Source of the DNA: an uncultured Bacteroidales bacterium
GTDB taxonomy: Bacteria > Bacteroidota > Bacteroidia > Bacteroidales > Bacteroidaceae
Direction: 5' to 3'
Assembly: GCA_902801325.1 (NCBI GenBank)
Contig: CADCHQ010000004.1
Location: forward strand, 62,001 to 126,000
Length of the DNA: 64,000 nucleotides
This document shows positions 1-64,000 of the stretch, in pieces. The notes below the pieces were generated by a model. It was not told where the DNA came from. It searched no databases and was given only the letters and a program-made list of their open reading frames with translations. Positions within the stretch are counted from its first letter, which is position 1. Each line of letters opens with the position of its first letter. A program made the position numbers and the translations under genes.

Positions 1-2516
1 CCGATGCCAAGTTGTGGTCGCCCGATTCGCCTTTCCTCTACAATCTCGACATCTATCTCTGTCGCGACAATTGTGAGGAATGCGACCGAGCCCGAGGTTA
101 CTTCGGCTTGCGCACACTCACAAAGGGCATGGTGGACGGACATCCCGCTTTCTTGCTGAATGGGAAACCTATATTCATGTATGGACCTCTCGATCAGGGA
201 TGGTGGCCCGATGGTCTTCTGACTCCCCCTTCCTACGAAGCAATGATCTATGACCTGCAGACCATCAAGTCGTTGGGAATGAATATGGTACGTAAACATA
301 TTAAAGTGGAGAACGACCTGTGGTACGAATGGTGTGACCGCAATGGACTCATCGTTTGGCAGGATATGCCGAGCGGTAGTGACAGTGGTAAGTTGGGTAC
401 GAAGGAGGAACTACACCAAATCTTCTACAAAGAGTGTGACCACATCGTCAATGCCCTTAAACAGCATCCTTGCATCTGTGTGTGGGTGCCTTTCAACGAA
501 GGTTGGGGACAGGATGCCAATACAGACCAGCACACGAAGACGGGTAATTTCGTGGTTCGTAGTGCCGATGCCGACATGGGTCGCCTGATGAATGCTGCTT
601 CCGGCTGGTATGATAAAAGGATTGGCGACATTACCGATGCCCACAGTTATCCCTCACCAAGTGGTACGGATAATCCAGGAAACAATCGCGTCAATGTTTG
701 TGGAGAGTTTGGCGGAATAACCTACTTGATTGACGGACATTTGTGGGGTGGCAACGATCAGGTTTACACCTCTGTGGAGAATAGCGAGGACTACACCGAC
801 CGCTTTATCCAGTACACCTCTGCTCTGCAAGGTCTGCAACTCAGCAAAGGCTTGTGGGCAGGTGTCTATACCCAGATTACCGACGTCGAGAAGGAGGTAA
901 ACGGTATTCTTACCTATGACCGTAAAGTGCTGAAGGTCAATCCAGAGCAACTTGCTTCCATTCGTAAGGAGATAGAGCGCACCATCAACCAGCGTGTGAG
1001 TGGGGCAAAGAGTATCGTGGCAGCTGGCGACAATGCCTCTAACATCAATTGGCAATACACTACAGAAGCACCTGCTGAAGGTTGGGAACAGCCTGGTTTT
1101 GATGACAGTTCGTGGAAGAGTGGTGTCGCAGGATTTGGCGAAATCACCCAGCCTGCTGCCAAGGTTCGCACCAAGTGGAGCACCCCCGAGATATGGATTC
1201 GCCGTACGTTCCAATTCTCCGGACTGACTGCTGACGACCTGCCTAACCTCTGTCTGCGCCTCTTCTATGACGAAGACAGCGAAGTATACATCAATGGCGT
1301 GTTGGCGATGACCATCACGGGTTACAACACCACTTATCAACTCTTTGGAATATCCGAGGCAGCTCGCAGGGCCATCAATCTCGAAGGCGATAATGTCATT
1401 GCCATCCACACGAAGCAGACGAGTGGTGGACAGTACATCGACGCAGGCTTCAGCATTCGTTCTTACAAGGATAACAGCACTCTCACTTCTGAACCCATGG
1501 ACGAGGCGCGAATAGTGTATCCTAAGCCAACAGACGACGGACAGCGAGCCTATCTGCTCTCGTATTCCAAGACCAATGACGAGCGCTTGTTCTATGCCTA
1601 CAGCTATGATGGACTCAAATGGCAGGAACTCAACGACGGCATCAGTATCTATGGTGGTGGCGGACAACCTCCTGTGCGTCGCCCTTTTGTTTATAGGCTG
1701 GAGGATGAAGGTGGTTCGTCCACCTTCCATCTCGTCTTCGGAGGCAATGACGAAGCCCCCGGCCTTTACCATCTTACTTCCACAGACCTCGTAACGTGGA
1801 AACCCCTCGACGGCCTCGATGTGAAGGTCATCGACAATGCCGCAATTGCTCCAGAGATTGGATATGACCCTGCCTCCCAGACCTTTGTCTACTATTGGTC
1901 GATGCTCTCTCGCGACACTTATTCCCTTCTTTATAGTCGCACGTCCGATTTTCTCACCTTCTCACGTCCTGCGGGTTATTTCAAGCCTGGGTTTTCAGCC
2001 ACGGACATTCATGTCTTTCAAGCCACTGACCAGTATGTGGCGCTCTTTACCGACCCTGGAGAGAATGGTATTAACATGGCCTACAGTCGCAGCATAAATC
2101 CCACGAAGGGTATTTTTAAGAATCAAAAAAGCCTGTTCGAGACTTCTCGCATCATCATGTCCCCCACCGTATTCGAGTCTTTCGACGGCAAAGGCTGGTT
2201 GCTCATCGGTATGGAGAACGGCACACCGCGTCTTCTTTGTGCTCCCACGGCAACAGCCGCAAATCTCGAGTGGTGGGATTATGCCGCCACCTCTCCCCGT
2301 TTGCCTGCCAATGCTGACGGAGGCAAGGTTATGGTTATTACGCGTACCGAACTCTCCCGTCTTCAGCATGCCCTTGCCGATGGGGTAGAGGAGCTTCGCT
2401 CCAGTTCAGAGTCCAAAGTTCAGGGTTCAGAGTTGTATGATCTCAGTGGACGTCACGTAATCGCTCCAAAGAAGGGCGTTTACATTAAAAACGGGAAAAA
2501 GTTCGTGAATAAGTGA
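1..2516 (+). CDS. GH2 glycoside hydrolase fused to a GH43-like propeller domain, 5' truncated
   Basis: Secreted or surface beta-glycosidase of the GH2 superfamily, probably beta-galactosidase or beta-glucuronidase type. The frame is open to base 3, so the N-terminal jelly-roll domains lie outside the window. Counting from the leucine codon at base 12, residues about 30-310 are the GH2 barrel: acid/base Glu163 in FNEGWGQ and the likely nucleophile Glu232 in CGEFGG. Residues about 345-490 are a galactose-binding-like beta-sandwich. Residues about 500-780 contain propeller-like repeats (LFYAYSYDGLKW, LYHLTSTDLVTW, DIHVFQATDQY) typical of the GH43/GH32 fold. The tail is a short YDLSGR...KGVYIKNGKKF motif like degenerate type IX secretion signals. 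The substrate cannot be read from sequence; neighbours suggest arabinose- and galactose-containing plant polysaccharide. Whether the second domain is catalytic is unknown. Confidence 0.85.
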   Translation, partial: DAKLWSPDSPFLYNLDIYLCRDNCEECDRARGYFGLRTLTKGMVDGHPAFLLNGKPIFMYGPLDQGWWPDGLLTPPSYEAMIYDLQTIKSLGMNMVRKHIKVENDLWYEWCDRNGLIVWQDMPSGSDSGKLGTKEELHQIFYKECDHIVNALKQHPCICVWVPFNEGWGQDANTDQHTKTGNFVVRSADADMGRLMNAASGWYDKRIGDITDAHSYPSPSGTDNPGNNRVNVCGEFGGITYLIDGHLWGGNDQVYTSVENSEDYTDRFIQYTSALQGLQLSKGLWAGVYTQITDVEKEVNGILTYDRKVLKVNPEQLASIRKEIERTINQRVSGAKSIVAAGDNASNINWQYTTEAPAEGWEQPGFDDSSWKSGVAGFGEITQPAAKVRTKWSTPEIWIRRTFQFSGLTADDLPNLCLRLFYDEDSEVYINGVLAMTITGYNTTYQLFGISEAARRAINLEGDNVIAIHTKQTSGGQYIDAGFSIRSYKDNSTLTSEPMDEARIVYPKPTDDGQRAYLLSYSKTNDERLFYAYSYDGLKWQELNDGISIYGGGGQPPVRRPFVYRLEDEGGSSTFHLVFGGNDEAPGLYHLTSTDLVTWKPLDGLDVKVIDNAAIAPEIGYDPASQTFVYYWSMLSRDTYSLLYSRTSDFLTFSRPAGYFKPGFSATDIHVFQATDQYVALFTDPGENGINMAYSRSINPTKGIFKNQKSLFETSRIIMSPTVFESFDGKGWLLIGMENGTPRLLCAPTATAANLEWWDYAATSPRLPANADGGKVMVITRTELSRLQHALADGVEELRSSSESKVQGSELYDLSGRHVIAPKKGVYIKNGKKFVNK
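2388..2450 (+). repeat. Shared 3' cassette, copy in GH2 gene
   Basis: About 65 bases coding for the linker and start of the C-terminal tail (EELRSSSESKVQGSELYDLSG). It is close at DNA level to the 3' parts of the GH84 gene (3075-3135, minus) and GH27 gene (5893-5963, minus). Inside it the phrase 'gttcagag/tccaaagttcag' repeats, as in intergenic phrase repeats. Confidence 0.7.
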
Positions 2517-2589
2517 GAAACGAGACAACGTTTGTGGTAAGGTAAATGGACTTGCAGAGACTTGTCTTAAACCCAATGATTCTTTGACA

Positions 2590-2690
2590 ATCACACTTCG
2601 CGCCCTTGCCTTCCTCCATAATCCCTTAGGCCTTTTGTCTTAGGCTCTCAGGTCTTCGGCAGTAAGGCCTAGGCCTTTCTTCGACGAACC
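2590..2690. repeat. CCTTAGG/CCTAGG repeat cluster
   Basis: Several copies of a core CCTTAGG or CCTAGG, separated by roughly 15-30 bases and joined by 'ctctcaggtcttcg' phrases, follow the GH2 stop codon. Related clusters lie at 14430-14588, 25630-25735, 34985-35150 and 54600-54780, each directly behind the 3' end of a gene. Confidence 0.7.
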
Positions 2691-2740
2691 TAATTCCATC
2701 ATTCTCCAGACACTTATCGTATAGAGTGGCGTTATGAACT

Positions 2741-2963
2741 AAGAAAGTTAGAAAGTAACTTATAGACAGGAATGAAAAACGAGGTTTGAGTAGACGGGAT
2801 TATAAGATTATTATTATATTAATTATACTATTATAATTATTATATTTATTATGTAAATTACATTCGTAATTCTTCCTTGTTCTTTTTCGATATTGTTGCT
2901 TTGAGCTTTGTTCATGCAATCGAAAAAAACTCTTGTCTATAAGTTACTTTCTTATTTTCTAAC
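2741..2963. repeat. AT-rich element bounded by a 19-base inverted repeat
   Basis: A perfect 19-base inverted repeat (AGAAAGTAACTTATAGACA at 2750-2768, its complement at 2934-2952) encloses about 165 bases. The core at 2799-2870 is nearly pure A/T. A second nested pair, TTTTTCGAT / ATCGAAAAA, lies near 2884-2928. The whole sits between the convergent GH2 and GH84 genes. It resembles a non-coding MITE-like element; no protein is encoded. Confidence 0.65.
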
Positions 2964-3013
2964 TATCCTACCCCCATGTGTGGCAGGAACGTTCGAAATA
3001 AAACAAGGATATT

Positions 3014-5830
3014 TCACCTCGCCACAAACTTACGCCCGCGCCTAATTCTTAACCCTTTACCATTTATAATTCTGCGTCCGCTCAAGTCGTACAGCTCTGA
3101 ACCCTGAACTTCGGGCTCTGAGTTGGGGCGAAGCTCCTCAATTCCTGTGAGCGTACCCACGGGGATGATGATGAACTGGTAACTCTTCTCGATGGGGTTA
3201 CTGCTCTTGCCCGTGATGGTGTTGTTGTCGTTGATAGTCCAGAATGCAGTGCCGGCGTCTCCTCCGTTTTGGATAGCCCATTTGCCGCCGTTCTCGTATA
3301 GAGCATAGGAGTTCCAACTGCTGTAGTATGCGTTCTTGTTGATGCTGCCGAACTCGTCGAGGAACTTCAACGAATTCTTAGCCATGGCTATCTTCCATCG
3401 TCCAGATTCGGCATCAGGCGTAATCTTCCATTGTTGGTAGTTGTCTATCGTCTTGTGGGCTTGGAAAGATGGTTTGCTCTCTGCAGCGGGGGAGGATGTG
3501 GTGGTGAGCAGGAGGCTATCGCTGTTCATGATGTAGTAGGCCGTGCTACCGTCCACTATGGGGAAGTCGGGTTGCGAGCCTCCTACGGGGATGATTTCAA
3601 AGATGGCGTTCTCGTAGGAATAGGTCTTAAGATCGGACTGTACGATTCGCGAACCGTTCGTACTCCAATAGTTGGTCTTGGCCTTGTCGGCATTCTGGAT
3701 GGCGTACTTGCCATTAAGACGGTAGATGTTGTAGGTGTGCCAAGCTGGGTCGTAGGGGTTGATGCTCTGGCTTGCCCAGAATGAGCCAACCTCGTTGACG
3801 TATCGTCCGTCCTGCGTGCTCACTATCTTGTAGCGGTTTGTGGTAGCATCGAGGGTGATGGTCCACTCGCACTTCTGAGGTTGTGCATCATCGATGGTGG
3901 CGGTAAGGGTGGGGTAGTCGCCCGTGCGTGTGCTGGAGGCGTTCTTGTTGTAGAGGTATTTCCCATCGACCTTGATGTAGTAGTTGCCATTCTCCAGCAC
4001 CACTACGTCGAAGTTTTCCCATCCTTCCTTGTATTTAGCCTTGTAGTCGACTATCAGCGCGCCCAGTTTCTGCTTTAGGTAAGGAGCAACCTTCTGGTCG
4101 GCAACCACAGGACGAGCACTCTTGACAGAACCTTCGAAGTTGCGACTGATGAGGGCATCCTCTTGTTCGATGAGGGATTTCACTTGCTTGTAGTCGTCGA
4201 GGAATAGCTCGGTGTTGCCGTTGTCGATACATTCCTCCATCTCCAGAAGTAGCACTCCGCGTTGCCCCATCATCTTCATCTTCTGCAACCAAGGTGTTAT
4301 CTCCTTGATGAGGTTGGGGTTGTAGTCGTCGCCAAGCAAGGCATCGGCACTTTGTATCATCTTCTCGAACTGAACCCGGAGTTCCGCCGACGAAGCCGAA
4401 GCATCGAAGTTAGGACTCTCGCCTGTGCGACGGAGACCGTGCGCGGTAGAACCTAGATCGACATTATGTTCGCAGAACACATGGAAGGCTTCCTTCTGCG
4501 TGGGCATGATGGCCGCAATGCCGCGTTCCCAGTTCTGTTCGGGATTGTAGCTCTTCATGTTCCAACTGTAGTCAGCCACGCCAAAGAGGGCCACCTTTGA
4601 AGCCTCGGCATACTCCATGGGATTGCTGGCGAAGGCCGTCATCTTGCTGCCAAACGCGTTATTGCCCTTGTCATTGCCGTAGAACTTACCCATGAGCAAG
4701 TGGCTGATGCAGTAGTCGCTGACGGGGTAGTTGAGCCAAATGAAGGGATAGTGGCCTGTGGCATTCTTGAAGAAGGTGATGTCCGACTCATTAATCATAT
4801 CGACAACACCATCGCCCGTCCACATGATTTCGATGTCCTTGTTCAACTTATCGCGCAAGCCGTTGAGGTAACTGCTGCTGGCGTTCCATCCGGCATAGGC
4901 GGCGTTGTACTGTGTGGGACACATGGACAGGTGTTGCAAGTCGTCGTACTTCTCGATGAAGTTGTCCCAAACGTAGTTCAACTCAGCACTCTGCAACGTG
5001 GCATCGGCACTGCCGAAGTCGTCGAAGAAGATGGAGAAGTTACGCACGCCCAAAGAATAGACATTCTCCAGTTTCGACACTACTGCCTTGAAGTCGGACT
5101 CGCTGTTCGAGATGCTTCCACCTGTGTGGATGGCCCATATGAAGTCGATGTGTCGTTCGCGGGCATAGGAAGCCAGTTCTGCAATGACAGCCCCCTCCTT
5201 GGCAGGGTAGTTGGTGCGCCACTTTGTGCGGTGGTAGGGGTCGTCCTTGGGACCATAGACATAGACGTTCATCTTGTTCGCAGCATAGAAGTCGAACTGA
5301 CGCTTTCGGTCTTCGGTACTCCAGGGATTGCCATAGAAACCTTCAATCACTCCGCGCTGGAGCGTGCTGGGATAGTCCTTGATGGCGACGCACATCACCT
5401 CCTCAGACTGAAGCACCTGCATCAGGGTCTGTGCGGCATAGTAAGTACCAGCCTCGTCACGACCAGCAAGGATGATAGAGTCGGACGTTACCTTGAGATA
5501 GTAGCCTTGTGCTTGTGTGGGGACGAACGATGTGTACTGGGCTATGGCTTCGTCGCCGACTTCGCCCACAGCCAGCACGATACGACCTTCGTCGGAGAAG
5601 TTGAGCGTAGGACGATTATTGGGTGTGATGTCATTCTGTTCGCCCTTCAGTAACTTGATGGCATAGGGATCGGCTGTCTCTGCTCCTACCATGCGATAGG
5701 TGGCTGTTGACCTGTCGAAAGCCTTTTCACCCCACCTTAGTCCTTGAGGCACGGGATTCAGGTCAACTTGCTGAGCAACAACTAATGCATTAGCTAATGC
5801 CAAAAACAGGGCAAACAGCGTCCTTTTCAT
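3014..5830 (-). CDS. GH84 beta-N-acetylglucosaminidase with two C-terminal lectin-like repeats
   Basis: Secreted enzyme removing beta-linked N-acetylglucosamine by substrate-assisted catalysis. After a signal peptide (about residues 1-19, ending VAQ) comes an N-terminal domain, then the GH84 barrel. RGVIEGFYGNPW near residue 160 and the adjacent catalytic aspartates Asp270-Asp271 in FFDDFG are family hallmarks. A helical domain follows. Residues about 625-750 and 760-890 are two copies of a trefoil-like sugar-binding module (each with YYI..., W-I/KIT, YALYENGGKWAIQN-type motifs). A YDLSGR tail ends the 938-residue protein. It is the last gene of a four-gene operon and starts 2 bases after the GH27 stop. 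The substrate may be mucin-type, chitin-derived or another GlcNAc glycan. Confidence 0.92.
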   Translation of the reverse strand: MKRTLFALFLALANALVVAQQVDLNPVPQGLRWGEKAFDRSTATYRMVGAETADPYAIKLLKGEQNDITPNNRPTLNFSDEGRIVLAVGEVGDEAIAQYTSFVPTQAQGYYLKVTSDSIILAGRDEAGTYYAAQTLMQVLQSEEVMCVAIKDYPSTLQRGVIEGFYGNPWSTEDRKRQFDFYAANKMNVYVYGPKDDPYHRTKWRTNYPAKEGAVIAELASYARERHIDFIWAIHTGGSISNSESDFKAVVSKLENVYSLGVRNFSIFFDDFGSADATLQSAELNYVWDNFIEKYDDLQHLSMCPTQYNAAYAGWNASSSYLNGLRDKLNKDIEIMWTGDGVVDMINESDITFFKNATGHYPFIWLNYPVSDYCISHLLMGKFYGNDKGNNAFGSKMTAFASNPMEYAEASKVALFGVADYSWNMKSYNPEQNWERGIAAIMPTQKEAFHVFCEHNVDLGSTAHGLRRTGESPNFDASASSAELRVQFEKMIQSADALLGDDYNPNLIKEITPWLQKMKMMGQRGVLLLEMEECIDNGNTELFLDDYKQVKSLIEQEDALISRNFEGSVKSARPVVADQKVAPYLKQKLGALIVDYKAKYKEGWENFDVVVLENGNYYIKVDGKYLYNKNASSTRTGDYPTLTATIDDAQPQKCEWTITLDATTNRYKIVSTQDGRYVNEVGSFWASQSINPYDPAWHTYNIYRLNGKYAIQNADKAKTNYWSTNGSRIVQSDLKTYSYENAIFEIIPVGGSQPDFPIVDGSTAYYIMNSDSLLLTTTSSPAAESKPSFQAHKTIDNYQQWKITPDAESGRWKIAMAKNSLKFLDEFGSINKNAYYSSWNSYALYENGGKWAIQNGGDAGTAFWTINDNNTITGKSSNPIEKSYQFIIIPVGTLTGIEELRPNSEPEVQGSELYDLSGRRIINGKGLRIRRGRKFVAR

Positions 5831-5832
5831 AC

Positions 5833-7593
5833 TTACTTTGTTATAAAGATACGTCCCTTCTTGATTTTAAGTCCCTTCCTTGTTGCGATAATAGGTCGTC
5901 CGCTTAAGTCATACAATTCTGAACTCTGAACTTTGGACTTGGAACTGGAGCGAAGTTCCCCTATTCCGTCTGCCTCAAGGAGTTCGAGACGCATGTAGTC
6001 CATATCGGGCATCCAGTTTGTGGCGTTGACGATGCGAATGGTGTTCTGTCCTGCATTGAGACGAATCTCTACTGAACGAGTGCCAACCCTGTTCCAACCG
6101 CCTGAGTTCAGGCTGGAGAAGTTCTGGACGCGTTGTCCGTTGACGTAAAGCACAAGCGAACGACTCTCACCGCAGATATAACCCAATGTCAGGCGATAGC
6201 GTCCGCCTGTCTGGCTATATACGTTGCGCCACTCGAGATAGTTGTCATTGCTCTTGCCAAGCCAACCCACCTTGCAACCATCCGAAGCAAAGTCCGCCTC
6301 GTCATAAGTGCCGCTGGGCATGGTTTGGTTGTTCGTAATCTCCTGATAAGTGCCGTTGAAGGCGGTCTCAGCCTCGTAGAGGGTGCGTTCCAAGCGTGTG
6401 TCGGCCACAGCACTATAGATGGCTGTTCCGTGGGCTGGTACGGTGACGGATAGTGTCCCTTCTGCCGTTCCTGCATCTTTCTTCTTGAATAGGTCACGCA
6501 GTTGAATCGTGCCTGCAAGGTCCATCTTCGAGAAGTCCACTTCTACGGTCTTCTCCTCATCGGAAGGGTTATATACAGCGAAGGCACGCTTGTTGCCGTT
6601 TAGCACCTCCACGTCTTTAACCAGCACATAGCAATCGCCTGCGCGCTGGCAAACATAGGCCTGCAAGTGAAGGGGATCTTGGTTGAGTGCGATGAGTTCC
6701 TTATTCTTGAGCAGACTAAGAGTGGCTGTCTTGATGTTGGTCATATCGCATCCGATGAGCAAGGGCGAGGACATGATGCACCACATACCGAAATGTGTCT
6801 GGTCCTCAATGTTGCTCATGGAACGGCCAACCTCCAGCATGTCCATATCGTTGTACCGACCATCGTGGCAGTAAGCAGAGAGGTAGAGGTTCTCATGCAA
6901 TATGCCCTTGACGCTGTTCCATCCGTCGTAGATGTCACCTGTGGTTCGCCATGAGAAGGCAACATCGGAAATCCACGTGCCAGGATAGGCCCAACGGCAA
7001 GCGTTCATACGTACATCGGTGCGTCCCGTATTCTTGATGGCTTGGGCAATGGAGGTATAACGCTCGCGCTCGTCCAGTTTCAGTCGGGCTTCGTTGTGGA
7101 TGGGGTCGCCACCACAGAAGTCCACCTTGATGAAGTCGAATCCCAACTCCTTGAAGAAGAAATCGGCATCTTGCTGGTCGTGTTCATACAGACCCACATT
7201 GGCGGCAATCTTATCACCACCATGATAGCATCCGCAAGTGCTGTGTCCGGCATCGGAGTATATGCCAGCCTTTAAGCCTTTGGAGTGGATATAGTCGACA
7301 ATCCCTTTCAAACCATTGGGGAAACGAGTGGGGTGGATGAGCAACTGCCCCGTCTCCTCGTCGCGACCTCCAAAGTATCCGTCGTCGATGTTGATGTACT
7401 GAAAACCTACGCCCTTCAAGCCTTTCCCTACCATAGCAACGGCCTGCTTGCGGATGAGGTCTTCATTAATATTCAAACCGTAGGTGTTCCACGAACTCCA
7501 TCCCATGGTCGGGCCTTCATCGTATACTGTTTCTTGAGCCATCACAGGGAGGCTTAAAAAGGAGAGTAGAAGTAAACTTTTAATGCGTTTCAT
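5833..7593 (-). CDS. GH27 alpha-galactosidase with C-terminal CBM35-like domain
   Basis: Secreted alpha-galactosidase (586 residues) removing terminal alpha-galactose. It has a signal peptide ending at about residue 19 (VMAQ). The GH27 barrel shows GWSSWNTYG at 31, INIDDGYF near 68, the nucleophile Asp158 in FIKVDFCGGD and the acid/base Asp220 in TTGDIYDGW. A beta-sandwich domain follows, and residues about 400-535 form a CBM35/CBM6-like carbohydrate-binding module (YEAE..., ...RIVNATNWMPDMDYMRL). A short YDLSGR...KG tail ends it. The gene starts 20 bases behind GH31 and is followed after 2 bases by GH84, so the three are probably co-transcribed. Confidence 0.93.
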   Translation of the reverse strand: MKRIKSLLLLSFLSLPVMAQETVYDEGPTMGWSSWNTYGLNINEDLIRKQAVAMVGKGLKGVGFQYINIDDGYFGGRDEETGQLLIHPTRFPNGLKGIVDYIHSKGLKAGIYSDAGHSTCGCYHGGDKIAANVGLYEHDQQDADFFFKELGFDFIKVDFCGGDPIHNEARLKLDERERYTSIAQAIKNTGRTDVRMNACRWAYPGTWISDVAFSWRTTGDIYDGWNSVKGILHENLYLSAYCHDGRYNDMDMLEVGRSMSNIEDQTHFGMWCIMSSPLLIGCDMTNIKTATLSLLKNKELIALNQDPLHLQAYVCQRAGDCYVLVKDVEVLNGNKRAFAVYNPSDEEKTVEVDFSKMDLAGTIQLRDLFKKKDAGTAEGTLSVTVPAHGTAIYSAVADTRLERTLYEAETAFNGTYQEITNNQTMPSGTYDEADFASDGCKVGWLGKSNDNYLEWRNVYSQTGGRYRLTLGYICGESRSLVLYVNGQRVQNFSSLNSGGWNRVGTRSVEIRLNAGQNTIRIVNATNWMPDMDYMRLELLEADGIGELRSSSKSKVQSSELYDLSGRPIIATRKGLKIKKGRIFITK

Positions 7594-7613
7594 GTGCTTA
7601 TATATTTCGTTTT

Positions 7614-10151
7614 TTAATATTGCAATTTCACAGCCTTGCCGTTATAGTCAATCGTGCGTGTCTTGTTGCTATAAGGCTCTTTGATGGTAAAGCGACGCGT
7701 TGCAGGCATTCCTTCGTATGAGCCGCGACGACGGTCGATGATAAGTTGTTGCTTGTCCTGATTCCAATGGAAGGTTATGCGCGAACACTTACCCTGCTTA
7801 AAAGCATGACTAACACCATCGTCCTCATAGAGAGTGAAGGTCGCATCTGCTCCAGAGAAGAGCGCAAGCGTGTCGCCTGCCAAAGGAATAATGCTGCCAG
7901 CACGGGCAAAGACAGGAATTGTGGTTTTGTCGACAGGGATGTTGTTGATGTATTGCCCACCTTGGTAATGATTGCCCGTATGCCATTCCGTCCAACCATC
8001 TTTCGTTGGAGGCAGATAAACGCGGCATGTGGTGACATTGGGTTCGGTGATAGGACAGACGAGTAACGAGGGGCCAAACATATATTCTGTCTCCTGCTTT
8101 AAGGCTTCAGCATCGGAGACGAAGTCAAAGACGAGCGGACGCATCATCATACGGCCTTCCTCGCTCACGGCAGCAGCACAACTATATATATAAGGTAGCA
8201 ATCGCTGACGCTCGCGGATACTGTTGGCAATTGTCTTCTCGGCTTCCTCGCCATAGCGCCAAGGTTCGGTGTCACTCATGTATCCGTGTACACGCATGAG
8301 GGGCAGATAGACAGCTGTCTGAATCCAGCGAAGCATGCGCTGGATGTAGTCGGCATTGGTGTATTGGTCGCCCGGACGGAAGAATCCGCCTGCGTCGTAA
8401 GTCCACCAAGGCTGACCTGCCGCCATCATTCCGAGTCCGGCAATAATCTGGCGCTTCAGGGTTACCCAGTCGTTACCCACGTCTCCACTCCACATGGCGG
8501 CACCATATCGCTGTATGCCAGGGAAACCACAACGAGTGAGAATCATGGCACGCTGTTGAGGACGGTCGTGGATGCTGCCTTCATACACCGTGCGATTGAC
8601 GAGTAGGGGATATAGATTGCGAACGCGCTCGCCTGCAATCTTGCCGTTGCCCACACGCCTGCCCGCAAGGTCATCGTTCTCGGGTTCAGTTGCATCCTGC
8701 CACCAGGCGTCGATGCCCGTAGGCAGGAGTCGTTGACTGAAGTGCTTCCAGTAAGCATTGGCAGCATCAGGGTTGAAGAAGTCAATCCATTGTGTCTGAG
8801 GGATGTAATATCCGGCTTCCGTCATTTGTCGCCCGACTTCGCTCTTTTGGTCGATGCGTGACCACACAGAAAGCATGAGTCGGAGGTTCATGGCATGAAG
8901 CGAATCCATCATGGCTCGAGGGTTGGGATAGAACTGTTCGTCGAACTGCATCGCATTCCATCCATATTTGCCCCAATATTGCCAATCCTGTACGAGCATG
9001 TCGAGAGGTATGTTACGCTTCTTGAACTCGTTGGCGGTGTTCAGAATCTCTTCCTGCGAATGGAAACGTTCGCGGCAATGGATGTAGCCCAACGCCCATC
9101 GGGGAATTAGAGGAGAGTTGCCCGTAACGGCATGAAGGGCGTGGGTGATTTCGTCGGGAGAACCAACGAAGATGGTGTAATCGACTGCTTCGGCAACAGG
9201 AGAGCGCAAGGTAGTGGTGGCATCGGTTCGACGCCAGAAGAGCATAGGATGGTCGCCACGTTCGAGTCTTGCTGTGATGGCGTGAGTGCCTGCCTTCAAG
9301 TCAACGATAACGGACGTCGTGGGGGGCAACCACATGTTGCGGACGTCGATAATGTTCTTCCCATCGATGCTGAGATTATGTCGGCGAGCCATGCTCTGCC
9401 CAACGTCGAGCATGAGGGCATATTGTCCATCCTCGGGAACAGTAAGTTCGGCCTGGAAAGAACCAGAGAAGCGTTCCTCTCGACGGCCACCTTCCGTGGT
9501 GGTGACATTAACCACCTCGCGATTCCCGACTTCGCTTGATTGCTGAAGGTTGATGTATGAATCGCAAGGATTGAAATCCACCAAACCATAGTTGTTCCAC
9601 AAGAGACCATAGCCCTTGTTGGAAAGGAACATGGGAATGGAGATCTGCGTGTTGACCTGCGTAAGCCTTCGAGTCAGGTTGCGCACATTGCTATAGCCGT
9701 CCTGGAATTGTCCGAGTCCATAGAGATACTCGCCTTCGGGGGAGTCGAGAGTTAGGCTGGCAATGCCCGTGAGTTCGCCCTGCACGGTAGAGGGCTTGAG
9801 GCTTTGTGCCAGCACGCTGGTAACGACGTTTCCGGATGCATCTTTGACTACGATGCGCCCCGATGTGGGATTGGCCACGAGGCTAAGCGACTTGGTGGCA
9901 AGTGTTATGCTTCCGTCTTTGCCTGCTTTTGCCTTGCAGATGGGACGCTGGTCTTCGGAGACGTAAATCAAGGGCTTGTCGCCCAAAGGCATAGGGCTTA
10001 TGGCAGAAGCCCAAGGTTCGATGTAGCGAACACGAACGGCTTGTTCGCTGAGAGCCTTCAACTCGAGTTTCCCCTTCCCGAAAGTGAATGTCTGAGCACT
10101 TACGAGATGTACTGCAAAGAGCAGGGGAGTAAGTAATAGGATGCGCTTCAT
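7614..10151 (-). CDS. GH31 alpha-glycosidase (alpha-xylosidase/alpha-glucosidase) with PA14-like insert
   Basis: Secreted retaining alpha-glycosidase, 845 residues. Signal peptide at 1-19 (LVSAQ). The N-terminal beta-sandwich is interrupted at about residues 225-310 by a PA14-like domain (GSFQAELTVPEDGQYALML...GTHAITARLE), an arrangement known from bacterial GH31 alpha-xylosidases acting on xyloglucan. The barrel carries the nucleophile Asp486 in WWQDATEPE and the acid Asp556 in MWSGDVGNDW. The C-terminal beta domains follow, without a YDLSGR tail. It starts 9 bases behind the tandem GH43 gene. alpha-Xylosidase is preferred over alpha-glucosidase because of the PA14 insert and context, but this is inference. 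Confidence 0.92.
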   Translation of the reverse strand: MKRILLLTPLLFAVHLVSAQTFTFGKGKLELKALSEQAVRVRYIEPWASAISPMPLGDKPLIYVSEDQRPICKAKAGKDGSITLATKSLSLVANPTSGRIVVKDASGNVVTSVLAQSLKPSTVQGELTGIASLTLDSPEGEYLYGLGQFQDGYSNVRNLTRRLTQVNTQISIPMFLSNKGYGLLWNNYGLVDFNPCDSYINLQQSSEVGNREVVNVTTTEGGRREERFSGSFQAELTVPEDGQYALMLDVGQSMARRHNLSIDGKNIIDVRNMWLPPTTSVIVDLKAGTHAITARLERGDHPMLFWRRTDATTTLRSPVAEAVDYTIFVGSPDEITHALHAVTGNSPLIPRWALGYIHCRERFHSQEEILNTANEFKKRNIPLDMLVQDWQYWGKYGWNAMQFDEQFYPNPRAMMDSLHAMNLRLMLSVWSRIDQKSEVGRQMTEAGYYIPQTQWIDFFNPDAANAYWKHFSQRLLPTGIDAWWQDATEPENDDLAGRRVGNGKIAGERVRNLYPLLVNRTVYEGSIHDRPQQRAMILTRCGFPGIQRYGAAMWSGDVGNDWVTLKRQIIAGLGMMAAGQPWWTYDAGGFFRPGDQYTNADYIQRMLRWIQTAVYLPLMRVHGYMSDTEPWRYGEEAEKTIANSIRERQRLLPYIYSCAAAVSEEGRMMMRPLVFDFVSDAEALKQETEYMFGPSLLVCPITEPNVTTCRVYLPPTKDGWTEWHTGNHYQGGQYINNIPVDKTTIPVFARAGSIIPLAGDTLALFSGADATFTLYEDDGVSHAFKQGKCSRITFHWNQDKQQLIIDRRRGSYEGMPATRRFTIKEPYSNKTRTIDYNGKAVKLQY

Positions 10152-10160
10152 AGGGAGTAA

Positions 10161-12938
10161 TTATTTCTTGAATTGCCACCAATCGAGACGAACGTCGCCT
10201 TTAGCTTCGAGGATGCAGAGATAGAGGTCATGGACACCCGTAGGAATCTTGGACTTAAGCTGGGCAGTGACTTGACGATAGTCGTCGACTGAGCCAGTGG
10301 AATCGATGGTGATGGTGCATAGTTGCTGACCGCCTGCCGAATCGAGGCATACAGCGATAACAGCCTTGGCTTCAGGAGCTGCAGCGGCACTGAGGGTGAA
10401 GGAACGTGGAGCTTTCTTGCCGAAATCAACACTGCGCAGACGGATGTACTCGCCTGCATTCAGGTCATAGACATAAAGATTCTTGTGGCCCGTGCTATAG
10501 GCAAACTGGTCGACAACACTCTTTCCGCGTGCCTTGGACACCAGTTCGCGAGTGCCGGCAATGCCCACCTTCTCTGTGCGTAAGCCGTATCCCCAAGCCA
10601 TTGTCTCTGCTTCTACGCGACGATAAGGATTCAGGTTGCCCACGGGAGTCAATTCCTTGTGGTCGAGCCAATAAGGAACTTCGTTGACAGTGCCATCGGC
10701 ATTGTACGTCATCTCCGCAACACTTACCGAACGGCGCTCGAAGTGATTCTTCGTTTCGAAATGGAGCAGGTCGTAGTCCTGTCCGAAGAGGTAGGTTTTA
10801 CCCTTGAAGTCGGCAATACCCGGATGGTTGCCCCTGTCGCGTGGGGTGGGGGCCATCAGATAGCCTTTGCATTGCCAGGGCCCTTGCGGAGAATCACTCA
10901 TCGCATAGCCAATGCCTTCAGGACAGCAAGTCGATGCGTATGCGAGATACCAATGATTATTGCGTTCGTAGAGCCAAGGACCTTCCTGATAGTGATCGAT
11001 GTGATAGTCGAGCTTCACGATGTCACCTTCCGTAGAAATCATGTCTTTGCCCAAGCGCACATAGTAGGTGTTGGGATTGCCCCAGTACATCCATGCTTGT
11101 CCTTCCTTATCTATATATACGGTCGGGTCGATGTCGTCCCAATGCTCGCGTTGCCAAACCAGAGGCTTGCCCAACGGATCTTTGAATGGTCCGTAAGGAG
11201 AGTCGGCAACCAGCACACCAATGCCGTGTCCGTGGAGCGGACAATAGAGATAGTACTTGCCATTGCGCTCTACACATTGAACAGCCCATGCACCATTGTC
11301 TCGACCGCGCCAACTGAAGTCGCGAAGCGAAGCCACAGGCCCGTGGTCGGTCCAGTTCACCATGTCGGTGGTGGAATAGAGAAGCCAGTCGTACATAAAG
11401 AAACCGGCCGAGCTGCGCTCGCGTGCATCCATGATTTCGTCGGCATGGGAGTCGTGGCTAACATATAAGAATAAGGTATCGCCAATGACCAGCGGAGAGG
11501 GATCGGCGGTGTAGTGCGTTTGCAGGATGGGCAGGTTCAGGTTCTTCTCCTCGTCCAACTGCCACCAGTCGAGATTGAAGAGATGAGGCCCCTTGCGTCC
11601 GTGAAAGGTGAGATACAGGTCGTGAACACCTGTAGCGATGCGAGGCAGGAAGGTGTCGAAGGTTCTCCATTGTTCCCAACCGCCAGTTCCGGTGATTTCA
11701 ACAGTACCCAGACGCAAACCACGCACGCTGTCGATGTGCAGTTCGATAGTGCCCCCACGCAAGGCAGAAGCCGCTCTGACGGTGAACTTCCTTGCTCCAA
11801 AGGCGCCGAGGTCAACGCTTTGCAACTTTATCCAATCGCCATTGTGAATGTCACTGACATATACACCTGTTTGGTCGTTATGTGTGGTGTGAACTCCCTT
11901 TGAGAACGCCATCGTTTCGGCCTCGACACGACGGAAGGGACAGAAGTTTGCGATGGGCTTCACACCCTCTCTCGTAGGAGTGATGGTGGGGAACTTGCCG
12001 TCGGCAGTATATTGGAATTCCTCGACAGACGTGCTTCTGCCAAAGCCTCCGCCACCGGGCAACCAACCTGTGTGGTAGAAGAAATAGCTGTGACCGCGGA
12101 AGTCCGTCACTCCACAGTGGTTCGTGAAGGAATCCGTGCCTCCAAGCGGCATAATCTCGCCCTCATAGTGCCAAGGACCGAGTGGGTTGTCGGCCGAAGA
12201 GTAAGCGATGTGCTCAGGCACTCCACCTGCGGCGTAGAGCAAGAGCCAACGGTTGTTGCGCTGCATCAGCCAAGGACCTTCGACGTATGAGTCGCGATAC
12301 TTCTTGCCCTTCTCCCTCTGGTTCATCAGAGGCGAACCGAAACCTTCCTCCGTCATGTCGATGAGGTGGACGTCGCCCTTCGTGTGTATCATGTCGTCTT
12401 GCAACTCGAGTGCATAGACACGAGGATTACCCCACATGACCCAGGCTTGTCCTGTCTTCTCATCAATCCATACGGTCGGGTCGATGTGATCCCACGAACC
12501 ATTCTCGTAGAGCGGGCGTCCGAGAGCGTCGCGATAAGGACCTTCCGGACGATTGGCAACTGCTACGCCAATGGCCATTCCGCCAGACAATTTGGAGTGG
12601 GCGCAGATGTACCAATAGAACTTCCCGTTGCGTTCGATGCACTGACTGGCCCATGCGCGGTCGTCGGCCCAAGAGAAACTCTCCAAAGCCAAGGGCGAGC
12701 CGTGATCCGTCCAGTTGACCATGTCGCGTGTGGAATAGACGCGCCACTCCTGCATCCAGAAGAAGTCGGCCTTGTCCTCATCGTGCCCTGTGAAGACATA
12801 AAGCACAGAATCGCCGACGGACAAAGGTGCAGGGTCGGTGGTAAAGCAGGTTTGTACAATGGGGTTTTGCGCTTGAAGCGTCGATGCTGCTGTCATGAAC
12901 AGCAACATAAGCAGTCTTACTCTTCTAAAGTTTGCCAT
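10161..12938 (-). CDS. Tandem GH43 enzyme: GH43-CBM6-GH43-CBM6
   Basis: Secreted 925-residue enzyme with two complete GH43 propellers, each followed by a CBM6-like domain. After the signal peptide (LQAQ, about residue 24), module 1 has TDPAP (base Asp), DHIDPTVW (pKa-modulating Asp) and YVEGPWL (acid Glu). Its CBM6 begins FRRVEAETMAFSKGV near residue 335. Module 2 repeats the pattern: ADPSP, DDIDPTVY and YQEGPWL, with a CBM6 starting YRRVEAETMAWGYGL. Both catalytic triads appear intact. Likely arabinofuranosidase or xylosidase activity on arabinoxylan or arabinan. It is the first gene of the GH43-GH31-GH27-GH84 operon; a TAACTTTG box lies 30 bases upstream. Confidence 0.92.
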   Translation of the reverse strand: MANFRRVRLLMLLFMTAASTLQAQNPIVQTCFTTDPAPLSVGDSVLYVFTGHDEDKADFFWMQEWRVYSTRDMVNWTDHGSPLALESFSWADDRAWASQCIERNGKFYWYICAHSKLSGGMAIGVAVANRPEGPYRDALGRPLYENGSWDHIDPTVWIDEKTGQAWVMWGNPRVYALELQDDMIHTKGDVHLIDMTEEGFGSPLMNQREKGKKYRDSYVEGPWLMQRNNRWLLLYAAGGVPEHIAYSSADNPLGPWHYEGEIMPLGGTDSFTNHCGVTDFRGHSYFFYHTGWLPGGGGFGRSTSVEEFQYTADGKFPTITPTREGVKPIANFCPFRRVEAETMAFSKGVHTTHNDQTGVYVSDIHNGDWIKLQSVDLGAFGARKFTVRAASALRGGTIELHIDSVRGLRLGTVEITGTGGWEQWRTFDTFLPRIATGVHDLYLTFHGRKGPHLFNLDWWQLDEEKNLNLPILQTHYTADPSPLVIGDTLFLYVSHDSHADEIMDARERSSAGFFMYDWLLYSTTDMVNWTDHGPVASLRDFSWRGRDNGAWAVQCVERNGKYYLYCPLHGHGIGVLVADSPYGPFKDPLGKPLVWQREHWDDIDPTVYIDKEGQAWMYWGNPNTYYVRLGKDMISTEGDIVKLDYHIDHYQEGPWLYERNNHWYLAYASTCCPEGIGYAMSDSPQGPWQCKGYLMAPTPRDRGNHPGIADFKGKTYLFGQDYDLLHFETKNHFERRSVSVAEMTYNADGTVNEVPYWLDHKELTPVGNLNPYRRVEAETMAWGYGLRTEKVGIAGTRELVSKARGKSVVDQFAYSTGHKNLYVYDLNAGEYIRLRSVDFGKKAPRSFTLSAAAAPEAKAVIAVCLDSAGGQQLCTITIDSTGSVDDYRQVTAQLKSKIPTGVHDLYLCILEAKGDVRLDWWQFKK

Positions 12939-12968
12939 ATGAAATGATAGTTAGTTTGTTTTCAATGG

Positions 12969-12976
12969 CAAAGTTA
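12969..12976 (-). promoter_or_regulatory. -7 box for the GH43-GH31-GH27-GH84 operon
   Basis: TAACTTTG on the minus strand, matching TAnnTTTG, about 30 bases before the tandem GH43 start. No good -33 box was found at the usual distance. Confidence 0.5.
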
Positions 12977-13044
12977 GCGAATAACCTTGTTGGCCTTTAT
13001 GACTTTTGTTCCAAAGACTTTTGTGTTTGTCTCATTTGACTCCT

Positions 13045-13848
13045 TTACACCAAATCAAACACGCCTGTCGGTGTCTGCCGGTTCAGAATCTCAAGGCCAA
13101 AGTCAGCTCCCGCCACAATGCCGTAACTGCGCAATACAGCCTCGACGGTCTTGCGAGCCAGTTCGGGATGATTGTTTTCTTCACTTAGGTGGCACAACCA
13201 CACTTCGCGCAACACGGGAGATGCATAGGTGATGAGGGCATCGGCGCACTGGCGGTTCGACAAGTGTCCGCGTGACGAACGAATGCGCGTCTTCAGGTAG
13301 TTGGGATAAGGCCCTTGCTGCAGCATCTCTTCATCGTGATTGGCTTCCAGCACCAGGTAATTGGCCTCGCCAATAGCTTCAGCCACAGCCGGAGTTATCT
13401 CTCCCACATCGGTGGCCAGACAGAAGGTGATGTCGCCCTGTTTGATGCGATATCCCACGCAGTCGCTGCTGTCGTGCGAAACCTCGAATGGCGTGATTTG
13501 AAGGTCGCCAATGAGCATCGTCTCGCCTTTGTACAGATAGCGTCGGCTGGCTTCTGTCACCTTCGAAGTCGTGCAATAGTTGTTGTTGATGCCTATGTGC
13601 ACCTTCTCTGTGGCATAGATGAGTTTCCCGTAGTCGTTGGCCAGACTGCCAACGGCCTTAATGTGGTCGGCATGGTCGTGGGTAATGAAGATGCCGTCAA
13701 TAGCCTCTATCGAGAATCCATAATCGCGCAACGTTGTCTTGAGCGTTCGCACTGGGATGCCGGCATCTATGAGTATACTACATTTTTCGCTCTTGAGGTA
13801 ATAGCAGTTCCCACTACTGCCACTCCCCAAGCATAAGAATTTTATCAT
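13045..13848 (-). CDS. WalJ/YycJ-like MBL-fold metallohydrolase
   Basis: Cytoplasmic metallo-beta-lactamase-fold hydrolase, about 267 residues, related to YycJ/WalJ, thought to be a DNA exonuclease-type enzyme. The start IKFLCLGSGSSGNCYYL, the metal motif THDHADH (HxHxDH), FEVSHDS, ATDVG and the C-terminal CHLSEENN support the family. I start at 13848: a TATCTTTG promoter at 13869-13876 covers the longer alternative start at 13869. Divergent from the following lipoprotein gene; no operon partner. Confidence 0.88.
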   Translation of the reverse strand: MIKFLCLGSGSSGNCYYLKSEKCSILIDAGIPVRTLKTTLRDYGFSIEAIDGIFITHDHADHIKAVGSLANDYGKLIYATEKVHIGINNNYCTTSKVTEASRRYLYKGETMLIGDLQITPFEVSHDSSDCVGYRIKQGDITFCLATDVGEITPAVAEAIGEANYLVLEANHDEEMLQQGPYPNYLKTRIRSSRGHLSNRQCADALITYASPVLREVWLCHLSEENNHPELARKTVEAVLRSYGIVAGADFGLEILNRQTPTGVFDLV

Positions 13849-13868
13849 TGGGTTAGTTATTTTCACCA

Positions 13869-13876
13869 CAAAGATA
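13869..13876 (-). promoter_or_regulatory. -7 box for the MBL hydrolase gene
   Basis: TATCTTTG on the minus strand, 20 bases before the ATG at 13848. It decides against the in-frame ATG at 13869. Confidence 0.65.
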
Positions 13877-13918
13877 CAATATTAAATTAAAAAAGAAAAA
13901 TTAAAGATTAAAAATTAC

Positions 13919-13926
13919 TATCTTTG
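13919..13926 (+). promoter_or_regulatory. -7 box for the small lipoprotein gene
   Basis: TATCTTTG, 10-20 bases before the two possible start codons at 13937 and 13946. Divergent from the box at 13869. Confidence 0.65.
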
Positions 13927-13945
13927 CGAATGTAAAATGTTCCTT

Positions 13946-14362
13946 ATGAGTCGAAACCTGTTATTTTTCTTGCTTGCCTTCGTGTTTGCAACATCTTGCA
14001 GTCGAGATAGTGACCCTGAGCAGATAGCCGAGCGATTCCTGGCTTCCTACCTTGATTGTGACTTCTCTCGTGCCACCAAGTTGGCGACGGAGGAAATGAA
14101 GGACGCTGTCAGTTGGTGTGCGTCGAACCTGACACAAGCCGACCTTGATGTACTGAACGCGAGGGAAATGCCTGTGGAGGTGGAGGTTGATGATTTGGAG
14201 TCGTTTGCCGATTCGTGCGTCGTTACGCTTAAGGCCAGCAATGCTTTGTTGGCAGACAGCATAGGTTCGACTGCCCGTGTGGGAGATGCGCGTTTCCGCA
14301 TGATACTGCGCAAAGGAAAGGGCAGCAACTGGAAGGTTGCCACCCTTGTTCCTATTTCCTAA
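13946..14362 (+). CDS. Small lipoprotein, DUF4878-like
   Basis: Predicted lipoprotein of 138 residues (start at 13946; an ATG at 13937 is possible). The signal sequence SRNLLFFLLAFVFATSC ends in a lipobox-like ATSC. The mature part begins DSDPEQIAERFLASYLDCDFSRATKLATEEM, a helical pattern followed by a beta-strand core ending WKVATLVP, typical of the DUF4878/NTF2-like lipoproteins common in Bacteroidales. No enzyme residues are recognised. Single-gene unit with its own promoter. Confidence 0.7.
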   Translation: MSRNLLFFLLAFVFATSCSRDSDPEQIAERFLASYLDCDFSRATKLATEEMKDAVSWCASNLTQADLDVLNAREMPVEVEVDDLESFADSCVVTLKASNALLADSIGSTARVGDARFRMILRKGKGSNWKVATLVPIS

Positions 14363-14429
14363 TTTGTATTGTATTTAACCCTTTGCCAGATTGCCCGAAC
14401 GCCGATGCCCGATTGGACAATCTCTCAGG

Positions 14430-14588
14430 TCTTCTTGTGCAATCCCTTAGGCCTTATTGAATAATCCCTTAGGCCTTCTTGTGCAATCCCTTAGGCCTTC
14501 TTGATTTGCACCTTAGGCTCGATGCGTCTCGAATATAGGTTCGATTGCCTTCGAACCTAGGCTCAAAGTGTCTCGAACCTAGGCTCGA
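14430..14588. repeat. CCTTAGG/CCTAGG repeat cluster
   Basis: At least six copies of CCTTAGG or CCTAGG, some inside the repeated phrase 'cttgtgcaatcccttaggcc' and later 'tctcgaacctaggctcgaa', fill the gap between the small lipoprotein and the end of GH127. No gene is visible in the 234-base gap. Confidence 0.75.
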
Positions 14589-14596
14589 AGAATCAT

Positions 14597-17020
14597 CTAT
14601 TCTACTTCCCACTCATAGAGACCTGCCGACTTGTCCTTGTTGATTTGCACTTCCAACTTCACGGCTGTGGTCTCAACGGGGTCGAAGTTCACGGTGCAGG
14701 GAACTCCCTTCTGCACGGGATACTGGTCGGGATTGGACACTTCCTTCCACTCTCCTTCGCCATCCTTGTAGTAAAGCTTCCAGCTATCGGGAATCTTACA
14801 GCCTTGCCAAGGTTGGTCGTCATACCAATAAACGGTGCTTCTCTGGATGGTTGCCTTCTCAGCAAAGGTGTAAGTTATCCACTCCGTAGAACCCTGCTTT
14901 GGCCACCAGTGTGTGTAGGGGATAGAGCGGTCGTTTGCGTTCTTGGGAATAAGGCGGTCGTTGATGCTGCTCAATGAGGGGATTCGTGACGAAGTCCCGA
15001 CCTTACTCTTCGAAGCAAGGGTGGGGGGAACAGCAGGCCTCGTGGATCTCAACTGCCAAGGAAGCCACACCATCATGCGGCCCGGTCCTCTGTGGTTCCA
15101 AGCATAGTAGGGGATGAGTTTCAGACGCACGTCTTTCGTCGAGAGCTTGCCGTCTTGGTCGAAGTTAAGTATCTGTGCGTCAGTCGTCAAGGTGTTCAGG
15201 GGAACGGTCAGAGACGCAGTCTTAACCGTAAATTGTTCCTTGTTCATCGTGAACTGAGGACGCTGGTTCAGCAGGATGCTTCCAAGGTCGAAATCGTTGT
15301 CTGGCCATTCGGCACAGTAGACGATAGGACCTCTTTCGATAGCCACGCGGCCTTGGTCGGCAGAAACCATTTCTGAAGCAGTAACCAGACGGGGTTCCAT
15401 GTCGAAGTGAATCTCCACCTTGTCGCCCTTCTTCCACTTTCTGTCGATGCCCAGATAACCGTTTTCTAATTGACCATTAACCAGTTGACCATTGACCTTT
15501 ACTTGATATCCAAGCCTTTTGGTGTCGGCATAAGAGTAGAGGTCGCTTGGCACCACCTTGTTCTGCACCCATCCGGGAATGCGAATGCGAAGGCGGAAGT
15601 TGCCTGCCTTGTTCTTGTCGACGCTGAGCACGATATTGCCTTCCCAGGGGTAGTTGGTTTCCTGGCGAAGCACTACCTCCTTACCCATCACCTTGAGCGT
15701 GGCAGTGTTGCCTCCGAAGAGGTTGACATAGAGGTCGCGCTCGTGTGTCTGGTAGAAGTAACCCGGAACAGAGGGGATGAAGCGACAGATGTTCGACGGA
15801 CAGCAAGCACAGCCAAACCAAGCCTGACGCTGATGCTGACCCATCGACTCCAGTGGGTTGGGGTAGAAGAAGGCTCCGCCGTCGAGCGACACGCCGGAGA
15901 TGACTCCGTTGTAGAGCGTGCGTTCGAGCACGTCGTAATACTTCGACTCGCCGTGCAGTAGGAAGAGACGATGGTTGACGTACACGTTGCCGATGGCGGC
16001 ACAAGTCTCGCAGTAAGCCGACATGTTGGGCAGTTCGTAGTTCCGGCCAAAAGCTTCACCGCTCGACGTGCTTCCGATACCGCCAGTGATGTACATCTTC
16101 TTACCTACGATGTTCTCCCAGATGCGGTCGATGGCTTGGATGTATGCCTTGTCGCCAGTAAGCGCGGCAACGTCGGCCATACCTGAATACATGTATGCTG
16201 CACGAACGGCGTGTCCTACGGCTTCGTCTTGTTCGATGACGGGTTTGTGGGCTTGCGAGTAGTCGTGAACGATGGTGGTCTTGCCTCTGTAGTCAAGCAG
16301 GAACTTGGCCTCGTCCAGATACTTCTTCTCGCCAGTAACGGTGTAGAGCTTTGCAAGTGCCATTTCAGGAATCTGATGGCCTGGAACTACGCAAGCCTGA
16401 CCGGGATTGGGACCAACCTCGCGACAAACGCAGTCGGCATAGCGAATGGCAATGTCGAGGAACGTGCGTTCGCCAGTAGCCTGATAGTGGGCAATAGCTC
16501 CCTCCACCATGTGTCCGAGGTTGTAGAGTTCGTGACTTAGGTCTTCTTCCTTCACCCAACGCTTCGGACCGCTCCACTCGTGCGGATGCTTGGGATTCAT
16601 GGTGCGGGCTGTGTAGAGGTAGCCGTCGGGCTCCTGGGCCGAGGCCACGATGGCCAGCACGCTGTCGATGTATGCCTTCAGCTTCTTGTCGGGATAGGTC
16701 TGCAGCAGATAACTGGCACCTTCGATGGTCTTATAGACATCGGTGTCGTCGAACGAGTATCCGCCAACCTTCACGTCACTGGTGTCCTCGCCTTTCAGTT
16801 GACGGGCAGCAATCTCGAAGTTCTTGTAACGTCCTTCGCTTTCGCATTTCGAGAAGGCCAAGGGAATTGTTACATCACGGCTTGCCTGCAGTCGTTGACC
16901 CCAGAACGTGCCTTGCTCGATGCTTACGCTTGTGAACGGCACAGGCTGGATGGGATAGCTTTGGCCATAAGCCGAAAGCATGAACGCAAAACTAAGAATG
17001 ATAAAAGCAAAACGTTTCAT
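14597..17020 (-). CDS. GH127 beta-L-arabinofuranosidase-like protein
   Basis: Secreted protein of about 807 residues acting on beta-L-arabinofuranosides, as in plant extensins and arabinans. I start at 17020 (KRFAFIILSFAFMLSAYGQ, a clear signal peptide) rather than 17086. The (alpha/alpha)6 core carries YCETCAAIGN (catalytic Glu, metal Cys) and CACCPSNICR (Cys-Cys motif with the nucleophile-type cysteine), as in HypBA1. The C-terminal beta domain carries THWWPKQGSTEWITYTF and W-Y-DD motifs. Two oddities: a repetitive stretch KVNGQLVNGQLENG at 15465-15500 that matches an intergenic phrase repeat, and a Pro/Ser-rich stretch RPAVPPTLASKSKVGTSS near 14990-15050. It lies 19 bases after ettA, possibly in one transcript. 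Confidence 0.9.
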   Translation of the reverse strand: MKRFAFIILSFAFMLSAYGQSYPIQPVPFTSVSIEQGTFWGQRLQASRDVTIPLAFSKCESEGRYKNFEIAARQLKGEDTSDVKVGGYSFDDTDVYKTIEGASYLLQTYPDKKLKAYIDSVLAIVASAQEPDGYLYTARTMNPKHPHEWSGPKRWVKEEDLSHELYNLGHMVEGAIAHYQATGERTFLDIAIRYADCVCREVGPNPGQACVVPGHQIPEMALAKLYTVTGEKKYLDEAKFLLDYRGKTTIVHDYSQAHKPVIEQDEAVGHAVRAAYMYSGMADVAALTGDKAYIQAIDRIWENIVGKKMYITGGIGSTSSGEAFGRNYELPNMSAYCETCAAIGNVYVNHRLFLLHGESKYYDVLERTLYNGVISGVSLDGGAFFYPNPLESMGQHQRQAWFGCACCPSNICRFIPSVPGYFYQTHERDLYVNLFGGNTATLKVMGKEVVLRQETNYPWEGNIVLSVDKNKAGNFRLRIRIPGWVQNKVVPSDLYSYADTKRLGYQVKVNGQLVNGQLENGYLGIDRKWKKGDKVEIHFDMEPRLVTASEMVSADQGRVAIERGPIVYCAEWPDNDFDLGSILLNQRPQFTMNKEQFTVKTASLTVPLNTLTTDAQILNFDQDGKLSTKDVRLKLIPYYAWNHRGPGRMMVWLPWQLRSTRPAVPPTLASKSKVGTSSRIPSLSSINDRLIPKNANDRSIPYTHWWPKQGSTEWITYTFAEKATIQRSTVYWYDDQPWQGCKIPDSWKLYYKDGEGEWKEVSNPDQYPVQKGVPCTVNFDPVETTAVKLEVQINKDKSAGLYEWEVE

Positions 17021-17039
17021 AGTGTATGTTGATTTAATG

Positions 17040-18740
17040 TTAGTCGTCTGTGAGTTTGCGATAGCGTGCGCGCTTGGGCTCTTCAATGCCGAGTCGCTTG
17101 CACTTGTTGGCTTCGTATTCCGAGTACGAGCCTTCGAAATAGAACACCTTTCCGTCGCCTTCGTAAGCGAGGATGTGTGTGCAGATGCGGTCGAGGAACC
17201 ATCGGTCGTGGCTTATGATGACGGCACAACCCGCGAACGATTCCAAACCTTCCTCCAAAGCACGAAGGGTGTTGACGTCAATGTCGTTGGTAGGCTCGTC
17301 GAGCAAGAGCACGTTGCCTTCCTGCTTTAAGGCCATAGCCAGGTGCAGGCGGTTGCGTTCTCCACCAGACAAGACGCCGCACTTCTTCTCTTGGTCGGCA
17401 CCGGAGAAGTTGAAACGTGATAGATAGGCTCTGACATTAATGTCGCGACCTCCCATGCGGATGAGCTCGTTGCCCTGACTGATGACTTGATAGACACTCT
17501 CGTCTGCCTTGATGTCGTGGTGACTCTGGTCGACATACGCCAGCTTCACCGTTTCGCCCACCTCGAACGTACCAGCATCGGGCTTCTCCAGTCCCATGAT
17601 CATGCGGAAGAGGGTGGTCTTTCCTGCTCCGTTAGGACCAATGACGCCCACAATGCCGTTGGGCGGAAGCATGAATTCGAGGTCCTTGATGAGCACCTTA
17701 TCGCCATAGGCCTTCGATACGCCGTGAGCCTCGATGACCTTGTTGCCCAAGCGAGGACCGTTGGGAATAAAGATTTCCAGCTTCTCCTCGCGTTCCTTCT
17801 GCTCTTCGTTCAGCATCTTGTCGTAGGAGTTCAAGCGTGCCTTTCCCTTTGCCTGACGGGCTTTCGGCGCCATACGCACCCATTCCAGCTCTCGTTCCAG
17901 TGTCTTACTGCGCTTCGAAGCCACTTTCTCCTCCATCTCCATGCGTTTGGTCTTCTGTTCGAGCCAGCTCGAATAGTTGCCTTTCCAAGGGATGCCTTCG
18001 CCTCGGTCGAGTTCCAGAATCCATCCTGCCACATCGTCGAGGAAGTAGCGGTCATGCGTGACGCAGATCACCGTTCCTTCATATTGCTGCAGGTGTTGCT
18101 CTAGCCAGTCGATGGACTCTGCATCGAGGTGGTTCGTAGGCTCGTCGAGCAATAGGACATCGGGCTTTTGCAGGAGCAATCGGCAGAGGGCCACACGACG
18201 GCGTTCGCCTCCTGACAGCACACCGCAAAGTTGGTCGGCAGGCGGACAACGCAGGGCGTCCATAGCCCGTTCGAGACGACTATCGAGGTTCCACGCATCT
18301 GTGGCGTCGATGATGTCTTGCAACTCTCCCTGACGGGCAAAGAGCTGGTTCATCTTGTCCTCGTCTTCGTAGTATTCCGGCAATCCGAACTTTTGGTTAA
18401 TCTCCTCATACTCAGCTAAAGTATCCACTATTTGTTGAACTCCTTCTTTAACTACGTCGATGACCGTCTTCGAGTCGTTGAGCTGCGGGTCTTGCGGCAG
18501 ATAACCTACGGAATAGCCTGGGGCAAACACCACCTGCCCTTGGTAGCTTTGGTCGAGTCCGGCAATGATCTTCATCAGTGTGGACTTACCAGCACCATTC
18601 AAACCGATGATGCCAATCTTAGCACCATAAAAGAAGGAAAGGTAAATGTTCTTGAGTACTTGTTTCTGGTTCTGTTGGATGGTTTTGCTCACGCCCACCA
18701 TCGAGAAGATAATCTTCTTGTCGTCTGTTTGTTGTGCCAT
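17040..18740 (-). CDS. ettA: EttA, energy-dependent translational throttle (ABC-F)
   Basis: Cytoplasmic ABC-F ATPase of about 566 residues that binds the ribosomal E site and gates early elongation by ATP level. Two ABC domains: Walker A GLNGAGKST and signature LSGGERRRVALCRLLL with DEPTNHLDAESIDWLE; second Walker A GPNGAGKTT and signature LSGGERNRLHLAMAL with DEPTNDIDVNTLRALEE. The arm insertion lies in domain 1 (QTYEEINQ/EYYEDEDKMNQL region), and the linker between domains is charged (KTKRMEMEEKVASKRSKTLEREL). No membrane segments. I start at AQQTDDKK (18740); the longer frame to 18806 has no family match. GH127 follows after 19 bases. Confidence 0.92.
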   Translation of the reverse strand: MAQQTDDKKIIFSMVGVSKTIQQNQKQVLKNIYLSFFYGAKIGIIGLNGAGKSTLMKIIAGLDQSYQGQVVFAPGYSVGYLPQDPQLNDSKTVIDVVKEGVQQIVDTLAEYEEINQKFGLPEYYEDEDKMNQLFARQGELQDIIDATDAWNLDSRLERAMDALRCPPADQLCGVLSGGERRRVALCRLLLQKPDVLLLDEPTNHLDAESIDWLEQHLQQYEGTVICVTHDRYFLDDVAGWILELDRGEGIPWKGNYSSWLEQKTKRMEMEEKVASKRSKTLERELEWVRMAPKARQAKGKARLNSYDKMLNEEQKEREEKLEIFIPNGPRLGNKVIEAHGVSKAYGDKVLIKDLEFMLPPNGIVGVIGPNGAGKTTLFRMIMGLEKPDAGTFEVGETVKLAYVDQSHHDIKADESVYQVISQGNELIRMGGRDINVRAYLSRFNFSGADQEKKCGVLSGGERNRLHLAMALKQEGNVLLLDEPTNDIDVNTLRALEEGLESFAGCAVIISHDRWFLDRICTHILAYEGDGKVFYFEGSYSEYEANKCKRLGIEEPKRARYRKLTDD

Positions 18741-18878
18741 GTAAGTTTTTATGTGATTTTCAGGGCGAAGATACAAATAAGTGGGGAGAATCACAAATAA
18801 AATCACGAAATTCTGCTCCTTTCGGCCTACGATGAGGCTAAAGGAATCTCAAATGGTGTCGTACCCCCGAATACATAT

Positions 18879-18916
18879 AAAAAAACGATGGCGAAAACCC
18901 GAGTCTCCGTCATCGT
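18879..18916 (-). terminator. Rho-independent terminator behind the CpxP-like gene
   Basis: On the minus strand a hairpin with arms ACGATGACGG / CCATCGT is followed by seven T. It lies about 50 bases after the stop of the 18966-19388 gene. Confidence 0.75.
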
Positions 18917-18965
18917 ATCGCTTCGCATGGACTTGTCGTCTCACGCGTGTATAATAAAATTGGTA

Positions 18966-19388
18966 TTATTGCCCCTTGATTTTGCTCTTCTTGTCATTGA
19001 GCAGAGTGAAGCAGAGGTACGTCTTCTTTGCCGACAGCACGGTGCGGAATTTCTTCTCGTATGCCTTCTTCACGGCCAGTTCCTTCTCGTCGGAGACCCA
19101 TTTCAGGTTGAGCAGAGTTTGGGCTTGCTTTTCCGTCAGCGTACCGTTGCTGATGCTTGCCTGCAGTTTCTCCTTCATGTCGTCGTATTCCTTGTTGGCA
19201 ACCTTCTTGTCGGCAAGATAACTCTGCAGCAGAGGGCGCAGCTTGGCTTGTGTCTCTTTGTTTAAGCCCATGTTCTTGAGGACATAGGAAACTCGCAGGT
19301 CGGCATTCTTACCAGCTTGCATCAGGGTGGGAGCTCCGAACAGGAGGGCAAGGGCGAGAAGCCCAGTGAGTAAGATTTTGTGATTCAT
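18966..19388 (-). CDS. Secreted helical protein, Spy/CpxP-like
   Basis: Exported protein of 140 residues; signal peptide about 1-24 (LLTGLLALALLFGAPTLMQA). The mature part is alpha-helical and highly charged: NMGLNKETQAKLRPLLQSYLADKK, then LTEKQAQTLLNLKWVSDEKELAVKKAYEKKF. The LTEKQ-type phrase and helix pattern recall Spy/CpxP periplasmic proteins, so a chaperone or sensor role is possible but not shown. It has its own TACCTTTG promoter box (19417-19424) and a terminator. Confidence 0.65.
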   Translation of the reverse strand: MNHKILLTGLLALALLFGAPTLMQAGKNADLRVSYVLKNMGLNKETQAKLRPLLQSYLADKKVANKEYDDMKEKLQASISNGTLTEKQAQTLLNLKWVSDEKELAVKKAYEKKFRTVLSAKKTYLCFTLLNDKKSKIKGQ

Positions 19389-19416
19389 AGATTTAGGTTT
19401 TAAGCATTAGTGCGAG

Positions 19417-19424
19417 CAAAGGTA
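19417..19424 (-). promoter_or_regulatory. -7 box for the CpxP-like gene
   Basis: TACCTTTG on the minus strand, 28 bases before the start codon at 19388. Confidence 0.55.
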
Positions 19425-19499
19425 CGAATAAGCGAGTGGATAACCAAAAAAAATAACGAAAAAATTGCTGTGAGGGTGTTTGAGGGGGAGGATGGGGTG

Positions 19500-19671
19500 A
19501 ATCTTTGACTTTGTCGAGGATAGGCAGCATCTTGGGTTATCACTATCTTTGACTTTGTCGAAGATGGGCTGCATCTCGGTTTATCACTATCTTTGACTTT
19601 GTCGAGGATAGGCTGCATCTCGGGTTATCACTATCTTTGACTTCGTCGAGGATAGGCTACATCTCGGAGAT
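19500..19671 (+). repeat. 44-base tandem repeat, four copies, each with a -7-like box
   Basis: Units start at about 19500, 19544, 19588 and 19632, an exact 44-base period. Each reads roughly (t)atctttgacttTGTCGAGGATAGGCTGCATCTCGGgttatca. Three copies hold TATCTTTG, identical to the promoter -7 box. The array lies directly before the TIR element upstream of dnaB. Confidence 0.85.
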
Positions 19672-19821
19672 ACAAATTTAAAACGTAGTAGCTTTGCTAC
19701 TGACCTGTCGGTCTTATGCCCTCAAAAACATCAAAATGCATGCGAGCATGTCCTTTTGATTTTTTGAATGCATTATGCCGTTTTAAATTTGGTATTTCTC
19801 TCAATTTGCACTATCTTTGCA
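19670..19821 (+). repeat. Promoter-carrying TIR element upstream of dnaB
   Basis: Terminal inverted repeats atacaaatttaaaacg (19670-19685) and cgttttaaatttggtat (19780-19796) bound a hairpin-rich core with AGTAGC-ttt-GCTACT, GACC-tgtc-GGTC and a palindrome around atgcatgc. The right repeat contains the -33 box TTTGG of the dnaB promoter. A nearly identical copy lies at 21576-21729 and a diverged one at 27705-27856. Confidence 0.8.
19788..19819 (+). promoter_or_regulatory. dnaB promoter
   Basis: TTTG at 19788-19791, 20 bases, TATCTTTG at 19812-19819. It decides the dnaB start at 19844, since the longer reading frame begins inside the -7 box. Confidence 0.8.
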
Positions 19822-19843
19822 CTCCCATTTCCTTGTTAAAATT

Positions 19844-21430
19844 ATGCCAACGAATATGCCAACAACGAATCAAAACACGAGCCGCAAAGGGCGGCAGACG
19901 AAGCAGAAGGTAGTAGAAGTGCCTCAGATGGACGCATACGGTCGCAAGCAACCTCAACAGCTTGATTTCGAGGCAGCAGTGCTCGGTGCAATGCTGGTCG
20001 AACAGGATGCTTACGAGCGTGTTAGCAACCTCCTTACCCCGGATGTCTTCTACGACCATCGCAATCAGATTATATACAAGGCCATTCAGGCGCTGCAGAT
20101 GAACCAGCGTCCTGTCGACATCATCACCGTTCCGCAATATCTGGAGTCGCAAGGCGAACTTGAGGAAGCCGGAGGTGTGATGTATATTGCCCAGTTGAGT
20201 CAGAACGTCATCACTTCGGCTCACATCGAATATCAGGCACAAATCATCCAGCAGAAGTTCCAGGCTCGCCGCCTGATCACCTTCTCCAGTCGCGTCCTTG
20301 CCGGAGCTTTCGACCCCACTCAGGATGTTGCCGACCTCATGCAGCAGACCGAGCATGAACTGTACGATATTGCCAAGGAGACCCAGCGCACGTCGTACAC
20401 GCAGATTAATCCCGTCGTCGAGGAGGCAATGGCAAAGATTAAGGAAAACATGGGACGTGCTGACGGTCTCTCAGGCCTGAACACTGGCTTCGAGAAGCTG
20501 AACCGCATCACGAACGGTTGGCAGAACTCCGACCTCATCATCATTGCTGCCCGTCCGGCTATGGGTAAGACGGCCTTCATCCTTTCCATGATGAAGCGCA
20601 TGGCAGTGGACATGCACATTCCCGTGGCTATGTTCTCGTTGGAAATGGCAAATGTGCAGTTGGTTAACCGTCTGATATCGAATGTCTGCGAGATCCCTGG
20701 CGAGAAGTTGAAGAGTGGCCAGTTGTCGCAGGTGGAACTGAGTCAGCTCGATGCCCGCGTCAACCTGCTTACCGACGTACCCATCTACATCGACGACACC
20801 CCTCAGCTTTCCATCTTCGAGCTGCGTACGAAGGCTCGCCGACTGGTGCGTGAGAACGGCGTGAAGATGATACTCATCGACTACCTGCAGCTGATGAATG
20901 CCTCGGGAATGGCTTTCGGCAGTCGTCAGGAAGAGGTGTCCACCATCAGCCGAAGCCTGAAGGCGTTGGCCAAGGAGTTGAACATCCCCATTGTTGCCCT
21001 GTCGCAGTTGAATCGTGGTGTGGAGAATCGTGAAGGCGTCGAAGGAAAGCGTCCGCAGTTGTCCGACCTTCGTGAGTCGGGTGCCATCGAGCAGGATGCC
21101 GATATGGTTTGCTTCATCCATCGTCCCGAATATTACAAGATCTTCGAGGTGGAAGGAGTTGACATGACGGGTAAGGCCGAGTTCATCATTGCCAAGCACC
21201 GTAATGGTGCCACCGACCTCATTCGCCTGCGTTTCCACAACAAGTATGCCCGTTTTGAGGACTATGAGGACTATGGTCCTGCACCCCTGCCCGGTTCGGA
21301 GTATCCTGCCATGAAGTCGACGCAGGGTGACGATGTGGAGAGCATGGAGCTGAACATGCCCGATGTTCCTCTTCCCGACACTCCCTTTGGTGCCAGTGAT
21401 CCCGTAACAGACAACACGCCACCGTTCTAG
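19844..21430 (+). CDS. dnaB: Replicative DNA helicase DnaB
   Basis: Hexameric 5'-3' helicase of the replication fork, about 528 residues. The N-terminal helical domain starts LDFEAAVLGAMLVEQDAYERV and is followed by the linker and the RecA-like domain. Walker A ARPAMGKTAF, Walker B MILIDYLQLM, SQLNRGVENR and the arginine-finger region DLRESGAIEQDADMV are intact. The first 30 residues are basic and Asn/Thr/Lys rich (TTNQNTSRKGRQTKQK), and the C terminus is an acidic, proline-rich tail. Start 19844 is 25 bases after the -7 box. It is separated from pheT by a second copy of the same promoter element. Confidence 0.95.
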   Translation: MPTNMPTTNQNTSRKGRQTKQKVVEVPQMDAYGRKQPQQLDFEAAVLGAMLVEQDAYERVSNLLTPDVFYDHRNQIIYKAIQALQMNQRPVDIITVPQYLESQGELEEAGGVMYIAQLSQNVITSAHIEYQAQIIQQKFQARRLITFSSRVLAGAFDPTQDVADLMQQTEHELYDIAKETQRTSYTQINPVVEEAMAKIKENMGRADGLSGLNTGFEKLNRITNGWQNSDLIIIAARPAMGKTAFILSMMKRMAVDMHIPVAMFSLEMANVQLVNRLISNVCEIPGEKLKSGQLSQVELSQLDARVNLLTDVPIYIDDTPQLSIFELRTKARRLVRENGVKMILIDYLQLMNASGMAFGSRQEEVSTISRSLKALAKELNIPIVALSQLNRGVENREGVEGKRPQLSDLRESGAIEQDADMVCFIHRPEYYKIFEVEGVDMTGKAEFIIAKHRNGATDLIRLRFHNKYARFEDYEDYGPAPLPGSEYPAMKSTQGDDVESMELNMPDVPLPDTPFGASDPVTDNTPPF

Positions 21431-21478
21431 ATAGATAATTCATAATTCGTAATTCGTAATTCATAATTCGTAATATTT
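21430..21478. repeat. AT-rich phrase repeat (ATAATTC-type)
   Basis: Tandem phrases 'ataattcgtaattcg/cataattcgtaat' directly after the dnaB stop. Similar phrase arrays occur at 25245-25277, 37262-37345 and 42518-42552. Confidence 0.65.
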
Positions 21479-21481
21479 TGC

Positions 21482-21575
21482 TATCTTTGACCTGCTGGTC
21501 GAGGATAGGCTGCATCTCGAATTGTTACTATCTTTGACCCTCGTTCCTCGGTCGAGGATAGGCTGCGTTTCGGTA
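21482..21575 (+). repeat. Two copies of the TATCTTTGAC...GATAGGCTGC repeat
   Basis: Copies at 21482 and 21529 (47-base spacing) of the unit that is tandemly repeated before dnaB. The variable part holds small hairpins such as GACC-tgct-GGTC. Confidence 0.75.
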
Positions 21576-21729
21576 ATACAAATTTAAAACGTAGTAGCTC
21601 TGCTACTGACCTACTGGTCTTATGCCCTCAAAAACATCAAAATGCATGCAAGCATGTTCTTTTGATTTTTTGAATGCATTATGCCGTTTTAAATTTGGTA
21701 TTTTTCTCAATTTGCACTATCTTTGCACC
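21576..21729 (+). repeat. Promoter-carrying TIR element upstream of pheT
   Basis: Near-identical to 19670-19821, with only scattered base changes (for example atgcatgcaagcatg for atgcatgcgagcatg). It includes the pheT promoter. Confidence 0.8.
21694..21725 (+). promoter_or_regulatory. pheT promoter
   Basis: TTTG at 21694-21697, 20 bases, TATCTTTG at 21718-21725. The leader to the ATG at 21780 is about 48 bases and contains repeated 'gtacatt' phrases. Confidence 0.75.
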
Positions 21730-21779
21730 CAATTTAAATAAATTGTACATTGTACATTGTCAAATTGTAAATTTTAAAT

Positions 21780-24296
21780 ATGAATATCTCTTATAAGTGG
21801 CTCCACGAGTATGTTGACTTCGACATGACGGCACAGGAAGTTGCCGCAGCCTTGACAAGCGTAGGCTTGGAAGTCGATGGGGTGGAGGAAGTTCAAAGCA
21901 TCAAGGGTGGTCTGGAAGGCATCGTCATTGGTGAGGTTCTCACCTGCGAGCCCCATCCCAACAGCGACCACATGCATGTTTGTACGGTAAATCTCGGTCA
22001 GGGTGAACCCGAACAGATCGTTTGCGGTGCTCCCAACGTAGCTGCAGGCCAGAAGGTGGTTGTTGCCACGCTTGGCACAAAGCTCTACGACGGCGATCAG
22101 GAGTTTACCATCAAGAAGAGCAAGTTGCGTGGAATAGAGTCCAACGGCATGATCTGTGCCGAGGACGAGATAGGCATTGGCACCAGTCACGACGGCATCA
22201 TCGTCTTGCCCGACGACGCTGTGCCTGGCACTCCCGCAGCAGCATACTACCATCTGGAGAGCGACTTCCTCATCGAGGTCGACATCACTCCCAACCGTGC
22301 CGACGCTTGCAGTCACTATGGTGTGGCTCGCGACCTCTACGCCTGGTTGGTGCAGAACGGTAAGCAGACTGCCCTCCATCGTCCTTCGGAAGATGCGTTC
22401 AAGGTCGACAACCACGACCTCCCCATCAAGGTTACCGTGGAGAATGGCGAGGCTTGTCCCCGTTATGCAGCCGTGTCGCTGAAGAACTGCGAAGTGAAGG
22501 AAAGTCCCGAATGGCTGAAGACCCGTCTGACCACCATCGGACTGCGCCCCATCAACAATATCGTTGACATCACCAACTACGTGATGATGGCCTATGGCCA
22601 GCCTCTCCACTGCTTCGACGCCGACATGGTGAAGGGGCAGGAGATAGTGGTGAAGACCATGCCGGAAGGCACTCCTTTCGTCACCCTCGACGGCGAGGAA
22701 CACAAGCTGAGCGACCACGACCTTGCCATCTGCAACGTGGAGGAGCCCATGTGCATTGCCGGCGTCTTTGGCGGAAAGGGTAGTGGCACGTACGAGACCA
22801 CGAAGAACGTTGTTCTGGAGAGCGCCTATTTCAATCCCACGTGGATTCGCAAGTCGGCTCGCCGTCACGGTCTGTCCACCGACGCCTCCTTCCGTTTCGA
22901 GCGCGGCATCGACCCCAACGGCACAATCTATGCCCTGAAACAGGCCGCCCTGCTGGCTAAGGAACTGGCAGGTGCAGAGATCAGCATGGAGATTGTTGAT
23001 GTCAAATGTCCAACGTCAAAGGTATTTGAGGATGCCATCGTCGACCTCAAGTTCGACTATGTCAACAACCTCATTGGCAAGCACATCCCCGAGGAGACGG
23101 TGCTGAGCATTGTAGAGAGCCTCGAGATGAAGGTGCTGGAGAAGACGGCCGACGGCGTGAAGTTGCAAGTTCCCGCCTATCGTGTCGACGTACAGCGTCC
23201 CTGTGACGTGGTGGAGGACATCCTGCGCATCTACGGATACAACAACGTAGAGATGCCCACTTCCATCAACAGCTGTGCTGTCGTGAAGGGCGACGTGGAC
23301 AAGAGCCACAAACTGCAGAACGTCGTTGGCGAACAGCTGGTGGGTGCAGGTTTCCATGAGATACTCAACAACTCGCTCCAGCGCGGTGCCTACTACGACG
23401 GCCTCCAGAGCCTGAAGGCAGAGAACTGCGTGCGCCTGCTCAATCCCCTGAGTCAGGACCTCAATGTGCTGCGTCAGACCCTCCTCTTCGGAGGTCTCGA
23501 GAGCATAGCCCGCAACATCTCCTACCGAGCTTCCGACCTCGCCTTCTTCGAGTTTGGCAACTGCTACCACTATCAGGAATCGCGTCGTTGTCCCGACATC
23601 ATCCCCGGCGTCAGCAGCAGTCGCGACCCCGAAGTTATCAAGCACGTCCTGGACGCCTACAGCGAGGAGTTCCATCTGGGACTCTGGCTCACCGGCAAGC
23701 GCGTCTCTGGCAGTTGGGCTCATCCCGACGAGGAAACCACCTTCTATGAGCTGAAGGCACAGGTCATGAACATCCTCACCCGTCTGGGCGTTCCCTTCGG
23801 CGCCATCGTCTTCGCACAGGGCGAGAGCGACCTCTTCGACAAGAGTCTGGAGATTCGCAACCGCGGCGGCAAGACACTCGTGCAGATGGGCGTCGTAGCC
23901 CTGAAGCAGCTGAAGAAGTTCGACATTGAGCAACCCGTCTACTACGCCGACCTCAACTGGCAGCAGCTGATGCGACTCATCCGCAACCAGAAGCTCACCG
24001 CCACCGACCTGCCCAAGTACCCCGCCGTCAGTCGCGACCTGGCACTCCTGCTCGACAAGAGCGTGGAATTCGCCCAGGTAGAGCAGATAGCCTATCAGAC
24101 CGAGAAGAAACTGCTCCGCGAGGTACGTCTCTTCGACGTCTACGAAGGCAAGAACCTGCCCGAGGGCAAGAAGTCGTACGCCGTCAACTTCATCCTGCAG
24201 GACGAGACCAAGACCATGGGCGATAAGCAGATCGACGCCATCATGCAGAAACTCATCCAGAACCTCACCAAGCAACTCAGTGCTGAGTTGCGCTAA
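21780..24296 (+). CDS. pheT: Phenylalanine-tRNA ligase beta subunit
   Basis: Cytoplasmic beta subunit (838 residues) of the alpha2-beta2 enzyme that charges tRNA-Phe. The N-terminal tRNA-binding OB-fold domain (about 40-150; HPNSDHMHVCTVNLG) is followed by the B3/B4 editing domain (RPINNIVDITNYVMMAYGQPLHCFDAD, then GLSTDASFRFERGIDP), the B5 domain, the catalytic-like core (NPLSQDLNVLRQTLLFGGLESIARN) and a C-terminal FDX-ACB anticodon-binding domain (YPAVSRDLALLLDKSVEF). Length and domain order are normal. pheS is not adjacent. A REPIN-like pair separates it from yebC. Confidence 0.96.
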   Translation: MNISYKWLHEYVDFDMTAQEVAAALTSVGLEVDGVEEVQSIKGGLEGIVIGEVLTCEPHPNSDHMHVCTVNLGQGEPEQIVCGAPNVAAGQKVVVATLGTKLYDGDQEFTIKKSKLRGIESNGMICAEDEIGIGTSHDGIIVLPDDAVPGTPAAAYYHLESDFLIEVDITPNRADACSHYGVARDLYAWLVQNGKQTALHRPSEDAFKVDNHDLPIKVTVENGEACPRYAAVSLKNCEVKESPEWLKTRLTTIGLRPINNIVDITNYVMMAYGQPLHCFDADMVKGQEIVVKTMPEGTPFVTLDGEEHKLSDHDLAICNVEEPMCIAGVFGGKGSGTYETTKNVVLESAYFNPTWIRKSARRHGLSTDASFRFERGIDPNGTIYALKQAALLAKELAGAEISMEIVDVKCPTSKVFEDAIVDLKFDYVNNLIGKHIPEETVLSIVESLEMKVLEKTADGVKLQVPAYRVDVQRPCDVVEDILRIYGYNNVEMPTSINSCAVVKGDVDKSHKLQNVVGEQLVGAGFHEILNNSLQRGAYYDGLQSLKAENCVRLLNPLSQDLNVLRQTLLFGGLESIARNISYRASDLAFFEFGNCYHYQESRRCPDIIPGVSSSRDPEVIKHVLDAYSEEFHLGLWLTGKRVSGSWAHPDEETTFYELKAQVMNILTRLGVPFGAIVFAQGESDLFDKSLEIRNRGGKTLVQMGVVALKQLKKFDIEQPVYYADLNWQQLMRLIRNQKLTATDLPKYPAVSRDLALLLDKSVEFAQVEQIAYQTEKKLLREVRLFDVYEGKNLPEGKKSYAVNFILQDETKTMGDKQIDAIMQKLIQNLTKQLSAELR

Positions 24297-24298
24297 GC

Positions 24299-24449
24299 GA
24301 GACCCCACCTCCTTGCCCCTCTCGGGAGGGGAGAGGTCACAAAACCAGAGATTAATAATAACAAATCAAACTAATAATAACAAAACCCAGCGCCTCAAAA
24401 CACACATCATACGCCCCCCCCTCGGGGAGGGAATGGGGTAGGGGTCTTA
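24299..24449. repeat. REPIN-like pair between pheT and yebC
   Basis: Left arm 24299-24340 has GACCCC, then the palindrome CCCCTCtcgggAGGGGAG and GGTC. Right arm 24412-24449 has CCCCTCGGGGAGGG followed by AATGGGGTAGGGGTC. The arms face each other across about 70 AT-rich bases. The right arm ends 16 bases before the yebC start. Confidence 0.8.
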
Positions 24450-24464
24450 TATTTTTTTACATTT

Positions 24465-25205
24465 ATGGGAAGAGCATTTGAATACCGTAAAGCTACGAAG
24501 CTGAAGCGTTGGGGCCACATGGCCAAGACATTCACCCGCCTGGGCAAGCAAATCGCCATCGCCGTTAAGGCTGGAGGTCCCGAACCCGAGAACAACCCCT
24601 CGTTGCGCAGCGTCATCGCTGTCTGCAAGCGTGAAAACATGCCGAAGGACAACATCGAGCGCGCCATCAAGAACGCCATGGGCAAGGACCAGAGCGACTA
24701 CAAGAGTGTCACCTACGAAGGCTACGGCCCCCACGGAGTTGCCGTCTTCGTCGACACCCTCACTGACAACACCACCCGCACCGTTGCCGACGTGCGCAGC
24801 GTCTTCAACAAGTTCTCTGGCAACATGGGCACCACTGGCAGCCTCTCCTTCCTTTTCGACCACAAGTGCGTGTTCACCTTCAAGAAGAAGGCCGACATGG
24901 ACATGGACGACTTCATCCTCGACATGATCGACTACGGAGTCGACGAGGACTACGACGAAGAGTACGACGAGGACAAGGACGAAACCACCATTACCATCTA
25001 CGGCGAGCCCACGAGCTACAACGAGATTCAGAAGAAGCTCGAGGCCGACGGATTCGAGGAAGTCGGCGGTGAGTTCACCTACATCCCCAACGACCTGAAG
25101 GACGTCACCCCCGAACAGCGTGAAACCATTAACAAGATGGTAGAGCGCCTCGAAGAGTTCGACGATGTGCAGACGGTCTACACTAATATGAAGCCGGAAG
25201 AGTAA
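24465..25205 (+). CDS. YebC/PmpR family protein
   Basis: YebC-family protein of 246 residues. These proteins act as transcription regulators, and some members have recently been linked to relief of ribosome stalling at proline runs. The N-terminal domain GRAFEYRKATKLKRWGHMAKTFTRLGKQI and the ENNPSLRSVIAVCKRENMPKDNIERAIKNA motif are typical. Domain 2 has YEGYGPHGVAVFVDTLTDNTTRT. The C-terminal part has an acidic stretch DEDYDEEYDEDKDE near residue 165. The start is 16 bases after a REPIN arm; no -7 box is seen there, so it may be co-transcribed with pheT. Confidence 0.93.
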   Translation: MGRAFEYRKATKLKRWGHMAKTFTRLGKQIAIAVKAGGPEPENNPSLRSVIAVCKRENMPKDNIERAIKNAMGKDQSDYKSVTYEGYGPHGVAVFVDTLTDNTTRTVADVRSVFNKFSGNMGTTGSLSFLFDHKCVFTFKKKADMDMDDFILDMIDYGVDEDYDEEYDEDKDETTITIYGEPTSYNEIQKKLEADGFEEVGGEFTYIPNDLKDVTPEQRETINKMVERLEEFDDVQTVYTNMKPEE

Positions 25206-25206
25206 A

Positions 25207-25244
25207 GGACCCCTCTCCCCGCTCCCCGAGGGGGGGAGAGCCTC
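25207..25244. repeat. Single REP-like arm
   Basis: GGACCCCTCTCC...CTCCCCGAGGGGGGGAG, the left-arm form without a visible partner. AT-rich phrases (ttcttaattcttaactc) follow at 25245-25277. Confidence 0.7.
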
Positions 25245-25285
25245 ATTCTTAATTCTTAACTCTTAATTCTTAATTTTATAAAGCT

Positions 25286-25537
25286 ATGCTTTATACATGT
25301 AACGGCACCTGTAGCAAGTTCATCGACGTTGAGACCGACGCCGAGGGACGCATCAGTCACTGCTTCTTCCACGGAGGCTGTCACGGCAACACCCAGGGCA
25401 TCGCGAAGCTCGTCATCGGCAAAACACCCGACGAAGTCATCAGCCTGCTCGACGGCATCCGTTGCGGTACGAAACCCACCAGCTGTCCCGACCAGCTCTG
25501 TCGGGCACTGGAGCAACTAAAGAAGGAAACGGCATAA
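25286..25537 (+). CDS. TSCPD domain protein (TIGR03905 type)
   Basis: Small cytoplasmic protein of 83 residues. The sequence LYTCNGTCSKFIDVE...CFFHGGCHGNTQGIAKLVIG...GIRCGTKPTSCPDQL contains the TSCPD motif and four to six conserved cysteines. TSCPD domains also occur at the C terminus of some ribonucleotide reductases, and the stand-alone form is of unknown function. It is probably in the pheT-yebC transcription unit and is followed by a strong terminator. Confidence 0.85.
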   Translation: MLYTCNGTCSKFIDVETDAEGRISHCFFHGGCHGNTQGIAKLVIGKTPDEVISLLDGIRCGTKPTSCPDQLCRALEQLKKETA

Positions 25538-25566
25538 TCTTGCCGCTTCCCTCTCCACACACCATC

Positions 25567-25597
25567 AAGCCTGCCCTCTCACGAGAGCAGGCTTTTT
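25567..25597 (+). terminator. Rho-independent terminator after the TSCPD gene
   Basis: Arms AAGCCTGC and GCAGGCTT around a short loop, followed by TTTTT. Confidence 0.88.
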
Positions 25598-25629
25598 GTC
25601 GTATGCCCGTCTTTGTCTTCGTTCATCGG

Positions 25630-25735
25630 ACTATAGGCCTTTCGTTGTAAGCTCTCAGGTCCTCGACGTTTGCACCTAAGGCTCTCGGCCGTCGAACCTA
25701 AGGCCCTCGACGCTTGAACCTAAGGCTTTCGGCAC
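25630..25735. repeat. CCTAAGG repeat cluster
   Basis: Copies of CCTAAGG and related GGCCT motifs joined by 'ctcgacgtttgcacctaagg' phrases follow the terminator. Same family as at 2590, 14430, 34985 and 54600. Confidence 0.7.
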
Positions 25736-25752
25736 TCCCTCCCTTGCCTGAA

Positions 25753-26005
25753 ATGTATACAATGTATACAGATTACAGTTTTTCACGTGAGGGGGTAGGC
25801 AACAAGATGTGTACAATGTGTACAGTTTACAGTTTTTCACGTGAGGGGGTAGGTCAACAGAATGTGTACAATGTGTACAGTTTACAGTTTTTCACGTGAG
25901 GGGGTAGGTCAACAGGATGTGTACAATGTGTACAGTTTACAGTTTTCCGCGTGAGGGGGTAGGTCAACAGGATGTGTACAATGTGTACAGTTTACAGTTT
26001 TTTTT
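25753..26005 (+). repeat. 55-base tandem repeat, five copies
   Basis: Units start at 25753, 25807, 25862, 25917 and 25972. Each holds the interrupted palindrome TGTACAatGTGTACA, then GTTTACAGTTTTTC, then CACGTGAGGGGGTAGG and TCAACAGG. The whole unit is conserved, so there are no variable spacers. No coding sequence is visible. Confidence 0.9.
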
Positions 26006-26049
26006 CTGGTCGGTATCTTACAAATCTGAAGAAAAGGGCGCGCGGGGGA

Positions 26050-26165
26050 GAGTAAATATTATTTACATATTTATTATATATATTATTATATAGTATTATA
26101 TATCAACACATTATATATAATTATATATATCATTATAAAGAATATTATTATACATAATAATTCTT
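26050..26165. other. AT-rich core between opposed repeat arrays
   Basis: Almost pure A/T with several palindromic runs (attatatataatt, tatatatcattata). It lies between the plus-oriented 55-base array and the minus-oriented 66-base array. No gene or promoter is seen. Confidence 0.7.
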
Positions 26166-26206
26166 TCTCTCACTCTCTGCCTCTAATAGGGGGTCACGAA
26201 AATAAC

Positions 26207-26365
26207 TGTAATCTGTACACATTGTACACATTTCACTCTTCACTTCCAAGAGGTGGGGTACAGAAAAAAAACTGTAATCTGTACACATTGTACACATTTC
26301 ACTCTTCACTTCCAAGGGGTGGGGTACAGAAAAAAAACTGTAATCTGTACACATTGTACACATTT
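26207..26365 (-). repeat. 66-base tandem repeat, three copies, inverted orientation
   Basis: CTGTACACATTGTACACAT at 26213, 26279 and 26345. Read on the minus strand it is the same core as the 55-base array (TGTACAatGTGTACAG, TTACAGTTTTTT), but the other end differs (ccacctcttggaagtgaagagtg). Confidence 0.88.
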
Positions 26366-26455
26366 TCGCGAATGTTTTAACCCCAGCAAGTATGGTGTTT
26401 TTTCTCGCTTCGTTGTTTTATAATAAAGGGGTTGCAATAAGTCCTAAGACTCTCG

Positions 26456-26580
26456 TACTCCTTCCCCTGCCTGGAATGAGTACAATGTGTACAGTGTACA
26501 GTTTTCCACGTGAGGGGGTAGGCAACAGGATGTATACAATGTATACAGTTTACAGTTTTCCACGGAGGGGGGTAGGTAGG
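26456..26580 (+). repeat. Two further copies of the 55-base repeat
   Basis: Cores near 26477 and 26532, in direct orientation to the 25753 array. The entry sequence 'ctccttcccctgcctgga' matches 'ctccctcccttgcctgaa' before the first array. Confidence 0.82.
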
Positions 26581-26629
26581 AAACCCTAAACGACAACAAG
26601 TGCTCGATTTCCGCGCTCTTGTCGAAGCC

Positions 26630-27022
26630 TTACTTGTAGTCTTTCGGGGTGAAGGTGACGTCGAGCAGGGGGCGGCCAGTGGTCTGGGAGAGGTAGCAAT
26701 AGCGGAAGTTGCAGCCGTGCTCCTTGTGGGGCTTCAGCTGGAGTGAACTGCGTACGTTCTGCAGCAGCTGCTGGCGGAAGGGGTCGGCAGGGAAGAGTTC
26801 GACGTCGTCGGCAATGCCGTTGACGGTGTAGTAGTAGCCGATGGTCTGCGTCGACTTGTCGTAGCTCATGCTGTCGAGGGTGGTGTAGACGTCCATGTGC
26901 TTGGGGGCTTCCTTCGTGTTGAAGTGTTCAACGTCGGCAATGACGCGGTCCTCGAAGGTCTGTTTCTTGCAGCCCGTTAGTGTGAATGCAAGGGCCAGAG
27001 CGATGAATATGGTCTTTTTCAT
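26630..27022 (-). CDS. Small lipoprotein of unknown function
   Basis: Predicted lipoprotein of 130 residues, starting KKTIFIALALAFTLTGC with lipobox LTGC. The mature part (FEDRVIADVEHFNTKEAPKHMDVYTTLDSMSYDKSTQTIGYYYTVNG...FRYCYLSQTTGRPLLDVTFTPKDY) looks like an alpha/beta NTF2-like or DUF-type fold; no catalytic motif is recognised. I start at 27022, since a TAACTTTG box at 27050-27057 on the minus strand overlaps the longer frame. Confidence 0.7.
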   Translation of the reverse strand: MKKTIFIALALAFTLTGCKKQTFEDRVIADVEHFNTKEAPKHMDVYTTLDSMSYDKSTQTIGYYYTVNGIADDVELFPADPFRQQLLQNVRSSLQLKPHKEHGCNFRYCYLSQTTGRPLLDVTFTPKDYK

Positions 27023-27049
27023 ATCGGTGTCGTGTTTGATTTCGAGGGC

Positions 27050-27057
27050 CAAAGTTA
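27050..27057 (-). promoter_or_regulatory. -7 box for the small lipoprotein gene
   Basis: TAACTTTG on the minus strand, 27 bases before the start at 27022. Confidence 0.5.
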
Positions 27058-27199
27058 AATATAATTTGCGAATTAGGAATCACGAATTATCATTTATTTT
27101 CGTTTTGGGTAGGGTGGCGCGCAATTGACATAAGTCAAGAAAACGGCAAAAAAAGTGACTTAATCCTTGATGCTTAATCCTTAATCCTAATACATTCCG

Positions 27200-27207
27200 T
27201 AACTTTG
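27200..27207 (+). promoter_or_regulatory. -7 box for the winged-helix gene
   Basis: TAACTTTG followed by a leader of about 45 bases to the ATG at 27261. Upstream are 'ttaatccttaatcc' phrase repeats. Confidence 0.55.
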
Positions 27208-27260
27208 CAGTGTCAAGAAAGACAATGGTATTTTAAGTTAATAAGGTAAATTAAAAGATT

Positions 27261-27461
27261 ATGAACGAGAAAGTTGGTACAATCGCAGGCCAGATTTGGA
27301 ATGCATTGAACGAAAATGGTGCTTTGAACAACAAGGACCTGAAGAAGGCTGCTAAGGTAAAGACCGACAAGGAACTCTTTCTGGGTCTGGGTTGGTTGCT
27401 CCGCGAGGACAAGGTAACCGTTACCGAAGCTGAGAAGGACATTGTTGTAGCCCTCAACTAA
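27261..27461 (+). CDS. Winged-helix DNA-binding-like protein, DUF2582 type
   Basis: Protein of 66 residues forming a compact winged-helix: NEKVGTIAGQIWNALNENGALNNKDLKKAAKVKTDKELFLGLGWLLREDKVTVTEAEKDIVVAL. This matches the PF10771 (DUF2582) pattern common in Bacteroidetes. Nucleic-acid binding is inferred from fold only. Its own promoter and a strong terminator make it a single-gene unit, and its codon use suggests high expression. Confidence 0.82.
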   Translation: MNEKVGTIAGQIWNALNENGALNNKDLKKAAKVKTDKELFLGLGWLLREDKVTVTEAEKDIVVALN

Positions 27462-27486
27462 GCGAAACTTTAATTACATCTTTTAG

Positions 27487-27525
27487 AAAAATGCCTCGAA
27501 TCGTATGGTTCGAGGTATTTTTTTT
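27487..27525 (+). terminator. Rho-independent terminator after the winged-helix gene
   Basis: ATGCCTCGAA / TTCGAGGTAT arms around an 8-base loop, followed by eight T. The stem is 9-10 base pairs. Confidence 0.9.
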
Positions 27526-27540
27526 GTGGTTCTCATCTTG

Positions 27541-27690
27541 GGGGCAAGGCTCACGCTCGGCGACGTTAGGCAATGCAATTTGGGGCATTTTTGCTTCTCT
27601 GCGTTACGCAAGCGTTCTAAAGGCCGATCGAGCATTGTTTAGCGTAGTGACGGAGGCAAACGGTTGCGTAGCAAAGCGGAGCAAGAACAT
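27541..27690. repeat. Hairpin-rich dispersed element, diverged copy
   Basis: Sequence such as 'ggctcacgctcgg', 'gcgttacgcaagcg' and 'gttgcgtagcaaagcggagcaag' is related to the elements at 30409, 42553 and 63446. No coding region is seen. Confidence 0.5.
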
Positions 27691-27704
27691 AGGATGCACC
27701 TCGG

Positions 27705-27856
27705 TAATACCCTATAAAGAACGGATAGTGCTTCGCACATAGGCCTATCGCCCTAATTATGCCAACATTACAAAAAAAATGTAAACATCTTTTGTCTTTT
27801 GTCGTCATAATTTCCCGTTCTTTATTTGGTATTTCGCTCGTTTTTCACTATATTTG
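27705..27856 (+). repeat. Diverged promoter-carrying TIR element upstream of lepA
   Basis: Terminal inverted repeats aataccctataaagaacgg (27705-27723) and ccgttctttatttggtatt (27815-27833) match at 17 of 19 positions. Core features are shared with the dnaB and pheT copies: a short hairpin (agtgcttcgcac), 'aattatgcc', and the preceding 'aggatgcacctcggtaatac'. Confidence 0.7.
27825..27856 (+). promoter_or_regulatory. lepA promoter
   Basis: TTTG at 27825-27828, 20 bases, TATATTTG at 27849-27856. It places the lepA start at 27875. Confidence 0.75.
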
Positions 27857-27874
27857 CACCCCAAACGACATTAC

Positions 27875-29659
27875 ATGCAAAAAAACATTCGTAACTTCTG
27901 CATCATTGCACACATCGACCATGGAAAATCGACCTTGGCCGACCGACTGCTGGAGTTTACGAACACCATAGAGGTCACAGAAGGCCAGATGCTGGACGAC
28001 ATGGACCTCGAGCGAGAGCGCGGAATCACCATCAAGAGTCACGCCATACAGATGGAATACAAGCGCAATGGCGAGACCTACATCCTGAACCTTATCGACA
28101 CCCCGGGACACGTGGACTTCTCGTACGAAGTCAGTCGGTCCATTGCCGCCTGCGAGGGTGCTCTGCTGGTGGTGGACGCCACTCAGGGCGTGCAGGCACA
28201 GACAATATCGAACCTGTACATGGCCATCGACCACGACTTGGAAATCATCCCCGTGGTGAACAAGTGCGACATGCCCAATGCTATGCCTGAGGAAGTGGAG
28301 GACGAGATCGTGGACCTCATCGGCTGCAAGCCGGAGGACATCATCAGAGCCAGCGGTAAGACGGGACAGGGCGTGCAGGAGATACTGGACGCCGTGGTGG
28401 ACCGCATAGCACCGCCCTCGGGCGACGAGAACGCCCCACTGCAGGCACTCATCTTCGACTCCGTGTTCAATCCCTTCCGCGGCATCATCGCCTACTTCAA
28501 AATCGTGAACGGAAGCATCAAGAGCGGAGAGCAGGTGCAGTTCATCAACACGGGCAAGGAGTACAAGGCCGACGAGATAGGTGTGCTGAAAATGGATATG
28601 GTGCCCCGCAAGGAGCTGCACTGCGGCAACGTGGGCTACATCGTCTCCGGCATCAAGACGGCGACAGAGGTGAAGGTGGGTGACACCATAACCTCGCTTG
28701 CCAACCCCACGAAGGAGGCTATCGCTGGATTCGAGGAGGTGAAGCCGATGGTGTTTGCCGGCGTCTATCCCATAGAGACGGAGGACTTCGAGAACCTGCG
28801 TGCTTCGCTGGAGAAGCTGCAGCTCAACGATGCCTCGCTGACCTTCCAGCCCGAATCGTCGGTGGCGCTGGGCTTCGGATTCCGATGCGGATTCCTGGGC
28901 CTGCTGCACATGGAGATCGTGCAGGAACGACTGGACCGCGAGTTCAACATGGACGTCATCACCACAGTGCCCAACGTGTCGTATCTCGTCTATGATAAAC
29001 AGGGCGAGATGAAGGAGGTGCACAACCCTGCGGGAATGCCCGAACCCACGCTGATAGACCACATCGAGGAGCCCTACATACATGCCTCCGTCATCACGAC
29101 GGCAAACTTCATTGGTCCCATCATGACGCTCTGTCTGGGCAAACGAGGCGAACTCCTGCGGCAGGACTTCATCAGCGGCAACCGCGTGGAACTGCAGTAC
29201 GCCATGCCTCTGGGCGAAATCGTGATAGACTTCTACGACAAACTGAAGTCGATATCCAAGGGCTATGCCTCGTTCGACTATCACCAGGACGGCTATCGCC
29301 CTTCGAAACTGGTGAAGCTGGACATCCTGCTGAATGGTGAACCCGTAGATGCCCTGTCGACCTTGACACACGTGGACAACAGCGTGGATTTCGGTCGACG
29401 CATGTGTGAGAAGCTGAAGGACTTGCTGCCTCGTCAGCAGTTCGACATCGCCATTCAGGCCGCCATCGGGGCGAAGATCATTGCCCGCGAGACGGTGAAG
29501 CAGGTCAGGAAGGACGTGCTGGCGAAGTGCTACGGCGGTGACGTCAGTCGAAAGCGCAAGTTGCTGGAGAAGCAGAAGAAGGGCAAGAAGCGCATGAAGC
29601 AGATCGGCAACGTCCAAGTGCCGCAAAAGGCTTTCCTGGCAGTGCTGAAGCTGGATTAG
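27875..29659 (+). CDS. lepA: Elongation factor 4 (LepA)
   Basis: Ribosome-associated translational GTPase of about 594 residues. G1 [15 protein letters not shown]2 region [12 protein letters not shown]3 [12 protein letters not shown] and G4 NKCDMPNA are intact. The EF-G-like domains II, III and V follow, and the LepA-specific C-terminal domain ends [34 protein letters not shown] start at [16 protein letters not shown] (27875), because the longer frame begins inside the -7 box. A REPIN-like pair follows the stop. Confidence 0.96.
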
Positions 29660-29660
29660 A

Positions 29661-29799
29661 GTGACCCCATCCCCTTACCCCTCCCGAGGGAGGGGAGTGG
29701 TCGCCATTGAATGAAAAAACATTAACCTAATAGAAAACACAACTCCTAACCTCAGGCGCATATAAGCCTTCCCCTCGGGGAGGGATAGGGGTAGGGTCT
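29661..29799. repeat. REPIN-like pair between lepA and the Crp/Fnr gene
   Basis: Left arm 29661-29705 (GACCCC...CCCTCCCGAGGGAGGGG...GGTC) and right arm 29767-29799 (CCCCTCGGGGAGGG ATAGGGGTAGGGTC) face each other across about 60 AT-rich bases. The right arm ends 10 bases before the next start codon. Confidence 0.8.
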
Positions 29800-29809
29800 A
29801 ATTAATTCT

Positions 29810-30397
29810 ATGATTAACACCACACGAGATGTAGCACGCGAGATAGCTCGCCTCTATTGCAAGCTCAGCCCAATGGGAATTGATACCTTGTCGCAGATAC
29901 TGGTGCCGCTGAAGTTCCAGAAAGGAGACATCGTTCTGCCCGAAGGAGAGGTGTGTCGTGCGATGTACTTCGTTGATAGAGGCATGGTGCGCCAGTTCTA
30001 TTACAAGAACGGCAAGGATGTGACGGAGCATTTCTCCTTCGAAGGGCGCATCGTGTTCTGCATCGAGAGTTTCCTGAAGCAAGAACCCAGCCGACTGATA
30101 GTGGAGGCACTGGAGAACTCCGTGCTCTATGCCATACCTTACGAAACCTGGCACATAGCTATGCTGCAGAATCAGGAGATGGAGATGCTGTATCGGAAGA
30201 TTCTGGAACACGCCCTCATCTCCAGCCAGGAACATGCCGACTCGCAACGCTTCGAGAATGCCGCAGAGCGCTATGCCCGTCTGTTGGAGACGAAACCCGA
30301 GATTGTGCTTCGTGCTCCCATGCTCCACATTGCCTCCTTCCTGCAAATGACGCCAGAGACCCTGTCCCGTGTGCGTTCATCGCAAACAAAAGATTAG
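29810..30397 (+). CDS. Crp/Fnr family transcription regulator
   Basis: DNA-binding regulator of 195 residues. The N-terminal cyclic-nucleotide-binding-like domain (about 25-115: LKFQKGDIVLPEGEVCRAMYFVDRGMVRQFYYKNGKDVT) is followed by a helix and a C-terminal winged helix whose recognition segment reads HIASFLQMTPETLSRVR. No Fnr-type cysteine set is visible, so an oxygen-sensing cluster is unlikely; the ligand is unknown. It starts just after a REPIN arm. Confidence 0.88.
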   Translation: MINTTRDVAREIARLYCKLSPMGIDTLSQILVPLKFQKGDIVLPEGEVCRAMYFVDRGMVRQFYYKNGKDVTEHFSFEGRIVFCIESFLKQEPSRLIVEALENSVLYAIPYETWHIAMLQNQEMEMLYRKILEHALISSQEHADSQRFENAAERYARLLETKPEIVLRAPMLHIASFLQMTPETLSRVRSSQTKD

Positions 30398-30408
30398 GGA
30401 CATTGGGG

Positions 30409-30640
30409 CTACACCTCGAGCCTGCTCACGCTCGGAAAAGTTCAAAGGAGTTTGGCTCTTCTCTCGCTCAATCGCAGTCTTGACCATTGAGCATTGACCA
30501 TTGAGCATTGACCATTGACCATTGAACTTTTGGAGCAGCGAGCGCAATGCAAAGCTCGCTTTAGAAATGCCGAGTCGCAATAGAGGAAGACCATAGGACA
30601 ACATGAGCAGGTTCGAGACGCAGTCTCAACATTGACTCTC
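30409..30640. repeat. Large hairpin-rich dispersed element with an inserted phrase repeat
   Basis: Motifs 'cctcgagcctgctcacgctcgg', 'ctcgctcaatcgcag', 'gcgcaatgcaaagctcgctttag', 'atgccgagtcgca' and 'cgagacgcagtctcaa' are shared with 42553-42702 and partly with 63446-63530. In the middle, 30483-30530 is a phrase array (attgaccattgagc). No gene is present. Confidence 0.72.
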
Positions 30641-30670
30641 ACTATGTCTTCTTTGCATTCGAAACAAAAG

Positions 30671-30702
30671 AAAAAGCCCTGACTGAATGTCAAGGCTTTT
30701 TG
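30671..30702. terminator. Bidirectional terminator
   Basis: AAAAGCCcTGAC / GTCAaGGCTTTT with A-run on the left and T-run on the right. It lies between convergent transcription units (Crp/Fnr and OmpH-like). Confidence 0.85.
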
Positions 30703-30756
30703 TTTATGGGGTAGGGCAATCTTTAATTTTTCCCTTTTAATTTTTAATTTTTTCCC

Positions 30757-31380
30757 TTACTTCTTCTCTTCTTTCTTGTTCTTCTTCAGCTTCTCGGCCA
30801 CTTCGGGCTTCACCTTGTAGCGCTTGTTCAAGCCCTTCAGTACCTCGTTGGTGATGTCGTACTTGGGGTTAGCCAAGAGCATGTTGTCGCCAGCCTTCGA
30901 GAAGATGATGTCGTACTTCTTTGTCTTGTTATACATCTTCAGGAACTTCTGCACGGAGTCGCGCATCTCGTCGTTATACTTGGCCTGTTCCTCCATGAAT
31001 GAAGCTTGCAGACGTTCGGAGAGTTCCTGCAGGGCCTGCTGCTCGGCTTGCAGCGACTGCTGGGCGCGTGTCAGTTCTTCCTGACTCGTGAAGCCGTTGC
31101 TTTCATATTTCTTCTGCATGGCAGCAGCGTGCTGTTCCAATGTGCGTTGCTTGCCAGTCAGGGTGCGCTGTATGTTTTCGCCCTCAATGTTAGCCAGTTC
31201 GGTGTAGTCCTTGCAGAACTGATATTGCGACATCAGCGTGTCGATCTCCACATAAGCCACCTTCAGTGCGGGCTCTTCCTGAGGCTCTTCAGCAGTTGTC
31301 GATTCCTGTTGTGCTTTGTTGCCACAACTTGTCATTCCCATCAGCCCCATTGCGAGGGCCATTAAATAGATTTTCTTCAT
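30757..31380 (-). CDS. OmpH/Skp-like lipoprotein
   Basis: Periplasmic chaperone-like protein of 207 residues. The signal sequence ends in a lipobox (MGMTSC). The OmpH domain (about 40-185) begins KVAYVEIDTLMSQYQFCKDY and has the long coiled coil LEQHAAAMQKKYESNGFTSQEELTRAQQSLQAEQQALQELSERLQ, then YDIIFSKAGDNMLLANPKYDITNEVLKGLN. The basic tail is KVKPEVAEKLKKNKKEEKK. Skp proteins hold unfolded outer-membrane proteins; this one is a lipidated form, which is common in Bacteroidales. Confidence 0.88.
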   Translation of the reverse strand: MKKIYLMALAMGLMGMTSCGNKAQQESTTAEEPQEEPALKVAYVEIDTLMSQYQFCKDYTELANIEGENIQRTLTGKQRTLEQHAAAMQKKYESNGFTSQEELTRAQQSLQAEQQALQELSERLQASFMEEQAKYNDEMRDSVQKFLKMYNKTKKYDIIFSKAGDNMLLANPKYDITNEVLKGLNKRYKVKPEVAEKLKKNKKEEKK

Positions 31381-31414
31381 CTTATATTAAATAATTTACG
31401 AATTTACAATTTTA

Positions 31415-31663
31415 CTAATCTGCCGCTTGCGTAGCATAGCTGGAGCAAGGGTTCATTGACTTTAGCCTATCTGCTTTAGCCTTGTATTCTTTGCGTTCCA
31501 TAGCGTCCATCGACTGCACGCAGTGAATACCTCTGCGGCGCATCTCCTTGCTCTGTCCTATGTGCTGACTGCGAAACTCCCCGCCGCGAAGCCAGATGTT
31601 GACGGTTAGTAACAGCATGCACACTGCCAGAATGGCTGCTATGATGAGCACAAGTTTCAGCAT
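31415..31663 (-). CDS. Small single-pass membrane protein
   Basis: Protein of 82 residues with one N-terminal membrane segment (LKLVLIIAAILAVCMLLLTVNIWL) and a charged cytoplasmic tail rich in Arg and Lys, with Cys in HCVQS and PCSSY. A TATCTTTG box sits only 9 bases before the ATG, implying an almost leaderless message. Function unknown. It precedes the OmpH-like gene on the same strand by 34 bases. Confidence 0.72.
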   Translation of the reverse strand: MLKLVLIIAAILAVCMLLLTVNIWLRGGEFRSQHIGQSKEMRRRGIHCVQSMDAMERKEYKAKADRLKSMNPCSSYATQAAD

Positions 31664-31671
31664 ATCGACTG

Positions 31672-31679
31672 CAAAGATA
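31672..31679 (-). promoter_or_regulatory. -7 box for the small membrane protein gene
   Basis: TATCTTTG on the minus strand. The region upstream of it (31684-31720) is an 'agttgag' phrase array. Confidence 0.65.
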
Positions 31680-31685
31680 GTGATA

Positions 31686-31717
<32 letters not shown>

Positions 31718-31806
31718 TTTTATGCGATTTATGTTTTTTTAACGGGTCTTTCATATACGAAATCGCTTTCTCGCGCGTTTAATAATAATGTATAAGGATT
31801 ATTTTG

Positions 31807-31814
31807 TATCTTTG
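31807..31814 (+). promoter_or_regulatory. -7 box for pepD
   Basis: TATCTTTG about 52 bases before the ATG at 31866. Confidence 0.55.
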
Positions 31815-31865
31815 ACCTCGAAATCGTAAATAAATAAATTGTCCAATCGATAATTAAATACCATT

Positions 31866-33311
31866 ATGAGTTCTTCCTTGAAACCCGCGAGTGTGTTTGA
31901 GTGCTTTGCACAAGTCAATCAAGTTCCACGTCCTTCGAAGCGTGAGGAGAAGATGATAGAGTTCCTGCTCAACTACGGCAAGAGCCTGTCGTTGCCTACC
32001 CGTCGCGACGAAGCCGGAAATGTCATCATCACCAAACCTGCAACACCAGGAATGGAGGATCGTCCCACCGTCATCTTGCAGAGCCACATGGATATGGTGT
32101 GCGAGAAGAATGCCGACGTTCAGTTCGACTTCGACAAGGACGCCATTCAAACCTATGTCGATGGCGAATGGATGCGAGCCAAAGGCACTACACTGGGTGC
32201 TGACGACGGCATTGGTGTAGCTATGGAGATGGCTATTCTGGCAGCAACGGACATCAAGCACGGACCACTGGAGTGCGTCTTCACTCGTGACGAAGAGACG
32301 GGTCTGACAGGAGCTGAGGGCATGAAGGACGATTTTATGACAGGTCAGTATCTCATCAACCTCGACTCGGAGGACGAAGGCGAAATATTCGTTTCTTGTG
32401 CAGGTGGTTGTCGCACCACTGCCACCTTCACCTACGAAGAGAAGACAACACCCGAAAACCAGTTCTTTGCCGAACTTTGCATCAAGGGACTCACAGGTGG
32501 ACACTCGGGCGACGACATCGATAAGAAACGTGCCAATGCCAACAAACTGCTTGCTCGCTTCCTCTATCAGGAGCTGAAGAAGATGCCCATCCTCATTGCC
32601 GACATTCAGGCAGGTGGACTCCACAACGCCATTCCCCGCGAGGCACGGGCTACCATCGCTGTTCCTACGGGAACAAAGGAACTGTTGCGTGCCGACTGGA
32701 ACATCTACGCCGCCGAGGTGGAAGAGGAGTACCGCGTGACAGAACCCACCATCGAGTTCCTCATGGAATCGGCAGAGGCCACTCCCACGGTAGTGGACCG
32801 TTCTACTTGTGACCGCTTTATCTACGCCTTGCAGGGAGTCTTCAACGGCGTGTTTGCCATGTCGCAGGACATCGCTCTCGTGGAGACAAGTAGTAACCTG
32901 GCCAGCATCCACATGGTACCAGAGCGCCACACGATAGAGATCAACAGCAGTCAGCGCAGTTCCATCCTCTCGGCTCGTCACAATGTGGCTAACACCTTCG
33001 AGGCTGTCTTCCAACTGGCAGGAGCTGATACGGAGACAGGCGAGGGCTATCCCGGATGGAAACCTAATCCCGACAGCCATCTGCTGAAGGTTGCCGTTGC
33101 CGAGTACAAGCGCATCTTTGGCAAAGAGCCCATTGTCCGTGGCATTCATGCAGGTCTCGAGTGTGGTCTCTTCAGTGAGAAGTATCCCCATCTCGATATG
33201 GTAAGCTTCGGTCCCACCCTGCGTGGCGTCCATTCACCCGACGAGAAGCTCCTCATCCCCACCGTCCAGATGGTGTGGGACCACCTGCTGGCGATACTAG
33301 CAAATATATAA
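31866..33311 (+). CDS. pepD: Aminoacyl-histidine dipeptidase (PepD, M20 family)
   Basis: Cytoplasmic zinc peptidase of 481 residues that cleaves X-His and other dipeptides. Metal and catalytic motifs: LQSHMDMVC (first ligand), GADDGIGVAM (bridging Asp), TRDEETGLTGA (general-base Glu and ligand), LDSEDEGE, and the C-terminal IHAGLECGLF ligand. The lid domain starts around 185 (GLTGGHSGDDI). Length and order match PepD. It is followed at once by a REPIN-like pair and a lipoprotein gene. Confidence 0.94.
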   Translation: MSSSLKPASVFECFAQVNQVPRPSKREEKMIEFLLNYGKSLSLPTRRDEAGNVIITKPATPGMEDRPTVILQSHMDMVCEKNADVQFDFDKDAIQTYVDGEWMRAKGTTLGADDGIGVAMEMAILAATDIKHGPLECVFTRDEETGLTGAEGMKDDFMTGQYLINLDSEDEGEIFVSCAGGCRTTATFTYEEKTTPENQFFAELCIKGLTGGHSGDDIDKKRANANKLLARFLYQELKKMPILIADIQAGGLHNAIPREARATIAVPTGTKELLRADWNIYAAEVEEEYRVTEPTIEFLMESAEATPTVVDRSTCDRFIYALQGVFNGVFAMSQDIALVETSSNLASIHMVPERHTIEINSSQRSSILSARHNVANTFEAVFQLAGADTETGEGYPGWKPNPDSHLLKVAVAEYKRIFGKEPIVRGIHAGLECGLFSEKYPHLDMVSFGPTLRGVHSPDEKLLIPTVQMVWDHLLAILANI

Positions 33312-33425
33312 GGACCTACCCGACCCTCCCTTAAAGGGAGGGGGAGGTCAGAATGAAATATATGAATATGTATAGATGGATTAAAGACATACTTCTCCCT
33401 CCCTTTAAGGGAGGGATGGGGTGGG
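33312..33425. repeat. REPIN-like pair spanning the start of the beta-helix lipoprotein gene
   Basis: Left arm 33312-33350 (GGACCTACCC...CCCTCCCTTAAAGGGAGGGGG...GTC) and right arm 33393-33425 (CCCTCCCTTTAAGGGAGGG ATGGGGTGGGTC). The right arm is translated as LPPFKGGMGW inside the signal-peptide region of the downstream gene. Confidence 0.8.
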
Positions 33426-34882
33426 TCTTCTTCCTCTTCTTGATATCTGTGTGTGCCTGCGACGACTACGACACGTGGACGACGTCGCCTTCGGCGTTGC
33501 TGACTTTGTCGGAGGACACCATTGCCTTCGATACCCTGATTACCGATGAAGGTTCTACCACGAAGACACTCATCGCCTCCAACAAGGGCGATAAAGGTCT
33601 GCGCATTCGTCGCGTGGCATTGGGACAAGGCAAGGAGTCGCTCTTCCATGTGAATGTCGACGGGCAGTATCTCTACAACGGAGTGGGAGAGGACTTCGAA
33701 GTTCGTCGGAAGGATAGTATCTATGTTCGCATCGAAGTACGGCTTCCCATTTCTGACAGCGACTCCATTCATGCGTATCAGGACGAACTGCAGTTTACTC
33801 TTGAGAGCGGTGCCACGCAGAAGGTTCTCCTCACGGCTTCAGGAATGGATGTCGTCATCCTGCGTGGTGAAGTGATTACCACCGACCGCACGCTCGATGC
33901 CACTCGTCCCTATCAGGTATTCGACTCGCTTGTCGTTGTTCAAGGCGCCACGCTTACTCTTCCTGAGGGTTGTACACTCATGTTCCACGATGGCACATCG
34001 CTTCTCGTTCATGGAAGCCTAAAGGCTATGGGAACGTTGGAACGCCCAGTCATCTTGCGAGGCGACCGCGTCGATAAGATGTTCCCCTATCTGCCGTACG
34101 ACCGTACGCCGAACCGCTGGGGAGGACTCCACTTCTTTGGCGACAGCCATGATAACGAACTGACCCAGTGCGACATTCATTCGGGCGACTACGGCATCGT
34201 CTGCGACAGCACGGCAACCCTCGATGCTGACCGCCCCATGCTGGTCATGCGCGACTGCGAGGTCCACAACATCGGCGGTCCGGGTCTTCAGTTCACCCAC
34301 TGTGTCACGCAGGTTCTCGGCACCCAAGTCAGCAATACGCTTGGTGCTACGGTGAGTCTGCTGGGAGGTGATCATCTCTTTGTCCACAGCACGCTTGCTC
34401 AGTTCTATCCCCTCTCTGCCGACCGCGGTCCCGCCCTTGAGGTTGGCGATTCGCTCCTCATCGGTCTCGACTCCAGTAAGGACTATGAACACATTCCCCT
34501 CCAGCGGGTCCATTTCCTCAACTGTGTCATCACGGGCTATGCTGACGATGTTTTCTTCGGTCGTTTCTTCTCGACTACGGTGTCGGACGCAGCCTTCCTT
34601 TTCCGCAACTGCCTCATGCGTACACCTTATGACGATGACTATCGTTTCCAGCAAGTCATGTTCGATAATCCCGACTCGCTTGAGGTTAGTGGAGAGAAGC
34701 ACTTCCGTCTCTTAGACACCTACAACTTCCTCTACGACTTCACGCCCGACTCCCTTTCTGCCATCCGCGGTATGGCTGACGCCGAAGTGGCTCGTCAATA
34801 TCCCGTCGATCGTCGAGGCGTCAATCGACTTGCTGATGGACAACCCGATGCAGGAGCTTATGAAGGAGTGTATAAAGAGTGA
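33353..34882 (+). CDS. Right-handed beta-helix lipoprotein
   Basis: Surface or periplasmic lipoprotein of 509 residues. The start region (KYMNMYRWIKDILLPPFKGGMGWVFFLFLISVCAC) has an unusual N-terminal extension from a REP arm before the hydrophobic segment; the lipobox cysteine is in SVCAC. An Ig-like domain (about 40-170) is followed by beta-helix repeats (RNCLMRTPYDD, HCVTQVLGTQVSN, DCEVHNIGGPGLQFT) typical of pectate-lyase-like folds and a tail DRRGVNRLADGQPDAGAYE. No lyase catalytic residues are obvious; a sugar-binding or degradative role is only possible. Confidence 0.82.
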   Translation: MKYMNMYRWIKDILLPPFKGGMGWVFFLFLISVCACDDYDTWTTSPSALLTLSEDTIAFDTLITDEGSTTKTLIASNKGDKGLRIRRVALGQGKESLFHVNVDGQYLYNGVGEDFEVRRKDSIYVRIEVRLPISDSDSIHAYQDELQFTLESGATQKVLLTASGMDVVILRGEVITTDRTLDATRPYQVFDSLVVVQGATLTLPEGCTLMFHDGTSLLVHGSLKAMGTLERPVILRGDRVDKMFPYLPYDRTPNRWGGLHFFGDSHDNELTQCDIHSGDYGIVCDSTATLDADRPMLVMRDCEVHNIGGPGLQFTHCVTQVLGTQVSNTLGATVSLLGGDHLFVHSTLAQFYPLSADRGPALEVGDSLLIGLDSSKDYEHIPLQRVHFLNCVITGYADDVFFGRFFSTTVSDAAFLFRNCLMRTPYDDDYRFQQVMFDNPDSLEVSGEKHFRLLDTYNFLYDFTPDSLSAIRGMADAEVARQYPVDRRGVNRLADGQPDAGAYEGVYKE

Positions 34883-34883
34883 A

Positions 34884-34920
34884 ACGACCCCTCTCCCTGC
34901 TCCCCCGAGGGGGAGGGCTT
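34884..34920. repeat. Single REP-like arm
   Basis: GACCCCTCTCC...CTCCCCCGAGGGGGAGGGC directly after the lipoprotein stop codon; no partner arm nearby. Confidence 0.7.
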
Positions 34921-34984
34921 TGCCTTAACTCCGTATGTAATAGTACCAATAGGAGAAAAAGGGGAGCATTGCAACTTGTGTAAA

Positions 34985-35150
34985 GTCTTTAGTCCTTTGG
35001 CGATAATGCCTAAGGTACTGCGTCCGTGCACCTAATCTCCTCTGTCCGAATACTTAATGTCTTCCGTCGGAATGCCTTAGGTCCAAAGTCCTAGGACCTA
35101 AGGGCCTCCCTCCGAATGCCTAATGCCTTTCGATACAACACCTAAGTGTT
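34985..35150. repeat. CCTAAGG/CCTAGG repeat cluster
   Basis: Copies of CCTAAGG, CCTTAGG, CCTAGG and degenerate CCTAAT, spaced roughly 15-30 bases, in a gene-free stretch. Confidence 0.7.
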
Positions 35151-35160
35151 CCTCTGTAAA

Positions 35161-35262
35161 GACGTACATCTTACATCCGAAAGATGTACGTCTTACAAAT
35201 GAAGGATGTACGTCTTATAGCCTAAAGATGTACGTCTTACACGTAAAAGATGTACGTCTTAC
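35161..35262 (+). repeat. 22-base tandem repeat (GATGTACGTCTTA)
   Basis: Copies of gatgtacgtctta at 35183, 35205, 35227 and 35249 (exact 22-base period), preceded by one inverted copy (gacgtacatctta at 35161). Unit core AAGATGTACGTCTT is nearly palindromic. After it, 35270-35345 has the hairpin ATGGC-gttttt-GCCAT and a repeated 'ttatacaagca'. Confidence 0.8.
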
Positions 35263-35339
35263 ACCAAAAGCGCAATGGCGTTTTTGCCATAGATTATACA
35301 AGCAAGCGCTCAAGGTTATACAAGCATCGCCCCCGGACT

Positions 35340-35600
35340 TGTATATATCATCAAAAATTTACTTGACAATCATCAGTTTTTTACTTTATATTCATCGTGT
35401 CCTGATTGGTAAGTAAAATTTCGTTGAATTTAAAGTGATTTTTCGTTGAGAAGTTGGTCGATGGTGAAAAAGTTAAACGATAAACGTTCTTGCTCCTCTA
35501 CGCTACGCAAGCGTCACTCTTAAAGGAGATGCCGAGCGAAACATTAAACTTTTATTTGTATCTTTGATTTCATCGAAAATAGGCTGCATTTGACTTTGTC
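35340..35600. other. Gene-free stretch with fragments of repeats
   Basis: No credible gene. Around 35495-35545 'cttgctcctctacgctacgcaagcgtc' and 'gatgccgagcgaaac' resemble the hairpin-rich element of 30409 and 42553. At 35560-35600 'tatctttgatttcatcgaaaataggctgcat' is a single copy of the unit repeated before dnaB. Confidence 0.5.
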
Positions 35601-35669
35601 TTCCTCCTCCTAGCAAGGCAGAGTACAAATTAATTTGCTTTTGCACTTGCTTCGTTCGTCGGTTTTCAC

Positions 35670-35677
35670 TATCTTTG
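35670..35677 (+). promoter_or_regulatory. -7 box before the structured RNA
   Basis: TATCTTTG, with a weak -33 match TTGC 19 bases upstream (35647-35650). Transcription from about 35684 would include the whole structured region and could continue into the dockerin gene. Confidence 0.6.
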
Positions 35678-35683
35678 CACCGT

Positions 35684-35940
35684 GGGATTTGTCTCATTAT
35701 GCAGTAGCGACTGCGTATCTTATCGGAAATAAAAGAAGCGTTATGCTCGTCTTTACAAACAGAAACCTGGTAAGTTTCAAATTACGAACAAGAGATGACA
35801 TGACAGCTTCACGCGTATGCGTGGGCTGATATCTTTACATCTGTTCGTAGGGTTTTACCAGGACCTCTGTTTGAAGGTGTGAACATACAGTTCCACGCTT
35901 CTCACGTTAATAAAGGTTCTCCGTGGGGCTGGGAGGACAG
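35684..35940 (+). ncRNA. Strongly structured RNA candidate (leader or stand-alone RNA)
   Basis: Nested perfect helices form one long rod: GAAGCGT 35735-35741 with 35895-35901; CAAACAG 35756-35762 with 35867-35873; CCTGGTAA 35766-35773 with 35855-35862; TACGAACA 35783-35790 with 35842-35849; GATG 35794-35797 with 35838-35841; CAGC 35804-35807 with 35825-35828; CACGC-gtat-GCGTG at 35810-35823. The first and second helices are separated by a large asymmetric bubble (14 and 21 bases). A separate hairpin GCAGT-agcg-ACTGC lies at 35701-35714. A rod with a bubble behind a promoter recalls 6S RNA and the Bacteroidales-1 motif, but I recognise no conserved sequence. The alternative is a riboswitch-like leader of the dockerin gene, whose ATG is 8 bases downstream; no T-rich terminator is seen. 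Confidence 0.6.
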
Positions 35941-35948
35941 ATAATGTC

Positions 35949-36725
35949 ATGAAAACAAAAGCATTATTTCTTTCTATCGTAGCACTATTGATGAGTGCAA
36001 CCCTGAGTGCCCAAACCATCATAAAGGGCGACATGAACGATGACAAACAGGTGAGCATTGCCGATGTCACCTCTTTAGTAAACGTAATTTTGGGCAAGGC
36101 GCCAATAGAGACGTTAAGTGTGGACTGTGAACCTTATAAGGTGGATAATAGTCTCGTAGTAGGCACATGGTATGCTCCTGATGGAACGTCGTTCATGTTC
36201 AATGCGGATGGAACGACAACGTTTCCTTATGGCGCGACTTATGAATTTATGCCCATACAGGGCCGTCTGCTGGTATACGATGCTGCAAATAAGCCAGTGA
36301 AGGTGTTACCCATACTGAAAGCAGAGTCGGAGTTCTTGTTGACTGTGGACTATGCCACAAGCCACTTTACTTATTACACTAAATCTAATCCGGTTGAACC
36401 ACAAGATAATAATATTTATTATGGGGTAACTACTACGGAAATTAATTCATCTAATTATAATTCATTTGATGGAGTAAATAGTGTATCATCTATTGATGAA
36501 ATACCTAATATATTATTAAATGTAACAACATTAGGTAAATATTATATTTTATTACCAGAACAATATGAACCAGAAGTAAATGCTAGTGGTGATTATACAG
36601 TAATTACTAAAAAATCAACTTCTATTCCTGGACATAATGTATATTTAACTGGTAGAATTGGTGCTGGTGTAGTAATTAGTAAAGTAGATGTAGGAACTTC
36701 TCAATCACAAATTGATAATGAATAA
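35949..36725 (+). CDS. Secreted dockerin-type protein with chimeric AT-rich C-terminal part
   Basis: Secreted protein of 258 residues. Signal peptide 1-21 (LLMSATLSAQ), then one dockerin-like calcium-binding segment (KGDMNDDKQVSIADVTSLVNVIL, about 25-48), then a lipocalin-like beta domain (LVVGTWYAPDGTSFMFNADG...LLVYDAANKPVKVLPILKAESEFLLTVDY) to about residue 145. From base 36380-36400 the composition falls to about 27% G+C (81 of 300 bases in 36421-36720), with AT-ending codons, and the protein becomes NIYYGVTTTEINSSNYNSF...KYYILLPEQYEP, which has the look of a phage tail-fibre module. The function is unknown. The 3' part may be transferred DNA or an assembly join. Confidence 0.7.
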   Translation: MKTKALFLSIVALLMSATLSAQTIIKGDMNDDKQVSIADVTSLVNVILGKAPIETLSVDCEPYKVDNSLVVGTWYAPDGTSFMFNADGTTTFPYGATYEFMPIQGRLLVYDAANKPVKVLPILKAESEFLLTVDYATSHFTYYTKSNPVEPQDNNIYYGVTTTEINSSNYNSFDGVNSVSSIDEIPNILLNVTTLGKYYILLPEQYEPEVNASGDYTVITKKSTSIPGHNVYLTGRIGAGVVISKVDVGTSQSQIDNE

Positions 36726-36768
36726 AAATATATAATTAAAAAATATATGGCAAAATATACTAATGGTC
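36380..36768. other. AT-rich island with foreign composition
   Basis: Codes for the last about 110 residues of the dockerin protein, then 'aattaaaaaatatatggcaaaatatactaatgg', which looks like the start of a further gene (MAKYTNG) cut off at the stop codon of rlmH. Composition and codon choice differ sharply from both sides. Confidence 0.65.
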
Positions 36769-37242
36769 TCACTCATGATGATACGGTTCGCCGTTGAGGA
36801 TGGTCATAGCACGATAGACTTGCTCGACGAAAAGAAGGCGAATCATCTGATGAGAGAAAGTCATTTGGCTCAGGGAAATCTCTTCCTGAGCCATTTTGTG
36901 TATCTGGGGAGCAAAGCCATAAGGACCACCCACAATGAAGACTAAACGGCGGGGAGAGGCCGCCATACGCTTCTGCATCCACGAGGCAAAATCGAGACTT
37001 CGTCGTTCCTTACCGTGTTCGTCTAACAAAACGATATAATCGCCTGAGGACAAGGACTTTATTATTAGCGATGCTTCTTGTTCCTTCTGCTGTTCCTGAC
37101 TCAAGTTTTTGGCGTTCCTGAGTTCGGGAATCACTTGCATTTCGAAGGGCAAGTAATGTTGGATGCGATTGATATATTCATCCGTTAGTTGGGCAATCCG
37201 GGTGTCCGTAGTTTTGCCTATGACAATAAAAATGGTCTTCAT
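36769..37242 (-). CDS. rlmH: 23S rRNA (pseudouridine1915-N3)-methyltransferase RlmH
   Basis: SPOUT-family methyltransferase of 157 residues that modifies helix 69 of 23S rRNA on the 70S ribosome. The family sequence is clear: KTIFIVIGKT at the start, DEHGKERRSLDFASWMQ, FIVGGPYGF (SAM-binding knot), ISLSQMTFSHQMIRLLFVEQVYRAMTILNGEPYHHE at the end. I start at 37242, just after a TATCTTTG box (37247-37254, minus). Its stop directly abuts the AT-rich island. Confidence 0.95.
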   Translation of the reverse strand: MKTIFIVIGKTTDTRIAQLTDEYINRIQHYLPFEMQVIPELRNAKNLSQEQQKEQEASLIIKSLSSGDYIVLLDEHGKERRSLDFASWMQKRMAASPRRLVFIVGGPYGFAPQIHKMAQEEISLSQMTFSHQMIRLLFVEQVYRAMTILNGEPYHHE

Positions 37243-37246
37243 GGAG

Positions 37247-37254
37247 CAAAGATA
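37247..37254 (-). promoter_or_regulatory. -7 box for rlmH
   Basis: TATCTTTG on the minus strand, 4 bases before the ATG at 37242, implying an almost leaderless message. Confidence 0.55.
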
Positions 37255-37261
37255 CAATTTA

Positions 37262-37345
37262 ATTCACAATTCATAATTCACAATTCACAATTATTTACTA
37301 TCTTTGTCGCAAACTAGTAACTCATAATTCGTAATTAGTAACTTG
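37262..37345. repeat. AT-rich phrase repeats flanking the nadC promoter
   Basis: 'attcacaattcataattcacaattcacaatt' type phrases at 37262-37293 and 'aactcataattcgtaattag' at 37318-37350, either side of the -7 box at 37299. Confidence 0.65.
37299..37306 (+). promoter_or_regulatory. -7 box for nadC
   Basis: TATCTTTG, about 55 bases before the nadC ATG. Confidence 0.6.
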
Positions 37346-37361
37346 TAATTAAATAAGAACC

Positions 37362-38264
37362 ATGTTAAGCGTAGAAGAATTGAACGACCGACTGATAGAC
37401 TTGGCATTTGCTGAGGACATTGGTGACGGAGACCATACCACCCTTTGCTGCATCCCTGCCGATGCAATGGGCGAGAGTAAGTTGTTGATAAAGGAAGAAG
37501 GCATCTTTGCCGGCGTAGAGATTGCTAAGGAAGTGTTCCGCCGCTTCGACCCCGAGTTGCAGGTGGAGGTGTACATCGAAGATGGTGCACACGTGAAGCC
37601 GGGCGATATCGTGATGTCGGTTAAAGGCAAGGAACAGAGCCTGTTGCAGACGGAACGCCTGATGCTGAACATCCTGCAACGCATGTCTGGTATTGCCACC
37701 ATGACACACAAGTATCAGCAGGCACTTATCGATGCAGGTACAAAGACTCGTGTACTTGATACCCGTAAGACTACTCCCGGCATGCGTATGCTGGAGAAGG
37801 AAGCCGTGAAGATTGGCGGTGGTATGAATCACCGTATCGGACTCTTCGACATGATTCTGCTGAAGGACAATCACATCGACTTCTGCGGTGGTGTACACAA
37901 TGCCATCTCGCGTGCAAAAGCTTATTGCAAGGAAAAGGGCAAGGACCTGAAGATAGAGTGCGAAGTCCGTAATTTCAAGGAGTTGAACGAGGCGTTGGCA
38001 GAGGGTTGCGACCGCATCATGTTCGACAACTTTACACCCGAAGATACGGAGAAGGCCGTGAAGATTGTGGCAGGCAGAGCCGAGACAGAATCCTCTGGTG
38101 GCATCACTTATGACACCATGATTCCTTACGCCAAGGCCGGTGTGGACTTCATCTCCTTCGGTGCCCTCACGCACTCTGTGAAGGGACTCGACATGAGTTT
38201 CAAGGCGGCAGGAAGTGATAAACTTATAGTTAAAGCCCCTTCCAACTCCCCAAAGGGGGAGTGA
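37362..38264 (+). CDS. nadC: Nicotinate-nucleotide pyrophosphorylase (carboxylating)
   Basis: Quinolinate phosphoribosyltransferase, NAD de novo synthesis, 300 residues, cytoplasmic. Typical stretches: AFAEDIGDGDHTTLCCIP, LLNILQRMSGIATMTHKY, the PRPP/quinolinate site VLDTRKTTPGMRMLEKEAVKIGGGMNHRIGL, LLKDNHID and IMFDNFTPED, then ISFGALTHSVKGLDMS. The last residues IVKAPSNSPKGE are encoded by a REP-like arm (38232-38269) that also supplies the stop codon, so the normal C terminus has been replaced or extended. Confidence 0.95.
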   Translation: MLSVEELNDRLIDLAFAEDIGDGDHTTLCCIPADAMGESKLLIKEEGIFAGVEIAKEVFRRFDPELQVEVYIEDGAHVKPGDIVMSVKGKEQSLLQTERLMLNILQRMSGIATMTHKYQQALIDAGTKTRVLDTRKTTPGMRMLEKEAVKIGGGMNHRIGLFDMILLKDNHIDFCGGVHNAISRAKAYCKEKGKDLKIECEVRNFKELNEALAEGCDRIMFDNFTPEDTEKAVKIVAGRAETESSGGITYDTMIPYAKAGVDFISFGALTHSVKGLDMSFKAAGSDKLIVKAPSNSPKGE

Positions 38265-38360
38265 AGTCCCTGAATTAAAACAGAATAAAGATATGAAAAG
38301 ATTATCATTTTTATTGTTAGTAACTTTGTTCCTCCTTGGGGGAGGTCAGGAGGGGGCTTT
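38232..38360. repeat. REPIN-like pair across the nadC / C69 peptidase junction
   Basis: Left arm 38232-38269 (AAGCCCCTTCC...CTCCCCAAAGGGGGAG...GTCC) lies in the nadC 3' end. Right arm 38328-38360 (CCTCCTTGGGGGAGG TCAGGAGGGGGCTTT) lies in the signal-peptide region of the next gene. Confidence 0.75.
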
Positions 38361-39951
38361 CGCCTGCACCAACCTCATTGTAGGTAAGGCAGCAAGTACC
38401 GACGGCAGTGTCATTGTCAGTTACAATGCCGATAGTTACGGTATGTACGGAAACATGTACCGCCATGTGGGTGGTCAGCATCAACCCGGTGAGATGCGTA
38501 AGATTTATGAATGGGATACCAATAAATACCTGGGTGAGATACCCCAGGCACCTGTCACCTATAACGTGGTCGGACAGATGAACGAACACCAGGTTAGCAT
38601 CTGTGAAACTACTTTCGGAGGACGTGAGGAATTGGTTGACTCCACTGCCATCATCGACTACGGTTCGCTTATCTATATTGGTCTGGAACGTTCGACTACG
38701 GCTCGTGAGGCCATCAAGATTATGACCGATCTCGTGGCTAAGTACGGATATTACAGCGAGGGCGAGACTTTCTCCATTGCCGACAAGAACGAAGTGTGGG
38801 TAATGGAAATGGTAGGCAAGGGACCTGGTCGTACGGGTGCTGTCTGGGTAGCCATTCGCATTCCCGACGATTGCATCTGTGCACATGCCAATCAGAGTCG
38901 TATCACTCGCTTCAATATGAAGGACAAAGAGAATGTTATGTATGCCAAGGATGTGGTGAAGTTTGCCCGCGAGAAAGGCTTCTTCACAGGTAAGAAGGAT
39001 GCAGACTTCTCTTTCCGCGATGCCTTCAATCCCCTCGATTTTGGCGGTATTCGTTACTGCGACGCCCGCGCTTGGTCGTTCTTTAACAAACACGTTGACG
39101 GAATGGACAAGTACCTGCCCTACATCAATGGTGAGGACATGAAGTTGGAGATGCCTCTTTACATGCGTCCCAAGCACAAGCTTAGTGTGCAGAACATCAA
39201 GAACGATATGCGTGACCACTACGAAGGTACAGCCCTCGATATGCAGAAAGACCTCGGCGCAGGTCCTTATAACATGCCTTATCGTCCTTCGCCTCTGAGC
39301 TTTGAGGTTGATGGCAAGAAGTACTTTACAGAGCGTCCTACTTCTACCCAGCAGACAGGCTTCTCCTTCGTGGGACAGATGCGTAACTTCCTGCCCGATG
39401 CTGTGGGCGGAGTCGTATGGTGGACGAATGACGATGCCAATATGACGGCATACGTTCCCGTCTATTGCAGTGTGACCGATATTCCCAAGTGCTTCCAGCG
39501 CATCGAGGGTGTGCAGGATGAAATCACCTTCAACTGGGAGTCGGCCTACTGGCTTTGCAATACGGTGAGCAATATTGTTTATCCTTATTACGAGAAGATG
39601 TATCCCGACCTGCGTCGTTGCATCAATGAGACGGAACAGTCCTTCAATATGACACAAGGCTATGCTGAGACGATAGGAAAGAATCTGTACGAAAGCAATC
39701 CTGCAGAAGCTATTAAGCAACTGACGGAATACAGCCAGACCTGTGCCGACACCATGATGAAGAATTGGAACAATCTCTTCAAGTATCTTGTGGTGAAGCA
39801 CAATGATATGGTGCTGAAGGAGGAAAACAAGAAACACGAATTCGTGCGTTCGCCCTACGGACTGGGAGGCAAGATTACTCGTCCTGGCTATCCCGAACGC
39901 TATTGGCGTGAAGTTGTAAAACAAACAGGAGATAAATACCTTAATAAATAA
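38293..39951 (+). CDS. C69 family dipeptidase (N-terminal nucleophile)
   Basis: Secreted dipeptidase of 552 residues, Ntn-hydrolase fold. The signal region KRLSFLLLVTLFLLGGGQEGAFA is followed by CTNLIVGKAASTDGSVIVSYNAD, where the cysteine at about residue 26 becomes the catalytic N-terminal nucleophile after processing. Other C69 motifs are QVSICETTFGGREEL, ALERST-like LERSTTAREAI and EVWVMEMVGKGPGRTGAVWVA. The GGGQEG segment is the translation of a REP arm. It forms an operon with nadC and the phosphohexomutase (4 bases to the next ATG). Confidence 0.9.
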   Translation: MKRLSFLLLVTLFLLGGGQEGAFACTNLIVGKAASTDGSVIVSYNADSYGMYGNMYRHVGGQHQPGEMRKIYEWDTNKYLGEIPQAPVTYNVVGQMNEHQVSICETTFGGREELVDSTAIIDYGSLIYIGLERSTTAREAIKIMTDLVAKYGYYSEGETFSIADKNEVWVMEMVGKGPGRTGAVWVAIRIPDDCICAHANQSRITRFNMKDKENVMYAKDVVKFAREKGFFTGKKDADFSFRDAFNPLDFGGIRYCDARAWSFFNKHVDGMDKYLPYINGEDMKLEMPLYMRPKHKLSVQNIKNDMRDHYEGTALDMQKDLGAGPYNMPYRPSPLSFEVDGKKYFTERPTSTQQTGFSFVGQMRNFLPDAVGGVVWWTNDDANMTAYVPVYCSVTDIPKCFQRIEGVQDEITFNWESAYWLCNTVSNIVYPYYEKMYPDLRRCINETEQSFNMTQGYAETIGKNLYESNPAEAIKQLTEYSQTCADTMMKNWNNLFKYLVVKHNDMVLKEENKKHEFVRSPYGLGGKITRPGYPERYWREVVKQTGDKYLNK

Positions 39952-39955
39952 AACT

Positions 39956-41698
39956 ATGGATAACGAACTGATTAAAAAGTGTGAAGCCGAGGCCCAGAAG
40001 TGGCTTGCTTCAAGTGTGTACGATGCCGAGACAAAGGCTCAGATTAAGGCCATGCTCGACAATGAAGACAAAACAGAACTGGTGGATGCCTTCTACCAGA
40101 CCTTGGAGTTTGGTACGGGTGGTCTGCGTGGTATCATGGGTCCTGGTACAAACCGTATGAATAAGTACATCGTGGCAATGGCAACTCAGGGCTTTGCCAA
40201 CTACATCAATAAGGCTTTCCCCGAAGGTGGCAAGAGCGTAGTCGTAGGTCATGATTGCCGTAACAATGGACGTATGTTTGCCGAGACTGTTGCCAACATC
40301 TTCTCTGCCAACGGCATTAAGGTCTATCTCTTCGAGAGCCTGCGTCCCACGCCTGAGGTTTCATTTGCCATCCGTCATCTGGGTGCAGTGGCAGGTGTGA
40401 ACGTCACTGCTTCGCACAACCCCAAGGAGTATAACGGCTACAAGGCATATTGGGAAGACGGTGCTCAGGTGCTGGCTCCTCACGATAAGGGCATTATCGA
40501 CGAAGTGAACAAGGTTGCCATCGAGGACGTGAAGTTTGAGGGAAATCCCGACCTCATCAAGATTATTGGTGGTGAGATGGACTATGACTACATGCTGGCC
40601 GTTCGCGAGGCACGCATCGATGCCGATGTCATCAAACGTCAGGAAGACCTGAACATCGTCTATAGTCCCATGCATGGTGCAGGACGTGTCGTTACTCCTC
40701 TGTGTCTGCGCAGTTGGGGTTTCAAGAACATCAATGTGGTACCCGAACAGATGGTTATCGACGGTAATTTCTCCACTGTAGTTAGTCCTAATCCCGAGAA
40801 TGCAGAGGCAATGACACTAGGTATGAAGTGGGGTACGAAGCTTAATGCCGACCTCGTTATCGCCAGTGACCCCGATGCCGACCGTCTGGCTATTGTATGC
40901 CGCGATCCGCAGGGCGAGTGGATTATCATCAATGGTAACCAGACTTGCATGATGTTCTGCTACTACATCATTAAGAACAAGATTGCATTGGGACAGCTGA
41001 AGCCTACCGACTTCCTCGTAAAGACCATCGTTACCACCGAGGTTATTGCCGAGATGGCAAAGAAGAACAACGTGGAACTGCGCGACTGCTACACCGGCTT
41101 CAAGTGGATTGCCCGTGAAATCGCCATCAGCGAAGGCAAGCAGAAGTACATTGGCGGTGGTGAGGAGAGCTTCGGCTTCCTGCCCTATGACAAGGTTCGT
41201 GATAAGGATGCTCCAGCCAGCATCTGTCTCATCTGCGAGATTGCAGCATGGGCCAAGGACCAGGGCAAGACGCTCTACGACCTGCTCATCGACATCTATA
41301 AGGAATATGGTTTCTCCTACGAGCACACCATCAACGTCGTACGTCCCGGCAAGTCGGGTGCCGACGAGATTAAGCAGATGATGGTGGACTTCCGCGGTGC
41401 CAAGGCTCCGAAGGACATCGCCGGCAGTAAGATTATCTGCACCAAGGACTTCCAGGCTCTGACGGCTACTGATGCAGAAGGTAATGTGACGAAACTCGAC
41501 ATGCCTGCCACATCTAACGTGCTGCAGTGGTTCTGTGAGGACGGAACGAAGGTTAGTGTTCGTCCTAGTGGTACCGAGCCTAAGATTAAGTTCTACCTCG
41601 AGGTGAAGGGTCAGATTCACTGCGCCAACTGCTATCCCGGTGCTGTGGCTGATGCCCAGAAGAAGGTCGAGGCTATCAAGCAGAGCCTTGGACTTTAA
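39956..41698 (+). CDS. Phosphoglucomutase/phosphomannomutase family enzyme
   Basis: alpha-D-phosphohexomutase of 580 residues interconverting sugar 1- and 6-phosphates. All four family sites are present: the phosphoserine loop TASHNPKEYNGYK, the metal loop DPDADRLAI, the sugar loop GGEESFGF and the phosphate loop RPSGTEPKIKFY. The N terminus GTGGLRGIMGPGTNRMNKYIV matches the Bacteroidetes/Firmicutes PgcA-type mutases. Glucose-phosphate or mannose-phosphate preference cannot be told apart here. Confidence 0.93.
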   Translation: MDNELIKKCEAEAQKWLASSVYDAETKAQIKAMLDNEDKTELVDAFYQTLEFGTGGLRGIMGPGTNRMNKYIVAMATQGFANYINKAFPEGGKSVVVGHDCRNNGRMFAETVANIFSANGIKVYLFESLRPTPEVSFAIRHLGAVAGVNVTASHNPKEYNGYKAYWEDGAQVLAPHDKGIIDEVNKVAIEDVKFEGNPDLIKIIGGEMDYDYMLAVREARIDADVIKRQEDLNIVYSPMHGAGRVVTPLCLRSWGFKNINVVPEQMVIDGNFSTVVSPNPENAEAMTLGMKWGTKLNADLVIASDPDADRLAIVCRDPQGEWIIINGNQTCMMFCYYIIKNKIALGQLKPTDFLVKTIVTTEVIAEMAKKNNVELRDCYTGFKWIAREIAISEGKQKYIGGGEESFGFLPYDKVRDKDAPASICLICEIAAWAKDQGKTLYDLLIDIYKEYGFSYEHTINVVRPGKSGADEIKQMMVDFRGAKAPKDIAGSKIICTKDFQALTATDAEGNVTKLDMPATSNVLQWFCEDGTKVSVRPSGTEPKIKFYLEVKGQIHCANCYPGAVADAQKKVEAIKQSLGL

Positions 41699-41761
41699 TC
41701 ATTAAATGTTCTCAGGCGAATAGATACGGGTAAAGCGTTAACCGTTAAACTTTAAACCTTA

Positions 41762-42517
41762 TTGACCAATCTGTATTTTGCATATTGCCAAGGGGATATC
41801 CTCCTCACGAGTGAGGGGGAAATCCCTTTTGGTGATTCTGCTCCTGTCGAATTTCAACCTTGGGAACATGTGACGGACATCGTTCAGGGTGAACGCCAAT
41901 GCCACATCTTCCGGTTGGACAACCCCGTTACAAATCGTCCCGACCTGCAAATGGTGGGGCTTAGAAAGACATTCGACATTCTTCCGTCAGACCTTTATCA
42001 GTTGGCGGGCAAGTGTGCGGAATTGGTCTATTGGGATCAAAACTCCAAGTATTGCGGTTGTTGTGGTGCGCCCATGAAGTGGCATACCGAGATATCGAAG
42101 CACTGCACAGAGTGCGGGAAGGAGATATGGCCCCAGTTGCAGACAGCAATCATCGTCAGGGTAACGCGTGGGGACGAAGTGCTTATGGTTCATGCCCATA
42201 ATTTCCGAGGTCACTTCTATGGACTGGTAGCAGGTTTCGTGGAAACGGGAGAAACATTGGAGGAATGTGTCCGTCGCGAAGTGTGGGAGGAGACTCACCT
42301 GAAAGTCAAGAATGTCCGCTATTTTGCTTCCCAACCTTGGCCCTACCCAGCAGGACTCATGGTAGGTTTTACGGCTGACTATGACGGAGGCGAAATTCAA
42401 CTTCAACGCTCGGAGCTTGGTGGAGGAGGGTGGTTTCGCAGGGATAATTTGCCCGAGATGCCCAACCGCTCAAGTTTGGCCCGTCAGTTGATAGACGACT
42501 GGCTCTTGAGTAGTTAA
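41762..42517 (+). CDS. nudC: NAD(+) diphosphatase NudC, TTG start
   Basis: Nudix hydrolase of 251 residues cleaving NADH/NAD and NAD caps on RNA. The zinc ribbon has CGCCGAPMKW and CTECGKEIWP. The Nudix box is GFVETGETLEECVRREVWEETHL, followed by the NudC signature SQPWPYP and a C-terminal ELGGGGWFRRDNLP. The only possible start is TTG at 41762, since a stop lies 9 bases upstream in frame and the first ATG falls within the domain. Its small leader holds 'gttaaccgttaaac' phrase repeats. Confidence 0.92.
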   Translation: MTNLYFAYCQGDILLTSEGEIPFGDSAPVEFQPWEHVTDIVQGERQCHIFRLDNPVTNRPDLQMVGLRKTFDILPSDLYQLAGKCAELVYWDQNSKYCGCCGAPMKWHTEISKHCTECGKEIWPQLQTAIIVRVTRGDEVLMVHAHNFRGHFYGLVAGFVETGETLEECVRREVWEETHLKVKNVRYFASQPWPYPAGLMVGFTADYDGGEIQLQRSELGGGGWFRRDNLPEMPNRSSLARQLIDDWLLSS

Positions 42518-42702
42518 GAATTAAAAATTAAGAGTTAAGAATTAAGAAGGCTGCGATTGAGCGAGTGCGATGCAAAGCTTGCTTTAGCATAGCCGAACCG
42601 ACGGAGCAGCGAGAGCAGAGTCAAACTCGTTTGAACTATGCCGAGTCGCGTCGGAGGAAGACTGAAGGTCAGCGTGAGCAGCCTCGAGACGCAGTCTCAA
42701 TT
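42518..42702. repeat. AT-rich phrase array and large hairpin-rich dispersed element
   Basis: 42518-42552 is an 'attaagaattaag' array. 42553-42702 holds GCGATTGAGCGAGTGCGATG, 'caaagcttgctttagcatagccg', 'gagcagcgagagcag', 'tatgccgagtcgcg' and 'cgagacgcagtctcaa', matching 30409-30640. No gene is present. Confidence 0.75.
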
Positions 42703-42725
42703 AAGAAAGAAGAATTAAGAATTAT

Positions 42726-44489
42726 ATGAAACGACTTCTAGTCATATTAGGCGTGTTAACTTTTAATCTTCATTTTTCAACTTTTAACTTGCTTTCAGCA
42801 AAGACGAAGGAGGTGCACCTTAAGTGGATACATACCAGCGATGTTCACGGCTCACTCTTCGGCTATGACTATCTGGCAAAACGTTCCAGTCGGGGCGGCT
42901 TGGCTAGTATCTATGCTTACACGCAGGACCAGAGACACTTGTATGGAGACCGTCTTATCCTTACTGACGGAGGCGACTGCTTGCAAGGACAACCCACGGC
43001 GTATTACTACAACTTCATAGATACGGTGAGTCCCCATCTTGTGGCAGAAGCCATGAATCTGGTGGGGTATGACTGCGGTGCCATGGGCAATCACGATATC
43101 GAGGCGGGACATGCTGCCTATGATCGTTGGGTCAAGGATTGTCACTTCCCTGTGCTTGGTGCCAATGTGATAGACACCTCAACGGGTGAACCTTATCTTC
43201 AGCCCTACCTTATTATTAAGCGTGCGGGTGTGAAGATTGCCATACTTGGCCTGCTTACCCCTGCCATTCCAAGTTGGTTGCCCGAACAGTTGTGGTCAGG
43301 CCTGCGATTCGACGATATGGTGGAGTCTGCCCGCAAGTGGGTAAGCCTGATACAAGAGAAGGAGCATCCCGACCTCATGGTAGGTCTTTTCCATAGTGGC
43401 TATGAAGGAGGAATCAGTACTCCAGAGTATGTCGAGAATGCGACGAAGGCTGTGGCAGAGCAAGTGCCAGGATTCGACCTCATTTGCTATGGTCACGATC
43501 ATAAGGCTGCCTCCTATCACCTGAAGAACTCGAATGGCGAAGACCTGGTCGTTATGGGGCCCACCAGTCAAGGTAAACGCATAGCAGAGGCCGACATCTT
43601 CCTTACTATGAAGAAAGGACATGTTGTGGAGAAGCGCATTACAGCAAGTACTCCCAATGTTGACGGAGGTCGGCCAGAGGACGAACACTTCTTCCTTGAA
43701 AAGTTTACGAAGCAACGTCAGACGTTAGGTGAATGGGTTGACCAGCCTATAGGTCGCTTGACCAAACCACTTTGGGAACGCGATGCTTTCTTTGGTCCCA
43801 GTGAGTTTATCGACCTCATCCACCAGTTGCAGCTCGACCTTACTGGTGCCGATGTGTCGTTTGCCGCACCCTTGTCATTCGACTCCCGTCTGCAAGCCGG
43901 AACCATTCGTGTCAGTGACATGTTTGCCCTGTATAAGTATGAGAACTTCCTTTACACCATGCGCATGACGGGGCGCGAGATTCGGGATTTCTTGGAGATG
44001 TCGTATGACCTTTGGACAAACCAGATGCAGTCTGCCGACGACCATATTCTGCTCCTTGACAATAACCTGGACAACGGCACTCGTCTGGGATTGAAGAACG
44101 TCTCCTACAACATGGACTCTGCTGCAGGTATTCAGTATGTCGTCGATGTCAGCAAGCCTGAAGGCGAGCGAGTTCGCATTCTGAGTATGGCCGATGGCAG
44201 TCCGTTTGACCCCGACCGCGACTATCGTGTAGCCATTAATAGTTATCGTGGTAACGGCGGAGGCGAACTCATTACGCGTGGAGCAGGTATCCCCCATGGT
44301 GAGCTGAAGAACCGTATCCTTGCAAGCACCGATAAAGACCTCCGTTTCTACCTCATGCGTCGCATACAAGAGCAGAAAATAATAACCCCAAAGAAACTCA
44401 ACTGTTGGCGGTTCGTCCCCGACGAATGGGCTCCTGCCGCCATTGAACGTGATCGCAAGATCCTCTTTCCCAATAGCCAGAGACAATAA
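42726..44489 (+). CDS. Bifunctional metallophosphatase/5'-nucleotidase
   Basis: Exported nucleotidase of 587 residues. The N-terminal metallophosphatase has HTSDVHGSLFG, LTDGGDCLQGQPTAYYY, MGNHDIEAG, VGLFHSGYEGG and CYGHDHKA (metal ligands intact). The C-terminal nucleotide-binding domain (about 330-560) has DVSFAAPLSFDSRLQAGTIRVSDMF and YRVAINSYRGNGGGELITRGAGI. The signal peptide is odd: TFNLHFSTFNLLSA is the translation of an 'acttttaat' phrase array. The next gene starts 2 bases downstream. Confidence 0.9.
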   Translation: MKRLLVILGVLTFNLHFSTFNLLSAKTKEVHLKWIHTSDVHGSLFGYDYLAKRSSRGGLASIYAYTQDQRHLYGDRLILTDGGDCLQGQPTAYYYNFIDTVSPHLVAEAMNLVGYDCGAMGNHDIEAGHAAYDRWVKDCHFPVLGANVIDTSTGEPYLQPYLIIKRAGVKIAILGLLTPAIPSWLPEQLWSGLRFDDMVESARKWVSLIQEKEHPDLMVGLFHSGYEGGISTPEYVENATKAVAEQVPGFDLICYGHDHKAASYHLKNSNGEDLVVMGPTSQGKRIAEADIFLTMKKGHVVEKRITASTPNVDGGRPEDEHFFLEKFTKQRQTLGEWVDQPIGRLTKPLWERDAFFGPSEFIDLIHQLQLDLTGADVSFAAPLSFDSRLQAGTIRVSDMFALYKYENFLYTMRMTGREIRDFLEMSYDLWTNQMQSADDHILLLDNNLDNGTRLGLKNVSYNMDSAAGIQYVVDVSKPEGERVRILSMADGSPFDPDRDYRVAINSYRGNGGGELITRGAGIPHGELKNRILASTDKDLRFYLMRRIQEQKIITPKKLNCWRFVPDEWAPAAIERDRKILFPNSQRQ

Positions 44490-44491
44490 CC

Positions 44492-45133
44492 ATGACAAAG
44501 GATAATTTTAAAGCCATCCTCGACAAATATGCCGATGAGATAGGGCAGATTCGCTATTCGGCCCACTCGCTTCATGCCAGTGTTAACCAAAATTATGACC
44601 AAGTTCATCCCTACGGTTACCACCTCGATATGGTAGCCAAACTGGTTCAGCGCTATGGATATTACGTTTGTTCCGATGAGGCCGATGTCTTGCCCTTGTT
44701 ATTTGGGGCATATTATCACGATGCGATAGAAGATGCCCGTCGCACCTATAACGACGTTTTGCGTACTGCCCGTCAGTTTATGGACGAAGAGCAAGCGCTC
44801 TTGGCAGCTGAAATCGTCTATGCACTCACGAATGATAAAGGACGAACCCGCGCCGAGAGGGCAGGGGAGCGGTATTACCAAGGCATTCGCTCTACACCCT
44901 ATGCCCCATTGGTGAAACTTGCCGACCGCCTCGCCAATGCCACTTACTCGTTCCGACACCTTAATGAGAAGAACGATTTCTCGGGACTGAATGCCCAGAT
45001 GAGGGAAGTCTATCGCCGTGAGATGCCTCATTTCCTGCAGTCCATCACGGTTCCCGACACCGATGACCTGCGTTACCAACTTCCTCCAGAGATGATAAAG
45101 GCAGCAGAGGCTTTAATAGAGGAAAGCAAATAA
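44492..45133 (+). CDS. HD-domain phosphohydrolase, RelA/SpoT-hydrolase-like
   Basis: Cytoplasmic protein of 213 residues. Motifs HPYGYHLDMVAKLV, YYHDAIEDARRTYNDVL and LVKLADRLANATYSF match the HD hydrolase domain of RelA/SpoT and of the stand-alone MESH1-type alarmone hydrolases. No synthetase domain is present. A (p)ppGpp or NADPH phosphatase role is plausible but not shown. Packed in an operon with the 5'-nucleotidase (2 bases) and PrsW (7 bases). Confidence 0.78.
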   Translation: MTKDNFKAILDKYADEIGQIRYSAHSLHASVNQNYDQVHPYGYHLDMVAKLVQRYGYYVCSDEADVLPLLFGAYYHDAIEDARRTYNDVLRTARQFMDEEQALLAAEIVYALTNDKGRTRAERAGERYYQGIRSTPYAPLVKLADRLANATYSFRHLNEKNDFSGLNAQMREVYRREMPHFLQSITVPDTDDLRYQLPPEMIKAAEALIEESK

Positions 45134-45140
45134 TCCGACG

Positions 45141-45845
45141 ATGGCCGTATTCCTTGCAGCCCTACTGCCCGTCTTTTTGCTCTTGTGCTACATTTGGCGG
45201 AAAGACCCACAGCCAGAACCTGTCGGTTGGTTGGCACGTGCCGTCCTTTATGGCGCACTTATGTTCCTGCCCATCCTTCTGGTGGAGATGTTTGTGGCTT
45301 CGGTCCTCTCCGCAATTGTGCCAGCGAACACACTTTTGGGCAGCGTTTCTACCGCATTCTTTGTGGCAGCTGTACCAGAGGAAAGTTTCAAACTATTGGC
45401 ATTGTGGCTTGTACTTCGCAAGAATCCGTTTTTCGACGAACATTTCGATGGCATCGTTTATGCCGCCTGTGTGAGTCTGGGCTTTGCTGCGGTTGAGAAT
45501 ATTGGCTACCTATTCAATTCCCTCGATTCATGGCAGGCAACAGCTATTGCCCGAGGACTGTTGGCCGTACCTGGGCACTATGCTTTCGGAGTGCTGATGG
45601 GCTATTACTATTCACTCTATCACTTTGTCGATCACTCTCAAAGAACACGTTATTCCATTCTGCTCGTACCGGTTCTGGCACACGGACTATACGATGCCAT
45701 CGCCATGTCTGGTAGTCTAAGTCCCTATGTTCAGGGCATCAGTTTCTTTGTGCTGGTGTATTTCTGTATCAAAATGCACAAGTTCAGTTACAACAGAATT
45801 ATGGCACAGATACATCGGGATGATGAAGAGCAGCGTCTCGCATAG
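45141..45845 (+). CDS. PrsW family intramembrane metalloprotease
   Basis: Membrane protein of 234 residues with about seven or eight membrane segments. The PrsW family motifs are present: AAVPEESFKLLAL (EExxK), DGIVYAACVSLGFAAVENIGYL, PGHYAFGVLMGY and LAHGLYDAI, which form the zinc site. PrsW proteins cleave membrane anti-sigma factors in some bacteria; the target here is unknown. Last gene of the operon with the nucleotidase and HD hydrolase. Confidence 0.86.
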   Translation: MAVFLAALLPVFLLLCYIWRKDPQPEPVGWLARAVLYGALMFLPILLVEMFVASVLSAIVPANTLLGSVSTAFFVAAVPEESFKLLALWLVLRKNPFFDEHFDGIVYAACVSLGFAAVENIGYLFNSLDSWQATAIARGLLAVPGHYAFGVLMGYYYSLYHFVDHSQRTRYSILLVPVLAHGLYDAIAMSGSLSPYVQGISFFVLVYFCIKMHKFSYNRIMAQIHRDDEEQRLA

Positions 45846-45910
45846 TCTCTATTCGCTGAGCGAGACATAGCATTCTTTTAACCTTATTAACACACAAATA
45901 TGCGTGAATG

Positions 45911-45942
45911 TTTGCGCGTATGCGTGATAATTCTTAATTTTG
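45911..45942 (+). promoter_or_regulatory. Promoter of the PCMD gene
   Basis: TTTG at 45911-45914, 20 bases, TAATTTTG at 45935-45942, about 35 bases before the start codon. Confidence 0.65.
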
Positions 45943-45975
45943 CAGTCTGTAACAATGTGAATATTTAAAATAGAA

Positions 45976-46926
45976 ATGACAATGAAACGACTGATATTGA
46001 TAGCATTAGCTGCCTTGACTGGCATGGCTATGCAGGCACAGGAAGAACCTATGAAATTCGGTGACTTCGAATCGTGGGTTACGCGTACCATTACGGAAAG
46101 CAAAATCATTGGCGGTAAGACAAAGTCGATGGTGGAGATTGGTCCCAACATGAAATTCGAGGGCAAGGCCTACAAGAACCAAGCTGGCTCTCCCTGGGCT
46201 ACGAGCAACATCTATGCCCACGTGAAGGGTGTCTCGAAAACGAATACCAGTGTCTATAAGGATACGCACAACGGTGGCACCTGCGTGAAGCTTCGCACCC
46301 ATATCGAGGGTATCAAGGTCCTTGGTCTGGTGAACATCTACGTCATTGCCGCTGGTTCGTTGTTTACTGGTGAGATGGTGGAGCCCATCACCAGCAGTTC
46401 GAATCCATTCCGCTTCCTGAACTTGGGTATTCCTCACACGCGTAAGCCCAAAGCCCTAAAGTTTGACTACAAGGTGGCTCTCTCAGATTCGGCAAACGTC
46501 AGAATGACGGGCTTCAGCCGCAAGAAGACGATGACTGCAAAGGACTATTGCGACGTACAGTGCTACTTGCAGAAGCGCTGGGAGGACGAAGATGGCAACA
46601 TCCACGCCTTGCGCGTAGGAACACTTGTGCACCGCTTCACCTCGTCGACTAAGGCTTGGCAAGAGGGTAAGTCGTTCCAGATTCATTATGGCGACATCAC
46701 GGGCGAGAGCTATTATCGCAACTACATGGGTTTGCTCTCTGGGGATGGTACTATCTACGCCACCAACAGCAAGGGTAAGCAGGTGCAGGTCATAGAAGAA
46801 GGATGGGCTGAAGCCGATACCACTCCCACTCACATCATCGTGAAGTTTAACTCCAGCTGTGGCGGTGCCTACATCGGCAGTCCTGGCAACACCTTGTGGG
46901 TGGATAACGTGAAGCTGGTATACTAG
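45976..46926 (+). CDS. Secreted PCMD-domain protein
   Basis: Exported protein of 316 residues (an ATG at 45982 is also possible). Signal peptide LILIALAALTGMAMQAQ. The body matches the putative carbohydrate-metabolism (PCMD) pattern: FGDFESWVTRTI, NPFRFLNLGIPHTRKPKALKFDYKV, FNSSCGGAYIGSPGNTLWVDNVKLVY. These beta-sandwich proteins are common on Bacteroidales surfaces and may bind glycans. A REPIN-like pair lies behind it. Confidence 0.82.
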   Translation: MTMKRLILIALAALTGMAMQAQEEPMKFGDFESWVTRTITESKIIGGKTKSMVEIGPNMKFEGKAYKNQAGSPWATSNIYAHVKGVSKTNTSVYKDTHNGGTCVKLRTHIEGIKVLGLVNIYVIAAGSLFTGEMVEPITSSSNPFRFLNLGIPHTRKPKALKFDYKVALSDSANVRMTGFSRKKTMTAKDYCDVQCYLQKRWEDEDGNIHALRVGTLVHRFTSSTKAWQEGKSFQIHYGDITGESYYRNYMGLLSGDGTIYATNSKGKQVQVIEEGWAEADTTPTHIIVKFNSSCGGAYIGSPGNTLWVDNVKLVY

Positions 46927-46931
46927 AAGAA

Positions 46932-47054
46932 GGACTCACCCCCAACCCCTCTCTATGAGCGAGGGGAGAAGACAGGGATGAAGGACGTGAAGATAGGAAA
47001 GGTGAAAAAAGAAAATACTCTCCTCCATAACAGGGAGGCGCAAGGGGGAGGGAC
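46932..47054. repeat. REPIN-like pair across the PCMD / nspC junction
   Basis: Left arm 46932-46973 (GGACTCACCCCC...CCCCTCtctatgagcGAGGGG...GAC). Right arm 47016-47054 (CTCTCCTCCataacaGGGAGG...AGGGGGAGGGACT). The right arm codes for part of the NspC N terminus. Confidence 0.72.
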
Positions 47055-48342
47055 TGTAACTCCCTATTATTTATTTGAGGAAAGGTTGCTGCGACGCAAT
47101 CTTTCTTTGATAAAGCATGTGGCAGAAGAGAGTGGGGCAGAGATCATACTTGCCTTTAAGGCTTTTGCCCTTTGGCGCACGTTCCCCATCTTTCGCGAAT
47201 ATATAAGCCACACAACGGCCAGCAGTCCCTATGAGGCACGTCTGGCTATGGAGGAGTTTGGCAGTCCTGCCCATACCTACAGTCCAGCCTACACCGAGCA
47301 AGATTTCCCAACGATCTTGGCTTGTAGCGGACACATCACCTTTAACAGCCTTTCGCAATATCGACGCTTCGCACCGATGGTGAGCGAATATAATGCCCAG
47401 CATCCCGAAAAGCCCGTCTCGTGCGGACTTCGCGTGAATCCCGAATATAGTGAGATAGAGACAGAACTGTACAACCCTTGCGCACCAGGCAGTCGGTTTG
47501 GCGTGCTTGAGGAGCAACTCTCTGAGGCCGTTGAGATTAAGGATGAAGTATTCTTGAATGAATCAAGCGTCACAAGTGCCGAGCGAAGGATTAAGGATGT
47601 TTACCTTTCACCCTCCACCTCATCACCTCATCACTCCATCACTTCTTCACTTCTCACTCCTATCGACGGTTTCCATTGCCACAACCATTGTGAAAGTTCG
47701 GCTGAGGCGTTGCAAGAGAGTCTGCGACACTTGGAGGAGAAGTTCGGCCGCTGGTTCCCCTATTTGAAGTGGCTCAATCTGGGTGGCGGTCACCTGATGA
47801 CACGTAAGGACTACAACGTGGATCTGCTCATCCGCTTGATAAAGGACCTGCGTATGCGTTATCCCAACCTACACATCATTCTTGAACCTGGTAGCGCATT
47901 TGCCTGGCAGACAGGTCCATTAGTGTCCAGCGTGGTTGATATAGTGGAGAATCACGGCATCAAGACTGCTATCCTAGATGTAAGCTTTACCTGTCACATG
48001 CCCGACTGCCTTGAGATGCCATACCAACCAGAAGTGCGAGGAGCTGTTTCATTGAACAATTTGACAATTGAACAAATTGACAATTTGGGGAATACCTCTC
48101 ACCTCTATAGACTGGGTGGCAATAGTTGCTTGAGTGGCGATTACATGGGCCTTTGGCAGTTTGATCACGACTTGCAGGTGGGGGATGAGATAATCTTTGA
48201 GGACATGATACACTATACCACGGTGAAAACCACCATGTTCAATGGTATTCATCATCCAAGCATCGTCCTCGAACGCCTCGATGGCACGCGAGAGGTATTG
48301 CGCCAGTTCTGTTATGAGGACTATCGCGACCGAATGTGCTGA
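46978..48342 (+). CDS. nspC: Carboxynorspermidine/carboxyspermidine decarboxylase NspC with in-frame repeat insertions
   Basis: PLP-dependent decarboxylase of the alanine-racemase-type fold for polyamine (norspermidine/spermidine) synthesis. Motifs: PYYLFEERLLRRNL, ILAFKAFALW (PLP lysine), TASSPYEARLA, GLRVNPEYSEIETELYNPC, HNHCESSAEAL, LNLGGGHLMT, EPGSAFAWQTG and CHMPDCLEMPYQPEVRG. At 454 residues it is well above the usual size of about 380. The excess comes from three segments absent from the family pattern: residues 1-25 (REP arm), about 187-220 (LSPSTSSPHHSITSSLLTP) and about 358-372 (SLNNLTIEQIDNLGN), the last two looking like phrase repeats. Confidence 0.9.
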   Translation: MKDVKIGKVKKENTLLHNREAQGGGTVTPYYLFEERLLRRNLSLIKHVAEESGAEIILAFKAFALWRTFPIFREYISHTTASSPYEARLAMEEFGSPAHTYSPAYTEQDFPTILACSGHITFNSLSQYRRFAPMVSEYNAQHPEKPVSCGLRVNPEYSEIETELYNPCAPGSRFGVLEEQLSEAVEIKDEVFLNESSVTSAERRIKDVYLSPSTSSPHHSITSSLLTPIDGFHCHNHCESSAEALQESLRHLEEKFGRWFPYLKWLNLGGGHLMTRKDYNVDLLIRLIKDLRMRYPNLHIILEPGSAFAWQTGPLVSSVVDIVENHGIKTAILDVSFTCHMPDCLEMPYQPEVRGAVSLNNLTIEQIDNLGNTSHLYRLGGNSCLSGDYMGLWQFDHDLQVGDEIIFEDMIHYTTVKTTMFNGIHHPSIVLERLDGTREVLRQFCYEDYRDRMC

Positions 48343-48390
48343 TATGATGAAGTTTTTTTCATATTCTTTTATAAAAAAGTGAATAAACTT

Positions 48391-48421
48391 TTTGCCAGTT
48401 CACGGAAAAGTTGTACCTTTG
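48391..48421 (+). promoter_or_regulatory. Promoter of the tRNA cluster
   Basis: TTTG at 48391-48394, 19 bases, TACCTTTG at 48414-48421, about 43 bases before tRNA-Gly. Confidence 0.8.
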
Positions 48422-48464
48422 TACCCGCAATTCAGAGGAATTGCATTATTTAAAGAAGAAAGAT

Positions 48465-48537
48465 GCGGCAATAGCTCAGTTGGTAGAGCATAACCTTGCC
48501 AAGGTTAGGGTCGCGAGTTCGAGTCTCGTTTGCCGCT
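48465..48537 (+). tRNA. tRNA-Gly(GCC)
   Basis: Acceptor GCGGCAA pairs with TTGCCGC; discriminator T. Anticodon loop TTGCCAA gives anticodon GCC. D-arm (AGCTCAGTTGGTAGAGC) and T-arm (GAGTTCGAGTCTC) are normal. No encoded CCA. Confidence 0.95.
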
Positions 48538-48563
48538 CTTATCTGTTTGAAAGAATGGATGTT

Positions 48564-48644
48564 GCCCAGGTGGCGGAATGGTAGACGCGCTCGTTTCAGG
48601 TGCGAGTGCTGCGAGGCGTGCAGGTTCGAGTCCTGTTCTGGGCA
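48564..48644 (+). tRNA. tRNA-Leu(CAG)
   Basis: Acceptor GCCCAGG pairs with TCTGGGC; long variable arm (TGCTGCGAGGCGTGC). Anticodon loop TTCAGGT gives CAG. Discriminator A; CCA not encoded. Confidence 0.95.
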
Positions 48645-48658
48645 CAACATCAACCAAT

Positions 48659-48739
48659 GGAGAGGTGGCGGAATGGTAGACGCGCTACTTTGAGGTGGTA
48701 GTGCCGCGAGGCGTGGGAGTTCGAGTCTCCTCCTCTTCA
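48659..48739 (+). tRNA. tRNA-Leu(GAG)
   Basis: Acceptor GGAGAGG pairs with CCTCTTC; long variable arm. Anticodon loop TTGAGGT gives GAG. Discriminator A; CCA not encoded. Nearly identical body to the preceding tRNA-Leu. Confidence 0.95.
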
Positions 48740-48769
48740 CTTTTTTTCGAAAAATCTATGATATTATCC

Positions 48770-48795
48770 ATCCCCGACAAGGGGATTTTATTTTT
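48770..48795 (+). terminator. Terminator after the tRNA cluster
   Basis: ATCCCC-gacaa-GGGGAT followed by TTTATTTTT. Confidence 0.8.
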
Positions 48796-48800
48796 ATATA

Positions 48801-48895
48801 GGACCCCTTCTTGCCTCCCCTTAAAAGGGAGGTATTTTTTTTCTGAATGAAAGAGAAACTACTTTCCCCCTTTCTTGCGAAGGGACGGGGTAGTT
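48801..48895. repeat. REPIN-like pair at the 3' end of the transporter gene
   Basis: Left arm 48801-48834 (GGACCCCTTCTTGCCTCCCCTTAAAAGGGAGG) and right arm 48864-48895 (CCCCCTTTCTTGCGAAGGGACGGGGTAG). The right arm codes on the minus strand for the last residues of the transporter. Confidence 0.75.
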
Positions 48896-49854
48896 TTTTC
48901 TTTTTCCGCTTGCCTAAGCTGGTAACTGTTCCAGAGATTGTGCCAAATGCTGTAGAAACCACCTGCGATACTTGTCACGGGTGTCATGAAAGTGTAGCCC
49001 AACCAAATGATGAACACAGTGTTCTTCTGTCCACAAGCTTGGGCAGCGCTAATGGTGTCCTTATATTTCAGGCCCATGCGTCTGCCGAAGTAGAATTGCA
49101 TGAAGCATGCTATAAGTGAGGTCGCAGCAAGACAAAGCTGGTAGGTCCAAGGCAGTTGGGTGTGGACGATACTTTTCACGCTGACGGCAATGGCCAGTGA
49201 GAGGCTCACGGCCCATAGATAGAAGGGTAGGTCACGCTTCTGCGAGAGAAACTCCGTGATGCCTGGGGCTATTGCTCGCAGAATGATGGACAACAGAAAT
49301 GGCCCCAATAAGAGGGGGAATACACGGATGATAATCAGATAGAATGCCGCCCAAAAACTACTTCCCTGAAACGAGGCATCGGGCGTGCTGGGATGAATGA
49401 AGGGAAGCATGGCTGGAACAATCGTTGCTACAACCAGATTGATGAGAATGGTGTACATCATCAGCGTGCCGACATTGCCTCCCAACTTACGTGTGGCAAC
49501 GGCGGCGGCAGTGGCAGTTGGACAAATGAAACAAAGCATGGTTCCCTCAACAACGACACGCATGTGACTATCCTGAGGCATGGCTATCACAAGCAGACAA
49601 AGAGCGAGGAAAAGACATGATTGGAACAATAGCAACCAACCTTGCCAAGGCGACAAACGCAGATCTCTGGGGTGAACCTTGCAGAAAGTGAGGAACAGCA
49701 TGGCGAACAATAACAAGGGCTGGATGACGGCAACCATACTATTGACCCATGCGTGAGTGGAATCCAGAGCCGGAATTGAAGTGTAGACAAAATATGCCAC
49801 AACGCCGGTAAGCATCGCAATGGGTAAAGTCCATCTTTTCAGAAACTTCATCAT
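48859..49854 (-). CDS. Bile acid:sodium symporter (BASS/SBF-like) family transporter
   Basis: Inner-membrane protein of 331 residues with nine or ten hydrophobic segments. The fold pattern (TLPIAMLTGVVAYFVY, QPLLLFAMLFLTFCKV, TMLCFICPTATAAAVATRKLGGN, ISAAQACGQKNTVFIIWLGYTF) matches the SBF-like superfamily, including the conserved crossing-point motif with Gln/Asn around QKNTVF. The substrate is unknown. The C terminus TTPSLRKKGGK is encoded by a REP arm. A TATCTTTG box at 49863-49870 (minus) lies just before the start (49854 or 49851). Confidence 0.82.
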   Translation of the reverse strand: MMKFLKRWTLPIAMLTGVVAYFVYTSIPALDSTHAWVNSMVAVIQPLLLFAMLFLTFCKVHPRDLRLSPWQGWLLLFQSCLFLALCLLVIAMPQDSHMRVVVEGTMLCFICPTATAAAVATRKLGGNVGTLMMYTILINLVVATIVPAMLPFIHPSTPDASFQGSSFWAAFYLIIIRVFPLLLGPFLLSIILRAIAPGITEFLSQKRDLPFYLWAVSLSLAIAVSVKSIVHTQLPWTYQLCLAATSLIACFMQFYFGRRMGLKYKDTISAAQACGQKNTVFIIWLGYTFMTPVTSIAGGFYSIWHNLWNSYQLRQAEKEKTTPSLRKKGGK

Positions 49855-49862
49855 AATGAGTG

Positions 49863-49870
49863 CAAAGATA
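49863..49870 (-). promoter_or_regulatory. -7 box for the BASS-type transporter gene
   Basis: TATCTTTG on the minus strand, 8 bases before the start codon. Confidence 0.55.
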
Positions 49871-49934
49871 CTTCGACGAAATTAAAGATGCAAAAAAATA
49901 ACCATTAACTTTTTACCCTTTAACCTTTTATTTG

Positions 49935-49942
49935 TATCTTTG
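49935..49942 (+). promoter_or_regulatory. -7 box for the 189-residue protein gene
   Basis: TATCTTTG about 43 bases before the ATG at 49986. Preceded by 'aactttttacc' phrase repeats. Confidence 0.6.
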
Positions 49943-49985
49943 CAGTCGCAAGAGAGAATGACTGTTTAACTTTTATTTTATTTAT

Positions 49986-50555
49986 ATGAATTTATACCTC
50001 CGATTCTTTAACGAAGAGGTGCTGGTTGAGACTGTTGACCAGGCAATAGATTTTCTGTCGAAGTTACCCGATGTTAAGTTGAGCGATAACGTTTGCAATG
50101 AATTGGTTAGTTACGCTGCAAGCAAGAATCCCTTCCCCAAGCGTTTTAAGATTGATTCCAAAACCTATTTCATTGTGATTAAGACTACCGCCAACACGAT
50201 GGAGGAATTCAAAGCTTATGCTGCGGATGTGGCCAGTGGAGCTGAAGGCAATGCTCCGGCTGCAGAGAAGGCACTTTCCGGCAAGGAACTTCTTAACCGT
50301 ACGTTCTCGGCCGAGCAACCAGGATGGTATCACGCTACGATGAAGCTGAAGCGCGTGATGGCTGTTGAAGGAGCGGCTAATAAGTTCTGCTATGTGGATA
50401 CGGTATTTGAGGCCAAACTGAAGGCGCACAGCGTGCAGGATTGCTACAATCGTGTAATCGACCACTTGCGCACACGTGCCGATCTTGACCCACGTAGCCA
50501 ATTCCCTTCGATACGTGGACGCAATTTCAATGCCGAGTTTTTGGGCATTGACTAA
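49986..50555 (+). CDS. Conserved-looking cytoplasmic protein of unknown function
   Basis: Protein of 189 residues with no signal peptide or membrane segment. It begins NLYLRFFNEEVLVETVDQAIDFLSKLPDVKL and continues with PFPKRFKIDSKTYFIVIKTTANTMEEFKAYA, then GWYHATMKLKRVMAVEGAANKFCYVDTVFEAKLKAHSVQDCYNRVIDHLRTRADLDPRSQFPS. I do not recognise the family. The composition and codon use are those of a normal expressed gene with its own promoter. The GH25 gene is convergent behind it. Confidence 0.72.
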   Translation: MNLYLRFFNEEVLVETVDQAIDFLSKLPDVKLSDNVCNELVSYAASKNPFPKRFKIDSKTYFIVIKTTANTMEEFKAYAADVASGAEGNAPAAEKALSGKELLNRTFSAEQPGWYHATMKLKRVMAVEGAANKFCYVDTVFEAKLKAHSVQDCYNRVIDHLRTRADLDPRSQFPSIRGRNFNAEFLGID

Positions 50556-50564
50556 GATTTGAAT

Positions 50565-51371
50565 TTATCTTCGTTTAATGAGAATGTCGCGTAGACTATA
50601 GTTGTCCATAAAACAACTCTGGTCTACTGCGCCTCGGATGCCTTTTATGCGTCCACTGGCACTGAATTGCCATAAGGCGAATTTGGGATTTCCGTTCAGT
50701 TGAGGCACGCCGTCGCTATACTTGGCTATCATAAACAGATAGTCATCGAAGTGGCCAGCCAGATATTTGTTGTAGAAATTCTGTCCTGTATAGATAATGG
50801 GCTTTACGCCGTAGTAGTCTTCGATTCCTCTCAGGAACTGACGTAGGCGATTGCGCATATCGGCAGGTGCGGCTTTACCTCTAACTTCCACATCAACCAT
50901 AGGCACCAGGTCGTGGTCCTTTAGGTTGGGAACAACGGAAGTAAGGTTCTTAAGTTGGGCAGTAGGTGCTGCGGTAGGACTAAAGAAATGATAGCAACCA
51001 ACGGGAATGCCTACGCGACGTGCTTCCTTCAGGTTGCGAACGAATAGGTTGTCGACAAGGCCGACGTTTTCTGTAGCTTTGATATAAACGTAGTTCACGT
51101 CCTTGTCATCAGCCACAGCATCCCAGTTGATTTGGTTCTGATAGTGTGACACGTCGATACCGCGTTTGCCCATCGTATGATTCCTGCGGCGACGGACGAC
51201 GAGGTCTTGTAAGTGTGTCAGTGCTTGCTCGGGTTGCAGAGGTGCAGGCAGTACATCGGGTTCCATATACATCAGTTGTGACGTTGTGGTGTTCAACGTC
51301 TTTTTCTTGCCTGCTTGTGCCGACGGCACAAACATCAAGAGCATAAGTATGATGATGTATATGCGATTCAT
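50565..51371 (-). CDS. GH25 family lysozyme-like protein
   Basis: Secreted muramidase-type protein of 268 residues. The signal peptide is about 1-20 (ILMLLMFVPSAQA). The GH25 domain (about 70-260) begins GIDVSHYQNQINWDAV and contains YVYIKATENVGLVDNLFVRN, GCYHFFSP, VPMVDVEVRG (catalytic Asp-x-Glu) and PIIYTGQNFYNKYL, ending with ALWQFSASGRIKGIRGAVDQSCF. The catalytic residues appear present. It probably cleaves peptidoglycan of other bacteria or the cell's own wall. Confidence 0.9.
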   Translation of the reverse strand: MNRIYIIILMLLMFVPSAQAGKKKTLNTTTSQLMYMEPDVLPAPLQPEQALTHLQDLVVRRRRNHTMGKRGIDVSHYQNQINWDAVADDKDVNYVYIKATENVGLVDNLFVRNLKEARRVGIPVGCYHFFSPTAAPTAQLKNLTSVVPNLKDHDLVPMVDVEVRGKAAPADMRNRLRQFLRGIEDYYGVKPIIYTGQNFYNKYLAGHFDDYLFMIAKYSDGVPQLNGNPKFALWQFSASGRIKGIRGAVDQSCFMDNYSLRDILIKRR

Positions 51372-51431
51372 TTTGCAGTCTTTACCTATGCATTTTGCAC
51401 TTTGCAGTTTTGAATATCGAGATTCTCAGGT

Positions 51432-51469
51432 AAAGTCCCCCTGCCCCTTGTTTAAGGGCGGGGAGACTC
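51432..51469. repeat. Single REP-like arm
   Basis: AAGTCCCCCTGCCCCTTGTTTAAGGGCGGGGAGACTC, just 3' of the RNase G gene. No partner arm is seen. Confidence 0.65.
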
Positions 51470-51479
51470 TTGTTTGCAC

Positions 51480-53087
51480 TTACTTGATCTCGATTTCTTC
51501 TTTCATGTCTATCTCATCGCCCTTCTTGTCATAGAACTCATATTCCAGGAAGGCCAATTTCTGGCTGGGAATGACTTTGACACCAAAGCCATACTTCATT
51601 TGCCATTGGCGTTTGATGGGCCAAAAGCCTTGGTTGATGTATGCCATGACGTAGGGATGAACGTGAAGCGTAAACGAACGTACGTTTAACTTGTTAACGA
51701 GCATGTCAATCTTGCTTTCCAAAACATCGGTAAACATGAAGCTGCTCTTGATGACTCCCTTGCCGTGGCAAGTGGGGCATGTCTCGTCTACGTTCACTTC
51801 TGTAGCAGGGCGTACACGTTGGCGTGTGATTTGCATTAACCCGAATTTGCTCAAAGGCAGAATGTTGTGGCGAGCGCGGTCTTGTTTCATGTTCTCGCAC
51901 ATGCGCTCGTAAAGTGCCTGGCGATCTTCGGCCAGATGCATGTCGATGAAGTCCACAACGATGATTCCTCCCATGTCTCGCAGACGTAACTGGCGTGCCA
52001 ACTCATCGGCAGCTCCCAGATTCACGTCAAGCGCATTGGCCTCTTGCCCGTCACTATTGCGGGTTCGATTGCCACTGTTCACGTCTACCACCCACAAGGC
52101 CTCGGTGTGCTCAATGATCATGTATGCACCACGCTTGTAGGATACGGTCTTTCCGAATGAAGACTTAATTTGACGTGTGATGTCAAAGTTGTCGAAAATG
52201 GGAAGGTTGCCTTTGTAGAGCTTAACGATATCGGCTCTTTCAGGGGCAATGATAGTAACGTAGTCTTTTACTTCGTTGAATATCTTCTCATTGTCGACAT
52301 AAATGTTCTCGTAGGAGGGGTTAAACAAATCTCGCAATAAGCCAACTGCACGGCTTGTCTCCTCATACACCATGGTCGGCAGTTCCTTAGCTGCCGTCAC
52401 AAGGTTCATGGCTTCCTCCCATCGGCCCACGAGTACTTTCATTTCCGTGTCGAGTTCGGCTACTCGCTTGCCTTCGGCCACCGTACGTACGATTACGCCG
52501 AAGTTCTTGGGCTTAATGCTTTGTATCACCTGTTTCAGTCGGGCACGTTCGGCCGAAGACTTGATTTTCGATGATACAGACACTTTGTCCTGGAAGGGCA
52601 TGAGCACGAGATACCGGCCAGGGAAGGAAATTTCGCACGTCATGCGAGGACCTTTGGTCGATATGGGCTCTTTTACTACTTGCACCAGGACCTCCTGACC
52701 CTGCTGCAACACATTCTGGATGCTCCCGTCCTTGCCAAGTTCTTTTTCAATTCGAGCCTTGGTAATGGAGAGGGGGCCTTTCTTTCGTACCTGTTTTAGG
52801 TACTTGTCGAGAGATAGAAATTGGGGACCAAGATCAAGATAATGTAGGAACGAATCGCGCTCGTGGCCTGCATTCACAAAGCAGGCGTTGAGCCCGGGCA
52901 TCAGTTTGCGCACCTTGGCGAGGTAGATGTTACCTACGCTGTACAGTGCGTTTTTGCTATCCTCAGTCGTTTCGTTTCCCGACACCGACGCTTGCGAGGC
53001 TTCCTGAAATTCCATCAGGCGCTTGTCTTCCGTCAGAGCGATCGAAATCTTCTTTGGAGTGGCACTGATAAACAGTTCGCTTGTCAT
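51480..53087 (-). CDS. rng: Ribonuclease E/G family protein (RNase G type)
   Basis: Cytoplasmic endoribonuclease of 535 residues for rRNA processing and mRNA decay. It begins SELFISATPKKISIALTEDKRLMEFQEA and has the S1 domain (NIYLAKVRKLMPGLNACFVNAGHERDSFLHYLDL), the RNase E/G core with GRYLVLMPF, GVIVRTVAEGKR, LWVVDVNSGNRTRN and GGIIVVDFIDM (metal-binding Asp residues), and the Zn-link CPTCHGKG. There is no long C-terminal scaffold, so RNase G-like. It follows the 29-residue basic protein on the same strand with an intercistronic hairpin between. Confidence 0.92.
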   Translation of the reverse strand: MTSELFISATPKKISIALTEDKRLMEFQEASQASVSGNETTEDSKNALYSVGNIYLAKVRKLMPGLNACFVNAGHERDSFLHYLDLGPQFLSLDKYLKQVRKKGPLSITKARIEKELGKDGSIQNVLQQGQEVLVQVVKEPISTKGPRMTCEISFPGRYLVLMPFQDKVSVSSKIKSSAERARLKQVIQSIKPKNFGVIVRTVAEGKRVAELDTEMKVLVGRWEEAMNLVTAAKELPTMVYEETSRAVGLLRDLFNPSYENIYVDNEKIFNEVKDYVTIIAPERADIVKLYKGNLPIFDNFDITRQIKSSFGKTVSYKRGAYMIIEHTEALWVVDVNSGNRTRNSDGQEANALDVNLGAADELARQLRLRDMGGIIVVDFIDMHLAEDRQALYERMCENMKQDRARHNILPLSKFGLMQITRQRVRPATEVNVDETCPTCHGKGVIKSSFMFTDVLESKIDMLVNKLNVRSFTLHVHPYVMAYINQGFWPIKRQWQMKYGFGVKVIPSQKLAFLEYEFYDKKGDEIDMKEEIEIK

Positions 53088-53123
53088 CTGTTTTACATTA
53101 ACTCGATACTCATTTTATAATTA

Positions 53124-53150
53124 GCGAGTGAAGAGAACTTCTCCACTCGC
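53124..53150 (-). promoter_or_regulatory. Intercistronic hairpin before the RNase G gene
   Basis: Arms GCGAGTG-aAGAGAA and TTCTC-ca-CTCGC form a stem of about ten pairs, located between the small basic protein stop (53163) and the RNase G start (53087). It is not followed by a T-run on the minus strand, so it looks like a processing or regulatory hairpin, not a terminator. Confidence 0.6.
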
Positions 53151-53162
53151 CATACCGCTTAT

Positions 53163-53252
53163 TTACTTGCTCTTGTGTCTGTTCTTACGCAGTCTCTTCT
53201 TACGCTTGTGAGTCGACATCTTGTGTCTTTTCTTCTTCTTTCCGCTTGGCAT
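53163..53252 (-). CDS. 29-residue basic protein, AURKAIP1/COX24-domain (mS38-like)
   Basis: Very short gene coding for PSGKKKKRHKMSTHKRKKRL and RKNRHKSK after the initiator Met. More than half of the residues are Lys, Arg or His. It matches the small AURKAIP1/COX24-domain proteins of Bacteroidetes, related to the mitochondrial ribosomal protein mS38, so a ribosome-bound protein is likely. A good promoter (CAAA 53331-53334, 20 bases, CAAAGGTA 53303-53310, minus) precedes it. It is 75 bases upstream of the RNase G gene on the same strand. Confidence 0.85.
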   Translation of the reverse strand: MPSGKKKKRHKMSTHKRKKRLRKNRHKSK

Positions 53253-53302
53253 AGCTTAATGTTTTTTTATTAGTTAATAATCATTTTTACATATTTCGGC
53301 TG

Positions 53303-53334
53303 CAAAGGTAGTGAAAATCGAGAAAAAAACCAAA
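53303..53334 (-). promoter_or_regulatory. Promoter of the 29-residue protein / RNase G unit
   Basis: On the minus strand TTTG, 20 bases, TACCTTTG; leader about 45 bases. Confidence 0.75.
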
Positions 53335-53552
53335 TTTTGGAGCGTTAAATACAAAGATTGCCTTCATAATCTTTGCTATATCGTGGCAAAATAAGACCAA
53401 AGGTCTAATATTATTTGATTTTTCCGAGATGTAGCCTATCTTAGAGCTTCGAAGAGGCTCATGGATTCGAAAGTTAATTAAGAATTAGAAAATAATGTGC
53501 TAAAAAGGTGGAATTAACCCGTTAATCCTTTAACCTGTTAAACTTTTATTCG

Positions 53553-53560
53553 TATCTTTG
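53553..53560 (+). promoter_or_regulatory. -7 box for mutY
   Basis: TATCTTTG only 4 bases before the ATG at 53565, so the message would be nearly leaderless. Confidence 0.6.
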
Positions 53561-53564
53561 CCGT

Positions 53565-54593
53565 ATGAATACTGCAGAATTCTCTTTACGCCTGCTCGAA
53601 TGGTATGCTGAACATGGACGCGATTTGCCTTGGAGGCAGACACGCGACCCTTATCACATTTGGATTTCTGAAATTATCCTGCAGCAAACGCGTGTGGCTC
53701 AAGGGTATGACTATTTTCTGCGTTTCGTTCGTCGTTTCCCAGATGTCGATTCGTTGGCCAACGCTTCTGAGGATGAAGTTCTGCGACTCTGGCAGGGGTT
53801 GGGCTATTATTCCCGTGCCCGCAATCTGCATGCTGCGTCTCGTCAGATTCAGGCAATAGGACATTTTCCGAACACCTACGAGGAAATACGCCAATTGAAA
53901 GGGGTGGGCGATTATACGGCTGCAGCTATAGCATCGATGGCTTTCGACCTTCCTCATGCCGTTGTTGATGGTAATGTCTATCGTGTACTTTCTCGTTATT
54001 TCGGCATCGATACTCCGATTGATTCCACACAAGGGAAACGTCTGTTCTCGGCAATGGCTCAGGAGATGATGGTTCCAGGGCATTCGGCCGATTACAACCA
54101 AGCCATTATGGACTTTGGCGCTATTCAATGCACTCCCAAGTCGCCTCAATGTGCCACTTGTCCACTTGCCGACACTTGTCAAGCTTATGCCGACGGAACG
54201 GTGGATTCTCTACCTGTAAAGCAACATGTTACGCGTGTGCGTAATCGTTATTTTTCTTATTTCTATGTGCGATATGGTGGGATGACGTTGTTACAAAGAC
54301 GTGCAGATGGCGATATTTGGCAAGGCCTATATCAGCCTCCCATGTTTGAGACGTCGCGACCAATGACTCTCGCCGAGGTCTCTGCAAAAGTAGGGGAGTA
54401 TGGTTCTCCTGTCTTGCTTCGTGAGGGATATGTCCATCAACTAACTCACCAGCGGCTTCATGCCGATTTCTATCTATTGGAGGCAAGTGCGCGTCCTGAG
54501 TGGGAAGGTCTTTGGATTAAAGAATCGGAGCGCGACCAGTATGCCGTGCCCCGATTGGTTGAGGAGATGTTCAAACTTATTCCGATATCTTAA
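53565..54593 (+). CDS. mutY: A/G-specific adenine glycosylase MutY
   Basis: Base-excision repair glycosylase of 342 residues removing A opposite 8-oxoG. The HhH-GPD domain has LPWRQTRDPYHIWISEIILQQTRV (catalytic Glu), LKGVGDYTAAAIASMAF (helix-hairpin-helix) and VDGNVYRVLSRYF (catalytic Asp). The iron-sulfur loop is CTPKSPQCATCPLADTC. The C-terminal Nudix-like domain (about 215-340) recognises 8-oxoG. All catalytic residues are present. Confidence 0.95.
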   Translation: MNTAEFSLRLLEWYAEHGRDLPWRQTRDPYHIWISEIILQQTRVAQGYDYFLRFVRRFPDVDSLANASEDEVLRLWQGLGYYSRARNLHAASRQIQAIGHFPNTYEEIRQLKGVGDYTAAAIASMAFDLPHAVVDGNVYRVLSRYFGIDTPIDSTQGKRLFSAMAQEMMVPGHSADYNQAIMDFGAIQCTPKSPQCATCPLADTCQAYADGTVDSLPVKQHVTRVRNRYFSYFYVRYGGMTLLQRRADGDIWQGLYQPPMFETSRPMTLAEVSAKVGEYGSPVLLREGYVHQLTHQRLHADFYLLEASARPEWEGLWIKESERDQYAVPRLVEEMFKLIPIS

Positions 54594-54599
54594 CTCAAT

Positions 54600-54780
54600 A
54601 AGACCTATGCCTTCTTGCCGAAGGCCTTAGGGATTATTCCGGAAGCCCTAGGGATTATTTCGGAAGCCCTAGGGATTATTTCGGAAGACCTTAGGTTCGA
54701 ACGCCGAAGACCTTAGGTCTTAATTTTTTGCACCTAAGGTTCGATTGCCTTCGAACCTAATCTCGATTTTTTAGGCTCTA
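54600..54780. repeat. CCTAGG/CCTTAGG repeat cluster
   Basis: Three copies of 'ggaagccctagggattattt' type units with an exact 22-base period at the start, then CCTTAGG and CCTAAGG copies with 'tcgaacc' phrases. It lies between the mutY and uvrA 3' ends (convergent). Confidence 0.8.
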
Positions 54781-57702
54781 ATCTTGAAGTTTCTCCTTCA
54801 AGAACTTTCCAGTGTAGCTTTCCTCGCATGCTACCACCTGTTCAGGTGTTCCTTGAACTACCAGATGTCCTCCTCGCTCGCCGCCTTCAGGTCCGAGGTC
54901 TATGATGTGGTCGGCACATTTGATGACATCCAGATTGTGTTCGATGATAATGATTGTGTGTCCGTGACTGAGCAATCCGTCGAAGGCAGAAAGTAACTTC
55001 TTGATGTCGTGGAAATGCAGGCCTGTGGTGGGTTCGTCAAAGATGAACATCGTGGGCTCATGCTTCTCTTGTCCCAAATAATAAGCCAGTTTCACGCGTT
55101 GGTTTTCGCCTCCCGACAAGGTGGATGAGGACTGACCGAGTTTGATATAACCGAGTCCCACATCTTGCAAAGGCTTGAGTCGATTGACAATCTTTTTCTG
55201 TTTGTGTTCTGTGAAGAATTCAATCGCCTGATTTACAGTCATGTCCAGCACGTCGCAAACATCTTTTCCCTGATATTTCACTTCCAGGATATCGTTCTTA
55301 AAGCGTCTTCCGTGACACGATTCGCATTCCAGTACGAGGTCGGCCATAAACTGCATCTCCACCGTCACTGTGCCTTCGCCTTTGCACTCCTCGCATCGTC
55401 CGCCTTCGGTATTAAAGCTGAAATACCCAGCCGTATATCCCATCTGTTTAGCCAAGGGTTGGTCGGCATAGAGCTTTCGAATCTCGTCCCAAGCCTTTAT
55501 GTATGTGACGGGGTTAGAGCGCGACGATTTACCAATAGGATTTTGATCGATGAATTCGATGTGGCTCAGCTGACGCATGTCACCTTCCAATGACAGATGT
55601 TCGCCTGGACGGTCGGCAGGTTCGTCGAAATACCGCTTCATGGCCAAATAAAGGATGTCCCGCACGAGAGTCGATTTGCCGCTTCCGCTGACACCAGTCA
55701 CACAAGTCATTACGTTTAGGGGGAACTTGACATCGATGCCCTTAAGATTATTGGCACGTGCACCCTTTACTTCGATGAAGTTATTCCACTTCCGTCGGCT
55801 CGTGGGCACTGGCAACGTGTCTTCTCCAAGGAGAAAACGCAGGGTGTGAGAGGACCCCTCTTGACCTCCCCTTAAAGGGGAGGAAATCCCCCTCCCTTCA
55901 TGGGAAGGATGGGGTGGCTCTCCCTGATAGACAACTTCGCCTCCCAGTCGTCCGGCATCGGGACCAATGTCGATGATCCAATCGGCAGCACGCATAATCT
56001 CTTCATCATGTTCCACCACGACAACCGTGTTGCCTAAGTCGCGCAATTGCTTGAGTACACTGATGAGGCGTTGCGTGTCGCGACTGTGCAGACCTATGCT
56101 TGGTTCGTCGAGGATGTAAAGCGAGCCAACAAGGCTGCTGCCGAGTGATGTGGCCAGATTGATGCGCTGGCTTTCACCACCTGAGAGGGAATTCGACAAA
56201 CGGTTTAGGGTCAGATAACCAAGGCCCACGTCGAGCAGGAATTGCAAGCGATTGCGTATTTCCACCATAATGCGTTGGGCAATGCGCTCTTCTTGCTCGC
56301 TAAGGGGCAGGTTTTGGAACCATCGTTGCAGTTCTGTTATGGGCATGTCCACCAGGTCGGTGATGCTTCGTCCGCCCACTTTCACATAGTTTGCCTCAGG
56401 TCTTAGCCGCGTGCCGTGACACTTCGGGCAGAGTGTCTTGCCCCGATAGCGAGCCAGCATCACGCGGTTTTGTATCTTGTATTGCCCTTCACGCAGGTAT
56501 TCGAAGAAGGCGTCAATCGACATCAATCCCCATTCCTGTTCTTCGGGCTTCAGCTTTCGTTGCTCTTCGCTTAGGTATGAAGGGAAGGTTCCGTGCCAAA
56601 GCCAGTCTTTCTCTTCTCGCGATAGTTGGAAATAAGGTTTATGTATGGGGAATCCTCGTTCTGAGTTCAGGCGAATAAACCACGTCTTCCATTCGCTTAG
56701 TTTCTCGCCTCGCCAAGGCATGACTGCGCCTTCGTAAACCGATAGGGCAGTATTGGGAATAACCAGATTCTCGTCAATGCCAATGATGCGTCCAAAGCCT
56801 TCGCATTCAGGGCAAGCACCTGCTGGGGAATTAAAGGCAAACAACTTGTCGGAGGGCTCTTCGAAAGTGATACCGTCGGCCTCGAATCGCATGCTGAAAG
56901 CATGCAGAATGCCGGCAGGATAGAAGCGCAGCATCATCTCGCCTCCTCCTTCATAGAAGGCAGTCTCGGCAGAATCGACCAGACGACTGATTACGTCCTT
57001 CTCATCACTTACCGACATGCGGTCGATGACGAGATTAAAAGCTTCATGGCTAAGGGCTAAGGGCAAAGGACGAGAGTCGTGGTTGTCATCTTGAACTTTA
57101 GCCTTTAGACTTTTGTCTTTGGCCTGCTCGAGTATGTCCTCAATCTTCAATATCTCGCTATCTACCTCCACACGCACAAAGCCTGCCTTCATCTCCATCT
57201 CCAATTGCTCCTTGAGCGTTCGGCCTTCTGGCACTCGCAAGGGACACAGCACGGCAAACTTCGTACCGCGCCCATACGAAAGCATGGTCTGCACCACGTC
57301 CTCCGTCGTGTGTTTCCTCACTTCCTTTCCGCTGATAGGGGAGAAAGTGCGTCCGATGCGGGCAAACAGCAAACGCATGTAATCGTAAATTTCCGTCGAA
57401 GTGCCTACCGTAGAGCGCGGGTTTCGACTCGAAACCTTTTGCTCGATAGCAATCGAGGGCGGGATTCCTTTGATGTAGTCGCATTCGGGCTTTTGCATGC
57501 GTCCCAAGAACTGGCGGGCATAAGCCGAAAGGCTTTCCACATATCGCCTTTGTCCTTCGGCATAAAGTGTATCGAACGCCAGCGACGACTTTCCACTGCC
57601 GCTCACGCCCGTAATAACCACCAGTTTCTCGCGCGGTATCTCCAGGTCTATGCCTTTCAGGTTATTCACCCGCGCCCCTTTTATCCTTATGCTTTCTTCC
57701 AT
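54778..57702 (-). CDS. uvrA: Excinuclease ABC subunit A with an in-frame repeat insertion
   Basis: DNA-damage recognition ATPase of nucleotide excision repair, about 974 residues. Walker [10 protein letters not shown] (site 1) and GVSGSGKST (site 2), zinc modules [16 protein letters not shown] and [18 protein letters not shown], and signatures LSGGESQRI and LSGGENQRV are all present. At residues about 593-618 (bases 55850-55923) the chain reads [24 protein letters not shown], the translation of a complete REPIN-like element in a loop between the two ABC halves, just after GGEVVYQG. The start at 57702 is fixed by a TATCTTTG box at 57711-57718. Likely functional since the frame is open. Confidence 0.95.
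55850..55923. repeat. REPIN-like element inside uvrA
   Basis: Both arms in 74 bases: AGGACCCCTCTTGACCTCCCC-ttaaa-GGGGAGG, then CCCTCCC-ttcat-GGGAAGG ATGGGGTGG. The reading frame of uvrA stays open through it. Confidence 0.85.
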
Positions 57703-57710
57703 AGAGTGAA

Positions 57711-57718
57711 CAAAGATA
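57711..57718 (-). promoter_or_regulatory. -7 box for uvrA
   Basis: TATCTTTG on the minus strand, 8 bases before the uvrA start. Confidence 0.6.
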
Positions 57719-57895
57719 CGATTAAGCGAGCGATTTTCCAAATATATTTGAGGAAATCCGAGCGGAAGTATCTAAGACCGAGAGGTCAAACCAAGCTAAA
57801 TCCCCAATTTTAGCCTTGTGAATGTGCGGAATTGTATGCATTTCCTATGCCGAGTTGTGGCAAACGCATACTATATTATATATTAGGTATGGAAA

Positions 57896-58606
57896 CTAAA
57901 GCAATACTTCCTGCACCTCTGTCTTATACTTGCGTGAGATGGGGAGACGGAGGTCGCCAAGCATAATGTTCTCGCCTTCTCTGCCCTGACAGGCTGAGAT
58001 GCGTACAAGGTATGAACGATGGATGCGTAGAAACTCCTTCCCCAGCAGATTTGCCCATACGGAGATGGGACGTTTGTTGCGATAGCTGCGTCCCTCTGTT
58101 GCATGAACCCACGTCTCTGTGTCGCGGCTTTCTACGTAAAGAATCTCCTTTCGTTGAAGTGTGACTGCTTGTCGATCGCTGGTAAATGTTATCGAATCTT
58201 CGCTTTCGGGCAGTTTCTGTTCAATCATTTGCTCGAAGTAATAATCTCCTATAACAATGAGCAAAAGCATAGCCAGCAAGAAAACGGGATTGAGTAATAT
58301 GGGAGGAACGCTCGGGCCAGTGACCACCTGATTGCGAAGCGCAAGAATAATAGTATGTGCGAGATGAATGGCGAGCAAAGCCAGCGTTAGGATAAATAGC
58401 GTGAGGAAACACAAATCCCGCAATCCTTGCCTGCGTGAGGTGAAACGCACTTGCGCTAATAGATAACGAAACAGTACAGCTATTGGTAAAAGTGAGGAGG
58501 CGAGGAATAAGGCATTGGCGAAGGAATAGCCCGTACTGCTAAGTACAATGGCAAATAGAATCAATGCCATTGACCAATAAGTTAGGATGAGAGCCGTACG
58601 TTTCAT
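57896..58606 (-). CDS. Membrane-anchored LytTR-domain regulator
   Basis: Protein of about 236 residues. Four hydrophobic segments (about 5-30, 33-50, 65-90, 105-125) are followed by a C-terminal LytTR DNA-binding domain (about 140-236): ITFTSDRQAVTLQRKEILYVESRDTETWVHATEGRSYRNKRPISVW...FLRIHRSYLVRI...LRLPISRKYK. There is no receiver domain, so any signal must come through the membrane part. I start at KRTALILTYW (58606): a TATCTTTG box at 58615-58622 (minus) lies 8 bases upstream. The longer frame to 58771 runs through the divergent promoter. Confidence 0.85.
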   Translation of the reverse strand: MKRTALILTYWSMALILFAIVLSSTGYSFANALFLASSLLPIAVLFRYLLAQVRFTSRRQGLRDLCFLTLFILTLALLAIHLAHTIILALRNQVVTGPSVPPILLNPVFLLAMLLLIVIGDYYFEQMIEQKLPESEDSITFTSDRQAVTLQRKEILYVESRDTETWVHATEGRSYRNKRPISVWANLLGKEFLRIHRSYLVRISACQGREGENIMLGDLRLPISRKYKTEVQEVLL

Positions 58607-58614
58607 TTCACTTG

Positions 58615-58622
58615 CAAAGATA
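58615..58622 (-). promoter_or_regulatory. -7 box for the LytTR gene
   Basis: TATCTTTG on the minus strand; a TTTG lies 16 bases further upstream, shorter than the usual 19-21. Confidence 0.55.
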
Positions 58623-58716
58623 GTATCTTTTCCCCGTTCAAAAGCCATTGTTCGAAGATAAAATCCCATTATATAGGGTTTCAACATGCGAAGGATGGGT
58701 TTTAACTGTATGAGAA

Positions 58717-58749
58717 TTTGGTTCATCTCTTTATTTTGCCGTACCTTTG
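58717..58749 (+). promoter_or_regulatory. Promoter of the small membrane protein gene
   Basis: TTTG at 58717-58720, 21 bases, TACCTTTG at 58742-58749, about 45 bases before the ATG at 58794. Confidence 0.7.
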
Positions 58750-58793
58750 CATCAGCAGCTGCAAAAGACAAGAATGTTTAACTAAAAAATGTA

Positions 58794-59120
58794 ATGATTA
58801 TGACTGCTATTTCTGATTTCTTTCTTTCGGGCAATCCACTTTTTATGTCTGCCCTCACTCTGCTGTTGGCTTTGGTCTTCTTGGCAGCATGGAAAGCTCC
58901 TGCCTGGGTTCGAAGCATTGGACTTATCGCCTTGGCTTGCGGGTTTCTCTTCGGCTTGCTGGGCATCTATCAAATGAATGACTATGTACAACAGGTTGGC
59001 GATGTCTCACCCACTATCATTGCCAGCGGATACAAATGTGTTACCGTTCCCATTGCGTATGGCCTTATCATCTTTGTTATCTCACTTATCATTCACCTCT
59101 GCCAGAAACCGAGAATCTAA
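58794..59120 (+). CDS. Small three-pass membrane protein, MotA/TolQ/ExbB-like
   Basis: Protein of 108 residues (an ATG at 58800 is also possible) with three hydrophobic segments: LFMSALTLLLALVFLAAW, VRSIGLIALACGFLFGLLGIY and VPIAYGLIIFVISLIIHL. The block SPTIIASGYKCVTVPIAYGLIIFVIS resembles the transmembrane pair of MotA/TolQ/ExbB proton-channel proteins, though the protein is about half the family length. Divergent from the LytTR regulator; a strong terminator follows. Confidence 0.7.
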   Translation: MIMTAISDFFLSGNPLFMSALTLLLALVFLAAWKAPAWVRSIGLIALACGFLFGLLGIYQMNDYVQQVGDVSPTIIASGYKCVTVPIAYGLIIFVISLIIHLCQKPRI

Positions 59121-59142
59121 TCTTTGATTACATACCATCGGT

Positions 59143-59172
59143 GGGAGCTAGTTCGGCTCCCTTCCTTATTTT
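59143..59172 (+). terminator. Rho-independent terminator
   Basis: GGGAGC-tagttcg-GCTCCC followed by TTCCTTATTTT, just behind the small membrane protein gene. Confidence 0.8.
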
Positions 59173-59198
59173 ATCTCACTACCAAAGAATGCTATTTA

Positions 59199-59230
59199 TT
59201 TGGTCATTCCAAAATATTATTGTATATTTG
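59199..59230 (+). promoter_or_regulatory. Promoter of the GHL10 gene
   Basis: TTTG at 59199-59202, 20 bases, TATATTTG at 59223-59230. It decides the start at 59257. Confidence 0.78.
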
Positions 59231-59256
59231 CGCTATTATATATAATAAGGTATCAT

Positions 59257-60759
59257 ATGAAACGGAAACTGCTTTTTTTGCTCCTCATTGTCTCATTCTC
59301 TCATTGTCTTAATTTCAATTCTGTTTTTGCGCAAACTCAGCCTAAGCGAGAGTTTCGTGGGGCGTGGATTCAATGCGTCAATAACCAGTGGAACGGCATG
59401 GGACGTGACCGCATGCAGCAGACGCTGACCTATCAACTGGATGAGTTGCAAAAGTCAAACATCAACGTAATCCTCTTTCAGGTGCGTGCCGAGGGCGATG
59501 CGCTATATCAGAGCAATCTGGAGCCTTGGAGCCGCTACCTGACGGGCCAGCAAGGACGTGTACCCGACCCAGCATGGGACCCCTTGGCTTGGATGGTGGA
59601 AGAGTGTCACAAACGTGGTATGGAGTTGCATGCTTGGATTAATCCCTTCCGTGCCAAGACGAAGGGAACGCCAGCGCTCACGAGTTCGTACTATATGCAG
59701 CATCCCGATCGTTTCTTCGAGTATGATGGTCTGTGGCTCTTCGACCCAGGTATTCCTGAAAACCGCCAATATATCTGTCAGGTTACGCACGACATCGTGA
59801 GTCGTTATGATGTCGATGGATTGCACATCGACGATTATTTCTATCCCTATCCCGTGGCAGGTCTGCAGATTCCTGATGACCGTTCGTATGCCATGTATGG
59901 CGGAAACATGAACCGCAACGACTGGCGTCGACAGAACGTGAACCTTTTCATCCATGACATGTATCAGACGATACATAAGGCAAAGCCTTGGGTGAAGTTT
60001 GGTGTGTCGCCTTTCGGTATTTATCGCAATCAGAAGAGTGACCCACGTGGCAGTCAGACCAATGGTACGCAGAACTACGACGACCTGTATGCCGATGTGC
60101 TGGAGTGGGTTCGCCAAGGCTGGATTGATTATAATATTCCGCAGGTTTATTGGGAGATAGGCAATCGTGCGGCCGACTATGAGACACTTGTTCGTTGGTG
60201 GAACGACAATGCCCCCCAGCGTCCTCTTATTATCGGACAAGATATCGAACGCACAGTAAAGTATCCTGATACACAGAATCCTCAACAACATCAGGTGTTC
60301 CAGAAGTACAACCTGCAGCGGGCAATGCCTCATGTGGTTGGTTCTTGTCAGTGGTATGCGAAGGCTTGCGTCGATAATCCCTCGAACTACACCACTGTGC
60401 TGCGTCAGTATTATCATCCTTATATGGCTTTGCAACCCGCAATGCCTTGGCTCGACAAGAAAGCTCCAGGCAAGGTGAAGAAGGCAAAGGTGGTTTGGAC
60501 ACAAGACGGGCCTGTACTCTTCTGGACGGCTCCAAAGGCTAAGTCGGAAATGGACCGTGCGACGAAGTATGTCGTCTATCGCTTTGCAAAGGGAGAGAAG
60601 GTGAATGTCAATGACCCGTCGCACATCCTCGCCATTACTTCCGATGCCTTTTATCGCTTGCCTTACAATGGCGGGCACACCCAATACACCTATGTGGTGA
60701 CGGCTCTCGACCGCCTGCAAAACGAATCGAAGGCAGTAAAAAAGAAGGTAAAATTGTAA
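59257..60759 (+). CDS. GHL10-family glycoside hydrolase-like protein
   Basis: Exported protein of about 500 residues. The signal peptide (KRKLLFLLLIVSFSHCLNFNSVFAQ) is followed by the GHL10 (PF02638, DUF187) barrel: KREFRGAWIQCVNNQW, INVILFQVRAEGDALY, GMELHAWINPFRA, VDGLHIDDYFYPYP (acidic pair) and KFGVSPFGIYRN. A fibronectin-type III-like domain follows (about 400-500: TKYVVYRFAKGEKVNVNDP...YTYVVTALDRLQNES). GHL10 proteins are likely glycosidases; some act on peptidoglycan-type glycans. The start is placed at 59257, 26 bases after the -7 box. Confidence 0.88.
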   Translation: MKRKLLFLLLIVSFSHCLNFNSVFAQTQPKREFRGAWIQCVNNQWNGMGRDRMQQTLTYQLDELQKSNINVILFQVRAEGDALYQSNLEPWSRYLTGQQGRVPDPAWDPLAWMVEECHKRGMELHAWINPFRAKTKGTPALTSSYYMQHPDRFFEYDGLWLFDPGIPENRQYICQVTHDIVSRYDVDGLHIDDYFYPYPVAGLQIPDDRSYAMYGGNMNRNDWRRQNVNLFIHDMYQTIHKAKPWVKFGVSPFGIYRNQKSDPRGSQTNGTQNYDDLYADVLEWVRQGWIDYNIPQVYWEIGNRAADYETLVRWWNDNAPQRPLIIGQDIERTVKYPDTQNPQQHQVFQKYNLQRAMPHVVGSCQWYAKACVDNPSNYTTVLRQYYHPYMALQPAMPWLDKKAPGKVKKAKVVWTQDGPVLFWTAPKAKSEMDRATKYVVYRFAKGEKVNVNDPSHILAITSDAFYRLPYNGGHTQYTYVVTALDRLQNESKAVKKKVKL

Positions 60760-60798
60760 TTTTCACTTTTCACTTTTCACTTTTCATTTATTTCCCTC
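60760..60798. repeat. TTTTCAC phrase repeat
   Basis: 'ttttcacttttcacttttcac' three to four times between GHL10 and the UbiA gene. Confidence 0.65.
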
Positions 60799-61824
60799 AT
60801 GCTTATCAAACGTTGGTTATATAATGCGCGCTCTTTTTCTGTGCCTCAGAATCTGATGCCCAGTGTGTTGTCAGTAGTGTTGGCTGTTGGTGTCTCAGGC
60901 TTTAATATATGGCTGGGATTGCTGGCTGTGCTGGGTGCGTGCATGGTACACTTAGGTGGCAATCTGTTGGATGATTATTTCGACTGGCAGGACGAGTTGC
61001 TCGACTATCGTGAGGAACTTCGACAAGAGGGTGAACAAGCTTTCACGGACAAATATCCATATTTGCGTGACGGTTCTACCACGCTATCCCAACTGCGATG
61101 GGCCATAGCTGTATTCTTCGGTATAGCTGCACTTTGTGGTGCCATTATCTGGTGGCAACGCGACTTTGACAAGTGGATTCTTGGCATTGCCATTTTCACG
61201 GCCTTCCTATGCTACTTCTATTCAGCTCCGCCTTTTAAACTGGGCTTCCACGGCTTAGGTGAACTAGTCATCGGCATCTGTTTTGGTCCTTGTCTCGTTT
61301 GTGGCGTTTATCAGTCGGCTTGCGGTGCTTTATACACAAGTGAAAGCGGCTTTGCCTGGCATATTTTGGCATTGGGCTGTGCAATAGGAATGTTTGTTAC
61401 CAACATTCTTTACACTCATTCCTTTGTAGAGCGCCATGTCGATGACGTATCGCATAAGAGCACGTTGGCCGTAATTCTTCGTACCAATGTCGCAGGACTT
61501 ACGGCGTATGCCATTTTCCTCTTTGTTCCATTCTTGCTTGTACTCTTATGTGTGTTTACTGGCTATATTCATTGGGCCTATGCATTCGTGTGTCTGATGT
61601 TGCCGCAAGCCATTTGGTTGATGTGGGCCATGATTAAGTTCGCTCGCAACGAGGAAGTTCCAACAGACCATCCTCATCGTTGGCTTGGTCCGATGGACAA
61701 CTGGGACAAGGTGGAGGAAGGCAATCGTTATTATTTGCTACGCTGGTTCACGATGCGTAATATTAATACGGGTTTCTGTTTTATCTTGGCAGTGGTGAAA
61801 CTAACACTTTATTTCATAGGATGA
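60799..61824 (+). CDS. UbiA-family prenyltransferase (MenA-like)
   Basis: Membrane prenyltransferase of 341 residues with about eight or nine hydrophobic segments. The two Asp-rich motifs are visible: NLLDDYFDWQDE near residue 55 (NxxxDxxxD) and DDVSHKSTLAV near 215 (DxxxKxT type). The long insert EELRQEGEQAFTDKYPYLRDGSTTLS between membrane segments recalls MenA (1,4-dihydroxy-2-naphthoate polyprenyltransferase). The true acceptor is unknown. Its stop overlaps the start of the radical SAM gene by 4 bases (ATGA), so the two are translationally coupled. Confidence 0.85.
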   Translation: MLIKRWLYNARSFSVPQNLMPSVLSVVLAVGVSGFNIWLGLLAVLGACMVHLGGNLLDDYFDWQDELLDYREELRQEGEQAFTDKYPYLRDGSTTLSQLRWAIAVFFGIAALCGAIIWWQRDFDKWILGIAIFTAFLCYFYSAPPFKLGFHGLGELVIGICFGPCLVCGVYQSACGALYTSESGFAWHILALGCAIGMFVTNILYTHSFVERHVDDVSHKSTLAVILRTNVAGLTAYAIFLFVPFLLVLLCVFTGYIHWAYAFVCLMLPQAIWLMWAMIKFARNEEVPTDHPHRWLGPMDNWDKVEEGNRYYLLRWFTMRNINTGFCFILAVVKLTLYFIG

Positions 61825-62786
61825 CACTGGGAAAGCGCATAAAGCAGTTGAGCTATTTGGCAGGGTGGCAGTTTCGCGCACTTATGGGGCGGCGTGCTCC
61901 TTTGCAGTCCGTAAACTTTATTCTCGACCAGTGCAATCTGCGTTGCCGTCATTGTTCGGTTTATGCAATTGCGACACCGCGCATCAAGACGCTTGCTCAG
62001 ATACGCGAAGAACTGGAGTATTGTCATAGCTTAGGTTCGCGCTTCATCGATTTCGAGGGCGGGGAACTCTATCTTTGGAAAGATGAGAGCGTGGAAGGAC
62101 ATACCTACCGTATCAACGATGTTATTGACCTTGCTCACGAGGTAGGTTTTGGGAGTGTAACGATTACAACCAATGCCCAGTTGCCTTTCATTGGTACACA
62201 TGCCGACCAAGTATGGGTCTCTATGGATGGGGTGGGAGAGTGGCACGACGATATTCGAGGAAAGGGAACCTTCCAACGGCTCGATAATAACATCCGCAAT
62301 TATGGAGAATGGCGTAAGAGCGTAGGTGGACAAGCACCACCTGTCTGTGTTAATGTCGTACTGAACAATCGCAATTATCCCTGTTTGGATGAAATAATGG
62401 AATATGTGCGTAGTAATCCGCATATCGATCAGCTATCCGTCAACTTCCACACGCCTTTCAGCGAGACGGAAGAGCTTTTCCTTGAGCCTGAAATTCGTAA
62501 TGCGCTTATAGATAAACTGATTGACTACAAGCGACGTGGCTATCCGATTATGAACAGCCGCTCCGGTTTACGTGCCATGAAGATGCGTGACGGAAAGACT
62601 ATTTGTACTGACCGCTATTGCTGGGTTACAAACTTCATCTTCTCCGATGGCAGTCGTTCGCCCAAGTGTATGGGATATATGCACGGCGTCTGTGACCGCT
62701 GTGGCTTCTCTATGGGAGGTGAGATGTATGCCATGCAACACTTTAAGCCCGACACCTTGTTGAGTGGGCTTAAACTTAGAATGTAG
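61821..62786 (+). CDS. Radical SAM enzyme coupled to UbiA prenyltransferase
   Basis: Protein of 321 residues. The cluster motif is CNLRCRHC (Cys-x3-Cys-x2-Cys) near residue 38, followed by EGGELYL (SAM-binding glycine-type motif), VWVSMDGVGEWHDDIRGKGTF and VNVVLNNRN. The C-terminal region CTDRYCWVTNFIFSDGSRSPKCMGYMHGVCDRCGFS has six cysteines in 43 residues, suggesting an auxiliary iron-sulfur cluster as in SPASM-like or HpnH-like enzymes. The substrate is unknown; overlap with UbiA suggests a prenylated lipid or quinone precursor. Confidence 0.84.
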   Translation: MTLGKRIKQLSYLAGWQFRALMGRRAPLQSVNFILDQCNLRCRHCSVYAIATPRIKTLAQIREELEYCHSLGSRFIDFEGGELYLWKDESVEGHTYRINDVIDLAHEVGFGSVTITTNAQLPFIGTHADQVWVSMDGVGEWHDDIRGKGTFQRLDNNIRNYGEWRKSVGGQAPPVCVNVVLNNRNYPCLDEIMEYVRSNPHIDQLSVNFHTPFSETEELFLEPEIRNALIDKLIDYKRRGYPIMNSRSGLRAMKMRDGKTICTDRYCWVTNFIFSDGSRSPKCMGYMHGVCDRCGFSMGGEMYAMQHFKPDTLLSGLKLRM

Positions 62787-62799
62787 AATAAGATAGCAA

Positions 62800-63420
62800 T
62801 TATTTTTCGAAGACAACGATCGTTGTCCTGAAGCCAAATGCCTGCATGAGGGCAGTCATTTGTTCGCGTCCGTTCTGTTCGGCTAACTTATAGGCATTGC
62901 TTCGAGCCAGTCGGCGCTTCATGCGTCGTTCGGCACGTCGGTACATTTGTTCCCTATCTTTGCCTGACCAAGAACCCGTTTCGTAGAACGTCTTTGTACG
63001 GGCTTCATCGATGAACTTCGTATTGAGTTGCTGAATGCGAGGCAAATGCAGAATGGCCGTATCTCCTTGTATAGTTAGCCAATTATCAGAGAGTTTACTG
63101 AAGTCAACTCCCAGACGAATGGTGCCTTGATAGATGCGGACCAACTCTTCATCGGAAAGGACGAAACGACTGTGTGTGGTATCGATGATTTCTTCCATTT
63201 GCATGCTCAGGAATTCCCATTTGCCAATCTTTCGGATGCTGGTTACCTGAGCAGGAGTGAGATTGATACAGGTATCGGAGACAACGCTTATTGCGATAGG
63301 ACCTTCCTCGCTTTTGATGGCTACGGAAAGCGAGCGCATAGCCATTGCCACAATAATTAGCGTAACGATAGTAACAACCCATCGCCAATGCTTCCATAAG
63401 AAAGGGAAAAACTTTTTCAT
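62800..63420 (-). CDS. DUF4230 domain protein (first copy)
   Basis: Membrane-anchored protein of about 206 residues with one N-terminal segment (HWRWVVTIVTLIIVAMAMRSL) and an extracytoplasmic DUF4230 domain: GKWEFLSMQMEEIIDTTHSRFVLSDEELVRIYQGTIRLGVDFSKLSDNWLTIQGDTAILHLPRIQQLN. Function unknown. I start at 63420; longer starts at 63435 and 63438 fall in a repeat-like stretch. A second DUF4230 gene lies upstream on the same strand. Confidence 0.82.
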   Translation of the reverse strand: MKKFFPFLWKHWRWVVTIVTLIIVAMAMRSLSVAIKSEEGPIAISVVSDTCINLTPAQVTSIRKIGKWEFLSMQMEEIIDTTHSRFVLSDEELVRIYQGTIRLGVDFSKLSDNWLTIQGDTAILHLPRIQQLNTKFIDEARTKTFYETGSWSGKDREQMYRRAERRMKRRLARSNAYKLAEQNGREQMTALMQAFGFRTTIVVFEK

Positions 63421-63445
63421 CAATTGATCACTCATCATTGTTCAT

Positions 63446-63530
63446 TATTGAGGCTTTGCCTCGAGTCTGCTCACGCTTGGCATAGCCGATGCAAGCATCG
63501 CTCTGCTCTCACTCAATCGCAGACTTCATT
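63446..63530. repeat. Hairpin-rich dispersed element, short copy
   Basis: 'ggctttgcctcgagtctgctcacgc', 'catagccgatgcaagcatcgc' and 'ctctcactcaatcgcag' match parts of 30409 and 42553. Between the two DUF4230 genes. Confidence 0.65.
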
Positions 63531-64000
63531 AGCGAAGCGCTTGTATCTTCACCGTGCTTCGTTCATTATCGTATATGTCGCGCAGATCTTCCTCAACAAA
63601 TTCCTTGCGGAAAGTAACCACGATGCGTTCTTCTGTGTATCCCATATCCGCCAATAAAGGGATGAGCAATGAAGCCGCATTCCGTTTGGCAGATTCGATG
63701 ATGCCCATTTTGGGCACAGTACGCAAGACACTGGCAACACCTTGCCGTGTAAAGCTAGTAAGTTCAGCATCCTTGAAGTCACTACGGAGCCAGCTCACAC
63801 GAGTCTTGATGCCTTCGTTGTCCACCTTTGATGAGGTAACCACGATGCGTGGGTCGGGTAGGGTAATGTGCAAGGCATCGCCCACAATCTCAACATCTTT
63901 TTCTCTTATCTGTGAAAAGTCGATGTAGGCTTGCAGGGTAACGTCGATGGGAATGGCAATCTTGCGGTCTCCCAAAGGTAGGTCTTGCTTGAACTTCATG
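63529..64000 (-). CDS. DUF4230 domain protein (second copy), truncated by the window edge
   Basis: C-terminal 157 residues of a DUF4230 protein: GDRKIAIPIDVTLQAYIDFSQIREKDVEIVGDALHITLPDPRIVVTSSKVDNEGIKTRVSWLRSDFKDAEL, ending with helices and RIVVTFRKEFVEEDLRDIYDNE. The frame runs off the right edge, so the start and membrane anchor are missing. It is a paralogue of the 62800-63420 gene. Function unknown. Confidence 0.82.
   Translation of the reverse strand, partial: MKFKQDLPLGDRKIAIPIDVTLQAYIDFSQIREKDVEIVGDALHITLPDPRIVVTSSKVDNEGIKTRVSWLRSDFKDAELTSFTRQGVASVLRTVPKMGIIESAKRNAASLLIPLLADMGYTEERIVVTFRKEFVEEDLRDIYDNERSTVKIQALR

Follow-up and report, generated by a model that had tools for sequence, protein, structure and literature searches.

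A predicted pseudoknotted RNA upstream of a Bacteroidales dockerin gene, one copy of a probable family of cis-acting leaders

The window, as the term is used here, is the whole stretch of DNA that was analysed, i.e., 64,000 nucleotides from an uncultured Bacteroidales bacterium. Near its middle is an open reading frame encoding 258 amino acids, with a signal-peptide-like start and, at approximately residues 26-50, a dockerin-like repeat. The dockerin call is made from the sequence GDMNDDKQVSIADVTSLVNVILG, Pfam supplying for the same product only a sub-threshold match to DUF6287. The 3' part of the gene (36390-36750) drops in GC content from approximately 45-49% to 23-25%, and for the protein segment encoded there no match exists among 138 other genomes of the genus; either foreign sequence was fused on recently or two sequences were joined in assembly. 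Upstream of the gene are a promoter-like box and a long structured RNA and, further upstream still, at 35158-35270, is an intergenic 22-bp unit, AAAGATGTACGTCTTACACCA, repeated about five times. The features of the locus are these:

35670 to 35677, + strand: promoter -7 box TATCTTTG, of the Bacteroidetes TAnnTTTG form, predicted from sequence and from TAnnTTTG upstream in relatives
35684 to 35717, + strand: two short 5' hairpins, a variable 5' module at the predicted 5' end of the RNA (own fold z only -1.7)
35735 to 35901, + strand: conserved rod, as delimited by fold, covariation, and covariance model R1
35735 to 35741 with 35895 to 35901, + strand: rod helix P1
35742 to 35745 with 35884 to 35887, + strand: rod helix P1b
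35757 to 35763 with 35866 to 35872, + strand: rod helix P2
35766 to 35773 with 35855 to 35862, + strand: rod helix P3
35783 to 35790 with 35842 to 35849, + strand: rod helix P4, lineage-variable
35810 to 35814 with 35819 to 35823, + strand: apical rod hairpin P6
35888 to 35894, + strand: CAGTTCC, 5' strand of a pseudoknot, bulged from P1/P1b, by comparative pairing
35917 to 35937, + strand: 3' hairpin P5, with all five stem pairs changing on both sides among copies; GGGGCTG (35925-35931), the loop of this hairpin, serves as 3' strand of the pseudoknot
35949 to 36725, + strand: the downstream, dockerin-type open reading frame

An earlier note had described a strongly folding rod behind a short sequence box and upstream of a dockerin gene, and this description is borne out. 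The minimum free energy of 35684-35940 is -86.4 kcal/mol versus -64.3 +/- 4.9 kcal/mol for dinucleotide shuffles (z -4.5) and, as none of 200 such shuffles did as well, the low likelihood of this fold by composition alone holds too. The rod, at approximately 35735-35900 (166 nt), folds as nested helices capped by an apical hairpin (CACGC/GCGTG), and the four helices of seven to eight pairs that had been claimed for it are indeed there. Two of these are of 7 bp (GAAGCGT/ACGCTTC and AAACAGA/TCTGTTT) and two of 8 bp (CCTGGTAA/TTACCAGG and TACGAACA/TGTTCGTA), with shorter helices besides. The box is found approximately 57 nt 5' of the rod, and the ATG at 35949 follows the rod's end by 48 nt. A large central bubble is present, as the note had stated, but it is not the conserved core, which consists instead of flanking helices along with specific loop sequences. 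Missed by the note were both the two 5' hairpins (35684-35717) and the 3' hairpin (35917-35937), the latter with its pseudoknot to 35888-35894. As these structures fall outside of the rod, the unit as a whole spans promoter through start codon.

A plain DNA search located further copies of this RNA in the window's own genome as well as in 14 others of the genus and one from another family, for a total of 16 of 61 genomes. Covariance model R1, which scores the window rod (35735-35900) at 160.5 bits, finds copies in 114 of 139 genomes of the genus, 169 of 251 of the family (22 of 30 genera), 61 of 218 of the order, and 6 of 247 within a phylum sample, most genomes searched being MAGs; four of the last six are of the same class but outside of the window's family. 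The broader model R2 finds copies in 72 of 198 genomes of the order at E<=1e-5, with E-values rough wherever calibrations were short. With more candidates scored, R2 returns 10-25 copies per genome in seven chosen genomes. Named MAGs with copies include Prevotella, Muribaculaceae, Alistipes, Tidjanibacter, and Ca. Aphodosoma, and among other records with copies are Bacteroides finegoldii, Parabacteroides distasonis, and Phocaeicola massiliensis plasmids. The same RNA thus heads many unrelated genes, most of them for surface or secreted proteins, in gut and rumen Bacteroidales. Model R1 also returns a weak reverse-strand match in the window (28.6 bits), read as a near-palindrome of the rod.

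Rods of the family start with GAAGCGUUAUGCUC and finish with CAGNNCCACGCUUC. P1 pairs GAAGCGU with ACGCUUC, P2 plus P3 make up the lower half of the rod, P4 differs by lineage, and the apical hairpin strand GCGUGG is almost invariant across copies. The alignment of homologues that the earlier note had proposed shows pairing to be kept via compensatory changes rather than lost. Thus, among the 28 copies of a first alignment, 13 of 25 predicted pairs display two-sided compensatory changes. Among 36 diverse copies, chosen for at least 6 of 7 pseudoknot pairs, 89% of cells are paired versus at most 50% once partners are slid. Pairs changing on both sides in this same alignment number 26 of 51, with P1 nonetheless fixed since the pattern used to fetch many of the copies itself included P1. 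Cells with two-sided changes come to 228 there, as compared with 80 following shuffling and with at most 75 following sliding by 1-3 columns.

It is the 3' hairpin that ties the rod to the start of the gene. The loop of P5, GGNNCUG, pairs with CAGNNCC, seven bases bulged from P1/P1b, and the result is a pseudoknot. All seven of its pairs are intact in 96 of 156 copies, these taken without selection for pairing, versus a mean of 46 and a maximum of 62 upon exchange of partners between copies, and versus 3 upon shuffling of letters. Variants include CAGAGCC/GGCUCUG, CAGCUCC/GGAGCUG, and CUGUUCC/GGAACAG, along with a lineage-specific version, AAGUCCC/GGGACUU. For 74 divergent copies, a copy's own pseudoknot pairing exceeds that of every shuffle, even when shuffling is within genomes. 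Some copies, L221 for example, have no P5 hairpin or are spaced differently. Compensatory changes back both rod and pseudoknot as the predicted structure.

Placement relative to genes is similarly regular. A TAnnTTTG sequence is found 20-120 nt 5' of the core in 140 of 152 relatives versus 6 of 137 in a control window, these relatives not being phylogenetically independent and the evidence being of a promoter-like box, with the start site predicted from sequence. Between rod and first start codon, 94 of 147 copies have 45-64 nt and another 31 have 70-84 nt; from the end of the pseudoknot loop to the AUG the median is 25 nt. An extra GCC(N)GACA hairpin lies between P5 and AUG in 17 of 120 copies examined, and spacing in these is longer. 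A conserved GTTGYGCCCGACACGNATNAGGG hairpin occurs between P5 and AUG in the longer-spaced leaders L143, L145, L153, L168, L185, and L018. The order seen comparatively is thus promoter box, variable 5' hairpins, P1-closed rod, and then a pseudoknot to a hairpin approximately 20-30 nt before the AUG. Promoter box, AUG spacing, and loop position together place the RNA at the predicted 5' ends of mRNAs. With a box directly upstream on the same strand, a conserved start-codon position, and a covarying structure, the element likely is a cis-acting 5' leader RNA, and its near-constant spacing from the AUG along with its covarying pseudoknot would imply action, via that pseudoknot, on translation initiation. 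Of the 'new riboswitch-like leader' suggested by the earlier note, it is therefore the leader that stands (promoter, AUG spacing, gene linkage, and pseudoknot by the start), with the ligand putative.

What these leaders precede is diverse. The 124 first downstream proteins fall into 63 Pfam families, led by LRR_5 (BspA-type LRR; 12), Big_2 (10), and dockerin (6), with the remainder scattered (e.g., HSDR_N, TerB, and trypsin). No common pathway emerges by Pfam from these 124 proteins and so, unlike with most riboswitches, no ligand is suggested. Signal-peptide-like N-termini, as called by a simple heuristic, are seen in 75 of 112 downstream genes versus 104 of 468 other genes of the same loci, i.e., they are three-fold enriched, with about a third of downstream genes lacking one. 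Given 63 families and this enrichment, what the downstream genes have in common is a cell address rather more than a function. One HSDR_N-type, nuclease-like gene (MDFKDSI...) is repeatedly headed by the RNA, in the IMG/VR loci L189, L190, L191, L192, and L193 as well as in L043, L068, L070, L126, L138, and L155, short contigs classed as viral being among these. The idea of a defence-operon leader was dropped since PADLOC yields scattered single matches with no defence theme, and PHROGs tail/Ig matches downstream are taken as generic domains.

On comparative grounds we lean toward viewing the window element as the 5' leader of the dockerin mRNA and as a member of a large and seemingly undescribed family of Bacteroidales cis-acting leaders, the RNA in that case probably being a shared control element. 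The rod would bind a common signal, whether a small molecule or an RNA-binding protein. That binding would set whether the P1/pseudoknot arrangement forms, and the state of that arrangement would in turn control the ease with which ribosomes load onto the stretch before the AUG. As CAGNNCCACGC is able to pair with the nearly invariant apical strand GCGUGGNCUG, a two-state switch, with these as alternative pairings, is plausible. Own pairs are complementary at -17.0 kcal/mol versus -16.1 kcal/mol for exchanged ones (0 of 100 shuffles), and at -15.7 versus -15.2 kcal/mol within genomes for the divergent set, this signal being confounded by relatedness. In genome G419 the alternative apical pairing stops at GCGUGG. 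A terminator-like switch is not visible.

A quite different possibility is that the leader senses nothing and instead stabilizes the mRNAs of accessory and secreted-protein genes, or makes ribosome loading on them efficient, in bacteria which rely little on Shine-Dalgarno pairing. Both the functional unrelatedness of downstream genes and the near-constant distance to the AUG would be expected, as too would a P5 that does not mask a Shine-Dalgarno sequence. Indeed, masking via a GGAGG in P5 was rejected as the P5 stem varies freely, with two-sided changes in 5 of 5 pairs, and as many variants lack GGAGG. Rod loops and the apical GCGUGG are conserved, however, far beyond the needs of a stabilizing hairpin, and it is solely a subset of genes, up to 25 per genome, that carry the RNA, leaving constitutive action unlikely. 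An improbable further candidate is processive antitermination, in which polymerase is modified and so escapes Rho or intrinsic termination, as with put, EAR/epsC, or RfaH/LoaP targets. The RNA does sit at the predicted transcript start, the genes that follow are accessory and horizontally acquired, and EAR too is a structured antitermination leader possessing a pseudoknot. Such a role nevertheless would not require so tight an AUG spacing, and many copies precede single short genes. Relative to put and EAR/epsC leaders (epsC is RF01735; PMC2864571), the RNA described here likewise is a structured leader, but one with no Rfam match, with tight AUG spacing, and in different taxa.

Rod form with internal bubble might point instead to an independent, trans-acting non-coding RNA whose location 5' of a gene is incidental, and the earlier note had indeed put forward a 6S/Bacteroidales-1-type RNA. 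6S and 6S-Flavo (RF00013, RF01685) are likewise long rods, with an internal bubble, behind their own promoter. The search that the note recommended against the Rfam models for 6S, Bacteroidales-1, and 6S-Flavo finds no match to the window element, however, even at an E of 10 over its local 391 bases. Nor is this RNA free-standing, in one or a few copies, and without a tie to genes. Its up to 25 copies stand near-fixed before AUGs, with the offset near-constant in unrelated contexts, and the conserved 3' hairpin, pseudoknotted to the rod, adjoins the AUG. 6S RNA thus is rejected, and trans action generally is very improbable. Self-spreading is quite improbable as well, that is, a mobile-element or gene-cassette RNA, or a recombination site, by which the unit multiplies or captures adjacent genes. 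What invites this reading, besides copy number, is that copies within genome G000 are approximately 80% alike from promoter to AUG amid unrelated flanks. In addition, the 5' module, i.e., the one or two hairpins between promoter and rod that differ between genomes, is closer within genomes than between (identity of 0.70 versus 0.59; 0.556 versus 0.546 for coding sequence). Copies also occur on plasmids, on IMG/VR contigs, and, in the case of L221, on an element bearing a site-specific integrase, and odd small open reading frames intervene between RNA and gene in L021, L022, L023, and L040. Flank comparison within G000 and G012 reveals no common boundary 3' of the AUG, however, while promoter, strand, and start-codon spacing all are kept, the pseudoknot at the translation start shows compensatory changes, and one gene family (P0001; ~50% identical) retains the RNA at its gene start across several bacterial families. 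Selection on a functional unit together with duplication and gene conversion explains the copy pattern without an autonomous element, and the earlier note's mobile-element RNA in its own right finds no support, notwithstanding that copies ride on plasmids and integrative elements. A reading as integron attC (GCGTTATGC plus hairpin) was set aside because a leader accounts for the promoter, the spacing to the AUG, and the covariation.

Cyclic di-GMP riboswitches also are found in leader positions, in several copies per genome, and ahead of diverse genes, including ones for surface proteins. In position, copy number, and gene diversity the leader RNA thus is similar to them, though it lacks an Rfam match, has another structure, and shows no terminator. 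More generally, a search of the whole window against Rfam 15 at curated thresholds returns nothing beyond tRNAs, and a search of the local 391 bases at E up to 10 gives no match for the window element; chance-level matches to mir-1473 and RAGATH-16 in permissive searches were rejected. Bacteroidales-1 (RF01693), a Bacteroidales structured RNA without settled function (PMC2864571), shares host order and structured nature with the leader RNA, but the latter has no RF01693 match. The DUF805/DUF805b motifs (clan CL00115, RF02914) are likewise short, structured, and cis-regulatory ahead of genes, with DUF805b, however, a 35-nt model that falls outside of the rod. In L304, DUF805b reaches 33.5 bits, below its cut-off of 35.6, at 2358-2394 on the - strand, right after the leader RNA and before the gene, so that two cis-regulatory modules may stand there in tandem; neither the window element nor 14 other divergent loci searched have such a match. 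No description of the element was found in the literature, supplements aside, where it may be present as an unlabelled prediction, e.g., among the candidates of PMC8040213.

It could just as readily prove true as not that this is a major new cis-regulatory class, i.e., a ~250-nt pseudoknotted leader which, in a large share of Bacteroidales genomes and at up to ~25 loci per genome, places unrelated secreted, surface, and accessory genes under a common RNA-sensed signal. Many gut and rumen communities are dominated by Bacteroidales, in which the regulation of the large repertoires of surface adhesins, lipoproteins, and acquired genes is, to our knowledge, little understood. A leader common to as many as 25 unrelated genes per genome would, if real, amount to a hidden regulon and possibly to a new sensor class, with the predicted structure and mutable pseudoknot providing a genetic handle for finding the leader's signal. 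It is, in addition, a large, well-covarying RNA family that is missing from Rfam 15.

The RNA does not always travel with its gene. No RNA is seen with either of the best homologues of the dockerin gene in the window (54% identical in G101, 52% in G066), and that of G066 possesses instead a plain short leader behind TAATTTTG, implying that the RNA is gained and lost as a module. Among the copies of G000 and G012 (L001, L021-L029), the 5' module is near-alike per genome whereas short and long rod types cross genomes, and such a pattern suggests that the 5' hairpin either has undergone gene conversion or has a partner specific to the species. The small, unrelated open reading frames of L021, L022, L023, and L040, for which the RNA lies at 2433-2701, 5958-6215, 5469-5774, and 4399-4615, respectively, encode approximately 90-213 amino acids and look as if inserted between leader and secreted-protein gene.
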